NCBI GenBank assembly: GCA_961205875.1
Contig: OY540820.1
Coordinates: 4,464,001-4,528,000 of the forward strand
Direction: 5' to 3'
Length of the DNA stretch: 64,000 nucleotides
Origin: Sialis fuliginosa
Taxonomy: Eukaryota; Arthropoda; Insecta; Megaloptera; Sialidae
Every line of letters begins with the position of its first letter. The stretch's first letter is position 1. Of this stretch, positions 1-64,000 are shown piece after piece. The position numbers and the translations under genes are program-made. Below the pieces are notes generated by a model that had not been told where the DNA came from, searched no databases, and saw nothing but the letters and a program-made list of their open reading frames with translations.

Positions 1-1330
1 ACGGATTTAGCTAATTTTTATTGTAATTGTTCCTCTTTATGTGAGCATTCTCATGCCCAATTATTATTATTAATAGTAATATATTAATAATTAGTTGACA
101 GTTTTTGAAAAAAAATTATTTTCAATTTTTCAAAAATATTTTTTTTCCAGAAATTTTGTGTTTTATTAAGTTCAAATTGTGGTAGAATATAGAAGTCGAA
201 AAGGTGTATATCAGGTAATATTTTCATGAATCTGCGCATACTCTATCAAGTCAAAAAAAAAATTTATTTTAAAAAAAAGTTTTTTTTGGTTGTAGTTGAG
301 TGACAACTTCAGATGAAATAATCTTCATACTTCATACTTCATACACCCTACAAAGTCTGAAAAGAATCGAAGTGGTAGAACATACTTAAAAAAAATTAAA
401 ATCAATAGAAGTCAATATTACATGTACAAATGTTATAGAAATAATGTAATGTAAAAATAATATAGAAATGATATAAAACCCGTTATTTAAATAAAATTAA
501 CTCTAAATATTCAATAAGAACGGAAGAAAATTTTAAATTTCACATAAGGGTTAGCATGCAACAATTAAATATGTTAATTTTGTTCAAAAGTCTGCCAAGA
601 ATAAGAAAATTATTGTTTGGACGCCATATTGGTCGCCATCATTCATATTGAACTTCCGGTCAATATTTCTTTATTTCTTTATTTCAAAATATCTTTAATA
701 GCTTTGTTTGCAAAATGTTACACGAAGTACTTCAAGAAACTCAATTTCATGTAAAGTGGCCTGAACTACATGTGTATATCACCATAAGAAATGTATGTAT
801 GTCCAAGACGGTAACACATACGGGCAGTGGGAGACAGAAGCGTTCTTATTGAATATTTAGAGTTAATTTTATTTAAATAACGGTTTTTATATCATTTCTA
901 TATTATTTTTATTTTACATTATTTCAATAACATTTGTACATGTTAATATTGACTTCTATTGATTTTATTTTTTTTCAAGTATGTTCTACCACTTCGATTC
1001 TTTTCAGACTTTGTAGGGTGTAATACTAAAATATGAAGATTATTTCATGAAATATTTGAAGTTGTCACTCAACTACAACCCAAAAAAATTTTTTTTACAA
1101 AATTTCAGTATAGGCAACTTTTTGATAATATTATCTGATATGCACCTTTCTAACTTCTACATTGTACCACAGTTTGAACTTAATCCAAAAAAAAATTCTT
1201 AAAAAATAATATTTGTGAAAAATTTAAAATATTTTTTTTTCAAAAACCATCAACTTTTAGAGGCTAATAATTGGACATGAGAATGCTCACATAAAGAGCA
1301 ACATTCACAATAAAAATTAGCCAAATCCGT
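1..1330. repeat. Large inverted repeat (fold-back element), left end cut by window
   Basis: Arms at about 1-522 and 841-1330 are reverse complements of each other. The outermost block reads ACGGATTTAGCTAA on the left and its complement ending CCAAATCCGT on the right, and the inner ends meet at TCAATAAGAACG and CGTTCTTATTGA. The spacer of about 318 bp (523-840) is not palindromic. The right arm is followed by GCTGAGG, so the left terminus probably lies just outside the window and the target duplication cannot be read. No ORF of note lies inside. A transcript through it would fold into a hairpin of about 500 bp. Confidence 0.85.
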
Positions 1331-2188
1331 GCTGAGGCTGATTTCACATTGCTACCCGGCTACAGCCTTTAAAATTTGCCACTCTCACTATCTCGTATAA
1401 AAAATTCCCGTGGGACCCACGGTAGTTTTATTTTTTATTTATTTACGCTCAAATATTAATGCAATATATTTAAAATGATGTGACAAAAATGATGAAATTA
1501 ATGAATGAATTTGTGGAGTAGTTAATATAGAATATACATATAAAAACAATGCCAAGATTCAAGAAACATATCAACAAAAATAAAAATACATCGTTATAAA
1601 TCTTCGTTGAGTATAATTATTTACACAAAGAAAGCAGGGTTTATTTAAATTAGAATGAACACATTCTATAAATACACGAACAAATATCCAATGTAAACAT
1701 TTCTAATTTTATCAGAGTGTTATAAAAAAGTAGGAAAGTAGCAAACACCCGATAAATATTATCAATACGCATAATAAACTGTTGAATTGCCAGCGGGTTT
1801 TAATTTATATATGTATGTATATGCAGGCTGGAGGTATTGTACAAATATTATTATAATATTGCTCCGAATATAACGGTTTTCAAATAGGAAAATTCAAGAG
1901 ATTTTCCAAATATTGGTACAATGCTGAGACGAGATAAATAGAGTAATCCGGAAATTTTTGCCATATGTTTTTTTAATGAATTGCAAAGATTAGGCTAAAA
2001 AAATAATAAAAGCATTTAACAGTGTTTTTTTATTGTTCAATTTTAAATTATTCAATATTAAAAGTAGTAAAAATCAGCTTGCATTTAAAACGAGAGCGTT
2101 TGTGACTTAATTAGCCGTGTTCTGTTCAGCTGTTAATGTTGTTTGTATAGAACGTTTCAACGCGCAAGTTATAAAAACAAGAAAAATA
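1331..2188. other. Anonymous AT-rich DNA
   Basis: No coding region or repeat with readable termini. The one local structure is a perfect short hairpin CCGTGGGACCCACGG at 1408-1422. The last part could hold the 5' leader of the putative exon that follows, but no core promoter motif stands out. Confidence 0.5.
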
Positions 2189-2312
2189 ATGAAAATGAGC
2201 CGAAATTCTCAAATTGGATTCGTGCAAGCGAAGTCGGACAATCTTCCGATTGTTGACGTTCAAATGGTGTCGAGTTATTTTGCTGGCAGTCGCGAGGAGT
2301 CAAAGCGCAAAG
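2189..2312 (+). CDS. Putative first coding exon, SWIM/YqaJ-associated insect protein (fragment)
   Basis: An ATG at 2189 (second ATG at 2195, better match to the family start) opens a frame that reads MKMSRNSQIGFVQAKSDNLP and then IVDVQMVSSYFAGSREES. It reaches AAAG followed by GTAAAC, a plausible phase-1 donor at 2313. The block with IGFV.AK..NLP.VDV.MVS..F resembles, from memory, the N terminus of a multicopy family of uncharacterised aphid and other arthropod proteins with a SWIM zinc finger and a YqaJ nuclease-like domain, often linked to mobile DNA. The base composition is clearly less AT-biased than its surroundings, which supports coding. No downstream exon with the expected SWIM cysteines and histidine was found in the next several kb, so this is either a gene with long introns or a stranded fragment. 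Reading through the donor gives an 80-residue frame to 2359 if unspliced from the upstream TTC frame. Confidence 0.4.
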
Positions 2313-2500
2313 GTAAACAACAATGGGACAATAGTGATAAAATATGTGTAAATAAATAATATGCAAATATGACCTGCAAAACATTAATCCTTATCGAAAT
2401 AAATGATTTCATCGTCATAAGTACTTAATTTAGATATAATTTGCCCTTTACAGCATCCAATTTGGTCTTTTAGTTTAGGAAATAACTTGAATTATACATA

Positions 2501-2980
2501 TACAGAGTGAGTCATATCAGGTGGAACAAACTTGAACTGTGCATTGATAAATATATTTTAAGCAAAAAACATTATATGAACATGTGTCCGGAAATTATTT
2601 GTTAGAGAGCTACAGCCCTCCAAAGATTTTATTCAAAATTAGTTTTTATTTAATATCTTGAGAACTCATTGTGATACAGTAATGAAATTTGATGCAAGGT
2701 TTAGTATTAACAAGTGTTATCTATATCCAGTATCAACCAATAGTAATTTTGACCAGGGTTGTGTGGGCCCAGGGGTGCCGTCGATTTTTCTCGAGTATTT
2801 TATTGTTCTTTAATTTTTTCGTGAGTTAGACGTTTTAATATGATTATGTAACACAAAATACACAAAAATATACTTTGCTCATTTATCATAGGATAAACCG
2901 TTTACGAGAAATATCGATGCAAAAGAAAGCATGCAGAATTTTACTTAATACGGATGCTTCAAATTACACAAAATAAATTT
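2501..2980 (+). repeat. Dispersed repeat, copy 1 (partner at 53613)
   Basis: Shares two long near-identical blocks with 53613..53990: one starting TACAGAGT and containing AAGCAAAAAACATTATAT and AACATGTGTCCGGAA, and a second containing GATAAACCGTTTACGAGAAA. The middle (about 2715-2870) differs between copies. Termini and superfamily are not clear. Confidence 0.7.
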
Positions 2981-2990
2981 ATATTGTTAT

Positions 2991-4532
2991 TCTATGATTA
3001 AAGGTAAGAAAAAAGTTCATGTACATATATCACCTAATAAACGTCCTCTTAGACCTATTGCCAGTTCTATTACTGTTGCAAGTACTTTACTAACATAACT
3101 AAAAAGCGATAGTTTAAATGGCTATTTGTTGATAAGGGTGAACTTTTGGAGGTATATGTATAAAAAAATGTTGTCTTATTTTTGTTAGTTATTATTACGA
3201 CAATAATTAATCGTGTTTGTACTTAATTCAACTATATTTTTTTCAAAAATCCTAAACAATAATTCTGTAGTTCACGCGAGCGAAGTTAATCTGGTATGTG
3301 TTGTACTTGGCGGGCAGATAATTTTTACAGAAGTTTATTACACTCACAACAGAGTTGATTCAAAGGTTTCATAGTGTAGGTGGTTTGGTTGACCTGATCA
3401 AAGGAAGTATTCAATTGTCGTCATATTTCATCAGTTTGTGATTTTCTTTGTATGGTCAAAATCCATTATCATTATGTTGTCTTTGTTACATTGAACTAAA
3501 ATGATGGGTCTCTGTTTAATGTCAGAATATGGTATTTATTTTATGTATGTATTGTGATTGAGGGCATGATTTGGTGTGTGGGTATCAGTGACGCACCGGA
3601 AAAAAATCGAAACTTGAAAGACAAAACTTTTGAGCGTGACTACTTTAAGCTGAAACTTACCACCTATTTTATCTAAAATTGTGTCATTTTGATAATTCAT
3701 ATAGATACTTTCATTAAAACTAAAAACGAAAAATAATGAGAAAAATATTCCATTTACCCGTTGTTTATGCTAATTAGATTGAACTCGTTTTATGCAAAAT
3801 CTATTTTTCCAAAATCGAACCGTTTACATTTACATGAAAATTTATTGATATAGGTTTCCGATTTAGGGATAGAAATGGTTTCTACTTTTTATTCAAATCT
3901 TAAAACTGTTTACAAATATTTTATTCACAATCAAATTTTTATAGTCGTGTAATCTTATTACATTTAGGTATATATATGTATTCAGAATATTATCGAAGAA
4001 AACTTGAATTTTTTTATTACTTTTTTATACTAAAAGAGTTTTTTACTTCTATGTTCTCAAAGAAATGGAAGTATTGTAATAACGTCGAAAAATCGTGTCC
4101 AAGATAAGGGCTATATAAGTATACATACCAAAATAATATTACAACATCTTGTAGATAATTTACAGTAATAAATTACACACACTAGCTTATAAACAGTACG
4201 AAAGGTGTTAGTTTAAGATGATATACAGACATTCATGCACATTGAATATACGTTGTTACGTTTCATTACCCGATTAATTAGTGATCAATAACATGTTTGA
4301 TATTTGCTAACTACATACTGAGGCTAGCTTTGTTGATGTATTGGATAACTGCTATTGACATTTACCTATATTATGTAGTCCTGTACCTACATATATTGCA
4401 ATAATAATATTTTGTTACATATGTTATGTCGATCTTATTAGTTTAATATGAATATGCTATTTATAACATTATATTACTTGATAGATGGATAAATAAATAT
4501 AACTCATATTAACACGTTATATGTATGTAGGA
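2991..4532. other. Anonymous AT-rich DNA with a Helitron-like tail near 3225-3295
   Basis: The stretch at 3225-3295 (TTTTTTTCAAAAATCCTAAA, then TTCACGCGAGCGAAGTTAAT) matches 53220..53290 and ends in a decayed hairpin of the type seen at Helitron 3' ends. From 3300 to 4532 I see no gene and no repeat with readable ends. Confidence 0.4.
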
Positions 4533-4560
4533 CAGCGATTCTCAACCAATGGGGCGCACC
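4533..4560 (+). mobile_element. hAT left-terminus remnant
   Basis: CAGCGATTCTCAACCAATGG has the CAG start and the C.GNGGTTCTCAACC-like phrase typical of hAT termini. No matching right end was found, so this is a truncated relic. The next 330 bp are anonymous. Confidence 0.45.
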
Positions 4561-4890
4561 CTCATAGAGACACATTCGCATTTATAATATTAGTATGGAT
4601 TTTACACGCAGAGAAAAAACATGGTTGTGACATGATCGCAGCAACATAACTTTTTTGTATGTATAATATATTGGTTACTATGAAAATAGTTAATACTTGT
4701 AATAATTTCATATTTTTCAGAATGATTACCGTAAAAATTAAATTATTATAGAAAACATTTCTTTTTTGTAAGTACTATGTTACATTATCACCAGAAATTT
4801 AAGTTGCTGCAGAAAAAGTATGATTCTGGTAACATAATATTAATTTGACATTTATGATTCCAGTAATCATTTGCTTTACAACAATGATTT

Positions 4891-5741
4891 CAGGGCCGTA
4901 ACTACCACCGGGGCAGCCGGGGCTGTGCCCCGGGGCCCCCGAGTTTAGGGGGGGCCCGAAAAAGGAAGATATTTTTTTTACTAAATCGGTAAAAAAGTTT
5001 TAAGTTAGTCATTTTGTTTCAACACGGAGAAAATTTTTCAAAAACAAAAACTCAAAAAAAATTGTTTAACACATTTACAGAATTATCTTTAGCGCCATCT
5101 CATAGTACATAAAAAATTTACAAAAAAAGAATGTCCCTCTACCATTTGTTGCACACAAGATATCAACGAGTCAGTTTTTATTTTTAAATGTGTTTTTAGC
5201 CGTTTTGATTTGAAACATATTTACATATTTCTAATCATAAGGAATATCTTCCCCCAAAATTTTATTAAAATCGATTTTATTTTTCGTAAATAGGTTCTGT
5301 AATAAAATTATTAAATTTTTAAAAATTTAGTTTTATAGGGAAATTCTTAACATGAATATTAAAATGATTTTTTTATTTTTACATTTCGGCCAATAGAATT
5401 GAAGATATTTAAAAAAATCGTATACGAAATACCGTAAAAATGGTCGTTTTTTCAACAAGGTACAAAATGTTTTATTAATATGACTGTACTATATCGAGTT
5501 TTATGCAGCTCGATATGAGAAATTATTGTTTGTTTTTTCAAAAAAATTATTTACTGGTATAGTTTTCATTGTTTACAAAAAATATTAATAACTAAAATTT
5601 GAAAGCATTCAAATTTTTAATGAAAAACTTATTTTTTCGAAAATAGTCACATACTTCAAAATTGTTCAAAAAAAATTTTATAAGGGGGGCCCCTCGATCA
5701 CCTGCTGCCCCGGGGCCCCCGAGCCTCTAGTTACGGCCCTG
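4891..5741. mobile_element. Non-autonomous hAT element with perfect 8-bp target duplication
   Basis: Starts CAGGGCCGTAACTACC and ends GTTACGGCCCTG, giving matched terminal inverted repeats. It is flanked by an exact duplication, AATGATTT at 4883-4890 and 5742-5749. CAG termini plus an 8-bp duplication are diagnostic of hAT elements. The 851-bp interior is AT-rich apart from GC-rich blocks just inside each end and encodes no transposase. A second member keeps only its left end at 19991. Confidence 0.95.
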
Positions 5742-5749
5742 AATGATTT

Positions 5750-6181
5750 CCTTGATAAACAATCGTTTGTTTTGATTTTTATACGATACCCTATAGTTGA
5801 CGTAATATAAATATGATTAGAACAACCATTAGGTATAGTCACTATACCAAGTAATATGTTCAAAGTTATTTTTTAAGTGTAACGTGGTCATGTGCAGTGT
5901 GAGTTTATAGAGGCGGAATCCTTTCATTTTTTTCAGTTCTTATTTTATATTCTATTAATTAAGTACGCTGGTAAAATGTTCCTACAGTAAAGTTTGTAAA
6001 GTGAAAGATATATGCAAAGTGTTTTAAATACTGCATATTACACCTAAAGTGAGTGAATTATATTTTTGTTATGAGTTTGTCTAAAAACAGTTTTGTTTTG
6101 TGTCAATCTACTTTAAATACGGAGGCAGAACTTTATTAATAACAAATAAAAAAATGAATAGAAACAACATGATTCATACAT
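5750..6181. other. Anonymous AT-rich DNA
   Basis: No gene or repeat with readable ends was seen between the hAT element and the minisatellite. Confidence 0.5.
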
Positions 6182-6385
6182 ATTATGTTATCGTCCTCTA
6201 AACAAGATGGTTGCATTCAACATATTATGTTCTCGACAATAAAACAACATGGTTGCATCCAAAATATTATGTTCTCGTCAACGAAACAATATGATTGCAT
6301 CCAAAATATTATGTTCTCGTCAACGAAACAATATGGTTGCATCAAACATATTATTTTCTCGACACTAATAATGTATGGTAGTCAC
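6182..6385 (+). repeat. 42-bp minisatellite, about 4.8 units, open in one frame
   Basis: Units start at 6182, 6224, 6266 and 6308, with a partial fifth. The unit begins ATTATGTTCTCGTCAACGAA and ends GTTGCATCCAAAAT. Because 42 is a multiple of three, one frame stays open and would give a 14-residue repeat (IMFSSTKQYGCIQN and variants). I treat the frame as a by-product of the repeat: there is no signal peptide or splice context and the flanks are not coding-like. Confidence 0.85.
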
Positions 6386-6941
6386 AAAAGAGAAGTTATC
6401 ATTATATGGTTATAATTATGATTCCTGCAATAAAGATTACAATCATATTATTATGCTCTCAAAACATTATTGTCGAAGTTGAGTTGAAAATCAAAAATTT
6501 GGAAAAATCGGCCATGTGCGTCCCGAGAAAATTGTATAATTGTGCATTTTTGATACATTTCGAGTGTATCGCTACACTGTTTTTGAAATATCTCCGGTTC
6601 TATAAGTCGTAGGAAAAAAAAAATACTTATAAGTTAATAGACTATAGAACTGTATAGTGTATAGGTAGCGTTACTTTTCAAACGCATCCTAACTTCAAAA
6701 ATAAAAAAATTGTCGAAAAACTTTTTTTATCACTAATAATTCAAAAATTAACGTAAAAATGAAAGGATTTTTACGAAAAAAAGAGGAAATATGTATTTTT
6801 GTTACAAATACGTGATAAAATTTGATTTTTACACCCACAATCGGCTATATTTGAAAATATGGAAAAGCTCGCCATTTAATGAGAAAACGTCGTAGGGTAA
6901 TTTTTTTTTGTTAATTGTAGACTTTTTATGTACTTTCTTGT
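6386..6941. other. Anonymous AT-rich DNA
   Basis: Homopolymer-rich sequence without a supportable gene. Confidence 0.5.
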
Positions 6942-7248
6942 GAACATATGCCAAAATCTGTTAAATAAATTAAAATATCGTAAATGATGTATAAACTAAT
7001 GCTCGATCAAGGCCACGTGCGCGTAATATATGCGTTTATACTACATTTTAATATAGATGTTTTGTGTAATTCTAATATTGCATCTTTTTTATGTTATTGC
7101 AAATGACTTTTATTATTATGTGAACGTGATTCTACTGGAATTGCGTTTTTTTAGGCTTTTATTCGCAGTAGTGGCCAAATATAACATTTTTTAATAAAAA
7201 AAAAAACGATATTTTAACATATTTAACAGATTTTGGCATATGTGCACA
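6942..7248. repeat. Short fold-back repeat
   Basis: Left arm 6942-6980 contains ATATGCCAAAATCTGTTAAA; right arm 7207-7248 contains its complement TTAACAGATTTTGGCATAT. The interior has GGCCACGTGCGCG on one side and GTGGCC on the other, a weak second pairing. Superfamily unknown. Confidence 0.65.
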
Positions 7249-7264
7249 ATTTAAAAAAATAAAA

Positions 7265-7851
7265 TGAAAAAGCTATTACAGACAATTTGGTCTATTCGGG
7301 AATTGTCATTTTTACTATTCTTAAGTTAGCAATACGTTCTGTGATTTTTGACAGCTTTCTATGATTTTGCAATGTCGAATTTGTACTTCTTTGATTGTAT
7401 GAGTTGTTAAAATATCAAAAAATACAAAAACAAGAATAAATGAATTAATTTTTTTAAATTGATATTCTATTACACATTTATAACATTTGAATACTTTTTC
7501 GAGGTGACTTCAATTTCCGCGCCAACGCTGATTGGTCAATGAGTGCGGTATTAGTCGCCGTTCCCCTATGTATTCTATCTGACCTAACCTCAAATCTATA
7601 GATATGATTTTCGTTGCGTTCGTAACATGCAATGAATATCAAAAAAATTAAAATCTTTTGAAAAATATTGTACAGTCAATGAGATGAATACAAAAATAAA
7701 TGCTCTAATTCATTCTACAAAAAATTTTAAAAATATGTTCGTTTATGCAATGACTCGATAATGGTGGGAGGTGAAGGAGGAGAAAAAATTACGAATAAAC
7801 GAATCTCGGTATTTCAGATAAACGAGACTTCGAATAAACGAGTCCCGACTG
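7265..7851 (+). mobile_element. Right half of a pogo/Tigger-like palindromic element
   Basis: Matches the right half of the complete copy at 40794..41621 and ends CGAGTCCCGACTG before TA. The left half is missing or too decayed to see. Like the complete copy it includes the phrase CAACGCTGATTGGTCAA, which contains an inverted CCAAT box. Confidence 0.75.
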
Positions 7852-7853
7852 TA

Positions 7854-8980
7854 TTTGTCATAAATATGGTTTAGAATAATAGTTTGCTCCGATTTTGGTT
7901 GTCCGCGTTAAGAGTATAAACTATGGTTCAATTATAAAATTCTTCAGACTTTCTGATGTTTGATAATTAACGATCTACATAAATACATATAAGTATTAAA
8001 CAAAACAAAAATTCAAATAAAAGTTGTTCGTTATAAAATTCCCTACAACCTCCATTTTGGAAAAATAAAAATAAATCATTTGATTATTCGCTACGCTGAA
8101 AATAATGGCTGAAAACATGCTTTTTTTAAGCTGTAATAATTAATAAAGCTTAATTTTTTAAGTTGATATCCTTGAAAAATAAACATTTTGTAGTACAGAA
8201 CATTCACTGAAAATTTTGACCTGATAACTTCAATTAATATTGTTTTATTAATTTGTTAATAAGTGAATCATCTTTGTCTTTGATTAACAATAAAACGTTT
8301 ATTTTTGTACAACTGTTTGTATGTGTTCCTGAACTATAACTATTGTCAATAAGTAAGTTTTATATTACGGTACGAAACCCTCAGGGTGCGAGTCCTACTC
8401 GCACTTGTCCGTGTTTTTTCTATATTTTATCAGTTAGCTAGAAACATTTGTTTTATGTATATAATTAAAAACACGTTCACTCAGTATTGCCTATAAGAAA
8501 GTCCCGTGGCATACATGAAAACTTTTTGAATACATCTATGAATACACTGTTAAATTCTTTGAACGTATTCATGTACAACATGAAACTGAAACATGAATGA
8601 AAATGTGTGTTTTTGAAGACGCTTCAATGCCTTCAATACATTACAAAACTCTATTACTGAAAAAATCGCGTTTGAAATGTAAAGTACCTATGTATATGTT
8701 TTTCTCTTTTTGAATCGAATTTCAACAGTTCCATTGTGTAGATCAGTTGAAATACAGTATTTAAAAAAAGAGAGGTAGGTATGATATATATAATTGTATA
8801 CGAAGTATTGAAATAAGACCGATACTAAGAAATAAATTGAAATGAATCGAGTTTTAAAGAAAAATGTTTACTATGACAGCTTTTGGGTTTAATAACCCTA
8901 TTAGATGGTAATACTCACGTAATCTTGGGATAGATTTGAAAGGCCTCATCATCCTTAATCCTTAATTCTTAATACATATA
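7854..8980. other. Anonymous DNA with two small repeat relics
   Basis: At 8375-8400 a hairpin GTGCGAGTCCTACTCGCAC follows ACGAAACCCTC, a phrase common in insect transposon tails. About 8817-8940 is an old relative of 45245..45360 (shared AAATGTTTA, TTTTAGGGTTTAA-like and ATGGTAATA phrases in the same order). No gene. Confidence 0.45.
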
Positions 8981-9802
8981 CAGGATGGGGCATTTAAAGT
9001 GTTACATTTTATTATCTCAGAACCATCGCATATTTGAAAAAAATGTTTCAACCAAAAAATGTTTGGTTGTAAGAGGGAAATCGATTAGTAATATTTATTT
9101 GTTATTTTAACGTGGTCTACAAGGATATTTGAAGAACAACATCATTTTTTTAAATAGTAGCCTATAGTTTTTATTTAGTGATTTTATTCTAAACTTTTTT
9201 TTAAATAACCTTAACTGTACAGGATATCTAACAAAATAATGTCGAGATTTTTAACATTAAAAAAAAATTTACTCAGAAATCATCAACGTTAGAGAAAAAG
9301 TGCAAGATACAAAAAATGTTTATTTTGGTTTAATAAAACTTGGAGAATTATTTTTTAAATTTAAAAACTTTTTTTTATTTATTTTATTTAAGCAAAAACA
9401 AAAAAAGATACAAAATGTTAAAAAAAATTTTAGAATAACTCTCCACGTTTCATTAGACCAAAATAAACATTTTTTGTATCTTGTACTTTTTCTTTAAAGT
9501 TGATGATTTCTGAGTAAAAAATTCTTGAATGTTTAAAATCTCGAAATTATTTTATTAGATATCTCGTAAAGTTAAGGTTCTTCAAAAAAAAGTTTTCAGT
9601 GAAAGATTCGGGGGTTTTCACGTAGAATAAAGTTACTAAATAAAAACTATAGGTTCCTATTTAAAAAAATGATGTTGCCCTTCAAATATCCTGGAAGACC
9701 ACGATAAAATAACAAATAAATATTACTATTCGATTACCCCCTCTCAATCAAACATTTTTTGGTTGAAATATTTTTTTCAAATATGCGATGGTTCTGAGAT
9801 AA
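8981..9802. mobile_element. Palindromic fold-back element, TA target, right tip lost
   Basis: Starts CAGGATGGGGCATTTAAAGT directly after TA. The left arm (8981 to about 9365) is complementary to the right arm (about 9425-9802); for example ACCATCGCATATTTG pairs with CAAATATGCGATGGT. The right arm stops about 30 bp short of the expected terminus, where a poly-C run begins at about 9812. Arms are nearly 400 bp with almost no spacer. It encodes nothing. Confidence 0.85.
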
Positions 9803-9805
9803 TTA

Positions 9806-10105
9806 TCTGTTGCCCCCCCCCCCCCTAGCTTGTGGACAAAAAGTAATAAGTAAATCAGTATTATTGTCCAAACAGGGATATTTCTAGACTTCTATGATGT
9901 CCATTGGGTTTTTGAACGTAAATTTATATTTTGGATCCAGAAAATCAAATATCAAAGGTTTTTTTTAATCACAATCTTTTATTTTTACATGTAAACTAAA
10001 ATATCAGGGAAAATTAAAAATAAAATGAAAACACCTAAAGGCAACAGTCGCAGTGCTGTCAACAGTGAAAACTGTGTTTTGTGTTAAAATAACTACCTAC
10101 AAAAG
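9806..10105 (+). repeat. Diverged partial copy of the adjacent hAT-like element
   Basis: The block starting with a poly-C run and CTAGCTTGTGGACAAAAAGT parallels 10140 onward (CCCCTAGTTCGTGAACTAAG). Both continue through AAATGAATCAG-like and AAATATCA-like phrases. It looks like an older or duplicated copy of the family at 10106..11034. Confidence 0.5.
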
Positions 10106-11034
10106 CATGGGCGTAGCCAGGCATGGGCAAGGGGTGACGCTTGCCCCTTCCCCTAGTTCGTGAACTAAGAGTAACAAATGAATCAGTTCATTGGCTAAAT
10201 ATTGACATTTTTAGATTCGAAAATTTAAATATCATTGTTTTTTTTATTGGAATCTCTTGTTTATAGCGGGTAAACTATTCATGTCAATGTCTTTTTATCC
10301 TTTTTATACAAAAAAAAAGTTTTTTTGATATTTCAACTATACATGTTTATTATCAATTCAAATTAGATCGATTTTTTACATTAAATAAAAAAAATATAAA
10401 TAAAAAAGAAACACCAAAATAGCAACGTAGAGTACCTACATTTTTGTAGAGGATTTTGTCTTCAAAAAGATATGCACATACATATAAATTTAATTTATTT
10501 AAAAAAATATGGCGAAAATAAAAGAAGAAATGAAAAAAAGAATGACTTTTCATTGTTACTTTTTGCGCACCTATCTAGAGATATAATAAATAATGAAAAT
10601 GTTAATTTTTTCATAGCTCTTTTACAATTCCTCGATAATAATCAAGAACACACCAAAAAATTGATTTATTAAGTTAATGAAAATCACGGATTTTCACGAG
10701 CCAAAGTTCCAAGTTGCAACGAAACGATAGAATTTAATTTAAGAAAAAAAGGATTTACCAAATTTTGTTTACATTAATGGCCATTTATCAGAGCCGTTCT
10801 TACACATTTCGAGGTCCCAGACGCCAAAAATTTGAGGCCCATTGAAAATATTTTTATTAAAAAAAATTTTTATAAAACTTTTTAGGTAAGGTTACCATAC
10901 TAATGTGAGAGCTTTTTATGCTCACCCCTTTCTCATTACCTCGAGGTCCTAGGCAAAACACGCCGACCAATCGGTTTCAAAAAGAAAAAAATTGCCCCCC
11001 CCCCCCTCAGAACAAAATCCTGGCTACGCCCATG
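10106..11034. mobile_element. hAT-like element with CATGGGCGTAGCCAGG termini
   Basis: Left end CATGGGCGTAGCCAGG at 10106 and exact complement CCTGGCTACGCCCATG at 11019-11034. GGCGTAGCCAGG next to a poly-C/poly-G tract is typical of degenerate hAT elements (C.GGGGCGTAGCCAGG). The flanks do not show a clean 8-bp duplication: the nearest shared word is TACCTAC, 5 bp outside each end. A further CAGAGCCGTTCTTACAC at 10791 may be the end of another nested hAT element. Confidence 0.7.
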
Positions 11035-11266
11035 ATTGTACCTACTGTTAAAATGTAGATTTTGTTGAACCTAGGTAGGAGAAATGGGAAAAATGTAATA
11101 ACCAATGAGTTTCGTGTCGCAAAATAATGATCAATCAATAATTCATTTAGATGGAATGAAATAAACTTTTCAAACAGTAAAACATTTAATTAACAAGAAG
11201 TGAGAAAAACAAAATTTAATGTAAACTTTTAAATTAGATCTTAAAGGCAAATTATTAAAAAAAAAA
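11035..11266. other. Short anonymous spacer
   Basis: AT-rich, no features. Confidence 0.4.
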
Positions 11267-11671
11267 GCATCTGCTAAGTAAATGCACAGTGCTTCCTCGT
11301 GCTAAATTCACAAACGATAGATAATTATTGAACAATTTAAATAAAAACCGATAAACTATTCAAATAAATTGTCTGCCATTGGTTAACGATTTAATGTTTA
11401 TACAATTTTACTAAAAAATATCAGTTCGAAATTTTTCTTAAGACACTCCTGATTATTTTTTCGTATATATTAAATTTTTTGGTTCTGTGGTTCATGAGTT
11501 ATGCGTGTGACAAGAAATCACTCGACAGACAGACAAACACGGAACGAAAAGTGTTTGTCTTGACCTGAAACGGAAAGATCAATTTAAAATTTTGAAATCG
11601 GAGGACAATTTTTTTGTCTCAATATAAAACGATCACAAAGCTTCTCGTATCTTCGATATTGCGAGGAAGCA
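11267..11671 (+). mobile_element. Family B copy 1, internally deleted
   Basis: Begins with the conserved lead GCATCTGCTAAGTAAATGCA, then GTGCTTCCTCGTGCTAAATT, and ends CTTCGATATTGCGAGGAAGCA. The short terminal inverted repeat is TGCTTCCTCG/CGAGGAAGCA. Compared with 15859..16637 about 370 bp of the centre is missing: the sequence jumps from AATTTTTTGG to GGTTCATGAGTTATGCGTGT. Confidence 0.85.
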
Positions 11672-11813
11672 AAAATGGTTGGTATACCGATACTCAAAAC
11701 TAAAAAAAATGTAGCCTTGAGTTTTATAGTTTATTATTTTAACTAAGATCATAATAATATCATTATGTTACTATTGTACTGTGCCATATGAAATTTTAAA
11801 TATGTAATATTAT

Positions 11814-12572
11814 TGCTTCCTCGCAATATCGAAGATACGAGAAGCTTTGTGATCGTTTCAGATTGAGACAAAAAAAAATTTTAAATTGATTTATCCGTTT
11901 CACGTCAAAACAAACACTTTTCATTCCGTGTCTGTCTGTCTGTCTGTCCGTCCGTCCGTCCGTCCATCCGTCTGTCTTCTGAATCCTTGTCACACACATA
12001 ACTCATGAATCACTGAACCGATATTATTGAAACTTGGTCGGATGGTTGGGTTTGGTTTGAGGACGGTCCCATTTCAAAATCATCAAAATCGTGTGTAAGG
12101 GGGAGGGGTGACACCCCAAAATATTTATTTTTTCAAGATATCTCAAGAACGACACATGTTACGAGAAAATTTTATAGAATATTTTTTGTAGAGCATTAAA
12201 TTTCCTATAATATGGGTCTACTACGTTTGCTGTAAAATATTCCCTTACAAAGATTTATCTCAATTTATTTTAAAAATTCGTGTTTTGTTTTTCTAAATTG
12301 ATATTTGATTGGATATATTAAATGTCATTTTGACGTTTTAAATGTCATTTTGACATTTCCATTTTAGATTTAGATTGAAATTGTCAAAAAATTAAAAATA
12401 TATGAAAAAATATTAAGGTGCGTTTTAAGAAAAATTTCGAACTATGATTGTTTAGTAAAATTTGTATAAAAATTAAATGGTTAACCAATGCCAGGCAATT
12501 TATCTGAACACTATCGGTTTTAGTGAATTTAGCACGAGGAAGCACTGTGCATTTACTTGGCAGATGTTTTTT
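11814..12572 (-). mobile_element. Family B copy 2, near full length
   Basis: Reverse orientation to copy 1 and only about 140 bp away, so the two form an inverted pair. It carries the tetranucleotide run (TCTG, then TCCG) at 11931-11965, the 20-bp internal repeats containing AAATGTCATTTTGACGTTTT near 12320-12355, and the far end GTGCATTTACTTGGCAGATG. Short frames through the tetranucleotide run are chance products, not genes. Confidence 0.9.
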
Positions 12573-13139
12573 TATATGGTATATTTCAGGCGTTATTATT
12601 AGTGTGTAGTTATAACTTGTTTCTGCAGTTCCAAAAATGAAAACTAGAGTAGTAAAAGCTAATTTGTGTAGTTGAAAAATTGCAAGTAGATAGAAAAATG
12701 TAAAAAAAGATTGCTATAATTTGTAAGAGAGAAATATGCAAAGTGTAGAGTAAAAAATTGTATTCTCTACAACTTTTATACAGGACATTTATCTCGATTA
12801 TCAGTTTGAAGAGCTCAAAAATCCATTTAAACATATTTTTTGATTAAACGCACTTTGTTTTCGGATTCACGACGACTTTTTAGCAATTTATGTAGACACG
12901 TTGGAAGAAATTTTGAAATATATGTAGTTATAAAACAAACATTTTTGAAAATTTTAATGATAGGCACGTCTCGGTATCTTTGTCTTGAAGTTATTCAATA
13001 AAAACTAAATTAAACTTCAAATGGCTGTAATTTTTTTTCCACAAGGTCTATGGATGGGGACTTTTGTGTACAGTACCAAATTATATCGCACTCCGAATTT
13101 GTTCTATTTAAATCCCTTCGTTGCCTGTACTAATATTAT
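12573..13139. other. Anonymous AT-rich DNA
   Basis: No supportable gene. A 74-residue minus-strand frame at 12610..12834 is low-complexity and AT-driven. Confidence 0.45.
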
Positions 13140-13147
13140 ATTGTATG

Positions 13148-13600
13148 CAGAACCGTATTTACCATGGGGCCATAGAGGCCATGGCCTAGGGCGGTAGGCT
13201 GAGAGGGGCGGTAGATTTTTTGAGCTTAATATAGTATAGGTAGACAAAAAATGAGTAACGCGACTAAAATAAAAAGTCTTCAAGTTTTTATTTCCCTATC
13301 TTCCAAACTTTTTTGTTAATCAATAATAAAATTTGAAATTTTAGTCGACGTGACCAAAAAAAAAGGAGTTTTTAATTTATATTGTATTTTTCATTATTTG
13401 TAAAAATTCTCACTTTTCAGTGCATATAGGAATTTTGACTGTAAAAAATAAATAATTGGCGGAAATTTTTTTTTTGCCCAGGGCAGCAATTATTTTTTAC
13501 CCAGGGGCGGCAATTTTTTTTTGCTCAGGGCGGCAATTATTTTTTACCCAGGGCGGCATTTTTTTTGCCCAGGGCGGCACTTAACGTAAATACGCCACTG
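13148..13600. mobile_element. Non-autonomous hAT element with perfect 8-bp target duplication
   Basis: Starts CAGAACCGTATTTACCATGG and ends AACGTAAATACGCCACTG. The duplication ATTGTATG is exact at 13140-13147 and 13601-13608. The right part holds several near-repeats of CCCAGGGCGGCA. A sister copy is at 30521..30912. Confidence 0.95.
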
Positions 13601-13608
13601 ATTGTATG

Positions 13609-14221
13609 CGTACCTGTATATAATAATATTTTTTGTTTATTATAATTCTATGTACAACAACAAATATGCTTATCAACCATATGGTGTTTCACAAGTATGA
13701 GAATTAATTAATAACCATATAAAATATAATCAAGTATTATCGGGCGTATATTTTTTGTAACATGGTATTGTTTTACTAGACGAGAGGTGATAGCTGATAT
13801 TAATGGGTATAGCAGAAAAAGTTGACCATGAGTCGAAAATATTGACGTTGCATAAAAATCAATCAAGTAGAATTTAATAAATCATATAAAAAGCCAAATT
13901 ATAACATTTTACGGGTTTTTATTGAACTTAAATATAGAAGAGATATTTTTACATAAAAACCAGTCCTTGTAATAATTATAAATTCAACAAATAAATCATT
14001 TAGAGTCATTAGATTAAATTGGGAGTAATTTTATGAAATTCTTTTACTAAATACGGTTTTCAGGTATTTCGCAGAAAAATATATTCTTACAATTATTACT
14101 TTAAGGGGGGGAGGTAAGGTTTTAAAAAAATTTTTTGCATTTTTTTTTAAATTTCTTTTTCTGAATGTATAACATATCGAGAGTATTGTGTCAAAATTTC
14201 AAGTAAATCGGAATAAAACTA
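13609..14221. other. Anonymous AT-rich DNA
   Basis: Nothing supportable. A poly-G run at 14105 and the phrase ending AAGTAAATCGG just before the next ORF look transposon-derived. Confidence 0.4.
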
Positions 14222-14392
14222 ATGAAGATACAGCGTTTCAAGCGACCGACCCATGCTCGATTTTTATACGAACAAGCTGCACGTACAAGTAAAGAGGGTA
14301 GAATCCAACGTAGGCAAGAGCAAAAAGATGCATTGGACATCCTGAATGACAGTGTTTCACTGAATGGAGCTGGCATTGATGATTCTGTGTAA
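14222..14392 (+). CDS. Unidentified 56-residue ORF, probable terminal exon or mobile-element remnant
   Basis: The ATG at 14222 opens a frame starting MKIQRFKRPTHARFLYEQAA. It is rich in charged residues in the middle (SKEGRIQRRQEQKD) and ends NGAGIDDSV before TAA at 14390. Composition and codon use stand out sharply from the AT-rich flanks, so the frame looks genuinely protein-derived although it is short. The upstream in-frame stop is at 14204, leaving no room for a longer unspliced protein. GTGTAAGT at the end also makes a strong splice donor (GTAAGT at 14389), so the segment could be an internal exon instead. The charged helix followed by GAG.DDS faintly recalls C-terminal tails of transposon-associated proteins in insects; this is only an impression. 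No domain is recognised. Confidence 0.35.
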   Translation: MKIQRFKRPTHARFLYEQAARTSKEGRIQRRQEQKDALDILNDSVSLNGAGIDDSV

Positions 14393-14949
14393 GTATAAGT
14401 ATAAAAAAATTATACCCTTTTATTGATGCTTAATTTTGGATGTTCGAGTATAAAAAACTTTAAATCGATTTTCTCGCAAACGTAATTTTTGAAGTTCGTG
14501 AACATTATAACTCAAAATCTACTTGACCAATCCATTTGAAATTTTAAACACTATTTCTACACATAAATCAACAGATAATCAGAGAGAGTTGTTTTTTTAA
14601 CCATTTTTTCCATTTTATAATAACAAATTCACCGAAATTTTTTAGCGAAAATCACGTTTTTCACTATCAAATGCTGCCAAAAATAAGAAAATCGAAAAAA
14701 AAAACTCTCTCTGACTACCTAGGGAAACATATCACCTTTTAAGCACATTTCGATTTTTTTGTTTCAGATGATCCGGTAACGAGTTATGGAGTTCACCGCT
14801 TTTTTTCGAGGCGCCTCCAAAGATTCGCTGTCATGGACTTATTTTTTGATATATTTTTAATTGAATATTATATAATAATTATTATTATAATAAATTATAT
14901 AATATATAATATTATATAATTATATAATATATAATATATAATATTATAT
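14393..14949. other. Anonymous DNA ending in an AT-only microsatellite
   Basis: From about 14868 to 14949 the sequence is almost only TATA/ATTATA units. The phrase GAGGCGCCTCC at 14808-14818 is a short perfect palindrome. No gene. Confidence 0.55.
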
Positions 14950-15122
14950 AATTACGGTCTATTTTATTAAAAATTAATAAATATGATAACTTTAAGAGAT
15001 TTCATTGTCGTTACTTCGGATTTCCAAAAAAAACCGAACATAGAATCAATTCAATTAGTATCTTCTATGAAATCTCTTAAAGTTATTTTATTTATTAATT
15101 TTTAATAAAATAGACCGTAATT
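14950..15122. mobile_element. Short palindromic MITE (173 bp)
   Basis: AATTACGGTCTATTTTATTA at the left pairs exactly with its complement at the right end (AATAGACCGTAATT), and the arms continue through ACTTTAAGAGATTTCA. The spacer is about 60 bp. It abuts the AT microsatellite, so target duplications cannot be told apart from it. Confidence 0.8.
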
Positions 15123-15858
15123 ATGTACTAAGCCGGAATTGTGTACATTTACCTTAATCCGCCCCTATTATGAATGTCCGAAACGTCTCATATTTAACAT
15201 GTATTCTGTTAATTGTATATAACAATTGAAATTGACACGAGACAGTAACAAAAAGTTGTATTGGTACCTGTTTTTCAAGTAAATTACAAAAATGCTGATG
15301 GTTTTATGCAAGGCCAGTTTTACGTACATATGTTATAAAGTTGTTCATCATGTTATTCCCCTCCACCCCCCACTCTTCTTACATATTTAATATATACAAT
15401 TACAGCCGAAATTTTGCTGTTATGACTAAATCTAGAACAGATTTATTTAAAATTATATCTGTCGGCCTCGAGTAGATAGTAAATTCCTTCACTGCAAATT
15501 GAAACCTCGTAAAGACGTTCTTTCGACCTTATCTAATAATACTAGAGGGGAACCCACAGCAAAAAAAATCAGCCAAATCTATGCAGGCATGAATTATGTT
15601 TTTCGATAAGAAAATATCCTTTTTTTAAATCTTTTAATTATAATATTGTACAATGCTTATTGCTACGTGGTATGATTGAGAATAATCTTGCAGAAGAGGA
15701 TAACAGTTTGCATGACTTACTCTGCCATCATTTTCTACAGTTCTTTGAATGTAATATTATATGTTTCGCGCGATAGATGGGGCGATGATAACAATGTAGT
15801 AAATTAATAAGTATTATACACATGAATAAATAATAATACAATAAAATAAAATACAAAA
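15123..15858. other. Anonymous AT-rich DNA
   Basis: No gene or repeat boundary recognised. Confidence 0.45.
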
Positions 15859-16637
15859 CATCTGCCAAGTAAATGCACAGTGCTTTCTCGTGCTAAATTT
15901 ACCAAATGTAGTTAATTATTCAACAATTTAAATAAAAACCGATACTGTCTAGATAAATTGCCTGAAATTGGTTAACAATTTAATTTTTATACATTTTTAC
16001 TAAAAAATATTAGTTCGAAATTTTTCTTAAAACACGCCTGATTATGTTTTCGTATATTTTTAATTTTTTAACAATCTAAATCTAAATTTATGCATACGTC
16101 AAAATGACATTTAAAACGTCAAAATGACATTTAATATGTCCAAGCAAATATCAATTTAGAAAAACAAAACACGAATTTTTAAAATAAATTGAGATAAATC
16201 TTTATAAGGGAATATATTACAACAAATGTTGTAGACCCATATTATAGGAAATTTAATGCTCTACAAAAAATATTCTATAAAATTTTCACGTAACATGTGT
16301 CGTTCTTGAAATATCTTGAAAAAATAAATATTTTGGGATGTCACTCCTCCCCCTTACACACGATTTTGAAATGGAATCGTCCTCAAGCCAGACTCAACCA
16401 CCCGACCAAGTTTCAATAATATCGATTCAGTGGTTCATGAGTTATGCGTGTGACAAGGATTCAGGGGACAGACGGACGGACGGACACACGGACAGACAGA
16501 CAGACACGGAACGAAAAGTGTTTGTCTTGACGTGAAACGGATAAATCAATTTAAAATTTTGAAATTGGAGAACTTTTTTTTTGTCTCAATCTGAAACGAT
16601 CACAAAGCTTCTCGTATCTTCGATATTGCGAGGAAGC
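15859..16637 (+). mobile_element. Family B copy 3, full length
   Basis: Starts ACATCTGCCAAGTAAATGCA and ends TATTGCGAGGAAGCA. Internal order: terminal repeat, 20-bp AAATGACATTTAAAACGTC repeats (two units), CACGATTTTGAAATGG block, GGTTCATGAGTTATGCGTGT, then GGAC/GACA tetranucleotides (about 16467-16505), then GAACGAAAAGTGTTTGTCTT. A 65-residue frame through this region is a chance frame. Confidence 0.92.
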
Positions 16638-16915
16638 AAAATGTAAATAACTTGACTAAAATTAAACAGATTTGAAAAAAATAAAAGACACCTGATTTAG
16701 AATGAAAAAACCTTTCAAATGAGGTATCACTTGTCCTATCATGCTATTTAAAATTTTAAGGGTAGTACTCATAGCGCAGAGAGTTGAAAAGATTCTTACA
16801 AAAATTACAAAAGATGTCCCCCTTGAAAGCAAAAGCGACATGTTCGAGTGTTTATTAAAAATCTTATTTTAACTGACCAAAAGCACGGCCGTTTCGTTTT
16901 CATTGGGCCACCCTG
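16638..16915 (-). mobile_element. Truncated fold-back element, one terminus
   Basis: Ends GGGCCACCCTG before TA, the same terminal type as the elements at 49110 and 57475 (CAGGGTG after TA). The other end is missing; the sequence abuts family B copy 3. Confidence 0.55.
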
Positions 16916-16917
16916 TA

Positions 16918-18251
16918 TAATAGATCAACTATTAATTTAACTTGTGGTTATAAATATTGCCAACATTAAAATAAATTAACATAATCGAATAAATTGAACA
17001 TTTTTTTAGAATGTTTCATGATTATTTCAAGAAACTCAAAAATAAGAAAATATGAGATAATATCCTACTGAGAAGTTGAAAATAATAATAAATATTTAAT
17101 AAATATGAATGAAAGAAATTCCACAGCCCAAGTGCTGTCAAAATTTCTAAAACCTCCCTCGTATTTGTCACGTCATCAATTTATTACAAATATCTACGGC
17201 TTTATAGAAAAAATGTCAAAATATAAAAAATAATTGGAGAGGAAATTTGTCCTTATCACTTTTTTCATACAAAACGTTATTTTCGAGATAATTATTAAAC
17301 TCCCGATAAAGAATTCTTGTGAAGTCGAAACACATGTCAAGTGATATTTTTTTTATTATGATTAAGAAACCAGTTTCTCCGTTTTCTAGTAAAATATAAT
17401 ACAATTTAAGAAAATTTTAATTGATCTTATTTCTACTTTTACAAGATATTGGAAATTGAAAGAATTCATAAAATATTTATTTACTCAGTTCGAATTTAAT
17501 CATTCTAACTGATTGTGAGTTGGTAGTTTTCATCAGAGTTTATTCCGTTTCAATAACTTTGATGGTGGATTACATAAATGAAAAATAATCACGATTATTT
17601 AAAGGATTGTTTTCAAACCATTCTGGTATACTTTAATCCGAAACTTAATCCCAATTTCTAAATGAACAATTCACTAAATATGATTATACAGCTTTTATAA
17701 AACTGTCTGTTACAGTCAAATCTATCAACCGAATTTTCACTCATTTCCCGATGTCTGACTGTCTTGAAATTTTGTAAATTCATGTATTCTCAATCATTTC
17801 CAAAATAAATATTCTGATCATTTTTCAAATAGAAAAAAAATTGTTCTCCGAGTTCAAAATTTTTACTATGCAGATCTTTCCTTTTCAGGTCAAGACAAAC
17901 ACTTACCGTTTCGTGTGTATATATTCATTATTAATTAATTTATTACTCTGAACGTGCCTAAAGAATTATAACTTCAATAAAATGTAAATAAACTATACTG
18001 CGTACCTACTTTTGGGCCACTCGATATAAATATTCATATAAAAATTAATACAATACGAGTGAAGCCGCGGACGGGCTGCTAATTTGTTAATAAGTCTGAA
18101 AGAATTAGTTTTTTCAAAGAAAAATGTATTTTATTCAGAGAAACAACCGTTAGTTATCTTATAATACAATATATAAAATATTTCCTTATCGTTTTCAATA
18201 TCAAAATATGTATTATGGGCTTCAGAAGTCGTCTGCCACCGTAAATGTCAG
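16918..18251. other. Anonymous AT-rich DNA with two relics
   Basis: About 17826-17915 (minus) is a fragment of family B (AAAAATTGTTCTCCGAGTTC to TCAAGACAAACACTT). At 18057-18084 CGAGTGAAGCCGCGGACGGG followed by CTGCTA resembles a decayed Helitron 3' hairpin. No gene. Confidence 0.5.
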
Positions 18252-18781
18252 AATAGGCATGATGCCTAATTTCTAAAAACTATTTTATGATGATCTTACG
18301 TGTCTCCTATTTCCAAAGAAATACTTATTTCTGCAGAGAATAAAGGTTTAATTACAAAAACTAGTTTTGAGTTTGACGCCAAAACGCTCGCAGGTGTCAT
18401 GGAGCATTTTTGACGTCACGGCTATGTAAAGACTCCTTGTCAACAATAATAAATCCTTATTCCATCGCTAACGTTTCTCGGTTTTAGTTTTGGTAACACA
18501 AAACTGAGCAAATTGATAATTTAAAACCACAAAATAATTTATAAACAGTGCAGATATTAATAAAACAAAAATGATGTTTAACTAGCCGTGACGTCATCCA
18601 CCCTGACTGGTGTTTTATCAAACATGGCGGATTGCTGTATTTTGTGTTTTTATTTTTACAAAAATCTTATTAATCTCGCTTTTAAAATTAAAATAAATAC
18701 ATTTTTTAGAATCTTTTTAACCTATTTCATTATTTAAAATCATAATTTCAGTGATACTTTGTTACTGGCATCATGCCTATT
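18252..18781. mobile_element. Palindromic element with AATAGGCATGATGCC termini
   Basis: AATAGGCATGATGCC at 18252 pairs with GGCATCATGCCTATT ending 18781. Inner segments also pair, for example TGACGTCACGGCTA (about 18410) with TAGCCGTGACGTCA (about 18583). Target duplication not resolved. Confidence 0.7.
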
Positions 18782-19536
18782 GCTTACAACAGATTCCAAA
18801 ATATTAAGACAAACATCATCGGTTATCTTTTTCTAGAACGGAGCTTATATAGTTACATCATTTTAAATAAAAACACAAAATATACGTCCATTTCATTAAT
18901 TCATTTTATATCAAGTTAACATCTTTAAATACTAAATTTCGGAATATCAAATATACATTGCCACAAAATTTATTTATACAAGTTTCAATAGATTACATAA
19001 TAATTTAGTCGCCAAATATATATGAGTACTATAAACGAAGAGTATTTCTTTATCTAGCAAATGAGTTTCAAAATATCTGTCTTTGTTTGGTACATGGAGA
19101 AATGATTTAAATATTATAATAATCAAATGAGAGAAGCCTACTAGCAATAAGTTTGTGATAAGCAAATTTGAATGAAAACTGGTCGACCACTTCTGCATGC
19201 GACTCTACCTATGTATTTATAACCACAATGACGTATATTATATAGTTAACTACGTTTTACAAAATTTGTAATAATATGGAATAAACGAATATTATAGATA
19301 GCTTGTTTTTGTCTTATGAAAAATTCATAAATACACCTATTTTATTATTCAAAGATTTAATATTCGATGACGCAAGTATTTGTTTTACCTGTATCAGAGA
19401 TATTACATACTGCCATAGATCCATATTAGACAAATGTCTACAAGGTTTTCCTTTTTCTAATATTATTTAGGGTTACACCGGAATTTGGCTAGATCTTCTA
19501 TTTATTCATCTTTGCTATGCGGTTTATATTAAAATA
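18782..19536. other. Anonymous AT-rich DNA
   Basis: No supportable gene; the 74-residue minus frame at 18974..19198 is AT-driven. Confidence 0.45.
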
Positions 19537-19544
19537 GATATAAG

Positions 19545-19920
19545 TAGAGGTGTACCGGGATTCTGGCCGGAACTCACGATGTAGATTTAAAGTGAATATT
19601 TTAACGTCACTACTATGTATTATATATATATTTTTATATTTTATTATTTTTGATACTATAAATGTAATTACATTAGATCGAAAAGAACGTATGCTATACA
19701 AATAATTTAACGAAATTATAACTATACAAATAGTTTGACGAAGCTGTAAAAATTGCAGAATATGTAAAAAAACACAATTTTTATAATTTAACGTATTTTC
19801 TTAAAGAAATACCGTATAGAATAATGTTATACCTATTAATTTAAGATAATAATCTATGTATTTATATTAAAATATAATAGTAGTGACGTGAACTCCGACC
19901 GGAATTCCGGTACACCTCTA
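19545..19920. mobile_element. Non-autonomous element, TAGAGGTGTACCGG termini, 8-bp target duplication
   Basis: Left end TAGAGGTGTACCGGGATTCT; right end ATTCCGGTACACCTCTA. Flanks GATATAAG (19537-19544) and GATGTAAG (19921-19928) form an 8-bp duplication with one mismatch, consistent with hAT. A second copy, in opposite orientation and cut by the window end, lies at 63668..64000; internal sequence matches throughout (GATCGAAAAGAACGTATGCT region). Confidence 0.85.
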
Positions 19921-19926
19921 GATGTA

Positions 19927-19976
19927 AGGTAAAGGCACCAGTTACTGGGGTCCTTACAAGACTGGTGCCACTACCT
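19927..19976. mobile_element. Family A miniature: 50-bp element of little more than two terminal repeats
   Basis: AGGTAAAGGCACCAGT directly followed by a few bases and then ACTGGTGCCACTACCT, flanked by TA on both sides (19925-19926, 19977-19978). Full family A copies are about 530-575 bp; here nearly all of the interior is gone but both terminal repeats and the TA duplication survive. It lies against the hAT element that ends at 19920. Confidence 0.85.
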
Positions 19977-19990
19977 TATCGACATTTAAA

Positions 19991-20050
19991 CAGGGCCGTA
20001 ACTACCACCGGGGCAGCCGGTTAGGGGGCTCCCGCGGCAGTGTAAAACTT
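19991..20050 (+). mobile_element. Left end of a hAT element of the 4891 family
   Basis: CAGGGCCGTAACTACCACCG is identical to the left terminus at 4891. No right terminus follows, so it is truncated. Confidence 0.8.
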
Positions 20051-21324
20051 TTAGTTTTATTTGGACCTTGAAAATGTTAAACACATTATTCATGAAAATA
20101 AAGTTAATAAGAAAAATTACATAAAAAAACTTGAGATTGTCGACTAAAAAAAAAGGTCTTCAATTTTTCATTTTTTGGGGTTTATAGTATTTTTTTTTTT
20201 AGGTATATTGATGACAGTATTTAAAAGAGCATTGTAGCACAAAACGATATTGTAATTTCTCTTGTACCAAATGGAATTTCAATTATGTAGATTGCTTTGA
20301 AATCAATCAAATGTAAATTGACAATTTTGTGAAAATCACCTCATTTGTACCCATTCACATAATATGGTTGGAATCGTTTGTAATCTATCCGTTTAGATTT
20401 CAACCTTTTTTCAACCCTTTTAATTATTATTTTTTTGTTTACATACTCAATTAATTCACTAAACATACAGTTAAATATGTGGAAATACCAAATTGTGAAA
20501 AGTTTAAAGTATTTTCATAATATTATTAAATCACAAATAAACAAAATGCGCGTTTTATAGCCATCATAATAAAAATAATTTGTAGTCATATAAAATTAAC
20601 ATTGAAATAATATTTTTTACTGTCTACAAAGTCGCAAGAACATTTGTCCTTGTGTGTTCAAAATAAAAAGTAACAAATTTTTTTTCCTAATCTATTCACA
20701 GAAAAGTTTGGAGAGAGCAATAACATGGTATTATATTTTTACTAGAAACTCAATCCCTTTGACTGATATCTAGACTTTTGAGACATACTGTATAGAGAAA
20801 AACAATCAACACAACGATATGTATATTATATGTATAATATTGTATACTTAACTATATTTTATATTTTCTACGCGCAGTTATAAAATGGCGCTATGAAAAA
20901 AAAAACATATATAAGTATATGAATTTTTTTACAGATAAAAATTATTTCTTTGTGGTAAAAATATTATTTCCAATATTTAATTTAAATTCTAATTTAAATT
21001 GACACGTGTTTTTACGATTGTTTTGGGTTAAAACAACTTTCAAAATGTTAAAATTGATTGACCTGCGTTTTTTGTAACATAATTTTGGTATAATTTTTAT
21101 TTTTTGTCTATCTGCCATTTTATATGCAATATTATCCATTTTTATAGTGTTTAGAATTTTCTTTTGTCTGTTTATTTGTTCCGTCTTCACACGAAATTTA
21201 CTGAACCGATTTTTATGAAACTTTACTATTATAATATCTAAGACATTAAAATTATTTCATACAAATTTAACTAAATATTGAGTTTCTAGTTGAGAATATT
21301 TTATGTTATTAATGAAACTATTAT
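20051..21324. other. Anonymous AT-rich DNA with a transposon-tail relic
   Basis: At about 21165-21235 TTTGTCTGTTTATTTGTTCC then ACTGAACCGATTTTTATGAA is the tail phrase shared by many insect Helitron-like repeats. An 82-residue minus frame at 20942..21190 runs through this tail and is not a gene. Confidence 0.45.
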
Positions 21325-21480
21325 ATCCGGTATTACAGCCTAACTAGCAAAAATTTACTAGCTTACAAGCACTTTCAAACGGAATATCAAACTTTTGACA
21401 AATAATTGCATGCACAGTTAATTTTTACCTTTTTTACTTAAGGTTAGTAAATACACTTTAGTAAATATACTTTACATACC
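21325..21480 (+). repeat. Diverged copy of the 63.3-63.6 kb tandem unit
   Basis: ATATCCGGTATT, then AATTTACTAGCTTACAAGCA and AAACGG..TATCAAACTT occur in the same order at 63356 and 63508. Confidence 0.65.
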
Positions 21481-21546
21481 TTGGTTTATACTTTATACTT
21501 ATTATATATGAAACTATCTGTCAAAAACTTCAAGAGAAGTGTCATA

Positions 21547-22633
21547 CAGTGTATTCCAAATCGATTAAGCCATAGGAAATTTAACATAGGGACAATTAGA
21601 AATGTTGTAGTAACCTTTAGTCAAATTTAACGATATATCATTGGTGCATTTTGAAATGCCGCCACAAAATTTTATAAAATTGCCATTAGTATTTTGTTTT
21701 CATTTTTATATCTGTCAAAAATTACTAATATTTATTGTAATCGTGTTGTAATCACAGAATAATTAAAACATTATTCATTCTGATATTATAATTAACTAGT
21801 ACACGATTAAAGAAAAATTGCAAATCGATACATTTAGGTGTTATTTCTAAGTAAGAGATTTATTTAGCGTCGAATTTGAGAACTGACCAATACCATTGAG
21901 TAACAATACTTCATATTTCAAGCATATGTAATAAAATAAATAATAATAACTAAAATTAAATTAAGTAACGAAAATAAATTAATATGTTTTAGAGGGCATA
22001 ATATGTATCGCAATTTTGAAGAAAGGAGCTGTTTAAAATCCAAACTTAACGTCAGAAGAATCATTGACTATAACCGATTCATAAACACAATATATTCAAT
22101 AATTTAGAAGAACTGAAAGAACATTTGTTATACTTTATTTATTCTTAATGTGTTTTTAAAATTAAATATAGTTCTTTTTATGTATCCACTGTTTACTGAT
22201 TTCGTTCCAGTAAAATTTTGTAAGTTTAAATTAGAAATTTACATACTATTACAATCATTTAATTTGTGTGTAAAAAATAAATACATAAATATAAACTGGA
22301 GTATCATAGAAAGTAAAGAATAAAACACAACATAAAATTAAATAAAACATCCAAGATAAAATTACAATAGTATAATTAATTAATAGTTTAATTCGTTACT
22401 TGCACCAATATGTTACAAATTCTGCGATTAAAATGTTTTAATTATGATTATTTTCATGAGTTTGACAGATATAAAATTGAAAACAAAATACTGATGACAA
22501 TTTTATTAAATTTTGTGGCGGCATTTCAAAATGCACCAATGACACATCGTTAAATTCGATCAAAGGCTACTACAACATTTCTAATTACTCCCATGTTAAA
22601 TTTCCTATGGCTTAATCAACTTGGAATACACTG
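21547..22633. mobile_element. Tc1/mariner-type non-autonomous element with long terminal repeats, in the receptor intron
   Basis: Starts CAGTGTATTCCAAATCGATT after TA and ends AACTTGGAATACACTG before TA. The inverted repeats run for about 180 bp (21547 to about 21722, about 22455 to 22633) and are close to 90% alike by eye. TA duplication plus CAGTG termini point to Tc1/mariner. The 1,087-bp element has no transposase frame. It ends 71 bp downstream of the receptor exon's splice donor, within the presumed intron. Confidence 0.9.
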
Positions 22634-22698
22634 TATAAGTTTTATACCACGTTTGAATGTGTTTTAAACAAAATCTTTAAAAAATAAATAAAAAATAA

Positions 22699-22704
22699 AC
22701 TTAC
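22699..22704 (-). other. Splice donor of the receptor exon
   Basis: GTAAGT on the minus strand, following ATGTTGG. It falls at the expected boundary before TM6; the next codon is completed by the next exon (G plus TN, giving the family's valine). Confidence 0.9.
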
Positions 22705-23551
22705 CCAACATCCTAATAACATGATTCTGCGACGTCGACAGCTTCGAACTTCTTCCTCGTGCTACCGATGCTTGCTCGCCATTCACCATCGAATTATTCG
22801 ATGGTCTTTTCACTGTTAACACACGACTCCGTCTTAACTTAACACCGATAAGTATATAAAGCACTGTAATGACAGTCATTGGCCCGACAAAAATAACAAA
22901 CGTAGATATTGCAAACACATGCTGCATTAACACCCACTTAATAGTACATCTACTTTGAATAATCTCACCGTTCGTTATTTGATCATAAACAACACCAAAC
23001 TGAATAGCTTGAGGTAAAGCTAAACACACTGATAAAATCCATATACCGATAACGAATTTTATCGCCCGTGACAGCTTTGACATTGTGTGTGAAAGAAATG
23101 GAAAACATATAGCTACATATCTTTCTATTGTGAATGCTGTGATGGTAAGTACAGAAGCATTGACTGAGGTTTCTGCAGCAAGTCCTTGAAGGAAGCAGAA
23201 TGTTTCTCCGAAGACGTACACCCATGGTGACCACATGTGAAATACTTCAGGAGGGAGACCGGAGGTTAGCAGGAGAAGATCAGATATCGCAAGGCTGAAT
23301 AGGTAGTAGTTCGTTGCTGTATGCATGCACCTGTTTTTTGATATCACTATGCATGTTGATATATTCCCTATTATTCCTGTGAGGAATATTATCGTGTATA
23401 CGATTGTGACTGGAACAAGGATTGTAAGAGGATCGCGTTGTACGAGGTTTCCGTAGTCTTCTTGGTACAACGAAACGTTGAGGACTGATCCATTTGTCAA
23501 TAGATGACTCTGGTTGGGAAATATTATTTCCGTTTCTGCTTCCAAAGCCAT
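22705..23551 (-). CDS. Pyrokinin/CAPA-type neuropeptide receptor, first coding exon (N terminus to start of TM6)
   Basis: Rhodopsin-class GPCR of the plasma membrane, expected to bind amidated PRXa-type neuropeptides (pyrokinin, CAPA; related to vertebrate neuromedin U receptors). Translation from the ATG at 23551 gives 282 residues plus one base. An N-terminal tail has N-glycosylation sequons at N13, N20 and N25. TM1 is about 43-67 (GN at 62-63), TM2 81-103 (D91), TM3 116-146 with C119 and the ERY motif 143-145, TM4 165-186 (W171), ECL2 with C202, and TM5 209-236 with P224. Family signatures are visible: HTATNYYLFSLAISDLLLL, AAETSVNASVLTITAFTIER and FLSHTMSKLSRAIKF. The exon stops in phase 1 after VIRML at GTAAGT (22704-22699), exactly where family members continue V..VV.AFF.CW into TM6. 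Reading on adds 13 intron-coded residues. TTG upstream (23569) extends the frame but is not a eukaryotic start; ACAAGATGG at 23551 has good initiation context. Pyrokinin and CAPA receptors cannot be separated without TM6-TM7. Confidence 0.95.
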
Positions 23552-23811
23552 CTTGTGTTTTTCATTCAAGTATTTTCTACATGTTATTATTTTTTATGTT
23601 TTACATTCTTCTGGTTCGCTTTAATTTTTAAAGTGACACTAAAGTCTAATGCACAGCATTTTAAAGTTCAATCTAACTTAATTGGTTTTAGTTTCATGTG
23701 TTCGTAATTTGGTTATTTCATATGAATTATTTTGAAGATCATATCTGTGAGTAAATTTAAAATCTTTATTTAGTTAATTTTACTTATTGTTAGTCGATAC
23801 TATAGGTATAC
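23552..23811. other. Upstream flank of the receptor exon
   Basis: Should hold 5' UTR, an upstream non-coding exon junction or promoter of the receptor gene. No TATA box in a convincing position and no clear acceptor was identified. Confidence 0.4.
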
Positions 23812-24140
23812 CAGGGATGGACAAACTATTCTTTGAAAAATTATTTGTTGTACTAATTTTCATGGTTTCCTGTTATCAAAGAATTTCATCGTTGTACGTT
23901 TTCTAATTATTTATATTCGATCTTTAAGAATTTTCAAAATTGCAAAAGAGCGCGCTGGTGACAAACTTTTTTCCGGCTTGATTTACTATTACTGTCACTG
24001 CTTATTACTTATGAACGTAACAAAATATATATTAAAACCTGGGCAAAGAACATATCTATAAATTAAAAAAAAACACACATTAATCGGATACATGGTTCTC
24101 GAGTGATAACGGACAGACAGACAGACAGAGAGACGTTGCG
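23812..24140 (+). mobile_element. hAT left-end relic and an unrelated repeat tail
   Basis: CAGGGATGGACAAACTA at 23812 matches the typical hAT terminus CAGGGGTGGGCAAACTA; no right end. At 24045-24140, AACACACATTAATCGGATAC, TGGTTCTCGAGTGATAACGG and a GACA run match the tail at 56595..56695. Confidence 0.5.
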
Positions 24141-24765
24141 TTTTATAATATGTAAGGATATAAGTATACATATTTCAGTTTTTTAAAAGACGATTTCAAA
24201 ATAAATTAATTTGTTTATTTTCCATAATCTTTTCATAATTTCAATAAAAATAAAATAAAATTGCTTCACTATAATAATGAATGACCTTTACCAATCGATT
24301 TTGTATAAAAATTGATAATTTTTTTGTTAGGATTTTAATGAGCGTGTGACGTAAGTTATATATAAATTATATATACAAATAAAATATAAAAAAACAAGTT
24401 TAAATATAGGTATTTGAATAAATACTTATTTCGCAAGAATGAAAATTCTTCATTTTTTTATTATAATTATACAAAATTTTATTGCGTTTATATTTTACAT
24501 TATTTTCTAATTTTATAAAATAATTTAAAAAAAAATTAACTTTAACCTATTATATTTTTGTGTATCAAGTATTTTATCATTGTTCGTCCCCTTTGGCTAT
24601 TTTAAAAATAATTCCTTTTCATTTATAAATTACCTTTTAGAAGAGAAATTGAATTGGAATAACCTCGACACGTTTTCAAATATGACACATTTTAACATGA
24701 AACTTTAAGTAGTATAGTATACTAATTAATAAATATATTATCCTAATATGTTTAATAAATTTATT
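24141..24765. other. Anonymous AT-rich DNA
   Basis: No gene seen. The last about 50 bp may be the body of the family A copy interrupted at 24774. Confidence 0.4.
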
Positions 24766-24773
24766 ATTTAGTA

Positions 24774-25304
24774 CAGCAGTTCTTAAACTTATGTAGTCTA
24801 GGGACCCCCTTTTGAACAATTATTTCTAAGGGACCCTTTCCCTGCAGGGGTTATTTTAAGAAAATTTTAAAACTGCAAGACCTTATTTTTTGCTCCATAC
24901 TTACAATTTTTGCTTTTCAACTGCAATGACCTTTGTTTTTTGCATTACATTTCTTATATTTTTTGTTTTTACAACTGCAATGACCTTTTTTTATTCTACA
25001 TTTCTTACATTTTTTGCTTTTACAACTTGCAATTACATTTTTCCACACATTTTATTATTTTATTTATTTATTAAATATTGTTTCAATTTTTTGCACTACA
25101 CAAATTTGCTTTTACAACTGCAGAAACAAGCTACTCACTAAAATAACCCTTGCCTCTCTGATAGAAAAACAAAGGTCGTTAGATACTAATTAATTACCGG
25201 TAAATAGAAATGTACAAAGTACATATACATATACTTTAATTTATGCCAATCATGTTTCACGGACCCCCGCAAAAGTTTCGCGGACCCTAGTTTAAGAACC
25301 GCTG
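24774..25304. mobile_element. Non-autonomous hAT element with perfect 8-bp duplication, inserted in a family A copy
   Basis: Starts CAGCAGTTCTTAAACTT and ends AGTTTAAGAACCGCTG. ATTTAGTA is exactly duplicated at 24766-24773 and 25305-25312. The interior has four loose repeats of ACAACTGCAATGACC(T)TTTT at about 24915-25040, which generate a meaningless 83-residue frame. Confidence 0.95.
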
Positions 25305-25352
25305 ATTTAGTAGATTTAATTAAACAAGAGTCCAAGACTGGTGCCAGTACCT
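25305..25352 (+). mobile_element. Family A right end interrupted by the hAT element
   Basis: ATTTAATTAAACAAGAGTCC then AAGACTGGTGCCAGTACCT before TA matches the right end of family A. The rest of this copy, left of the hAT element, is decayed. Confidence 0.8.
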
Positions 25353-25444
25353 TATGTCACATTCTATCTTTTATCCATCCAATTTATCAATGAAATCGAA
25401 ATATTTGTCATTTATAAATAATAAATATACAATATTAACACTGT

Positions 25445-25570
25445 GGATCTTGGCGTCTGGGTCCAAGCCGCGTCAATTTTGTCGTGTTAACGGCCAACGT
25501 TTCATCACACATTACAGTTGACCGATAACATGAGCAAATTGAAATGGCTTACACCCAGAAGACAAGATCC
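25445..25570 (-). repeat. Penelope-like terminal hairpin with a hammerhead-like core
   Basis: Left arm GGATCTTGGCGTCTGGGTCC pairs with ACACCCAGAAGACAAGATCC at the right end. Between them, on the minus strand, lies GTGTGATGAAACGTTGGCC (25510-25492). The same core flanked by the same arms occurs at 32561..32721. GAAACGTTGG next to a self-complementary terminal repeat is characteristic of Penelope-like retroelements, whose terminal repeats carry hammerhead ribozymes. No reverse transcriptase is present. Confidence 0.5.
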
Positions 25571-26235
25571 ATATCCAAATCACCTCAGAAGCCTCAAAAC
25601 GAATATTTAAAGTGTTTATTTTTAGTATTACGCATGAAAAACTCCCCATGGCAGATGTTTTATTTTTTTCAATCACCAGCTATAATTTAAAGGTAACTAA
25701 ATTTAAAATGCCATAAGTGTCAATTTTTTCTAATTCCTGTTTCTATATTTAATTAAATCAATTGCTTATTTTAAATTCAGATCGTAAATTAATTGTTGAA
25801 AGCGTTTTATTTCAGATAAATGAATAAACAAAATAACAAATTTTCAATGTTTTCCCTATTGAACTCTAGTAGGAAGTCATTATTCTCAATGCCGTGTGAC
25901 CAGTATTTATAACTAGTATTTAAAATGAAGTTCAAGGTTCTAATAGTGATGCCTTGCCCAATATGTAACTAATTGTATGATTTCATATTTTAGTATATGT
26001 GTCAATCATAATAAAAAACAGTTCATTGACAAATATCAATAGGTAAGGATATCTGTGTCATATTTACTATCGTCTTTCGATGGCCATTCGTAGAATAGTT
26101 ATGAAACTTAATTCTGAAAGTAGTCAACTTTATGATGGTTTAGAAATAATTAAATTACTAAGATGCTAATATATATCAGCATTTTAATTAAAAACGTAAT
26201 ATATTAATATCAAATATATTAAGGTTGTCTATTTT
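25571..26235. other. Anonymous AT-rich DNA
   Basis: Nothing supportable. Confidence 0.45.
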
Positions 26236-26760
26236 AAGGGTTCCGTTTAGTTTCAAAAAAAATTTGGACCCACCTCCCATAGACTGAAAAGTGTACTCAC
26301 ATATTTTTTTCACTTACTCCAAAAAATGTCAAATGACCTTTTGATTTTAACACTTCAGTCACTTAATTAGTACTTTCAATAAAAATTATAACGAACAATA
26401 TTTTTAGGGTCACTTTGTCGTCCGGATGTCTGTCTTTTTCAGTCAAAGCAAAAAATCTAGCTAGAAACTTGAAATTTTTACTGAACATGTAAAATGATGC
26501 CCTCTAGTAAAATATGTATAAAAAAATTTAAAAAAGAATATTTCAGAAGAGGCGCGAAGGGGCTAAAGCAAAACAAAAAAAATATTTTTTACACTTAAGC
26601 ATGTGGCACGTTAAAATGTATAACCAAACCATTGTAATTTGACCCTTTCTCTTATTTTTTTTTAAATCAAAAAAAAAACTATAAAATTGTATACCAAGAC
26701 GTGTGGAGTGTCAAATGTAGATCTCAATCAGTAGAATTTGCCCAAACAATTATGTATATA
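26236..26760 (-). mobile_element. Family C copy, reverse orientation, rearranged
   Basis: AAGGGTTCCG at 26239 and TTTTTAGGGTCACTTTGTCG at 26400 are the reverse of the family's right end. Continuing phrases (TTTTTACTGAACATGTAAAA, GCATGTGGCACGTTAAAATG) match 46640-46830 in reverse. Confidence 0.75.
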
Positions 26761-27080
26761 CTTCCCTACATGTAAATAAAATAAAAAATTCAAATAGTTA
26801 AATGCAGAAATAACATAATACTCTTTATACGCGGGAATAAAAATAATTATATACACTACAACAAAAAACGTTAATTACATACATCTCTGTATGTATAAAG
26901 ATATGTGAAAATAGTACCTACTTAATTTTTTAATTACAGTTTCCTTAATTGGGTTTTGACAATAAATTGCCGAAACATAATTATTTTTTAAAATTTAATG
27001 CACGGTACTAGATATCTAAATATTTAAATAAATATCGCAAAGATTTCATAAAGGCTTTAAAAAGAAAAACCTTTTAGGTA

Positions 27081-27612
27081 AGGTACTGGCACCAGTTATG
27101 GCCGCTATTAGGTTTACTGTTTTTGTGACTGATGGGTTTCTTTTTTGTAATTCTCATGAATCTTTATTTAATCAATTTAATTATCAAAATCCGCAAATAC
27201 AGTTTGTTTTTTAAATTATACCCTTTTATTTTGTTTATGTTTTTCCAGTAATGGATAAAGTAAAACCAGTAATGAGCACGCAGTGATGGACACTTTCTAA
27301 TTATTACAAAATGATAATTACTACGACACTAAAGATATAAAAGAAAGAATCGTCAAATTTGAAATCATGTAAAGCTGTTGCTATGATAATATAATAATAC
27401 ATAAATAAATTATACTAATAATTAGTTTAAATGTCCACCATTTTAACAACTATTGACCGATTGTCATCAAATCACGCTGTAAGACAGTTAAATGTATATA
27501 GATTAATATTCATAAATGGTAGTAATAAAATATCAACAAATATTTCTTATTTAGTACATTTAATTAAAAATAGTCATTTCTGGGGTCATATCCAAAACTG
27601 GTACCAGTACCT
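27081..27612 (+). mobile_element. Family A copy, full length (532 bp)
   Basis: AGGTACTGGCACCAGT after TA, and ACTGGTACCAGTACCT before TA. Internal landmarks of the family: GTTATGGCCGCTAT, AGTAATGAGCACGCAGTGAT, GACCGATTGTCATCAAATCA. The non-autonomous element encodes nothing; a 64-residue frame at 27431..27625 is a repeat frame. Confidence 0.92.
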
Positions 27613-27614
27613 TA

Positions 27615-29113
27615 TATGTTCTTAAAAATAAACATAGAACGAATTAAATCTTAAATAGACGTTTTTACGGTAACATTCATTAGATATTTTTTTAAACGCG
27701 TATTATTTGGAAACTTTCATAAAAATATAAATTTTTTAAAGCAATTAATTTTCTGTAAAAAAATAAATAATATGCTAACGAAAGAATTTTTTTGTAAACT
27801 ATAGCGCTCGACGCGCAAAAAGAAACATAGTTCTATTTGATTTACAATAAGCAGCCAGCCTTTCCAAAAAAAATTCGGAATTTTCAGTTCATAATCTATA
27901 AACTTATATGTGTACATTTTTTTTTTTTATTCAACAATTACACTTGCAAACTTTATGAATAAAACGTAAAATTATATTAAATATTTCAAATTGTTTTTGA
28001 GAATAGGTACTTTTTTTAATTTTAATTTGTTTATTTTCATAACTGTTTGTATGTATCGATTTCAAACAAAATATTCTTCTATCAATATAAAAATACACTT
28101 GTATTATAACTATTCAAAATTTTAGGGGTAAAAAATAGTTACACAATAAATAGTATTTATTAGATTTTTAAAATTATATAAATAAAATAAAATTACATAA
28201 ATACAACATTTATGAAGCCGCGGCCGTTAGTTTATCATAAATAAATAAAAATATGACGATTAAGCCCTTTGTAAAAAACTAAAAAAGAAGTTGAAATTCC
28301 ATTTTATAACTTCAGGAGTTTTTTAAATTATTTTAATTTTTTTGATACATACATGAAATTTACTGTGTATAATAAATTATAGTAATCATGAAAAAAACGG
28401 AATTACACGTTTTGAAGGTCCATGTATGACCAATATGACCATTATCTCAATGGCGTATCTATGTATGTCTGTCTGTCTAACATGGAGTTTTATATTTAAA
28501 GTTCTTATATATTGTACACATCTAGATGTGCACAACTTATTTTTAAAAACTATGTTTACTCTTGTTCTGGAAAATATTATTTCTTTAATTTATGTTTTAT
28601 ACATTAAAAAATTATTTATAATATAAGTTTTAGAGAACGTTTTTTTCTATAGTTAATAATTTTTGGTTTCTGTTTTTTTTTTTAATATAATATTATTTAT
28701 TTGTAATTTACTGTATAGAATATATTTGTTACAAATGTACAAAAAAAACTAGATAATAAAATAAGCATTTAATTTATTCTGTATAATGAAGTAGGTATAT
28801 AAAATTCTTCATCTGGCCAAAGTAGAATTTTTTTAGTTATTTACAAAATTTTAGCTTACGAAATTACTTAAGAAATACCTTGATTAATTTTAATATTAAA
28901 CAACAAGGTTAATTTTTTTAAATGAATCATACTCTTAAATAGGAATTCCATTAACAAAAAGCACAACACTTTTATTAACACGTACACTTCTTAACAACAA
29001 CAATAGTTAACACATAGTTAAAACGAAATACCAATTAACAACAAAAACACGTTATTTTTAAACACTCACTGCACAGATATCAGCTTCAAACTGACACTGT
29101 TGTAAAAAACAAT
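27615..29113. other. Anonymous AT-rich DNA
   Basis: No gene; 28210-28230 (GAAGCCGCGGCCGTTAG) may be a decayed Helitron tail. 28941-29060 is rich in AACAACA-type runs. Confidence 0.45.
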
Positions 29114-29233
29114 CTATATACAAAAAAAGTAGAGAACAACTTTTGCTCTCTCCGAAGTGATTCTTGATGTAGCTATCGATGTGGTAATTACCGCGAAACT
29201 AACTGCTTTCAACAAATCTGATGGCTCGAGAAT
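29114..29233 (-). CDS. Candidate terminal coding exon of an unidentified gene
   Basis: On the minus strand a polypyrimidine tract and CAG (29236-29234) precede a 120-bp open frame beginning ILEPSDLLKAVSFAVITTSI and continuing ATSRITSERAKVVLYFFCI to a TAG at 29116-29114. Only this one of the six frames stays open across the segment, and its composition is less AT-biased than the flanks. These points suggest a real last exon. The protein is not recognised. It lies on the receptor's strand but about 5.6 kb upstream of the receptor's first coding exon, so it would belong to a different gene coming from higher coordinates. It could equally be a non-coding exon or chance. Confidence 0.3.
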   Translation of the reverse strand: MLEPSDLLKAVSFAVITTSIATSRITSERAKVVLYFFCI

Positions 29234-29239
29234 CTGAAA

Positions 29240-30199
29240 AAAAGGGAAACTGTTAGTATATGTAATTGAAACACAACGTTAGAAAGAGAGGAAGCTATGC
29301 TATGTATCATAAGGCTGTTGTTTCACTATTAATAAAGTATAGAACGTATTTACTTGTTGGGTTTTTAAATGTAAATACATATTTTATATGTTGATATTAC
29401 TCAATATGATGATTGATTAACTATCTAGGTATTGAGTTGTGCATGCCCAAGTACAAAAATATACTTTTAAATAAAGTATGACTAAATCATCGAAGATGAA
29501 AGGCCAAAAAAATGCAAGTACATCGCCAAAAAAATTGATTTAATTACATACAAATAAAATTACTTTTTACAAAAAGTACTTAATTAAGTACATTTCTAAG
29601 TAAAAGTATAATTCATTTTCAATGTGTCCAAGTATTTGTACTTAAATAGTTTTTCTTAAGTATTTAAGTACCTACTTAAAAATTGTTTTAAAAAATAGTA
29701 CTTAAATACATTTAAAAAATTATTAAGTAAATTTCTGTACATTTTCAATAAATATAATAATTTATGTGTTAAAGTGTTTGGTAAATTATTTAAGTGCAAG
29801 TGCAACTGCTCCCAAAAGTTCACTCTTAGCTCTGTCAATGTTTCTGAAACTAATTGTAAGCATTTAAAAATATGTTTAAAATAAAAGTTGTTTAGTTTTT
29901 AAGGGGGGAACAAAATGGTAGTATTGTTTTCAAGGTGATTTTTTTTAAAAGGAAACTTACATGTTTTCTTGTTAATATTAATTATTTATTATTATTTTTT
30001 TGCGCATTTCTCTAAAATCGACCGTTTTCTTTCTTTTATTTGAAATAAGTGTAAAAAAAGAATATCCCAATAAAAATTAAAGTCAAATATTTAAAAAAAA
30101 AATATACATAATATAAAAATCCAACTTGTTCATTTTGTCTTCGTCATTTATAATGCTCTCTCTCTCTCTCATTCTTACAGTTAGCTACATTCAAGAGTG
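29240..30199. other. Anonymous AT-rich DNA
   Basis: No gene. 29640-29730 repeats the word AAGTACTTAAATA-like phrases. A (TC)n tract at 30155-30170 precedes TTACAG, which imitates a splice acceptor. Confidence 0.45.
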
Positions 30200-30281
30200 G
30201 CGAATCAAATTGAGGACACGTGGATTACCTTATATATCAGTAATCTTGCCCAGGGCGCCAGACTTGCTAAGGCCGGCTCTG
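30200..30281 (+). mobile_element. hAT right-end relic
   Basis: GGGCGCCAGACTTGCTAAGG then CCGGCTCTG resembles the right terminus of a CAGGGCCGGCCC-type hAT element. Two overlapping frames here (67 and 74 residues) are attributed to this relic. Confidence 0.45.
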
Positions 30282-30520
30282 CACAGAGACACACGCACAG
30301 CCGTCATGCGGAAATTAACTTTTCTTTAAGTTTTGAAATTAGTACATTCAGAATCTGCTCTTATCTCAGGCACGATTTTTTGACGGTATTACAATACTTC
30401 CATTTTAAATGTTTTACGTGAAGATACTGAGACGAGACAGTCAGTATTAAACTTTGAAATCAGCGCATTCCTAGTCAATAATTAATTTGAACATATGTTC
30501 TTCCATTTATACAGTATACC

Positions 30521-30912
30521 CAGAGACGTATTTACCATGGGGCCATGGGGGTCACAAAAAATGAGTAGCAAGACTAAAAAAAAAAAGGTCTTCAAGTTTT
30601 TATTTCACTATATTACAATCTTTTTTTATATTATAAAATTTGAAATTTCAATTAATGTGACTAAAAAAAAAAGAAAAAAGGTCATCAGTTTTTTATGTGG
30701 TTTATATTTTCCATTATTTATATAAACTTCTCACTTTTCAGTCCATATAGGAATTTTGACTGTTAAAAATATATTATATTTTCCCTTGGTGCAGGGGCGC
30801 AAATTTTTTTTGACAAGGGCGACAATTTTTTTGCCCAGAACGGCAATATTTTTTTACCCAGGGCGGCATTTTTTTTTGGCCTAGGGCGGCACTTAACGTA
30901 AATACGCCACTA
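30521..30912. mobile_element. Non-autonomous hAT element, sister of 13148..13600
   Basis: Starts CAGAGACGTATTTACCATGG and ends AACGTAAATACGCCACTA. Flanks AGTATACC (30513-30520) and AGTGTACC (30913-30920) form an 8-bp duplication with one mismatch. It has a large internal deletion relative to its sister and a poly-C tract after the right end. Confidence 0.85.
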
Positions 30913-30920
30913 AGTGTACC

Positions 30921-31117
30921 TGCCCCCCCCCCCCTCCCCCGCAATGGCAATTCCCCCAACCTTCAACGATGTGCATATATATATGTATATTATTGTATAT
31001 GATGTGATACTGTTACATTCATGATTATACTTGACTTGTTCAACAAGTTCTTAAAATGTGTTTATAAATTCGCATATGTGTGTACATATGTGTATGTACA
31101 TAAATTAAGCAAGTGTA
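30921..31117. other. Short anonymous stretch
   Basis: Poly-C tract, then TATG/ATATG runs. Confidence 0.4.
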
Positions 31118-31119
31118 TA

Positions 31120-31773
31120 CAGGTGTCTCAATAGTCTGCAACCGGTCAAATATTAATTCTGGTGGAAATAATGTGTACAAAAGTTCCAAGTTTTAAGAAA
31201 AATTAAATGATCATATTTATTATATTTATGTTAATTTTTATACCGGTATCTAAAATGATAAAAACAAGTAACTTTGTCTGAAATTTTTTTTTACTCGGCT
31301 TAAAATAACTGAACATTTTGGATTTGTAAGGATTTTTTACTCGAAAAACATGCGGAAAAAAGGAAAAAAGGATAAAAAATATTTATTTTACACACGATTT
31401 TGATGATTTTGAAATGAGACTGTCCTCAAGCCAAACCCAACCATCCGACCAAGTGTTTCATGAGTTATGCGTGGGGACAGACATACACACTGAAGGACAG
31501 GCAGACAGACTGACACGGAACGAAAAGTGTTCGTCTTGAAGTGAAACGGAAAGATCAATTTAAAATTTTGAAATCGGAGAACATTTTTTTTGTCTCACTC
31601 TAAAACGATTACAAAGCTTCTCGTATCTTTGATATTGCGAGGAAGCAAAACAATTTGACTAGGCTTTTCAAGGTCAAATAAATATGGTCATTTAATACAT
31701 TTTTTAAACCCTGAAACATTTTTACCAAAAACTTTTAAGATATTTAACCGTTTTCATACTTTTGGGGCACCTG
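31120..31773. mobile_element. TA-flanked element with CAGGTGTCTC / GGGGCACCTG ends, holding a family B fragment
   Basis: CAGGTGTCTCAATAGTCTGC after TA at the left; CTTTTGGGGCACCTG before TA at the right. The interior is interrupted by a family B right half (31372..31647). Confidence 0.7.
31372..31647 (+). mobile_element. Family B copy 4, right half, nested
   Basis: CACGATTTTGATGATTTTGA through GGACAGACATACACAC to TATTGCGAGGAAGCA. The left half is absent, so this is a truncated or recombined copy inside the TA-flanked element. Confidence 0.8.
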
Positions 31774-31775
31774 TA

Positions 31776-32560
31776 TAATACTGTATATTAAATATTATAA
31801 ATTGAAACTTATAATCATGATATTCGCTAGTCAGTTTAGTTAAAAGGGAGGTGAAGGTCACGGGATATGAACTACGAATGTTTATATTTAAATACAATAA
31901 GGAAAAAAGTGAGAGTATATAATTTTTTCAACTGTTTTTTCAACCTTTATTCACATTGTTTTGTGTTTTTTTTTTTTGACATTAGAAATAAAAAAAGATG
32001 AGTATATTTCGTAAATAAAATATGAAATGATATTCATGCTTGGAGTGTTTCGAAAATTATATAAATTTTCATATCATAAATTATTCATAATAAGACTTTT
32101 TGCAATAACATTTATATTTAAAAGCATCTATTTATAATACCGTTAAATAAGATATGAATTTAAAGATAAGAATCTCGATTTGATTTTTTTTAAATGTCTA
32201 TACCAACATTATTGCAAAATTGTCAACATTACCCAAAAGAAATATTTAAATTGTTTTTATTGATTTTTTAATATTATTTTATTGGGTGCATGGTCGGTAA
32301 ATGCGGTAACTATATAGGGTACTTTTATAGTTATTGCATTTACCTATCTATACACACAGGTAAAAATTGTATTATTAATTTTTTATGAAACATTTTTATA
32401 AAAACAGAAAGGCAAATTAAAAAAAAATCTTCAAAAATTCTTGCTAGGATAATTTTTTTAAATTAATACTTTTCGGGTAAAAAATAATTGAATATCCAGA
32501 AAATTATGTTTGTTTTGGTTCATTTCATGATAAATTGACATTTTTATCATCCTGAAGATA
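31776..32560. other. Anonymous AT-rich DNA
   Basis: No gene or repeat boundaries identified. Confidence 0.45.
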
Positions 32561-32721
32561 GGATCTCGGCTTCTGGGTGTAAACCACGTCGATTTGGTCG
32601 TGTTATCGGCCTAAAAGTGCACTTTTAGAAGAGCCCTGAATTAGTCCACTGTAATGTGTGACGAAACGTTGGCCGATAACACGACCAAATCGACGCGGCT
32701 TACACCCAGAAGCTAAGAACC
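32561..32721 (+). repeat. Penelope-like terminal hairpin with hammerhead-like core, copy 2
   Basis: Left arm (GGATCTCGGCTTCTGGGTGT to GTCGTGTTATCGGCC) pairs with the right arm (GGCCGATAACACGACCAAAT to ACACCCAGAAGC). The loop contains CTGAATTAGTC, CACTGTAAT and GTGTGACGAAACGTTGGCC (32656-32674). GTC/GAC could form a hammerhead stem II between CTGA and GAAAC, though the CTGATGA box is imperfect. A third fragment of the arm is at 61517..61552. Confidence 0.5.
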
Positions 32722-32912
32722 ATATCAAGAGCATCGCAGAAGATCATGAAGATAGGTTAGGTATAGATAATACAGATTTCTGTTATGATGGTCGTTAAAA
32801 TAGGTTTTTAATTTTGCATTTGCACACTAAATGTCACTACGCCAAAGAAGTACAACTTCTAATGCGCACACACCCACTTTTTTTAATTGTATTTTTATTA
32901 TTACGGACATGC
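32722..32912. other. Short anonymous spacer
   Basis: Nothing recognised between the hairpin and the TTAA element. Confidence 0.4.
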
Positions 32913-34403
32913 TTAAGGATGTATGGTACGTACAGTCTGGGTCAAAAATAATGTAAATCTAGATGCAATGAACGATCAAAATCAAATTATAAATTATTCA
33001 CTATAAATGCTTATAAGAAAGTCAAATTGGTTTATCTACTATATATAACGAAGTGTCCTCACTCACTCACTCACTCACTGATAATCATTTTTTTGACCAT
33101 TTCCACTCATCGGAGAAACTTGAAATTTGGTATATACATTCCTTGGGGGTAAAAAATAACAACTAGTGGGCCTTTTTTGAAAAAGTTTATAAATGGGGTA
33201 ACAAGGGGCCCCCAAATTTTCAAAAAAAAAGTTAGAATTTTTTTATTATTTTTTTTATATTCCTTGGGCGATATAATGTAAGGTTCAAATTTCAGATTTA
33301 AAAAAAAAGAAAAAAAAAGGAAAAAAAAAGTTTTGATGTAAAAAAGTATCAAAACGAAAACCGATATTAGATTTTTTTAATTTTTTTCAAATACTTTGGT
33401 TAATTGACAACCATAAACCCGTGTCTGATTTTTGAAAAAGATATGTTAAAGAGGAGAAAATAAACAAAATACGTTTACATATAATGCGCTTTAAGCATTT
33501 ACTAAATTAATTGCAAATGTCGTAACTATGGATACATTATATTTTATTGATTATTTTAAAAAAATTTAAATGTCAGTGGCCATTTAAAATTTTGAAGTGA
33601 ACAATAAAATATAACAAAAAAGAAATATAAAGAACATAACGAATGAAAAAATATGCACAACTCTAATGTAATATATAATTAAAATTTTCATAAATAAATT
33701 TGACAAAAAAATTGAAGACAAACAATTACAGCATTCGGACACAATTCGACCAACATTCGGCGATAGATATGTGTTCCCGGTACAAATAAAAATTAAGTAT
33801 ATAATGACATTTTTTTAATCTTAAGTCATTGAATTATCAATATTTTTACTTTCATAGGTATAGGTATTTTATTATATTTATTTGTAATCATAAATATCAG
33901 AAGAATTTATATAATTTCAAATTAACATTGTAATTTTAAATGATATTATTTTAATTGTTGTTTGAAACTGTATATCTGTCATCTTTACCCAATGTATTCA
34001 TACTAACCTAAAATGTACATTTACAAAATTAAAACAAGATGTTGATTTATTGCAAATTGTTACGAAAGCTTCATTCAATTGACAAGACCTATATTTGATT
34101 GTAATTAATTAATTAATTGTACAAAGGGTGTACGAGTATCTACAAGAGCTAATAATGTATTTATATAGACACATTGATGAATTTTTTAAAGACACGAGCA
34201 GAAAAACCAAAAATGAAATTATTTTTAATATTCATAAAATGTTCAAATCATGTAAGTACATGATGTAATACAATACATGTACCAGAAGTCATAAAATAAT
34301 TTTTTGTCGTTGTCATATCAGAAACAAATGTCATAATATGTATTTAGTATGCAATATATATTTTCATACGACAAGAGTTGAAAACGCATCGTAAACAAAT
34401 ATA

Positions 34404-34692
34404 CAGGTAATCCTCGACTTATAATTGTCTTTGTCTCTTTCTTACATGCACATATTACATAAATGAAACAAACAGTTCCGGGAATTTCCCAAAAATGTAA
34501 TTTATTATTATTTATGTAGATATTTTTGGGAACCCGCAACTGTTTGTTATGTATAGAAAATGCGATTCGCTTCACATCAAGGAAAACGTCCAAAGCAAAA
34601 ATATGTACATATTGTACGTGTTAACTTACAACTTATTCTATTTACGATCGATGTTTAGAAACCTATCTCGGTTGTAAGTCGAGGAATACCTG
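34404..34692. mobile_element. Tigger/pogo-like MITE nested in the Helitron
   Basis: CAGGTAATCCTCGACTTATA after TA; GTAAGTCGAGGAATACCTG before TA. Terminal CAGGTA.TCCTCGACTTA matches the pogo/Tigger style of terminus. A 91-residue minus frame (34318..34593) overlaps it and has no recognisable domain. Confidence 0.85.
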
Positions 34693-35194
34693 TACTACGA
34701 TATATAACGTATGTCTTATCAGTTTAAGCGTAAAAAATATCAAAGTTAATATTCAATGTTTTTAAATGCTGCGAGAAGTTCAAACATGCTTGACTGATTT
34801 AAATTTACTTTTTTCCTTATTTTATATATTACTTACAAAATAACCAAGACGTTCCATTAAAATTTCAGGATTTGTGATTAAGTGTTCTGTCGTAGGAAAA
34901 GTTTAGGAAGCACTGTTCTACATCATACTTCAATATCAACCAAATTGAGTTATTGAGGGTAAAAAATATATTGAAAAAACCTCATAGAGAAACCATATTT
35001 AGTTTGTGCAATAAAGTTTTAACAGGTACGATTTTTCTAAAATATCTTAAAATTAATAAAATTAAAATTAATAAAAACCCAGCTCTAATGAATAAATAAG
35101 AAAGCACTCCGTCACAGCACTATATTATTCCGTCGCGGGAAAGTACCTACCATATAGGCCAGTCAGGATCCACTCAGGGCTAGCTACGTCACTG

Positions 35195-35839
35195 GTTACG
35201 ATACTATATTATTGTTGGTTACGATATTTCATAAAACAGATATCGGTGCTTAGAATACATTGTCTGGAGGAATACGATAAAAGTTTTAACAGATTTTTTA
35301 GCGGAAAAGAGAATTTTGTCGCTTATATATGAGATTTTTAGAATCGATAACTCAATTTCGCAAAAAGTGTATCTTACGATACTTTGCCTTGGAGGGGACG
35401 ATATAGAAATAATTTAACCAGGTATGTTATAATTTAGGTATATAAAAACATAGTACCTAGCCATGGAATACGGAATTTCATAATTTACGGTTTCAATATT
35501 TTATTTTATTAATTTAGGTTACTATGATTATGTCTCTTTAAAATATTTTGTCGAACAATTAAATGATTTTTGACACATATTAACAATTAAATATTTTGAA
35601 ATGCCTATATTGATTGAAAATTTATATATGAAGAAACATTTCACTTCTATGAAAGGTAAAATATCGAAATTAATTATTAGGTTTGGTGTAAATTTTTCGA
35701 AACACAATTTTTCTAATCACAATTTTTCAAATCAAAATTCTTCGAATGAACAATTTTTCGAAAAATTTAAGTTTTATTGTTCAAATTTTAATTAGTTAAT
35801 AAAATATTAAGTAAAGTAATATTTGGACATTTTACGATA
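35195..35839. other. Helitron cargo, anonymous
   Basis: 35690-35760 has a loose tandem of CAATTTTTC(T/A)AAT words. Just upstream, GGGCTAGCTACGTCACTG ending 35194 resembles a hAT right end. No gene fragment captured by the Helitron is recognisable. Confidence 0.45.
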
Positions 35840-36776
35840 TCCATACTAATATTATAAATGCGAAAGTGTGTTTGTCTGTCTGTTTTCTGTTTGTTACCTT
35901 TTCACGGCTAAACCGCTTTACCGATTTTGATGAAATTTGGCAGTGAGATAGCTTGCATCCCGAGGACGGACATAGGCTATTTCGTATCTTAAAAATTCAA
36001 CCCCTAAGAAATTGCAAGGGGGTAGAAATTTTTTAATTTTTTTTAGTAATTATTATTTTACCCCCCGATACATATGAAGGGTTGTAAGTGGTTTTATTCG
36101 ATCCGGCGGGAAAAATACCACGGGGGCGTAGGTTTTAAGGGGCAAAACAACCCTCTATCTCGCATAGGAGCCGAGATATTTACGATTTTGTATAATGAAA
36201 GAAAACTAAAAATAAGAAAAATTTAATATTTTACCCCCTGTCACATATGAAGAGTTGTAATTGATTACATTCGATCTGGCGGGCAAAAATACTACGGAAG
36301 AGGGATTATTAGGGGGACAAAACAACCCCTTATCTTACATAGGAGTCGCGACTTATATTATAAATGCGAAAGTGTATCTCTCAGTCTGTCTATTTGTTAC
36401 CTGTTCACGACTAAACTGCTTTACCGATTTTGATGAAATTTGGCAGTGAGATGGCTTACATCCCAAGGACGGATTAAGGCTATTTCATATCTCGAAAATT
36501 CAACCCCTAAGGAATTGCAAGGGGGAGGAAAATTTTAAATTTTTTTTAGTAATTAATATTTTACCCGTTACATATGAAGGGTTGTAAGTGGTTTTATTCG
36601 ATCCAGCGGTAAAAATACCACGGGGGAAAAACCCCTCTATCTCGCATAGGAGCCGACACATTTACGATTTTGTATAATTAAAGAAAACTAAAAATAAGAT
36701 AAATTTAATATTTTACCCCCTGTCACATATGAAGGGTTTCGAAATCCACGCGAGCGAAGTCGCGGGTAGCAGCTAG
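35840..36776 (+). mobile_element. Internal second Helitron 5' end sharing the same 3' end
   Basis: TCCATACTAATATTATAAAT then GCGAAAGTGTGTTTGTCTGT is a well-known insect Helitron 5' terminus, preceded by A. Together with the 3' end at 36776 it would be a 937-bp element. It contains an internal duplication of period 506 bp (ATTATAAATG at 35851 and 36357). The flank to its left is not the TTAA-element target, so the unit that landed here was the larger 33035..36776. Confidence 0.8.
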
Positions 36777-37399
36777 TACACTACATAAACTATAAAAAAT
36801 ACTTTTGTTTAAAACCTTATTTCTTATTTTTGTTGATAATACGAAAAAAATTTATTCTGACTTCATGTGTCAGATATAAAAACAAAAGAAGTATTTTATT
36901 GTTATAAATGACATAAATTAAAACATTTTTAAATAACACTATTTAGAACATATGTGGAACATACAAATGTAATGAAAATAACAATATTAGTACTTCATAT
37001 GCTTACATATATGAAAAAATATGTAATAAAAACAAATCATTACATTTCAGTACGCCATTTTTTTTTTTAATATTTTTCAGTAATTATTTTTTTTCACAAT
37101 TTAGTTCTGTATGTGTATATTTTTTTTTATGAAACTTGTTGCTAAATATGTACATAAGTGACGTGTTGTGAAAATTTCAGATTTTTCTCGATGCTTGAAC
37201 CATGTGTTTTATTGAACTTTAACCGTAAATACACCATTCTTCGATAAGAGCCCATGTTAATTTATAAAAATAATAACTTTGAAACTATGTTGGAAAACCT
37301 TTTGAAATTTTGTGTGGGTACTTAAGATTTATAAAGGAGTAACTTCTCCAAATTTCAACTATTTCTCATTGAAATTAGATACCTGCCATACATCCTTAA

Positions 37400-37646
37400 A
37401 TACAACCCTAAAAATGTTTTACCTCTGCTATAAATTTAACTCTTCGTTGTATATACATACATATAGATAGATCTCCTTTACTGGGCTTGTACATATTAGT
37501 TTAGCGTTGCGCAAACACATCACACTCTTTGACAATTATTTATAACGACAAAAAATTTGATTGTAGCCAATTTCATACATTATTGCACACCCCAAACAGG
37601 CTTGGTTAGTGTACTACTACTCTCATTTTAAATTTTTAGCATCTAT
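37400..37646. other. Anonymous AT-rich DNA
   Basis: No features. Confidence 0.4.
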
Positions 37647-37656
37647 AAGGTACTGG

Positions 37657-37842
37657 CAGCAGCGTTGCGTGAGCTGTATTCAAGTGAGGCCATGCGAATT
37701 GCTATCATAGATCGAACACATTCGGATTTTGTCGTGTCTTCCTAAAGGGTAATTCTCTGCGCTACGGAATATGTCGAACGTGTCTGTTCTAACCATAAAC
37801 CGTCACTGGACTCACATGAATATAGCTCGCGCACCGCCACTG
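37657..37842. mobile_element. 186-bp hAT MITE inside the family A terminal repeat
   Basis: Starts CAGCAGCGTTGCGTGAGCTG and ends GCTCGCGCACCGCCACTG; inner AGCTGTATTCA pairs with GAATATAGCT. Flanks GGTACTGG (37649-37656) and GGTACTAG (37843-37850) give an 8-bp duplication with one mismatch. It is unusually CpG-rich for the window. Confidence 0.85.
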
Positions 37843-38089
37843 GGTACTAGCACTTGGATATGACCCCAGTAATGGCTATTTTTTAATCAAATGTACTGAA
37901 TTAAAAGTATTTGTTGATATTTGATTACTAGCATTTCTGAATATTAATCTATATATATTTAACTGTCTTACAGCGTGATTTCATGATAATCGGCCAACAG
38001 GTGTCAAAATGGTGGACATTTAAATTAATTATTAGTATAATTTATTTATTAATTATTATATTATCATAGCAACTCACGGTGCTCTGGAA

Positions 38090-39475
38090 GCCAACTTTAA
38101 TAAAAAAATTGATTACCTCTGATTTTTTTTGTACAGTTCAATTCTTTAGTATTTAAGGAACATTTTAAAATCAAAAAGAAAAAAATCGCCTTGGCACTTT
38201 TTTAATAATTCATAAAATAAGAAATAAATAAAGCGTATGCAGAATTATAACGCGAATTTTATTTAGCATTTATTGTTTATTAACTTTTTACTCTACAATT
38301 CTACAATATAAACAAAAAAATAAAAATAAAAAATAAAAAAATATTAGGATTCGAACTCGGGACCCTTAGTTTACAAGATTTGTTATAATTTTTTGTAAAT
38401 TTTAAAATATCAACCAAACGGCACTTTATATCGAAAAATCATAAGAAATACAATAATTTGGTTTTATTAAGAGAATTCTAAAATATAATTGATAATATCG
38501 ATCCGACAATTAGTACCCGAGTGATGAATTATTTTCAATTTTATTATAAGGTTTTTTTCTTGTGGAGTCTCTAGCCTTTCAGGTATTCTTCCGATCTTTT
38601 TAAAACTTAGTAGAAAAATCGATCTTGTAAATACCTCAGTTAAGTTTGTTAGTTAGCGGAATTCCTTTATGAATTACAAAATGGCGGCCGTTCAAAATTG
38701 AAAATAATTCATATCTCGGGTATTAATTATCGTATGGAATCCCCTTAATAAAAGCAAATTATTGTGTCTCTTGTGATTTTTCGATATAAAATACCGTTTG
38801 TTTTATATTTCAAAATTTACAAAAAATTATCTTATAAACCAGTGGTTTCCAAACTTTACGTCACTACGCCTCCCATTAGAAAAAATCTAATCTTGGCGCC
38901 TCCCCTCCCCATATTTTGAAAGGTATAAAATACAAAAAAAGAATAAATCAATAATAACAAGTTTTTATTGTTTAATTAACAATTAAATTTAAAAAATTTA
39001 AATGAAACAATCAATTTTTAATGAACTATTATTTTATTTGAAATTCCTAGAGAGAGGAGAGAAATGTTTTCCATTATATTAATAAGTATGTAATATTTGA
39101 GAAAACAATAATAAATAATATATTATATGTTATGTTATCAAAATTACATTTCTAGAAAACTTTTCGCGCCTCCCTAGGGAGGCGCGCCTCCCAGTTTGGA
39201 AATCGCTGTTATAAACAATGGATCCCGAGTTTGAATTCCAATAATTTTTTTTTTTTGTTGTTTATTTTGTAGACTAAAAAGTGAATAAATAATAAATAAC
39301 TTTAAAAAATCGCGATATGACCTGCACACAATTTATGTATTTTTTTGTTTTATGAATTATTAAAAAAGCGCCAAGGCGATTTTTTTCTTTTTGGTCTTAA
39401 AATGTTCCTTAAATACTAAAGAATTGAATTGTACAAAAAAATCAGAGGCAATCAATTTTTTTTATTGAAGTTGGC
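38090..39475. mobile_element. Palindromic fold-back element in the family A body
   Basis: Arms begin GCCAACTTTAATAAAAAAAT and end TTTTTATTGAAGTTGGC. Pairing continues through ACCTCTGATTTTT/AAAAATCAGAGG, CGCCTTGGC/GCCAAGGCG and GGATTCGAACTCGGGA/TCCCGAGTTTGAATTCC to a centre near 38600. The right arm is enlarged by a hAT insertion. The GTTCGAATCC word in the arms looks like a Pol III B box, but no A box or tRNA fold was found. Confidence 0.85.
38840..39208. mobile_element. Non-autonomous hAT element with perfect 8-bp duplication, in the fold-back arm
   Basis: Starts CAGTGGTTTCCAAACTTTAC and ends CAGTTTGGAAATCGCTG. TTATAAAC is exact at 38832-38839 and 39209-39216. Removing it restores complementarity of the surrounding palindrome arms. 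Confidence 0.95.
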
Positions 39476-39842
39476 GATTCTTTCTTTTATATCTTTTGTG
39501 TCGTAGTATTTATCATTTTATAATCATTAGCAAGTGTCCATCACTGCGTGCTCAATACTGGTTTTATTTTATCCATTACTGGAAAAAAAACATAAACAAA
39601 AGAAAAGGCTATAATTTAAAAAACAAACTATATTTGGTGACTTTGGTAATTAAATTGATTAAATAAAGAGTTACTTGTTTTATTAGTAACATGAGTTCAT
39701 GAGAATTACAAAAAACAAGCCCATTAATTAAAAAAAAAACGAAAACTTGCTCTTATAGCGGCAATAATTGGTACCTTTACCATATGTAATTTCTCAAAAA
39801 TAAAATCTGAAAAATCTCATATATTCCCTTTAGTGTTGTATA

Positions 39843-40038
39843 TAGGGTGACCAGGTTTTGACCCGGAGTCTCAGTAGACTAAAAAAAAGGTCGTCAAAAA
39901 TAGAGTAGGGAACATAACAGTGCATATTAACAAATTTTATGAAATTAAAAATAAAAAGAATAAAATTAAAAAAAACAAAATAAGATAAATCTTCATTTAC
40001 ATCTCAGGGTTTACCAAAACTAAAATCTGGTCACCCTA
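39843..40038. mobile_element. hAT-type MITE, TAGGGTGACCAG termini, perfect 8-bp duplication
   Basis: Starts TAGGGTGACCAGG and ends TCTGGTCACCCTA. GTTGTATA is exact at 39835-39842 and 40039-40046. Length 196 bp. TAGGGTGACCA termini are known from hAT elements of many animals. Confidence 0.9.
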
Positions 40039-40046
40039 GTTGTATA

Positions 40047-40424
40047 TCGCATCGGAATGTTGGCCACTATAAAAACGACTTACATATATAATTATTTTTA
40101 ATTAGAAAATACGAATAATTATAAATACATATGTAGTAAATATTAACAACAATTTTATTTATTATGCTCAGATGAACCTTGGCTCGTAAAAATTGTCGAT
40201 GTTACAAATATTATCGAATTATAGAAAAAGAAATACACTGACACTCGTTTTACCTTAGTATTACAAAAATGTCACATTAGAGTTCACAGTTATACGCATG
40301 GCTCTCTGCCAAGATTAACCCAATTTTGTTTTGACATGGAGAGACATTTAGTACAAAGTATTATAGAGTATATATAAAAATTTACTTTTGAAAAATTATT
40401 TTGAAATATGATAAATTTCTTATA
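40047..40424. other. Anonymous AT-rich DNA
   Basis: No features. Confidence 0.45.
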
Positions 40425-40793
40425 CAGGATGACCCATTTTAAGTGTCCACCCCCTTTAATTTTTTATGGCGAAACTCTATCGAAAAAAATTCCAACGAAA
40501 ATTGCACAGTTAAGAGGGGGGGCATCGATGGCGGTTTCAAGGTCATTTTAAGATAAACTTCATTTTTGTAATAGGAACTCCATATTCTAAATGCAGATTG
40601 TTGTACTACATGAAAAATTATATAAGTTTTGCTTAAAATATTTTTTTCCTAAAAATTCAAGCTGGCCCAGTAAATTCAAATTTCGAATAATCTCAACCAC
40701 AAAGTCCCTCGCCGTGTCAGTCTGTCTGTGCATGATATTCTCAGTAACTACAGAATGGATTTTATTCCAGATATTCACTAATACAGTCGGGAC
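40425..40793 (+). mobile_element. Left end of a TA-type fold-back element plus a repeat tail
   Basis: CAGGATGACCCATTTTAAGT after TA at 40423-40424. The opposite end is not found. The segment 40680-40790 (GTGTCAGTCTGTCTGTGC, ACTACAGAATGG) is a transposon tail that continues at 41624, beyond the pogo-like insertion. Confidence 0.5.
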
Positions 40794-41621
40794 TCGTTTA
40801 TTCTAAGCATTCTGAATCATTTTGAATCGAGGAAGTCGCGTTTATTCGAAGTCAAGAGGGGCTCCCACCAAGTTATGTATAGATCCTTGACCAATCAGCG
40901 TTGGCGCGGGAATTAACGTCACCACAAAGATGTATTCAAATGTTATAAATGTATAATAGAATATCAATTACAAGAAATCTTTTATTTATTCTTGTCTACG
41001 TATTTTTTAATATTTTAACAACATATACAATCAAAGAAATACAAATTCGACATTGCAAAATCATGAAAAAGCTGTCACAGACAATTTTGTTTATTCGGGA
41101 AGTGTCACTTTTACTATTCTTAAGTTTGCAATACGTTCTGTCATTTTGACAGGTTTCTATGTTTTTGCAATGTCGAATTTGTACTTCTTTGATTGTATGT
41201 GTTGTTAAAATATCAAAAAATACGAAAACAAGAATAAATGAAAGATTTTTTTGTAATTGATATTATATTATATATTTATAACATTTGAATACGTCTTCGT
41301 GGTGAATTCAATTCCCGCACCAACGCTGATTGGTCAAGGAGCTATAGAGACTATGTATGTAAACCTTGGTATTTAATATTTATTGTTAATAGTTAATCGT
41401 GATAGTGAACTAATTTTATTTTACTTTTAATTTTGAATATGAGTAAGGTGACGAGTGACGACGGTGATAAGTGTCTCTAATTAATTCTACAAAAATTTCA
41501 AAAATATGTTCGTTTACGCCATGACTCGAGAATGGTGGGAGGTGAAAGAGGAGAAAAATTTCGAATAAACGAAACTCGGCATTTCAGATAAACGAGACTT
41601 ACAATAAACGGATCCCGACTG
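40794..41621. mobile_element. Complete pogo/Tigger-like palindromic element
   Basis: CAGTCGGGACTCGTTTATTC after TA; AAACGGATCCCGACTG before TA (41622-41623). Arms pair along most of the 828 bp, for example CCAATCAGCGTTGGCGCGGG with CGCACCAACGCTGATTGG and ATACAATCAAAGAAATACAA with TTGTACTTCTTTGATTGTAT. Centre near 41100. The right half has a relative at 7265..7851. Confidence 0.9.
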
Positions 41622-41623
41622 TA

Positions 41624-42128
41624 GATCGAGTGTTTCACGAGGAAGGTTTAAGTGTATAATTTATGGATATTTCGTGTAACTTTCATGAAATCGGAAAAAA
41701 AATAATGTTTAATAGGTTAAGTTTATATCTTCGGGTAACACCGGATCTAATGCACTAGTTTAGTTACTACACATATGTATAATGGTAAAACATTACTATC
41801 TATCCTAATTGCAAACGTATAATGCACCTTACTGCAAACTGTTTCTTCTTTAAATTAATGTTAATTTACTATATTTCATTATTCATTTCAACTGTAATGC
41901 ATAAATGTTTACTTTGTGTATTATTCAAGGGTCAGGTAGTCATCAATATATGTATGCGTCATTTTGCAACTGTACTTTTAAATATCCTTGAACTTTGCAG
42001 CTTTAATTATCGTGCAATGAACTGATCATCAAGTTTTAGAAGGCATGTACTATAAAACAGCTATATCAAATAATTAAATAGATATAAATGTATTGTACCT
42101 GTTTATATGAATTTTGTATAATTGAAAA
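41624..42128. other. Anonymous DNA, start belongs to the tail interrupted at 40794
   Basis: GATCGAGTGTTTCACGAGGA to about 41700 continues the tail-like phrase of 40680-40790. The remainder has no feature. Confidence 0.4.
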
Positions 42129-42704
42129 AGGTACTGGCACCAGTTATGGCCGCTATAAGAGCAAGTTTTACTGTTTTTGTGATTGACGGGGTTCGTTTTT
42201 GTAATTCTCATGAACTCATGTTACTAATAAAACAAGTAACTCTTTATTTAATCAATTTAATTATCAAAGTCCACAAATATAGTTTGTTTTTTAAATTATA
42301 AACTTTTATTTTGTTTATGTTTATTCTCCAGTAATGGATAAAGTAAAATCAGTAATGAGCACGCAGTGATGGACACTTGCTAATGATTATAAAATGATAA
42401 GTACTACGACACTAAAGATATAAAAGAAAGAATAGTCAAATTTGAAACAATGTAAAGCAGTTGCTATGATAATATAATAATTAATAAATAAATTATACTA
42501 AAAATTAGTTTAAATATCTACCATTTTGAGACATATTATCCGATTGTCATCAAATCACGCTGTAAGACAGTTACATGTACCTACATATATAGATTAATAT
42601 TCAGAAATGCTAGTAATCAAATATCAACAAATATTTCTAATTCAGTACATTTATTTTAAAAATAGCCATTACTGGGGTCATATCCAAGACTGGTGCCATT
42701 ACCT
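42129..42704 (+). mobile_element. Family A copy, full length
   Basis: AGGTACTGGCACCAGTTATG to CAAGACTGGTGCCATTACCT followed by TA. The left TA is mutated to AA. Confidence 0.9.
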
Positions 42705-42907
42705 TATATTATTATAAGTCCATACCTGTAGAGAAACACAAGCATTGCACGCACATTCTTTAAACCTGATGTTTCCATTTTTGAAACAACAAGTTGAACA
42801 TTTACAGGTATCTAACATTTATTTATTTACGTAAAAGGTGAATCGAACATTTTCATCTTGTGATTCTTTTTGTTATAATAGGTATGATATTATTTTATAT
42901 CAATATA
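42705..42907. other. Spacer between two inverted family A copies
   Basis: Unique-looking DNA of about 200 bp. Confidence 0.5.
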
Positions 42908-43379
42908 AGGTAGTGGCACCAGTATTGGCAAATTTTTAATTAAATGTACTGAATCAGAAATATGTGTTAATATTTCATTACTACCATTTCTGAATATTAA
43001 TCTATATACATTTAACTGTCTTATAGCATGATTAAATGACAATCGGCCAATAGGTGTCAAAATGATGAACATTTAAACTAATTATTAGTATAATTTATTT
43101 ATTAATTATTATATTATCGTAGCAACTGCTTTACATCGTTTCAAATTTGAAGATTCTTTCTTTTATATATTTGTGTACATATCATTTTGTAATCGTTAGC
43201 AAGTATCCATCACTGTGTGATCATTACTGGTTTTACTTTATCCATGACTGGAGAAAAATTAAATTGAGTTAGTTGTTTTATTAGTAATATGAGTTTATGA
43301 GAATTATAAAAAAGAAGCCCGTCAATCACAAAAACAGTAAACTTTGGTCTTATAGCGGCCATAACTGGTGCCAGTACCT
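42908..43379 (-). mobile_element. Family A copy, reverse orientation
   Basis: AGGTAGTGGCACCAGT after TA; ATAACTGGTGCCAGTACCT before TA. With 42129..42704 it forms an inverted pair able to make a hairpin of about 500 bp with a 200-bp loop. Confidence 0.92.
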
Positions 43380-43381
43380 TA

Positions 43382-43848
43382 TTCCTAGTTGAAACCGGAG
43401 TAAATAAAACTACGGGTACAATATAGTGGGTTATAAACATACAACCCCTTTTCTACAGTTTCCGGTTCATATTTGCAATCGAAATGCAGGAAACAGCGAG
43501 TCCTTTTTGCAGAAAACAACATAATAAATTTTGTTATCTTATTCAAAAGAATGATATTCTATGTTATGTTTAACACACGTTTGGTAGGGTTTCATAACAT
43601 GGTACCAAGGGACTATTTTATGCGCAATACTAATAATAATTTATCTGGCTAACGATGATTCACACGAGACGAGAGTCAAGTAAGTCTCGATCTTGTCTCG
43701 AGAAAATTGAAGCTGTCTGTCTCGGTCTCATTTTGAAACTAACAATAAAAAAAAAAATGAAAATTAATGTGATTTTTTTTATGTATTCTGTGTTTAATTA
43801 TTTCCACTGTATTTAATTATTTTTTTTGTAAACCACAAAAACAATTTT
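43382..43848. other. Anonymous DNA
   Basis: 43664-43735 repeats GAGACGAG and TCTCG-type words (ACACGAGACGAGAGTCAAGT, TCTTGTCTCGAGAAAATT). No gene. Confidence 0.4.
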
Positions 43849-43856
43849 GACATTTG

Positions 43857-44556
43857 GGCGAAACTTTAGTATCCGACGTACACACAGATTTCATATTTTT
43901 GTTTGTTGGCAATACATTATTTGGGTGTGCGTGCGCATATGATTTATGTTAGTGATTGAACGGTGTTCAAACGGTGGAAAATATGCGACCGCTAAAAGTT
44001 TCTAGTACAATAAAATAATATTATAATTATATTATATTAATAAACATATAACTGATTATTTAAAAAAATATATTTAGTAATTTCATGTTCACACGTGACA
44101 CCTAAAATATGTGTGTGTATTTTACTTTTCATATAGGTATATAATTAACCAACGTAATGTGTAATAAGAAATTCTGGCAGGTTCCGTTACATTTTGGGTT
44201 TGGTGTAGATGTTACCTTTATTTGTATCTTTAATATACAATATTATAATTTTGGCTACACAAAAAACAGTGTACGATACTAAAAAAAGCTACCTAGTCGA
44301 AATACAAAATTTTGAAATTTTCTGCTTACCAGTTTTTTTTTATTTTAACTTGAATTTTGGGTTCAAAAAAGTCAAACTGGTTTTTAATATTATATTATTT
44401 TATTATACTATAATCTTTTAGCGTTCGCATATGTTCCACCGTTTGAACACCGTTCAATCACTAACATTAATCATATGCGCGCGCACACCCAAATAATGTA
44501 TTGCCAACAAACAAAAATATGAAATCTGTGTGTACGTCGGATACTAAAGTTTCGCC
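43857..44556. mobile_element. Element with about 150-bp terminal repeats and perfect 8-bp duplication, superfamily open
   Basis: Starts GGCGAAACTTTAGTATCCGA and ends GGATACTAAAGTTTCGCC. GACATTTG is exact at 43849-43856 and 44557-44564. Pairing continues through GTTGGCAATACATTATTTGG and GAACGGTGTTCAAACGGTGG. It lacks the CAG start of hAT. Long terminal repeats starting GG with an 8-bp duplication suggest a MULE-, Merlin- or P-like element. The interior of about 400 bp has a 70-residue AT-rich frame of no meaning. Confidence 0.85.
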
Positions 44557-44564
44557 GACATTTG

Positions 44565-45231
44565 GGAATTTTTTTATCCTAAAGGGTAAGTTTTTAGAAG
44601 AAGAAGAAATATTTTAGAAGCGATACTCCACATAAAAAAATAGCAATCGTTTTTACATAAGTACACTCTAACATTTTTAGATTAATTAATTTAACAATAA
44701 TTTGAATTTTATTGCAACATGAATTAGTGAATCTACATAAAATAAATTAAATAAAGCAAACTCATAACGTTTTGATACCTCATAGAAAGTGTTTGGTGAG
44801 GATTTTGTCTAGATCAAATTCTGTATAATACCGGACATCAGAACTCAATAAAATAGCTTATATGTATACAATGATTGATTTGAAAATAAATGGCATTAAT
44901 AAAGTTTAATATATTCTTACTGTCGAAAAACTACAATAACTTTATGTATTAGTCAATTTTGAGACCTTGTTAAATATTTATGCAGAAATCATAGACTATA
45001 ATAATATATGAAGCCACATCTTTATAAAGAAATATAGCGAATTCATGAATTTATTATTTATTAACTGTATACGATACAATATCTTGAAGAAGTTCGTATT
45101 ATAATTTTAAAAGTTGAGAACAGACGACAAAAACATAAATTACAATTGATAGGAGAAGAAAACTTTTCAATTTCTTCTAACTTCTATACGTATCGCTTAC
45201 ATATGTATTTATGGTTGTTAATTTAAATATA
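44565..45231. other. Anonymous AT-rich DNA
   Basis: No features. Confidence 0.45.
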
Positions 45232-45655
45232 CCGGGTGATGAAAAACGATCGGACTCCTGAAATAAATCGAAGGGGTCGAGTTATAGAGGAAAATGTTTA
45301 TTGTAAAAGTTTTAGGGTTTAAAAGCTTTAGAATGGTAATATACGTACCTTTTTTTAAAGTCAACTTTTGTTGAAACTTGTAAAAAAATCTTTTGTCTGG
45401 CATAATTTTCAATACATTTAACAAAATAATTAGAGATTTTTGAACTTTTATTTAGCAGTCATTAATTTTAAACCCTCTTCCCTTAAGTATTTTTCCCGTC
45501 GGATCGAATGAAACTAATTAGAACCATATACGTGACAGAGGATGAAGTTTAAATAATCATTTTTATGGTTTTTTATTCATTATACCTAATCGTAAATATC
45601 TTGGCTCCTATGCGAGATAATGGGTTGTTATTGACACACTCTGTATAATAAAAAT
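45232..45655 (+). repeat. Relic related to 8817..8940, fused to Helitron-like interior
   Basis: CCGGGTGATGAAAAACGATC after TA, then the block shared with 8817. From about 45480 the reverse of the Helitron interior appears (CGTCGGATCGAATGAAACTA; ATCTTGGCTCCTATGCGAGA versus CTCGCATAGGAGCCGAGATA at 36163). Confidence 0.5.
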
Positions 45656-46116
45656 ACTATTAAAATATACAAAAGACTAAAAATACTGAAATAAAAATAA
45701 ATATACAAAATATTTTTGTACGACTCAAATAAAATACAACTTCCAGAAATGCACGAAAAAGTTAATTATAGATTTATTACTAGTTTATTCAAATACGCTT
45801 TTGAGTTATAGTAGAAAGTAAAAAAAAGTCTACTTGGCCTACATATATGATATATGTGAATTCCAAAATGAATTATTGGTCATTGAAAATGAAAAACTGA
45901 TTTTTCTATTTTTATAGCATCTTCTACAATTTATGCTATTCAGTTAGGTGAATTATTTTTATAGCAAACTAGCGCATTGGACCCGGTATTACTCGGATTA
46001 ATATGCACTAAATCATAGTGAACTAAAATATTCAAAATACACATCCAACATGCCCACAATATACGGTTCACCGCGAATTGTTTTTTTTCGACTTGAAATT
46101 TGAAACAAACAAAAAA
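45656..46116. other. Anonymous AT-rich DNA
   Basis: No features. Confidence 0.45.
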
Positions 46117-46929
46117 AATTCAGGCAAGACATACACGAGTGTATGCCATAAGGGTTTCGAAGTACGTACTACGAGGAATGTTTGGAACCACTTACAGGTG
46201 CATTTTTAAGTTAGATTTTTTTTTAAAGTGTCAAGTTCTACTAATTGAGATATATATTTTGACACCCCACTTGTCTAGATATCAAAATAAAAAATTCTAT
46301 GACGCCCCTCCCTATAATTCCAAAATTTAAAATTATATTGTTGACTTAAGTATTTGTCGTTGGTAGTCCCACCAAAAACTCGTTACCAAATTTTTTTCAG
46401 ATTTTTTGAGCCATTAGTTACAGAGTTAAAGGGGGGGGGGGGGGGGGGGCAGAATAAAATACTGCTTTAAGCCCCCTACAGGCGCCATTTTTAAGTTAGA
46501 AAAAAAAATAAAAAATATGGTCAAATTCTACTAATTGAGATGTACATTTTGATATGCCACACGTCTAGGTATACAATTTTTTTGTTTTTTTGGATTTGCT
46601 TTAAAGCCCCCTACAGGCACCATTTTTGATTTAGAAAAAAAATAGAAAAAGGGTCAAATTCCGCTTGTTTGGTTATACATTTTAACATGCCACATGCCTT
46701 GGTATAAAAAAAATATTTTTTTAGCTCTTTATTACCCCCCCCCCCCCCCTGAAAAATTATTTATTTAATAAGTTTGTACATATTTTACTAGAGGGTGTCA
46801 TTTTACATGTTCAGTAAAAATTTCAAGTTTCTAGCTTATATAGTTTACGAACTATTTAGCTTTGAGTGAAAAGGACGGACGGACGGACGACAAAGTGAGA
46901 TTAATAGGGTTTCTTCGGAACCCTAAAAA
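46117..46929 (+). mobile_element. Family C copy 1
   Basis: AATTCAGGCAAGACATACAC at the left; GTTTCTTCGGAACCCTAAAA at the right, preceded by GGACGGACGGACGACAAAGT. Landmarks: repeated GCCCCCTACAGGC(G/A)CCATTTTT (three times), a 19-base poly-G run (46431-46449) and a 15-base poly-C run (46735-46749). Other copies: 51769, 54050 and (reverse) 26236. Confidence 0.88.
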
Positions 46930-47637
46930 TGAAATTTACATAAAATAAAATAAATACATTTCTTAATTTACTGTTAAAGTTTGGCACATCAGTCCTAAAT
47001 CATCCTATATATTTTTTTTTTTTAGTAAAAATCATGTTCCATTAATAAAATTGCCTGTAGGTCAAAAAGAACGTATGTATATTTATAATCTTTAGAAAAT
47101 GTTTATTTATTCAAAAGTTGTTTACTATATATATTTGAGAAATATTGATATTTACGATATAATGTTGATAGATGTATAAAGCATTTTAATAAATATTTTT
47201 GAGTAGACATGACGGATTAAAGAACGACTGACGAAATGTGGAATTAAAGATTATTATTGCAAAATTTTATTTTTGCGCACGGTACAAAGCATTCTGTAGT
47301 ATGGGAAATTTATTACTTAAATAATAAACATTCCTTTATTTCTTCGAATCGTATAACACAGATCTTACTAAAGAAATAAAACCTTATGTTTAATTTCCTC
47401 TTAACAAATTCGATAAAGTTTGTTGAAGATTTAGTTGGATTTTCTAGATTATTCTTGATGTCTGAGTTTTCCGCGTTACTTAAAAGATTTGTTTGTTATT
47501 TTTAATTTACAATTGCATGTTCCATTATTTCGTGTTTTTCTCAGTAAATATATTTAATTTAAATTATTAGAACTGTTTATATAACCTATATAACTTGCAA
47601 CTGTTAATTAAAATTTATAACATAAAAAACATTTGTA
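46930..47637. other. Anonymous AT-rich DNA
   Basis: No features. Confidence 0.45.
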
Positions 47638-48358
47638 ATACGAGAAGCTTTGTGATCGTTTTAGAACGAAACAAAAAAAATTTTAAATTTTAAATTGATC
47701 TTTCCGTTTGACGTCAAGACAAACACTTTTCCTGTCTGTGTTCATCTGTCTGTCCGTCCGTCTGTCCCCTGAATCCTTGTCACACGCATAACTTATGAAC
47801 CACTGGACCGATATTATTGGAACTTGGCTGGATGGTTGGGCCTGGCTTGAGAACGGTTCCATTTCTTCAAAATCATCAAAATCTGTGTAAGAGAGAGGAG
47901 TGACATCCCAAAATATTTATTTTTTCAAGATATCTCAAGAACGATACATGTTACGTATTTTTTGTAGAGCATTCAATTTCCTATAATACAGGTCTACAAC
48001 GTTTGTTGTAAAATATTCCCTTACAAAGATTTATCTCAATTTGCTTTAAAAAATCGTGTTCTTTCTTTAAATTGATATTTACTTTGATATATTAAATGTC
48101 ATTTTGACGTTTGCATTATAAATTTAGATTAAAACTGACAAAAAATTAAAAATATACGAAAAAATAATCAGGTGCGTCTTAAGAAAAATTTTGAAATCAT
48201 ATTTTTTTAGTAAAATTGTATAAAAATTAAATCGGTAACCAATGCCAGGCAATTTATCTGAAAACTTTATCGGTTTTTATTTAAATTGTTCAATAATTAA
48301 CTACCTTTGGTGAATTTGGCACGAGGGAGCACTGTGCATTTACTTGGCAGATGTTTTT
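47638..48358 (-). mobile_element. Family B copy 5, reverse orientation, tip missing
   Basis: Begins at TACGAGAAGCTTTGTGATCG without the terminal TGCTTCCTCG and ends GTGCATTTACTTGGCAGATG. It has only one 20-bp internal repeat unit (AAATGTCATTTTGACGTTT near 48097). Confidence 0.85.
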
Positions 48359-48881
48359 TTAACTAACAAAGACTTGAAAAAAAACCTACAACCGGGCAAA
48401 CTAACATAATTAAAAAAATAAGAACAGTTACCACAAACAGGGAAGTAATATTATACAACTTAGATCATTTTTTCCTTTCTTATTCATAAAATTTTATGCT
48501 TATTCAATAACCAAACTTTCCGCATTGTGATAAATTATTTCTATTGTTTTTTTCTTCTTATCTTATTAAAATTATGATTTGAGGCAAATCTAATCAAGTA
48601 TATTACTAGCCACAAATATACAAGTCTGTCAAATTTAACGATTATTTCCAAAGTTTTGGTTCGAAATATCATTCACACAATTCTTTGTTATGCGCACTGC
48701 TGAAATGAAGAATTTGTTTTTATTAGGTACATTATTTCTCGATAGTGTCTTTTTTGTCAATCCTTCTGGCGACAACGAGACAAAAATCTTTGAGTATGTA
48801 TATAAAAATGTCTTCATTCATTGAATGACTCATCAACGTCCACCCCAAACTCCTGTATACTAGAAAAAAATAATTAAAATT
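48359..48881. other. Anonymous AT-rich DNA
   Basis: No supportable gene. Confidence 0.4.
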
Positions 48882-49895
48882 ATTTATCTATTAGTGAAAA
48901 CCGCATTAAAATAGGTTCAGTAATTTTTAAGTTATTTGATAGTATATTACACACTACACAATTTTTACAAAAATGAATTGCTTATGTAATTAATTATGAT
49001 GAAAGGAACAAATTCGTTTAAAATTCAGGTAATTATTTTGTGGAATAACGCTCGGACCCGTCGATTAGTATTTTTAGTTGCGGATTTTTTAACATAAGAA
49101 AATTGTATACAGGGTGTCTCAAGAAGAACATATACAGTCATCATTGATTTTTTTAAATAGAACACCCTATATATTATGCCATTTTTGAATTAAACGGTGT
49201 ATTCTGAACACTTTTTGTACAACATACCATACCTCTAAAATCAGCGGTTTTCGGAATAATGACGTTTGAATCTTGACATTTTGAAATGCACTCAAGTCAA
49301 ATAAAATGTTTAAATTGAACAAAAACACCTTAAACATTTTTTTAAAAGCCAACAAAAACAACCTGGTATTGTAAAAAAAAGAAAATAAAAGAAAAAAAAA
49401 GAAAAAAAAAGGAAAAATAAAAGAAAGAAAAAAGATCAATGTTTTTTTTGCCATACCAGGATGTTTTTGTTGGCTTTTAAAAAAATGTTCAAGGTATATT
49501 TCAAAATGTCAATTTTCAAACGTCATTATTCCGAAAACCGCTGATTTTAGAAATATGGTATTGGTACAAAAAGTGTTCAGAATACACTATACAATTCAAA
49601 AATGGCATAATATATAGGGTGTTCTATTTAAAAAAAATCAATGATGACTGTATATGTTCTTCTTGAGACACCCTGTATACAATTTTCTTACGTTAAAAAA
49701 TCCGCAACTAAAAATACTAATCGACGTGTCCGAACGTTTTTGCACAAAATAATTACCTGAATTTTAAACGAATTTATTCCTTTCATCATCATAAATGGAA
49801 GCATATATTTGTATCTTTTACCGCTAATCTCGAAAACTACTCAACCGATTTTAATGCGGTTTTCAACAATAGATAAATAATTTTTCAGAGCAGGT
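48882..49895. repeat. About 1-kb palindrome containing a smaller TA-flanked palindromic element
   Basis: Beyond the inner element the arms keep pairing: GCGGATTTTTTAACATAAGA with TCTTACGTTAAAAAATCCGC, CGTCGATTAGTATTTTTAGT with ACTAAAAATACTAATCGACG, ACAAATTCGTTTAAAATTCA with TGAATTTTAAACGAATTTAT, and AAAACCGCATTAAAA with TTTTAATGCGGTTTT. There is one length difference in the outermost part. Divergence of inner and outer arms looks similar. Confidence 0.88.
49110..49675. mobile_element. TA-flanked palindromic element at the palindrome centre
   Basis: CAGGGTGTCTCAAGAAGAAC after TA; TTCTTCTTGAGACACCCTG before TA (actually TATA on both sides). Arms pair almost throughout, with a purine-rich spacer at about 49375-49440. 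A 95-residue minus frame across the arms is low-complexity. Confidence 0.9.
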
Positions 49896-50069
49896 TCTTG
49901 ATTATATTTTTTTAATATTGCTTGTTCTATGAAGCAATTTAATTGGTTTATAATAAAAAACTTTATAACTGTTAACATTTATATGGGAGTATATTCTTTT
50001 GAATAAACAAACATCCAAATCGGTGTGATTGAATTGAGAACCTCCTCTTTTTTGAAGTCGTATAAAAAA
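49896..50069. other. Short anonymous spacer
   Basis: Frames of 60-70 residues here run into the family B left end and are not genes. Confidence 0.4.
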
Positions 50070-50875
50070 ACATCTGCCAAGTAAATGCACAGTGCTTCCT
50101 CGTGCTAAATTCACTAAAACCGATAGTGTTCAGATAAATTGCCTGGCATTGGTTAACCATTTAATTTTTATACAAATTTTACTAAAAAATCTTAGTTCGA
50201 ATTTTTTCTTAAAACGCACCTGAATATTTTTTCATATATTTTTAATTTTTTGACAATTTCAATCTAAATCTAAATTTATGCAAATGTCAAAATGACATTT
50301 AAAACGTCAAAGTGACATTTAAAACGCCAAAGTGACATTTAAAACGTCAAAATGACACTTAATATATCCAATCAAATATCAATTTAGAAAAACAAAACAC
50401 GATATTTTAAAATTAATTTAGATAAATCTTTGTAAGGGAATATTTTACAACAAACGTAGTAGACCCATATTATAGGAAATTTAATTCTCTACAAAAAATT
50501 TTCTATAAAATTTTCTCGTAACATGTGTCGTTCTTGAGATATCTTGAAAAAATAAATATTTTGGGGTGTCACCCCTCCCCCTTACACACGATTTTGATGA
50601 TTTTGAAATGGGACCGTCCTCAAAACAAACCCAACCATCCGACCAAGTTTCAATAATATCGGTTCAGTGGTTCATGAGTTATGCGTGTGACAATGATTCA
50701 GGGGACAGACGGACGGACGGACGGACGGACAGACAGACAGACACGGAACGAAAAGTGTTTGTCTTGACGTGAAACGGATAAATAAATTTAAAATTTTGAA
50801 ATTGGAGAACTTTTTTTTTGTCTCAATCTGAAACGATCACATAGCTTCTCGTATCTTCGATATTGCGAGGAAGCA
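50070..50875 (+). mobile_element. Family B copy 6, full length with expanded internal repeat
   Basis: ACATCTGCCAAGTAAATGCA to CGATATTGCGAGGAAGCA. The 20-bp AAATGACATTTAAAACGTC repeat is expanded to four units at about 50288-50358. The GGAC run at 50704-50730 is longer than in copy 3. The 68-residue frame 50566..50772 is the same chance frame as in copy 3. Confidence 0.92.
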
Positions 50876-51300
50876 ATAAACTAAAATTTTACCAAGTGAG
50901 TAGGTATATAATATTAATAAATGTGAGGTCTAAAAGTGTTCAAATTACCCATATGTTAAGTGTCTAAATACATAATTCTCGTGTACATCAAACTGTTAGA
51001 ACTTTGAAAGCTTCATTTCATTCTACAAGACCACAACCCTCTGTCTGTTCGTTGTCACTTGTCATTTAATCTAACTACATACGTACCTACATATTCACTA
51101 AATTTTGACGCACTTTAGCGTACTAAATATTTACTTTAACATTTAACTTTGTAGTGGTCATATGTAGTTTAGTGTTACATATCATTAAAATGCCAACCTG
51201 GACCGTCTGTGGCATACAATTCATATATATATGTAGGTAAGCAAATATTTAAAACCCATTTCATATTAGAAGTAAAACTTGAATAATATTAAATCATGTA
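50876..51300. other. Anonymous AT-rich DNA
   Basis: No features. Confidence 0.45.
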
Positions 51301-52482
51301 AGGTACTGGCACCAGTCTTGAATATGACTCCAGTAATGGTTATTTGTTTATTAAATGTAGTGAATTAATATTTGTTGATATTTAATTACTACCATTTCTG
51401 AATAATTAATCTATATACATTTAACTGTCTTACAGCATGATGTCAAAATGGTGAACATTTGAACTAATTATTAGTATATTTTATTTATTAATTGTTATAT
51501 TATCATAGCAACTGCTTTACATTGTTTCAAATTTGACGATTCTTTCTTTTATATCTTTTGTGTCGTAGTACTTATCATTTTGTAATCATTAACAAGTGTC
51601 CATCATTGCGTGTTTATTACTGTTTTTTTCTTTATCCATTACTGGAGAAAAAATAAAAACAAAATAAAAGGCTATAATTTAAAAATATTTGCGGACTTTG
51701 GTTATTAAATCGATTAAATAAAGAGTTACTTGTTTTATTAGTAACATGATTTGATGAGAATTACAAATAATTCGGGCCAGACATACACGAGTGTATGCCA
51801 TAAGGGTTCCGAAGTACGTACTACGTGAAATGTTTGGAACAAAGTTCTACTAATTGAGATCTATATTTTGACATACCACATGCCTAGATATCAAAATAAA
51901 AAAATCGATGACGCTCCTCCCTATAATTCCAAAATAAAACACTGCTTTTAGCCCCCTACAGGCGCCATTTTTGAGTTAGAAAAAAAAAATATGGTCATGT
52001 TCTACGAATTGAGATGTACATTTTGACATGCCACACGTCTTGGTATACAATTTTTTTATTTTTTTGGATTTGCTTTAAAGCCCCCTACAGGCACCATTTT
52101 TGATTTAGAAAAAAAATAGAAATAGGGTCAAATTCCGCTTGTTTGGTTGTACATTTTATCGTGCCACATGCCTTGGTATAAAAAAAATATTTTTTTTACC
52201 TAACTTTAGCTCCTTATTGCCCCCCCCCCCCCCTGAAAAATTATTTATTCAATAAATTTGAACTCATTTTACTAGAGGGTGTCATTTTACATGTTCAGTA
52301 AAAATTTCAAGTTTCTAACTTATATAGTTTACGAGCTATTTGGCTCTGAGTGAAAAGGACGGACGGACGGGCGGACGACAAAGTGAGATTAATAGGGTTT
52401 CTTCAGAACCCTAAAAAGAAGCCAGTCAATCACAAAAACAGTAAACCTTGCTTTACAGCGGCCATAACTGGTGCTAGTACCT
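51301..52482 (-). mobile_element. Family A copy interrupted by a family C element
   Basis: AGGTACTGGCACCAGTCTTG after TA; CATAACTGGTGCTAGTACCT before TA. The family A body is cut between ATGAGAATTACAAA and GAAGCCAGTCAATCACAAAA by 51769..52416. Confidence 0.92.
51769..52416 (+). mobile_element. Family C copy 2, nested in family A
   Basis: AATTCGGGCCAGACATACAC to GTTTCTTCAGAACCCTAAAA. About 160 bp shorter than copy 1, with internal deletions. Its insertion in family A shows family C was active after family A at this site. Confidence 0.88.
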
Positions 52483-52484
52483 TA

Positions 52485-53038
52485 TAGATGAGTAATATAA
52501 AATATAAAATCAAGAAGATTAATTAAAATCATTACTTTGTAATTGTAAACGATATTAATTAATATTTGAAACCTCAAATTTATATATGAATGATGCCTTG
52601 AGTAAATGATGGAAATTAGAAGTTAAATCTAGCATGAAATTATGGATGGTGAGCCCAATTTTTAATAAATATTCAGAGGGTAGTAAATGGTATCTTTAAG
52701 TATAGGAAATTCTTGTCGTGAATTAACATAAGGATGAAATTAAATTGCTAAAATGTATTATTTAAAGACATTATGCAAGCTAATTATATATAATAAAGTT
52801 TTTATGTGTGCACAATTATTTAAATTTTTCGGATTTTGTTACTTTTATTAGTAAATTTTACCTCTTATGTATCTAATTTAATTCAATTTAATTCTCATTT
52901 AAATTAATAAAATTGGTCAAGACAGTTAAATGTATTAATTTTCAGAAATGGTAGTAATCAAATATCAACAAATATTTCTAATTCAGTACATTTAATTAAA
53001 ATCCATCGATTTACGTATTTTGTTTAATACATACATAG
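52485..53038. other. Anonymous DNA with a family A fragment
   Basis: 52918-52998 (GACAGTTAAATG, AGAAATGGTAGTAATCAAAT, ATTTCTAATTCAGTACATTT) is a plus-strand piece of family A without ends. The rest is featureless. Confidence 0.5.
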
Positions 53039-53300
53039 TTATGTTCTTTGCCTTGGTTTTAATATATATTTTGTTACGTTAGGTAACATATGGTAAGCAG
53101 TGACAATAATAGTAAATAAAGTCGGAAAAACCGCCAGTGTGCTATTTTGCATAACGTTGCCTAAACCGTTAAATATTGAACAATATAATGTAGTAATAAA
53201 CTTTGTAAAAAGATCTAAAATAATTAAACTATATTTTTCAAAAATCCTAAACAATAATTCCGTTGTTCACGCAAGCGAAGCCGCGGGCACATCTATAGTA
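53039..53300 (+). mobile_element. Helitron-like 3' tail
   Basis: Ends with the hairpin TTCACGCAAGCGAAGCCGCG then GGCACATC, like 3' ends of insect Helitrons (GCG.GCGAAG.CGCGGG), but the CTAG tip is replaced. Matches 3225-3295. The 69-residue frame 53100..53309 lies in it. Confidence 0.55.
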
Positions 53301-53612
53301 TTAGTATAAATAAAGACAAAATAAAAACGTATAAAAAAAATCATGTCAAATTTTTTCGAAGCGAAGCCCTAAAGTTACTGGAATAATATAACAAAAGATG
53401 TAACTTTATTTTAAATTTGATGCTTTTGAATTAAATCCGTACAATATTTAAGGTATATTGTATAGAATATACATGGCACAATAATACCTAAAAGTTAAAA
53501 TATGACGCATAACGTAGCACTTTTGTTAATTGTTTGAAATTTTAACACTCACAAATATGTTTACAAAATTGTAACTAGATTATTCAATGATAACATGCAT
53601 ATCTATACAGAT

Positions 53613-53990
53613 ACAGAGTTATTCAGCACTGTCGTGAAAAACTTGAACAGTACATTGAGAAAAATATTTTAAGCAAAAAACATTATATCAACATGTGTCC
53701 GGAATTTATTACTGAGGGAGCTACAGTCATTTACACAAAATTAGTGTCTATTTAATATCTTGAGAACCCATTATGCTACAGTTATGAAATTTGATACAGG
53801 ATTTAGTATTAATAAGTGTTATCCAGTATTTTTTTATTCTTCAACTTTTTCCTAAGTTAAAAATTTGAATGAAAAAAATATACTTTGCTCATTTATCATA
53901 AGATAAACCGTTTACGAGAAATATCGATGCAAAAGAAAGCATGCAGAATTTTACTTAATACGAATGCTTCAAATTACACAAAATAAATTT
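53613..53990 (+). repeat. Dispersed repeat, copy 2 (partner at 2501)
   Basis: See the blocks named for 2501..2980; this copy has a shorter middle. Confidence 0.7.
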
Positions 53991-54049
53991 AACATATCTT
54001 ATAACATTATTTAATATGTTATCAGATATTTTTAATTCATACTAATAAT

Positions 54050-54850
54050 AATTCAGGCAAGACATACACGAGTGTATGCCATAAGGGTTCCAAAGTACGT
54101 ACTACGTGAAATGTTTGGAACCACTTACAGGTGCATTTTTAAGTTAAAGTTAAAATATAAAAAAGTGTCAAGTTCTACTAATTGAGATCTATATTTTGAC
54201 ATACCACATGCCTAGATATCAAAATAAAAAATTTTATGACGCCCCTCCCTATAATTCCAAAATTTTAAATTATATTGTTGACTTTAGTATTTGTCGTTGG
54301 TAGTCCCACCAAAGCCTCGTTACCAAATTTTTTTCAGATTTTTTGAGCCAGTAGTTACAGAGTTAGAGGGGAGGGGAAAGAATAATATACTGCTTTTAGC
54401 CCCCCTACAGGCGCCATTTTTTAATTAGAAAAAAAAATAAAAAATATGAGCTTATTCTTCTAATTAAGACGTACATTTTGGTATACAATTTTTTTGTTTT
54501 TTTTGGATGTGCTTTAAAGCCCCCTACAGGCACCATTTTTGATTTAGAAAAAAATAGAAAAAGGGTCAAATTCCGCTTGTTTGGTTATATATTTTAACGT
54601 GCCACTTGCCTTGGTATAAAAAAAAATATTTTTTTTACCTAGCTTTAGCTTTTTTTTGCCCCCCCCTGAAAAATTATTTATTCATTAAATTTATACATAT
54701 TTTACTAGAGGGTGTCATTTTACATGTTCAGTAAAAATTTCAAGTTTCTAGCTTATATAGTTTCCGAGCTATTTAGCTTTGAGTGAAAAGGACGGACGGA
54801 CGGACGGACGACAAAGTGAGATTAATAGGGTTTCTTCGGAACCCTAAAAA
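54050..54850 (+). mobile_element. Family C copy 3
   Basis: AATTCAGGCAAGACATACAC to GTTTCTTCGGAACCCTAAAA. The poly-G run of copy 1 is here only GAGGGGAGGGG and the poly-C run is short, showing how these tracts vary between copies. Confidence 0.9.
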
Positions 54851-55354
54851 CGGTACACAAAATTAAATAAAGTTTGAGTAACAAAACATTATAATATATA
54901 AAATTAGCAATACAATATTGATTAAAACATTAACTTTGTACGGGTTCAAATGTTCCATAAAACAAAAGTACTCGAGAATTACGTACAACTTGTTATGGGC
55001 TTTTTCTTTTACTAGTTTATGTGTTTTCATATTCAGTAGCTAACGTAAAAACACTCTTATCACACTGGGGTATACTCTATATTTAGCTGTTAACAATAGA
55101 GATTGTCCATCAGGAATATTACGGAAACCCGTATCCGAAAACAAAACTATCGTATATCCCAAACTATTTTAACAACTAAAATTATATTCATAATAGATTA
55201 TGACTTCTAAAATCGAAACCGTATCCGAAAATAGATAATACAGTTCAATAATATAATAGTAGTGACGTTAAATATAAATAAAAATTACATAAACTCGAAA
55301 TATAAATAAAAACAAACTTGTTTGTCTAAAGCTAAACATCAAAATTTCTGTGAA
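54851..55354. other. Anonymous DNA with small direct repeats
   Basis: AACC(C)GTATCCGAAAA occurs at 55126 and 55217. ATAATATAATAGTAGTGACG at 55239-55267 is a fragment of the hAT family at 19545. Confidence 0.45.
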
Positions 55355-55973
55355 TTATAAATGAAATCTATCAAAATTTATATATAGGGCACTTGCTAAT
55401 GATTACAAAATTATTAGTACTTTGATACAAATGTTATAAAATAAATAATAGTAAAATTAGAAACAATGTAAAGCAGATGCTATGATAATATAATAATTAA
55501 TAATTAATCGAAAGCTTGCGATTACCTTTTCTTAAATAAATTTTGACGTTTAGACAAACATATTTGTTTTTATTAATTCAGTTCAAACTAGAATTGAAAC
55601 AGATTTTTTTTTATAAATGAAACCTATCAAAATTTATATATAGGGCACTTGCTAATGATTACAAAATTATTAGTACTATGATACAAATGTTATAAAATAA
55701 ATAATAGTAAAATTAGAAACAATGTAAAGCAGATGCTATGATAATATAATAATTAATAAATAGATTGTACTAATAATTAGTTTAAATGTCCACCATTCTG
55801 ATACCCATTTGCCGATTGTCATCAAATTAAGTTGTTTTACAGTTAACTGTCTATAGATTATGATTCAGTAATGGCATTATGTAATCAAATATCAACAAAT
55901 ATTTCTAATTTAGTACATTAAATTAAACAAGTGTCCAACACTGCGGTATGATCCAAGACTGGTGCCAGTACCT
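55355..55973 (+). mobile_element. Family A copy with a 256-bp internal tandem duplication
   Basis: GGGCACTTGCTAATGATTAC occurs at 55387 and 55643, with about 145 matching bases in each unit. The right end is AAGACTGGTGCCAGTACCT before TA; the left terminal repeat is missing. Confidence 0.85.
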
Positions 55974-55975
55974 TA

Positions 55976-57472
55976 TACATGTAGGTACTTTTTAGACATA
56001 TAATTTTATAAATATTATTAAATTATATTAATGTAATTTGTAATACATACATATATAAGTAGATACTTATGAAGTATTTAAATTTAATATAATTATAAAA
56101 TGGGTATAATATATAGAAATAATTAATGAATGTAATGTTTCATATCGTTTTAAAAAAGAGCTTTCCAACCTAATTTATCACTAATTGAAATCATAATTAA
56201 ATTTTCTTTAAAGCTTTGAATTCTAAAAATAAATTCCCTAAAATTAAAATCAAAAATGTTTCGTGTTCATTATGAAATCGAAAGAAACACAACAATATTT
56301 CGAAACCAAATATAAACATTATACATATCGGCAGGGCCGCATTTAGGTGCCTAAAGGGTAAAATTAAGAATATTTTTTTAATGACCGAGAAAAAAATCAC
56401 AAATATATTAGAATTTAATATTTAATAGGAACCTATAGTTTTTAAATAAATAAGATAAATTAATTCAAGATTTTGAATATTCAAGAATTTTTTCTTCTTT
56501 AGTTCGCGCGAATAAAATGTTACTGTATGTATATTTCAAGTTATTTCTTAAACTTTAAGACCTAACGTAAAGAAATATATCCTATAACCTGGCCTTCATC
56601 TATGAATTAAAAAAAAACACGTAAATCGGATAAGTGGTTCTCGAGTTATCAAACATATTAACAAACAGACAGACAGACAGACGTTGAGTTTTTTAATATA
56701 TATGAATTAGCATGGATAATGCTAATTGTATTGAATATTTTATACATACGGTCGTAAAAGAAAATAAAAATAAATAGAATATCAAAAAGAATGAATAAAA
56801 CAAAAGGACATTTCCCATGTAATTTGTTTCTATTGACTACAGTTTCGATTTTATCGAAACATTGTTTTTTTTTCATTCCTGTTTGTTTCGTATCATGTTA
56901 TTACTTTTTTGTAAATAAGGGGGACATTTAACGCCCCAACCCCAAATCGTGTAATATTAAGATATCGATAGAATATATCTTCAGTTCTTTTTTTAATATT
57001 AACTTGTGTATATTCAATTTTAAATAAAATATTTATATATAGAATTATTTTCACAGGGATATAATTTGTCAGAAATACAAAAAGTAAGAAAATAAAATCT
57101 ATAAGAGGAACATACCAAAATTTCACACAATTATGAGTTAAATAATATAATAAACATATATTTGTATTAGATAAAGTCTCTTAAATTCTTACAAAATACA
57201 ATAACATTGAATTAAATTTTAGAACTTGAAATTTGTTTGTACCTACAATTTTCATATTAATTTTAAATAAAATATTTTCCTTATTAACGCCTTTTAACCT
57301 TCTTCATTAAAATGTTAATTATACACTCAGCAGCAACTTGTTTACGGGATTTTAATTAAAAATTTATATTTGCTTATATTATTTACAGCAACAAAAGGGT
57401 AAATTATTGGTAATTGTTTTATAAGCGTTACAGTTAAGTTTTTGATAAATTTTTTATTTATGTACAGGGTGG
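55976..57472. other. Anonymous DNA with two relics
   Basis: CAGGGCCGCATTTAGG at 56332 is a hAT-type left terminus without a partner. 56595-56700 (AACACGTAAATCGGATAAGT, GGTTCTCGAGTTATC, CAGA run) matches 24045-24140. No gene. Confidence 0.45.
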
Positions 57473-57474
57473 TC

Positions 57475-58490
57475 CGGTTTGGGATACAGATATTTTAAGA
57501 GCTGATTCTTTGGTTCATTGTGAGTAAAAAAATTGGAAGGTAGAATCTATCTTCAACACCCTCTAAACTACAGGATGTTTAAATACTTCCTTAATGAGTC
57601 AGTTTCATAGGTAATTAACTAACTTATTTTTCAGTATTAGCGTTATTGCTAGCCGTGTAAAGTAAAAAAATATATTTATTTTTTGAATTTTTTTTTTAAA
57701 TGACCTTTTTCCCCAAAAGTACCTATAATATGTGGTATGTTTTATCATTATTTTTGTGTATCATAATGTTACCTATAAAATCACTTTAACAAGTTTGGAC
57801 CTGGATCTTATAGTTTTCCAGTAATATTATCTAAATAATCCCCAAAGTGATTATTTTGCTACCTACCCTATTAAATGAAACAGTCATAATTTGTTTTACT
57901 TATAATTATATAATTTTATTGTTAACGTTAATTCAAATAATTTTAAAACTAATTATGTAAATATAAACAAAAAAAATTATGACTGTTTCATTTAATAGGG
58001 TAGGTAGCAAAAAAGTCACTATGGGGATTATTTAGACAAATTTATAACTGTAAGACCCAGGTCCAAACGTTGTATAGTGATTTTATAGGTAACATTATGA
58101 TACTCCAAAATAATGATAAAACATACCACATATTATAGGTACTTTTGGGGGAAAATGTCATTTTCATAAAAATTTTCAAAAAATAAATATATTTTTTTAG
58201 TTTGATGAGCAATAACTCTGAACTGGAAACACGACTAGCAATAAAGCTAATACTGAAAAATACGTTAGTAGATTATCTATGAATCTGACTCATTGTGGTT
58301 GCTTTAGTTACGTTACTTTGGAAGTTATGAGATGATCTTTGTTTGTAATTACTACTCTAAGGACGTTTTTAAACATCCTGTAGCTCAGAGGGTGTTGAAG
58401 ATAGACCCTACCTTCCCGTGAATTTTTTTACTCACAATGAGCCAAAGAATCAGCTCTTAAAATATCTTTATCCCAAACCGGACTAACCTG
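57475..58490. mobile_element. TA-flanked palindromic element, 1,016 bp
   Basis: CAGGGTGGTCCGGTTTGGGA after TA; TCCCAAACCGGACTAACCTG before TA. Arms of about 450 bp pair throughout, for example ATATTTTAAGAGCTGATTCT with AGAATCAGCTCTTAAAATAT and CATAATTTGTTTTACTTATA near the centre (about 57950). The flanks are not palindromic, unlike at 49.1 kb. Confidence 0.92.
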
Positions 58491-58612
58491 TATATTTATC
58501 TAATTATTCGTTGTGGGTGTTTAAGAAATTTTATTTCGAAAAGTAAATTATTTATACAAAAACTTGTCAGGTAAAAGTTGCTTGGTTTGGAGTGTGTAAT
58601 ATCACGATATTG

Positions 58613-58918
58613 ATTCTTCGTAATATCGAAGATACGAGAAGCTTTACTCGTTTTTACTCGTTTTAGAATGAGACAAAAAAATTGTTCTCCAACTTCAAAA
58701 TTTTGAATTGATCTTTCCGTTTCAGAGCAAGTGAAACACTTTTCGTTCCATGTCTGTCTGTCCGTTCGTCCGTTTGTCTGTGTGTGTGTGTGTGTCTGTC
58801 TGTCCCATGAATCCTTGTCACACGCATAACTCATGAACCACTGAACCGATATTAATTAAACTTGGTAGGATGGTTGGGTCTGGCTTGAGGACGGTCTCAT
58901 TTCAAAATCATCAAAATT
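58613..58918 (-). mobile_element. Family B copy 7, one end only
   Basis: ATTCTTCGTAATATCGAAGA, GAAGCTTTACTCG, the tetranucleotide run (58751-58802) with GT dinucleotides, and ATGAACCACTGAACCGATAT; stops at TCATCAAAAT. The 112-residue minus frame 58496..58834 is a chance frame through the run. Confidence 0.8.
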
Positions 58919-59313
58919 AGAAAATATATTATAATACTGATAACTTCAAGCTGAAACTTTTATTTCGAAATAAAAATTCGCAGTTTTATTCTAAACAAAA
59001 AAAATCATCTAGGATTAAAAAAAAGTTTCGGAAAAAAGTTTCTTATTTTTTCACGTAAAACCAAATCCTTTAAACAAAAATATTGTCTCTAAAAAATGAA
59101 TTGCACTATAAAAAAAATTAAAACGTCATTTTTGCCTTTTTGGATAGCAATGGACATTATTTTGAACATTTGTTAAATTAATTTTAGTTAAGTTAATTTT
59201 TCGTACGCAATGTCATTAAAATTTTTATAGGGTTGTATGAAAAAAATTAAGATCTATTTATAGAATCAATAAAAAAAGATATACTGTCATTTAAAAAAGG
59301 ACGTAACTGATAG
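58919..59313. other. Anonymous AT-rich DNA
   Basis: No features. Confidence 0.45.
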
Positions 59314-59922
59314 CACCAATTTTTTTTATAAGATAAGCATTACAAAATAAATAATTTCTCTAAAAACTTTATTTTTACTCACCCTGAGAATTATAATAAA
59401 TTAGCTTATATAATAAAATAGAAAATAAATCTTACTTTAGAACTAATCACTAACAAGTACAAAAATAGCACCAATTTTTTTAAGATCAGCATTACAAAGT
59501 AAATAATTTCTCTAAAAACTTTATTTTTACTCATCTTGTGTATTATAATAAATTAGCTAATATAATAAAATAGAAAATTAATTTTACTTTAGAACCAATC
59601 ACTAACACCTACAAAAACAGCATCAATTTTTTTAAGATCAGCATTACAAAGTAAATAATTTCTCTAAAAACTTTATTTTTACTCTCCTTGTGTATTATAA
59701 TAAATTAGCTAATATAATAAAATAGAAAATTAATTTTACTTTAGAACCAATCACTAACACCTACAAAAACAGCACCAATTTTTTTAAGATCAGCATTACA
59801 AAGGAAATAATTTCTCTAAAAATTTTTTTACTCACCTGTATATTATAATAAATTAGCTTATATAATAAAATAGAAAACAAATCTTACTTTCAATCACTAA
59901 CACCTCCAAAAATATCCAACAT
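59314..59922. repeat. Tandem array, four units of about 152 bp
   Basis: Units begin CACCAATTTTTTTAAGATCA at 59314, 59469, 59621 (CATCAA) and 59773. Units 2 and 3 are nearly identical; 1 and 4 are more diverged, as expected for a small satellite array with homogenised centre. Confidence 0.92.
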
Positions 59923-59967
59923 ACATATTTAATTTAAACCACTTTTTAACAATTGAACGAGATTCAA

Positions 59968-60102
59968 AGTTTCGCGCGTCGTATAGCTCTCGTTAAACGA
60001 ACCATCGGTCGTTATGATGTGCGGTTGTAAACTGCGACGCATCGTCATTTGTTGCTGGTTCGGTTATGTTCGGCTAACAACCGCTAAAGCCATGCGCGAA
60101 CT
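59968..60102. other. CpG-rich 135-bp island bounded by a weak inverted repeat
   Basis: AGTTTCGCGCGTCGTATAG at the left roughly pairs with CTAAAGCCATGCGCGAACT at the right. Composition contrasts with the AT-rich surroundings. A 48-residue plus frame from ATG 60014 (MMCGCKLRRIVICCWFGYVR) to TGA 60160 overlaps it, unrecognised. It may be a MITE or an unmethylated 5' region of a gene. Confidence 0.4.
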
Positions 60103-60163
60103 AGTAAAAGGGTTCACAATTGACAGTAAAAATAAAATAACAACAAATGGCCCTTTATGACTT

Positions 60164-61033
60164 TATAATGCTCCTTATAATAAATGCTTCCTTGTATACC
60201 TTTTTGAAGTTCCTAATAATCAGTCGAATAAAATAAACAAATGGCACCAGTCTTGGATATGTCCCCAGTAATGACTATTTTTTAATTAAATATACTAAAT
60301 TAGAAATATAAGTTGATATTATATTACTACAATTTCTGAATATTAATATTGTATATACAATTAACTGTCTTACATCGTGATTTGATGACAATCGGCCAAA
60401 AGGTGTAAAAATGGTAAACATTTAAACTAATTATTATAATGCTCCTTAAAATAAATGCTTCCTTGTATACCTTTCTGAAGTTCCTAATAATCAGTAGAAT
60501 AAAATAAATAAATGGCACCAGTCTTGGATATGTCCCCAGTAATGACTATTCTTTAATTAAATGTACTGAATTAGAAATATTTGTTGATATTTAATTACTA
60601 CCATTTCTGAATATTAATCTATATACATATAACTGTTTTACAGCGTGATTTGATGACAATCGGCCAATAGATGTCAAAATTGTGGACATTTAAACTAATT
60701 ATTTTATAATTTATTTATTAATTGTTATATTATCATAGTGACTGCTTTACATACATTGTTTCAAATTTGACGATTCTTTCTTTTATTTCTTTTGTGTCGT
60801 AGTACAATTATTTACTTTATGCATTACTGGAGAAAAAACATAAACAAAATAAAAGACAATAATTTAAAAAACAAACTATATTTGCGGACTTTGGTAATTA
60901 AATTTAATAAATAAAGAGGTACTTATTTGTTTTATTAGTAATATGAGTTGATGAGAATTACAAAAAACAAGCCCGTCAATCACAAAAACAGTAAACCTTG
61001 CTCTTATAGCGGCCATAACTGGTGCCTTTACCT
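60164..61033 (-). mobile_element. Family A copy with duplicated end
   Basis: A block from TATAATGCTCCTTA to GGCACCAGTCTTGGATATGT and onward is repeated with a period of about 271 bp (60164 and 60435), duplicating external flank plus part of the element. The intact end is ATAACTGGTGCCTTTACCT before TA at 61034. In both left copies AGGTACT is changed to AATAAAT. Confidence 0.85.
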
Positions 61034-61035
61034 TA

Positions 61036-61720
61036 TAATACTCAATCCTTTTAATGAAATTATTTCGGATGCTGTGGTTTTGTTTTTATATAAGTACGTT
61101 TTATTCACGATTTTTCTCTTCAAAAATGTTAATTAGCAGTTTTATTTTGTATTGTCAGGAAGAGTAATAATACCATCAAGCAAATTACAGAATTACTCAA
61201 TGAATACATTATTTCTTAGAATATTGTGAAGTTTTTTTTTAATTTATTTGTTCATGCAGAATAAAGAATTAAACGTGGAAAAAATTTTAAACGAATTCAA
61301 GGAACTATTTTCGACATTTTCGTAAATTACCAATGTATGAAATGAAGAAAATGGTGATTTTACATCAAAAAGATAAACGGTCTCTCGTATTCGTAACAGA
61401 GACTGAGAAAAGTTTCAGTTATGTGGAAAGTCTTTTATAACCATTATCCCCCATTTATTCTTATATATTAACCCATATTTAACAATTATTTATAACAGAC
61501 AACAATAAACAATAACTAAATTGACGCGGCTTACACCCAGAAACCAAGATCCACATAGTAATTATACATTGTGTCGAGTTTTTGGTAAAAAAAATATTAT
61601 TTAAAATTTTATTTTTTTACGCGATTTTTGGCCTATTTTAATTGATGGATTCGGTTTAACGCGGTTTTAAAAAAAATATGGAACATATCCAATGTAAGCA
61701 ATGTTTTTTTAAGCGATTTT
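61036..61720. other. Anonymous DNA with a Penelope-like fragment
   Basis: 61517-61552 (AAATTGACGCGGCTTACACC, CAGAAACCAAGATCC) is one arm of the hairpin seen at 25445 and 32561. No gene. Confidence 0.5.
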
Positions 61721-61724
61721 TTAA

Positions 61725-62475
61725 GGATGTATGGCAGGTATCTAATTTCAACGAGAAATAGTTGAAATTTGGAGAAGTTACTCCTTTATAAATATTAAGT
61801 ACCCACACAAAATTTCAAAAGGTTTTACAACATAGTTTCAAAGTTAAATTAACATGGGCTCTTATGGCAGAATGGTGTATTTACGGTTAAAGTCCAATAA
61901 AACACATGGTTCAAGCATCGCGAAAAATCTGTTATTTTCACAATATGTCACTTACATATTTAGCAACAAGTTTCGTTAAAAAAATTATATACATACAGAA
62001 CTAAATTGAGAGAAAACAAAAATTATTGGTGAAAAATATAAAAAAAAAAAAAAAAATGGCGTAGTGAAATGTAATGATTTGTTTTTATTACATATTTTTT
62101 CATAACATATATGTATGTAAGCATATGAAGTACTAATATTCTTATTTTCATTACATTTGTATGTTCTAAATAGTGTTATTTAAAAATATTTTAATTTATG
62201 TCATTTATAACAATAAAATACTTCTTTTGTTTTTATATCTGACAGATGAATTCAGAATAAAATTTTTTCGTATTATCAACACAAATATTAATTTTTTGGC
62301 TAAAATTCTAAAATAACAGTCAATAAAGGTTTTAAACAAAAGTATTTTTATAGTTTATGTAGTGTATAAACCAATTTGACTTTCTTATAAGCATTAAAAG
62401 TGAATAATTCATAATTTGATTTTGATCGTTCATTACATCTAGAATAACATATTATTTTTGACTCAGACTGTATCG
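61725..62475 (-). mobile_element. Uninterrupted relative of the TTAA element (empty Helitron site)
   Basis: TTAA at 61721-61724 then GGATGTATGGCAGGTATCTA. It runs colinear in reverse with 32917..33034 plus 36777..37395. The far end decays after GACTCAGACTGTATCG. The bases complementary to the Helitron junction are 62366/62367. Confidence 0.85.
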
Positions 62476-62821
62476 TATTTAACAGATTGTATGTATTAAA
62501 GTTAATGACCTTAATTGCTCATAAATATCAATTGACTTGAATTTTGTGTTCTAATTAAAAATGTACATTTCTGTTACTGAAATTCAAATATATTCTACGA
62601 GTACAAAGAAATAATAATAAAAGAATAAATATTAATATAAGCATACATTGTTTTGTACTTTCCATTTTCTTATCTTTGCTTTTCACTGACGTTTCAATAT
62701 AAATATTGTACGAACAATTTTCATAAAAGAATGAATTGTTTACGCACGATTACATTTTTCTTTTATTTCATAAATTTTTCTCTATATGTATATAATATGT
62801 ATTTAAAAGAATATATAAAAT
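62476..62821. other. Anonymous AT-rich DNA
   Basis: No features. Confidence 0.45.
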
Positions 62822-63000
62822 AACATGTGTCAAATAAATACGCAGTGCTTTCTCGTGCTAAATTCTTTAAAGGTAGTTAATTTATTGAACAATTTAAATA
62901 AAAACAGATAAAGTATTCAGATAAAACAACCATTTATTTTATTAAAAAATATTCACAAATTTTTTCGTACATTTTTAATTTTTTTTACAATTCCAAACTT
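62822..63000 (+). mobile_element. Family B copy 8, left end, strongly decayed
   Basis: GTGTCAAATAAATACGCAGT, GCTTTCTCGTGCTAAATTC, AACAATTTAAATAAAAAC, then ACATTTTTAATTTTTTT. It breaks off at 63000 into a Helitron-like sequence. Confidence 0.7.
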
Positions 63001-63014
63001 ACTTATTTTTTGTT

Positions 63015-63309
63015 TATTTTTTGAAAGTGTGTCTGTCTGTTTGTTACCTTTTCACGGCTAAACCGCTGAACCGATCTTGATGAAATTTGGCAGAAAGATA
63101 GCTTATATCTTGAGGTGCGACATAGGCTTTGTATCCCGAAAAATTTATTAGATAAAAAAATTTGTGTGTGATATTTGTACTTGCGACATGTTTTATCGAC
63201 TATCATAACAGAAATATGTATTACCTAACATTCTTCTTCTTGAGTTTTACGTTTGACATCTCCTACCCAACCTAACTTGCACGCGAACGGAGTCGCGATT
63301 AACAGCTAG
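63015..63309 (+). mobile_element. Helitron 3' portion
   Basis: TGTCTGTCTGTTTGTTACCT, TTTTCACGGCTAAACCGCTG and GATGAAATTTGGCAGAAAGA match the interior of 35840..36776. The 3' end is ACGCGAACGGAGTCGCGATT then AACAGCTAG (63306-63309). It is followed by C, not T. The 67-residue minus frame 63003..63206 is in this repeat. Confidence 0.75.
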
Positions 63310-63610
63310 CTGATAATATAATGTTTAATGACAAAACATATAAATTACAACACTAATATCCGGTATTCTAAATGAGCTAACAAAATTTACTAGCTTGCAA
63401 GCACTTACAAACGGGGTATCAAACTTATATGACAGTTCTCTTTGGAGTTTTTAACAGATAGCTGATAATATAATATTTAATGACAAAATATATAAATTAA
63501 AACACTAATATCCGGTATTCTAAATGAGCTAACAAAATTTACTAGCTTGCAAGCACTTTGAAACGGGGTATAAAACTTATATGACAGTTCTCTTTGGAGT
63601 TTTTAACAAA
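63307..63610 (+). repeat. Tandem duplication, two 152-bp units
   Basis: TAGCTGATAATATAAT(G/A)TTT starts each unit at 63307 and 63459; both run through TCCGGTATTCTAAATGAGCT, TACTAGCTTGCAAGCACTT and TTATATGACAGTTCTCTTTG. The first unit starts within the Helitron CTAG terminus. A diverged relative is at 21325. Confidence 0.88.
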
Positions 63611-63667
63611 TAGTTTCATGCATAGTTAGTAAAAACAAAGATATGTAAAGTATATTCACTAAAGTGC

Positions 63668-64000
63668 TAGAGGCGTACCGGAATTCCGGCCGGAATTCAC
63701 GTCTAACGTCACTACTATTATATTTTAAATATAAATACATAGATTATTATCTTAAATTAATATAACATTGTTCTATATGGTATTTCTTTAAGAAAATACA
63801 TTAAATTGTAAAAATTGTGTTTTCTACATATTCTGCAATTTTTACAGCTTCGTAAAACTATTTTTATAGCTATAATTTCGTTAAATTATTTGTATAGCAT
63901 ACGTTCTTTTCGATCGAATGTAATTACATTTATAGTGTCAATAATAATATAATATAAAAAGAATAATAATATAATAGTTGTGACGTTAAAATATTCACTT
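63668..64000. mobile_element. hAT-type element of the 19545 family, cut by window end
   Basis: TAGAGGCGTACCGGAATTCC at 63668, then the interior of 19545..19920 in reverse orientation up to TGACGTTAAAATATTCACTT. About 40 bp of the far end lie outside the window. Confidence 0.85.

Follow-up and report, generated by a model that had tools for sequence, protein, structure and literature searches.

How did a transposed unit with more than one Helitron-type 5′ end and a single 3′ end arise? The question was raised by an insertion at positions 33035-36776 of a 64,000-nt stretch of the Sialis fuliginosa genome (contig OY540820.1, positions 4,464,001 to 4,528,000 of the forward strand; hereafter the window). 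The insertion breaks a TTAA element spanning 32913-37399, an inverted copy of which lies at 62477-61720. A sequence-only reading of the window had claimed a base-exact insertion of 3,742 bp at GGTTTA/TACACTAC, and alignment to 62477-61720 bore this out. When joined, the flanks matched the inverted copy at 85.5% over 785 columns without a gap at the junction, and the inverted copy reads GGTTTATACACTAC across the insertion site. Thus, the 3,742-bp insertion, GGTTTA[TC...CTAG]TACACTAC, is exact to the base and lies between A and T; it has no target-site duplication. The inserted unit starts with the T at 33035 (TCTACTATATATAACG) and ends with ...GGGTAGCAGCTAG, with the CTAG at 36773-36776 and its final G at 36776. 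The copy at 61.7-62.5 kb had been described as intact. It is unbroken at the site, but near 62477, at its outer end, it is degenerate and lacks a TTAA; this degenerate far end leaves the junction untouched. The features of the locus are collected in Table 1, where A and B are two Helitron families, M is a transposon and K is a Helitron-like family.

Table 1. Coordinates of the interrupted element, its uninterrupted copy and the parts of the transposed unit in the window.
Feature	Position	Strand	Basis
Left portion of the target TTAA element	32913..33034	.	Direct read and flank alignment
Right portion of the target TTAA element	36777..37399	.	Direct read and flank alignment
Paralogous uninterrupted copy (empty site)	61720..62477	-	Empty junction at 62366/62367
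Whole transposed unit, long form A+M+B, 3,742 bp, between A and T	33035..36776	+	Empty site and other copies
A-family Helitron 5′ end, TCTACTATATATAACGAAGTG	33035..33134	+	28/30 tips A/TC; 419 exact tips
MITE within A, inverted ends TACAGGTAATCCTCGACTTATAA / TTGTAAGTCGAGGAATACCTGTA	34402..34694	.	Arms 34402-34424 and 34672-34694, 91% complementary
Stretch 79-85% like the 3′ part of Helitron-like family K; M inserted here	35433..35679	+	Sequence comparison
Transposon M, left arm: 15-bp minisatellite followed by ...GGACATTTTACGATA	35680..35839	+	Copies elsewhere
B-family Helitron in M at ACGATA/T; source of the 3′ end	35840..36776	+	M copies and B tips elsewhere
Second unit of B; tip TCGCGACTTATATT, preceded by G, altered	36346..36776	+	Repeat comparison
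Terminator at the 3′ end of B: hairpin CGCGA-TCGCG, spacer of 8 nt, CTAG	36747..36776	+	33 distinct downstream flanks

The 100-bp extent given for the A 5′ end is arbitrary and was chosen for convenience; a CTCA tract occupies 33058-33079 within it. The label "Tigger-like" for the MITE is that of the sequence-only reading. Everything of M to the right of 35839 is absent from the unit. The B part is a diverged dimer, with 35845-36256 and 36351-36738 being 86% identical, and it therefore has one more tip, in altered form, at 36346, where 24 of 28 letters are kept. Three nested 5′-like ends (33035, 35840 and 36346) are found with a single common 3′ end. A one-unit B follows the M/B junction at two other loci, L011 and L033. 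Open frames within the unit do not exceed 100 codons. The inner 5′ end at 35840 (TCCATACTAATATTATAAAT, after A) had been recognized from the window, and copies with other upstream DNA uphold this boundary. The third tip at 36346 had been missed, as had the fact that 35680-35839 is part of another transposon.

The unit shows several features of canonical Helitrons: insertion between A and T without target-site duplication, a 5′ TC, a 3′ CTAG and a hairpin (CGCGA...TCGCG) that ends 8 nt ahead of the CTAG. Head-to-tail arrays, expected of rolling-circle transposition, were found as well. The predicted stability of the hairpin did not exceed that of shuffled versions of its 40 nt (z -0.28). The combination expected of a chimera made by nesting is also present, i.e. 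an outer 5′ end with an inner 3′ end and an identifiable inner insertion site. The A/T sites and CTAG ends do not fit Helentron/Helitron2 elements, which use T-rich sites and have no CTRR at the 3′ end. Subterminal inverted repeats are described for that group (PMC4067079). The segment 33035-35839 was also considered as an independent TIR element and rejected: its ends are alike at 8 of 20 positions, which 472 of 2,000 random pairs equalled. Pattern scans of public viral and prokaryote contigs gave 0 matches, and no match was found in Rfam or, by sequence strings of the elements, in the literature. Elsewhere in the window a rhodopsin-type receptor gene is located at 22664-23569 (minus strand); this gene and the likeness of the repeats to insect Helitrons suggest an insect genome.

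The sequence-only reading had proposed looking at other loci for both the long form and a short form that starts with B after an A. The assembly (392 Mb in 20 contigs) was searched; pattern counts refer to exact matches only, and similarity lists to the 40 best candidates, which are biased toward close copies. The backward control was 0 for the A-tip, M/B-junction, other-B-tip and tandem-junction pattern counts. Genome-wide, the A tip had 419 exact matches and the M/B junction ACGATA/TCCATACTAA had 305. Among 30 fetched A tips (L039-L068), 28 read A/TC, one followed a CTAG in tandem and one was truncated; a TC start was present in 29 of the 30. Compared pairwise, 28 upstream flanks had at most 30 of 60 letters in common. 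At the other end, loci L001-L038 provided 33 distinct 3′ flanks, all of which followed CTAG and started with T. Three of the 33 were another A tip. They represent five loci (L006, L014, L023, L028 and L037), counted as three because 3′ flanks were pooled if their first 25 letters were equal. Head-to-tail junctions CTAG/TCTACT numbered 38 exact matches genome-wide, and four pairs of them lay one unit (3,720-3,745 bp) apart. Among L010-L038, 22 of 29 loci aligned over at least 2,500 bp at 97.9-99.0% identity (mean 98.7), a range drawn from the 40 best matches and hence biased toward near copies. Pairing of the best 40 tip matches with 40 of 41 end matches (one 34-nt partial end match was left out) gave seven tip-to-end pairs 3,596-3,751 bp long, the window copy included.

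Linkage between the two diagnostic patterns was followed on one contig, C1. An exact A tip was present 2.4-3.1 kb upstream of 35 of the 55 M/B junctions, compared with a mean of 0.02 and a largest value of 1 in 200 random placements. Viewed from the tips, 36 of the 76 exact A tips on C1 meet the M/B junction first (35 at 2,601-2,798 bp and one at 4,410 bp), and at least 10 meet another exact B tip first among the matches listed. For C1 the positions of these other B tips are the 100 matches listed, the last of which is at 43.7 Mb. For the remaining 30 of 76, no exact match to either B-tip pattern lies within 4.5 kb, other B tips again being taken from the matches listed. At least two of these 30 tips (C1:31553927 and C1:31730499) do reach a B end, and so the 30 tips are no proof of A elements free of B. 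No copy of 33035-35839 ending in its own hairpin-CTAG was seen, with the 30 of 76 C1 tips lacking a nearby exact B tip and at least two of them being B-ended.

These data decide against two separate insertions at the window locus, in which B would have arrived first and a 3′-truncated A would then have inserted at the A/T beside the B tip. The 5′ edge of B does offer an A/TC target, and 33035-35839 ends in TA, as does the flank. Yet the A-M-B order recurs, with 305 exact junctions and tip linkage of 35 of 55 on C1; moreover, the left arm of M accounts for 35680-35839, and uninterrupted M copies run past 35839. Since the junction recurs, this reading is already refuted, and we regard it as extremely improbable. 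Nor did the insertion in the window create the chimera: the long form is an established family.

The inner insertion site was resolved through copies of M. Genome-wide, 55 places carry TTTGGACATTTTACGATAT with any next letter but C (TTTGGACATTTTACGATATD): A at 47, T at 6 and G at 2. Ten of them were read. Seven are M copies uninterrupted at the site, and all read ACGATATATTTAATAAAC; L073 and L079 hold a B whose tip starts TTCAT, and L074 is a long form with the B tip deleted. At L069, the sole place where ACGATA is not followed by T, M has an inverted second arm. At L073, B sits at the same point of M with no A upstream. L079 contains a complete 510-bp B at the exact A/T of M, ACGATA[TTCATATT...CTAG]TATTTAATAAAC; this M carries two B copies in opposite orientations. 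The entry of B into M is thus readable to the base. In the long form all of M beyond B is missing. The DNA left of 35840 had been taken not to be the target. This is correct for the whole unit; for B, however, M at this place is the target, as seven empty copies of M and L079 demonstrate.

B is itself widespread. Genome-wide, 581 exact B tips have upstream letters excluding those of the long form, and the tip of the short form is found after A elsewhere. The two checks proposed in the sequence-only reading, for the long and the short form, thus agreed with its predictions. Three upstream contexts besides that of the long form were read. In the window, a B tip at 4599 (minus strand) keeps 27 of 28 letters and has different upstream DNA; the tip boundary was also seen with different upstream DNA in L006, L067, L032 and L063. 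In L032 and L063, B resides within another transposon-like insert, with its 5′ boundary after TCTCAAA in both, and the B-carrying insert of L032 breaks a long-form element near 35516. The first look for B ends gave 2,295 candidates in the genome, of which the best 40 were scored. The 3′ hairpin recurs in the window, in a relative at 63280-63309 (25 of 30 letters); none of 200 shuffled ends reached 21 of 30 on the plus strand.

A second, different joint between A and B exists. In L067 and L006, B is joined to A at AATAAA/TCC; the A tip lies 1,022 bp away in L067 and 769 bp away in L006. The A part of these loci is shorter and more diverged, and their B is 88 and 85% like that of the window. On C1, the distances from A tips to other B tips among the matches listed are 748, 769, 995, 1,017, 1,018, 1,018, 1,024, 1,026, 2,691 and 3,279 bp. 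At least six of these distances fall within 995-1,026 bp. The 769-bp case is L006, the one junction read among the listed C1 tips that meet another B. A combination with another joint implies that A acquired the tip of B more than once. Nesting was also seen between A elements, one lying within another in L049.

A search for the native 3′ end of A did not find it. In a scan of 33035-35839 a CTAA at 34149 scored 14.5, compared with 14 for the true end. The K stretch has 225 exact sites without M in the genome, three of which were read; in one of them (L090) the would-be insertion point of M lies about 185 bp ahead of a K-type CTAG. From these three loci, the native 3′ end of A is perhaps of the K type. 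Matches to RepHel were present in the genome, with open frames of 1,675, 1,660 and 1,987 codons; RepHel elements lie at C9:1083925, C12:951765 and C3:36039380. No convincing A or B sequence was found near RepHel in six loci and two longer stretches, in which the ends of the RepHel elements were not located, and none of the RepHel loci read proved to be an autonomous partner bearing A or B ends. The likeness between the A and B tips, considered at first as proof from the window alone that 33035 is a Helitron end, was equalled by 111 of 768 window controls and by only 5 of 500 shuffles (140 nt); it was given up for this purpose, and other copies were used instead. The two tips are not clearly alike, and a common transposase for both is therefore an assumption.

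We consider it probable that the unit arose by nesting as a chimeric, non-autonomous Helitron, with the start of A and the end of B. A B Helitron would have entered M at an exact A/T, as is seen at other copies. M with its B would then have landed in an A-type Helitron, within the stretch that resembles the 3′ part of K. A Helitron Rep/helicase would have nicked the 5′ end of A and replicated rightward until the hairpin-CTAG of B, the first competent one, was reached, and the remainders of M and A would have been left behind. The product, with an A start and a B end, has multiplied: it is seen in the genome in hundreds of copies, and also in head-to-tail arrays, and the window copy at 33035-36776 is one such product that landed in a TTAA element. 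Among the loci read there was no A element with M and B plus the right remainders of M and A, and the landing of M in A is accordingly proposed from the order of the sequences. The B of L079 has a single unit and a TTCAT tip, in contrast to the dimeric B with TCCAT in the long form, and may therefore have entered the same A/T independently instead of being the direct ancestor. The sequence-only reading had an older 937-bp Helitron gaining a new 5′ end, with 2.8 kb including the MITE carried along. Its view of a single chimera holds. The 937-bp B proves to be a dimer of diverged units, and the 2.8 kb does move as part of the unit, but it had escaped notice that B lies in one arm of the TIR-type M and not directly in A.

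Two other routes lead to the same arrangement. An A element holding M and B could have lost the segment between both terminators through ectopic recombination or gene conversion of hairpin-CTAG ends, and then been amplified. Such exchange is made plausible by the abundance of B ends (2,295 first-look candidates, with the best 40 scored) and by the M of L079 with its two B copies in opposite orientations. However, the K 3′ end, CCCCGGGTAACACCGGGTCCAATGCGCTAG, is by eye little like that of B beyond the CTAG, which would leave poor homology if the K end is that of A; and the second A and B combination would require a similar accident twice. We judge this route unlikely, and infer that the right part was lost by replication and not by recombination. 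Alternatively, the transposase of B could have begun at a chance 5′-like site upstream, all A tips being descended from it. The end product would be identical, published work notes that a new 5′ start can be recognized (PMC3789558), and the 30 of 76 unlinked C1 tips, at least two with a B end, give no sign of older A elements. Against this, A tips are joined to B in at least two ways, with B parts that differ by 12-15%, which suggests that A predates both, and such capture appears very unlikely to us. With hundreds of A tips and a second joint to B, transposition of A that stops at the terminator of B fits better than gain of a 5′ end by B.

The mechanism has precedents. Fusarium oxysporum FoHeli elements have several 5′ termini and one 3′ terminus, and self-insertion followed by a nick at the leftmost 5′ terminus and a stop at the first 3′ terminus was proposed for them (PMC5148889). 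The Sialis unit resembles FoHeli in having multiple 5′ termini that share one 3′ terminus. In FoHeli, however, the duplicated stretch of 5′ sequence usually stays below 200 bp, and the Helitron2-like ends are non-canonical (PMC5148889), whereas here two different canonical ends lie 2.8 kb apart, B arrived in a TIR-type transposon, and inner empty and filled sites are resolved to the base. Maize helitron_mc2 likewise obtained multiple termini through nested Helitrons and subsequent transposition; a single 5′ start is paired there with three 3′ termini, of which two are pseudo-termini that were passed over (PMC3288121), whereas the inner terminator was apparently obeyed here. BmHel-6, -9 and -10 of Bombyx mori are also insect Helitron families that combine segments of others, but they were recognized by comparison of family consensus sequences, with no empty site in the available part of PMC3789558, whereas empty sites are at hand here. 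Helraiser, a bat element studied by experiment, shares the TC...CTAG ends and the 3′ hairpin terminator; its 5′ end is essential and its 3′ end not strictly necessary (PMC4778049). The variation reported for it consists of bypass into flanking DNA and truncation, and not of a stop at an inserted terminator (PMC4778049). Sfru_Hel1A, like the present family, comprises insect non-autonomous Helitrons that enlarge stepwise; it differs in that the additions are internal filler DNA and the ends are common (PMC6544945).

While the mechanism has already been proposed for Fusarium, its resolution here is unusually good. Gain and loss of Helitron ends have so far mostly been argued from family comparisons. 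In this case one genome shows outer and inner empty sites, an inner filled site, free tips of the short element, the amplified chimera and a second combination, and most steps of end acquisition are recoverable from surviving copies. Since all these states can be read to the base, the rule "leftmost 5′ end, first 3′ end" becomes quantitatively testable. The terminator of B seemingly halts transposition within a longer element, which is of use for functional tests. B is found in M and in the insert of L032 and L063, within a long form in the case of L032, and A and B are joined at two places. On these grounds we put forward, with the chances for and against about equal, that cut-and-paste TIR-type transposons carrying a Helitron may be vehicles that deliver terminators to unrelated Helitrons and would repeatedly make families with a foreign 3′ end.

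Some exact matches to the tandem junction, at which the CTAG end of family B is directly joined to the tip of family A, lie in pairs in the assembly of the window. Such a pair probably represents three units in a row. The two replication-helicase matches on contig C3 were found on opposite strands, with ~8 kb between them.

Junction pairs, helicase matches and Helitron ends and remnants in the assembly (contigs C2, C3, C9 and C12) and the window
Feature	Location	Strand	Detail
Tandem-junction pair	C2:24522462, C2:24526182		
Tandem-junction pair	C3:32870791, C3:32874536		
Tandem-junction pair	C3:35297669, C3:35301400		
Helitron replication-helicase match	C9:1083925		uninterrupted frame, 1,675 codons
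Helitron replication-helicase match	C12:951765		uninterrupted frame, 1,660 codons
Helitron replication-helicase match	C3:36039380		uninterrupted frame, 1,987 codons
Helitron replication-helicase match	C3:36047214		uninterrupted frame, 1,987 codons
K-type Helitron 3' end	window 41741-41758	+	<=3 mismatches to CCGGGTCCAATGCGCTAG
K-type Helitron 3' end	window 45986-45969	-	<=3 mismatches to CCGGGTCCAATGCGCTAG
B-family relic, 5'-truncated	window 63027-63309	+	hairpin and CTAG end kept, 25/30 letters
B-family 5' tip, isolated	window 4570-4600	-	31 nt

Behind the isolated 5' tip in the window, nothing recognisable of the rest of the B element was detected. A further repeat family is present there in four copies, around 26463 (+), 46832 (-), 52316 (-) and 54749 (-), which have ...ACTTTGTCGTCCG...AGAAACTTGAAATTTTTACTGAACATGTAAAATGA in common; the three minus-strand copies start with GGGTTCYGAAGAAACCCTATT.

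The TIR-type transposon M hosts B Helitrons at loci L079 and L073, one M in L079 carrying two B copies in opposite orientations, and a second transposon-like insert (TCCACGACTTATATATAATACATG...) hosts them at L032 and L063. At locus L072 the 15-bp minisatellite of the M arm forms a long array (1885-2700), which suggests expansion of the minisatellite within M.
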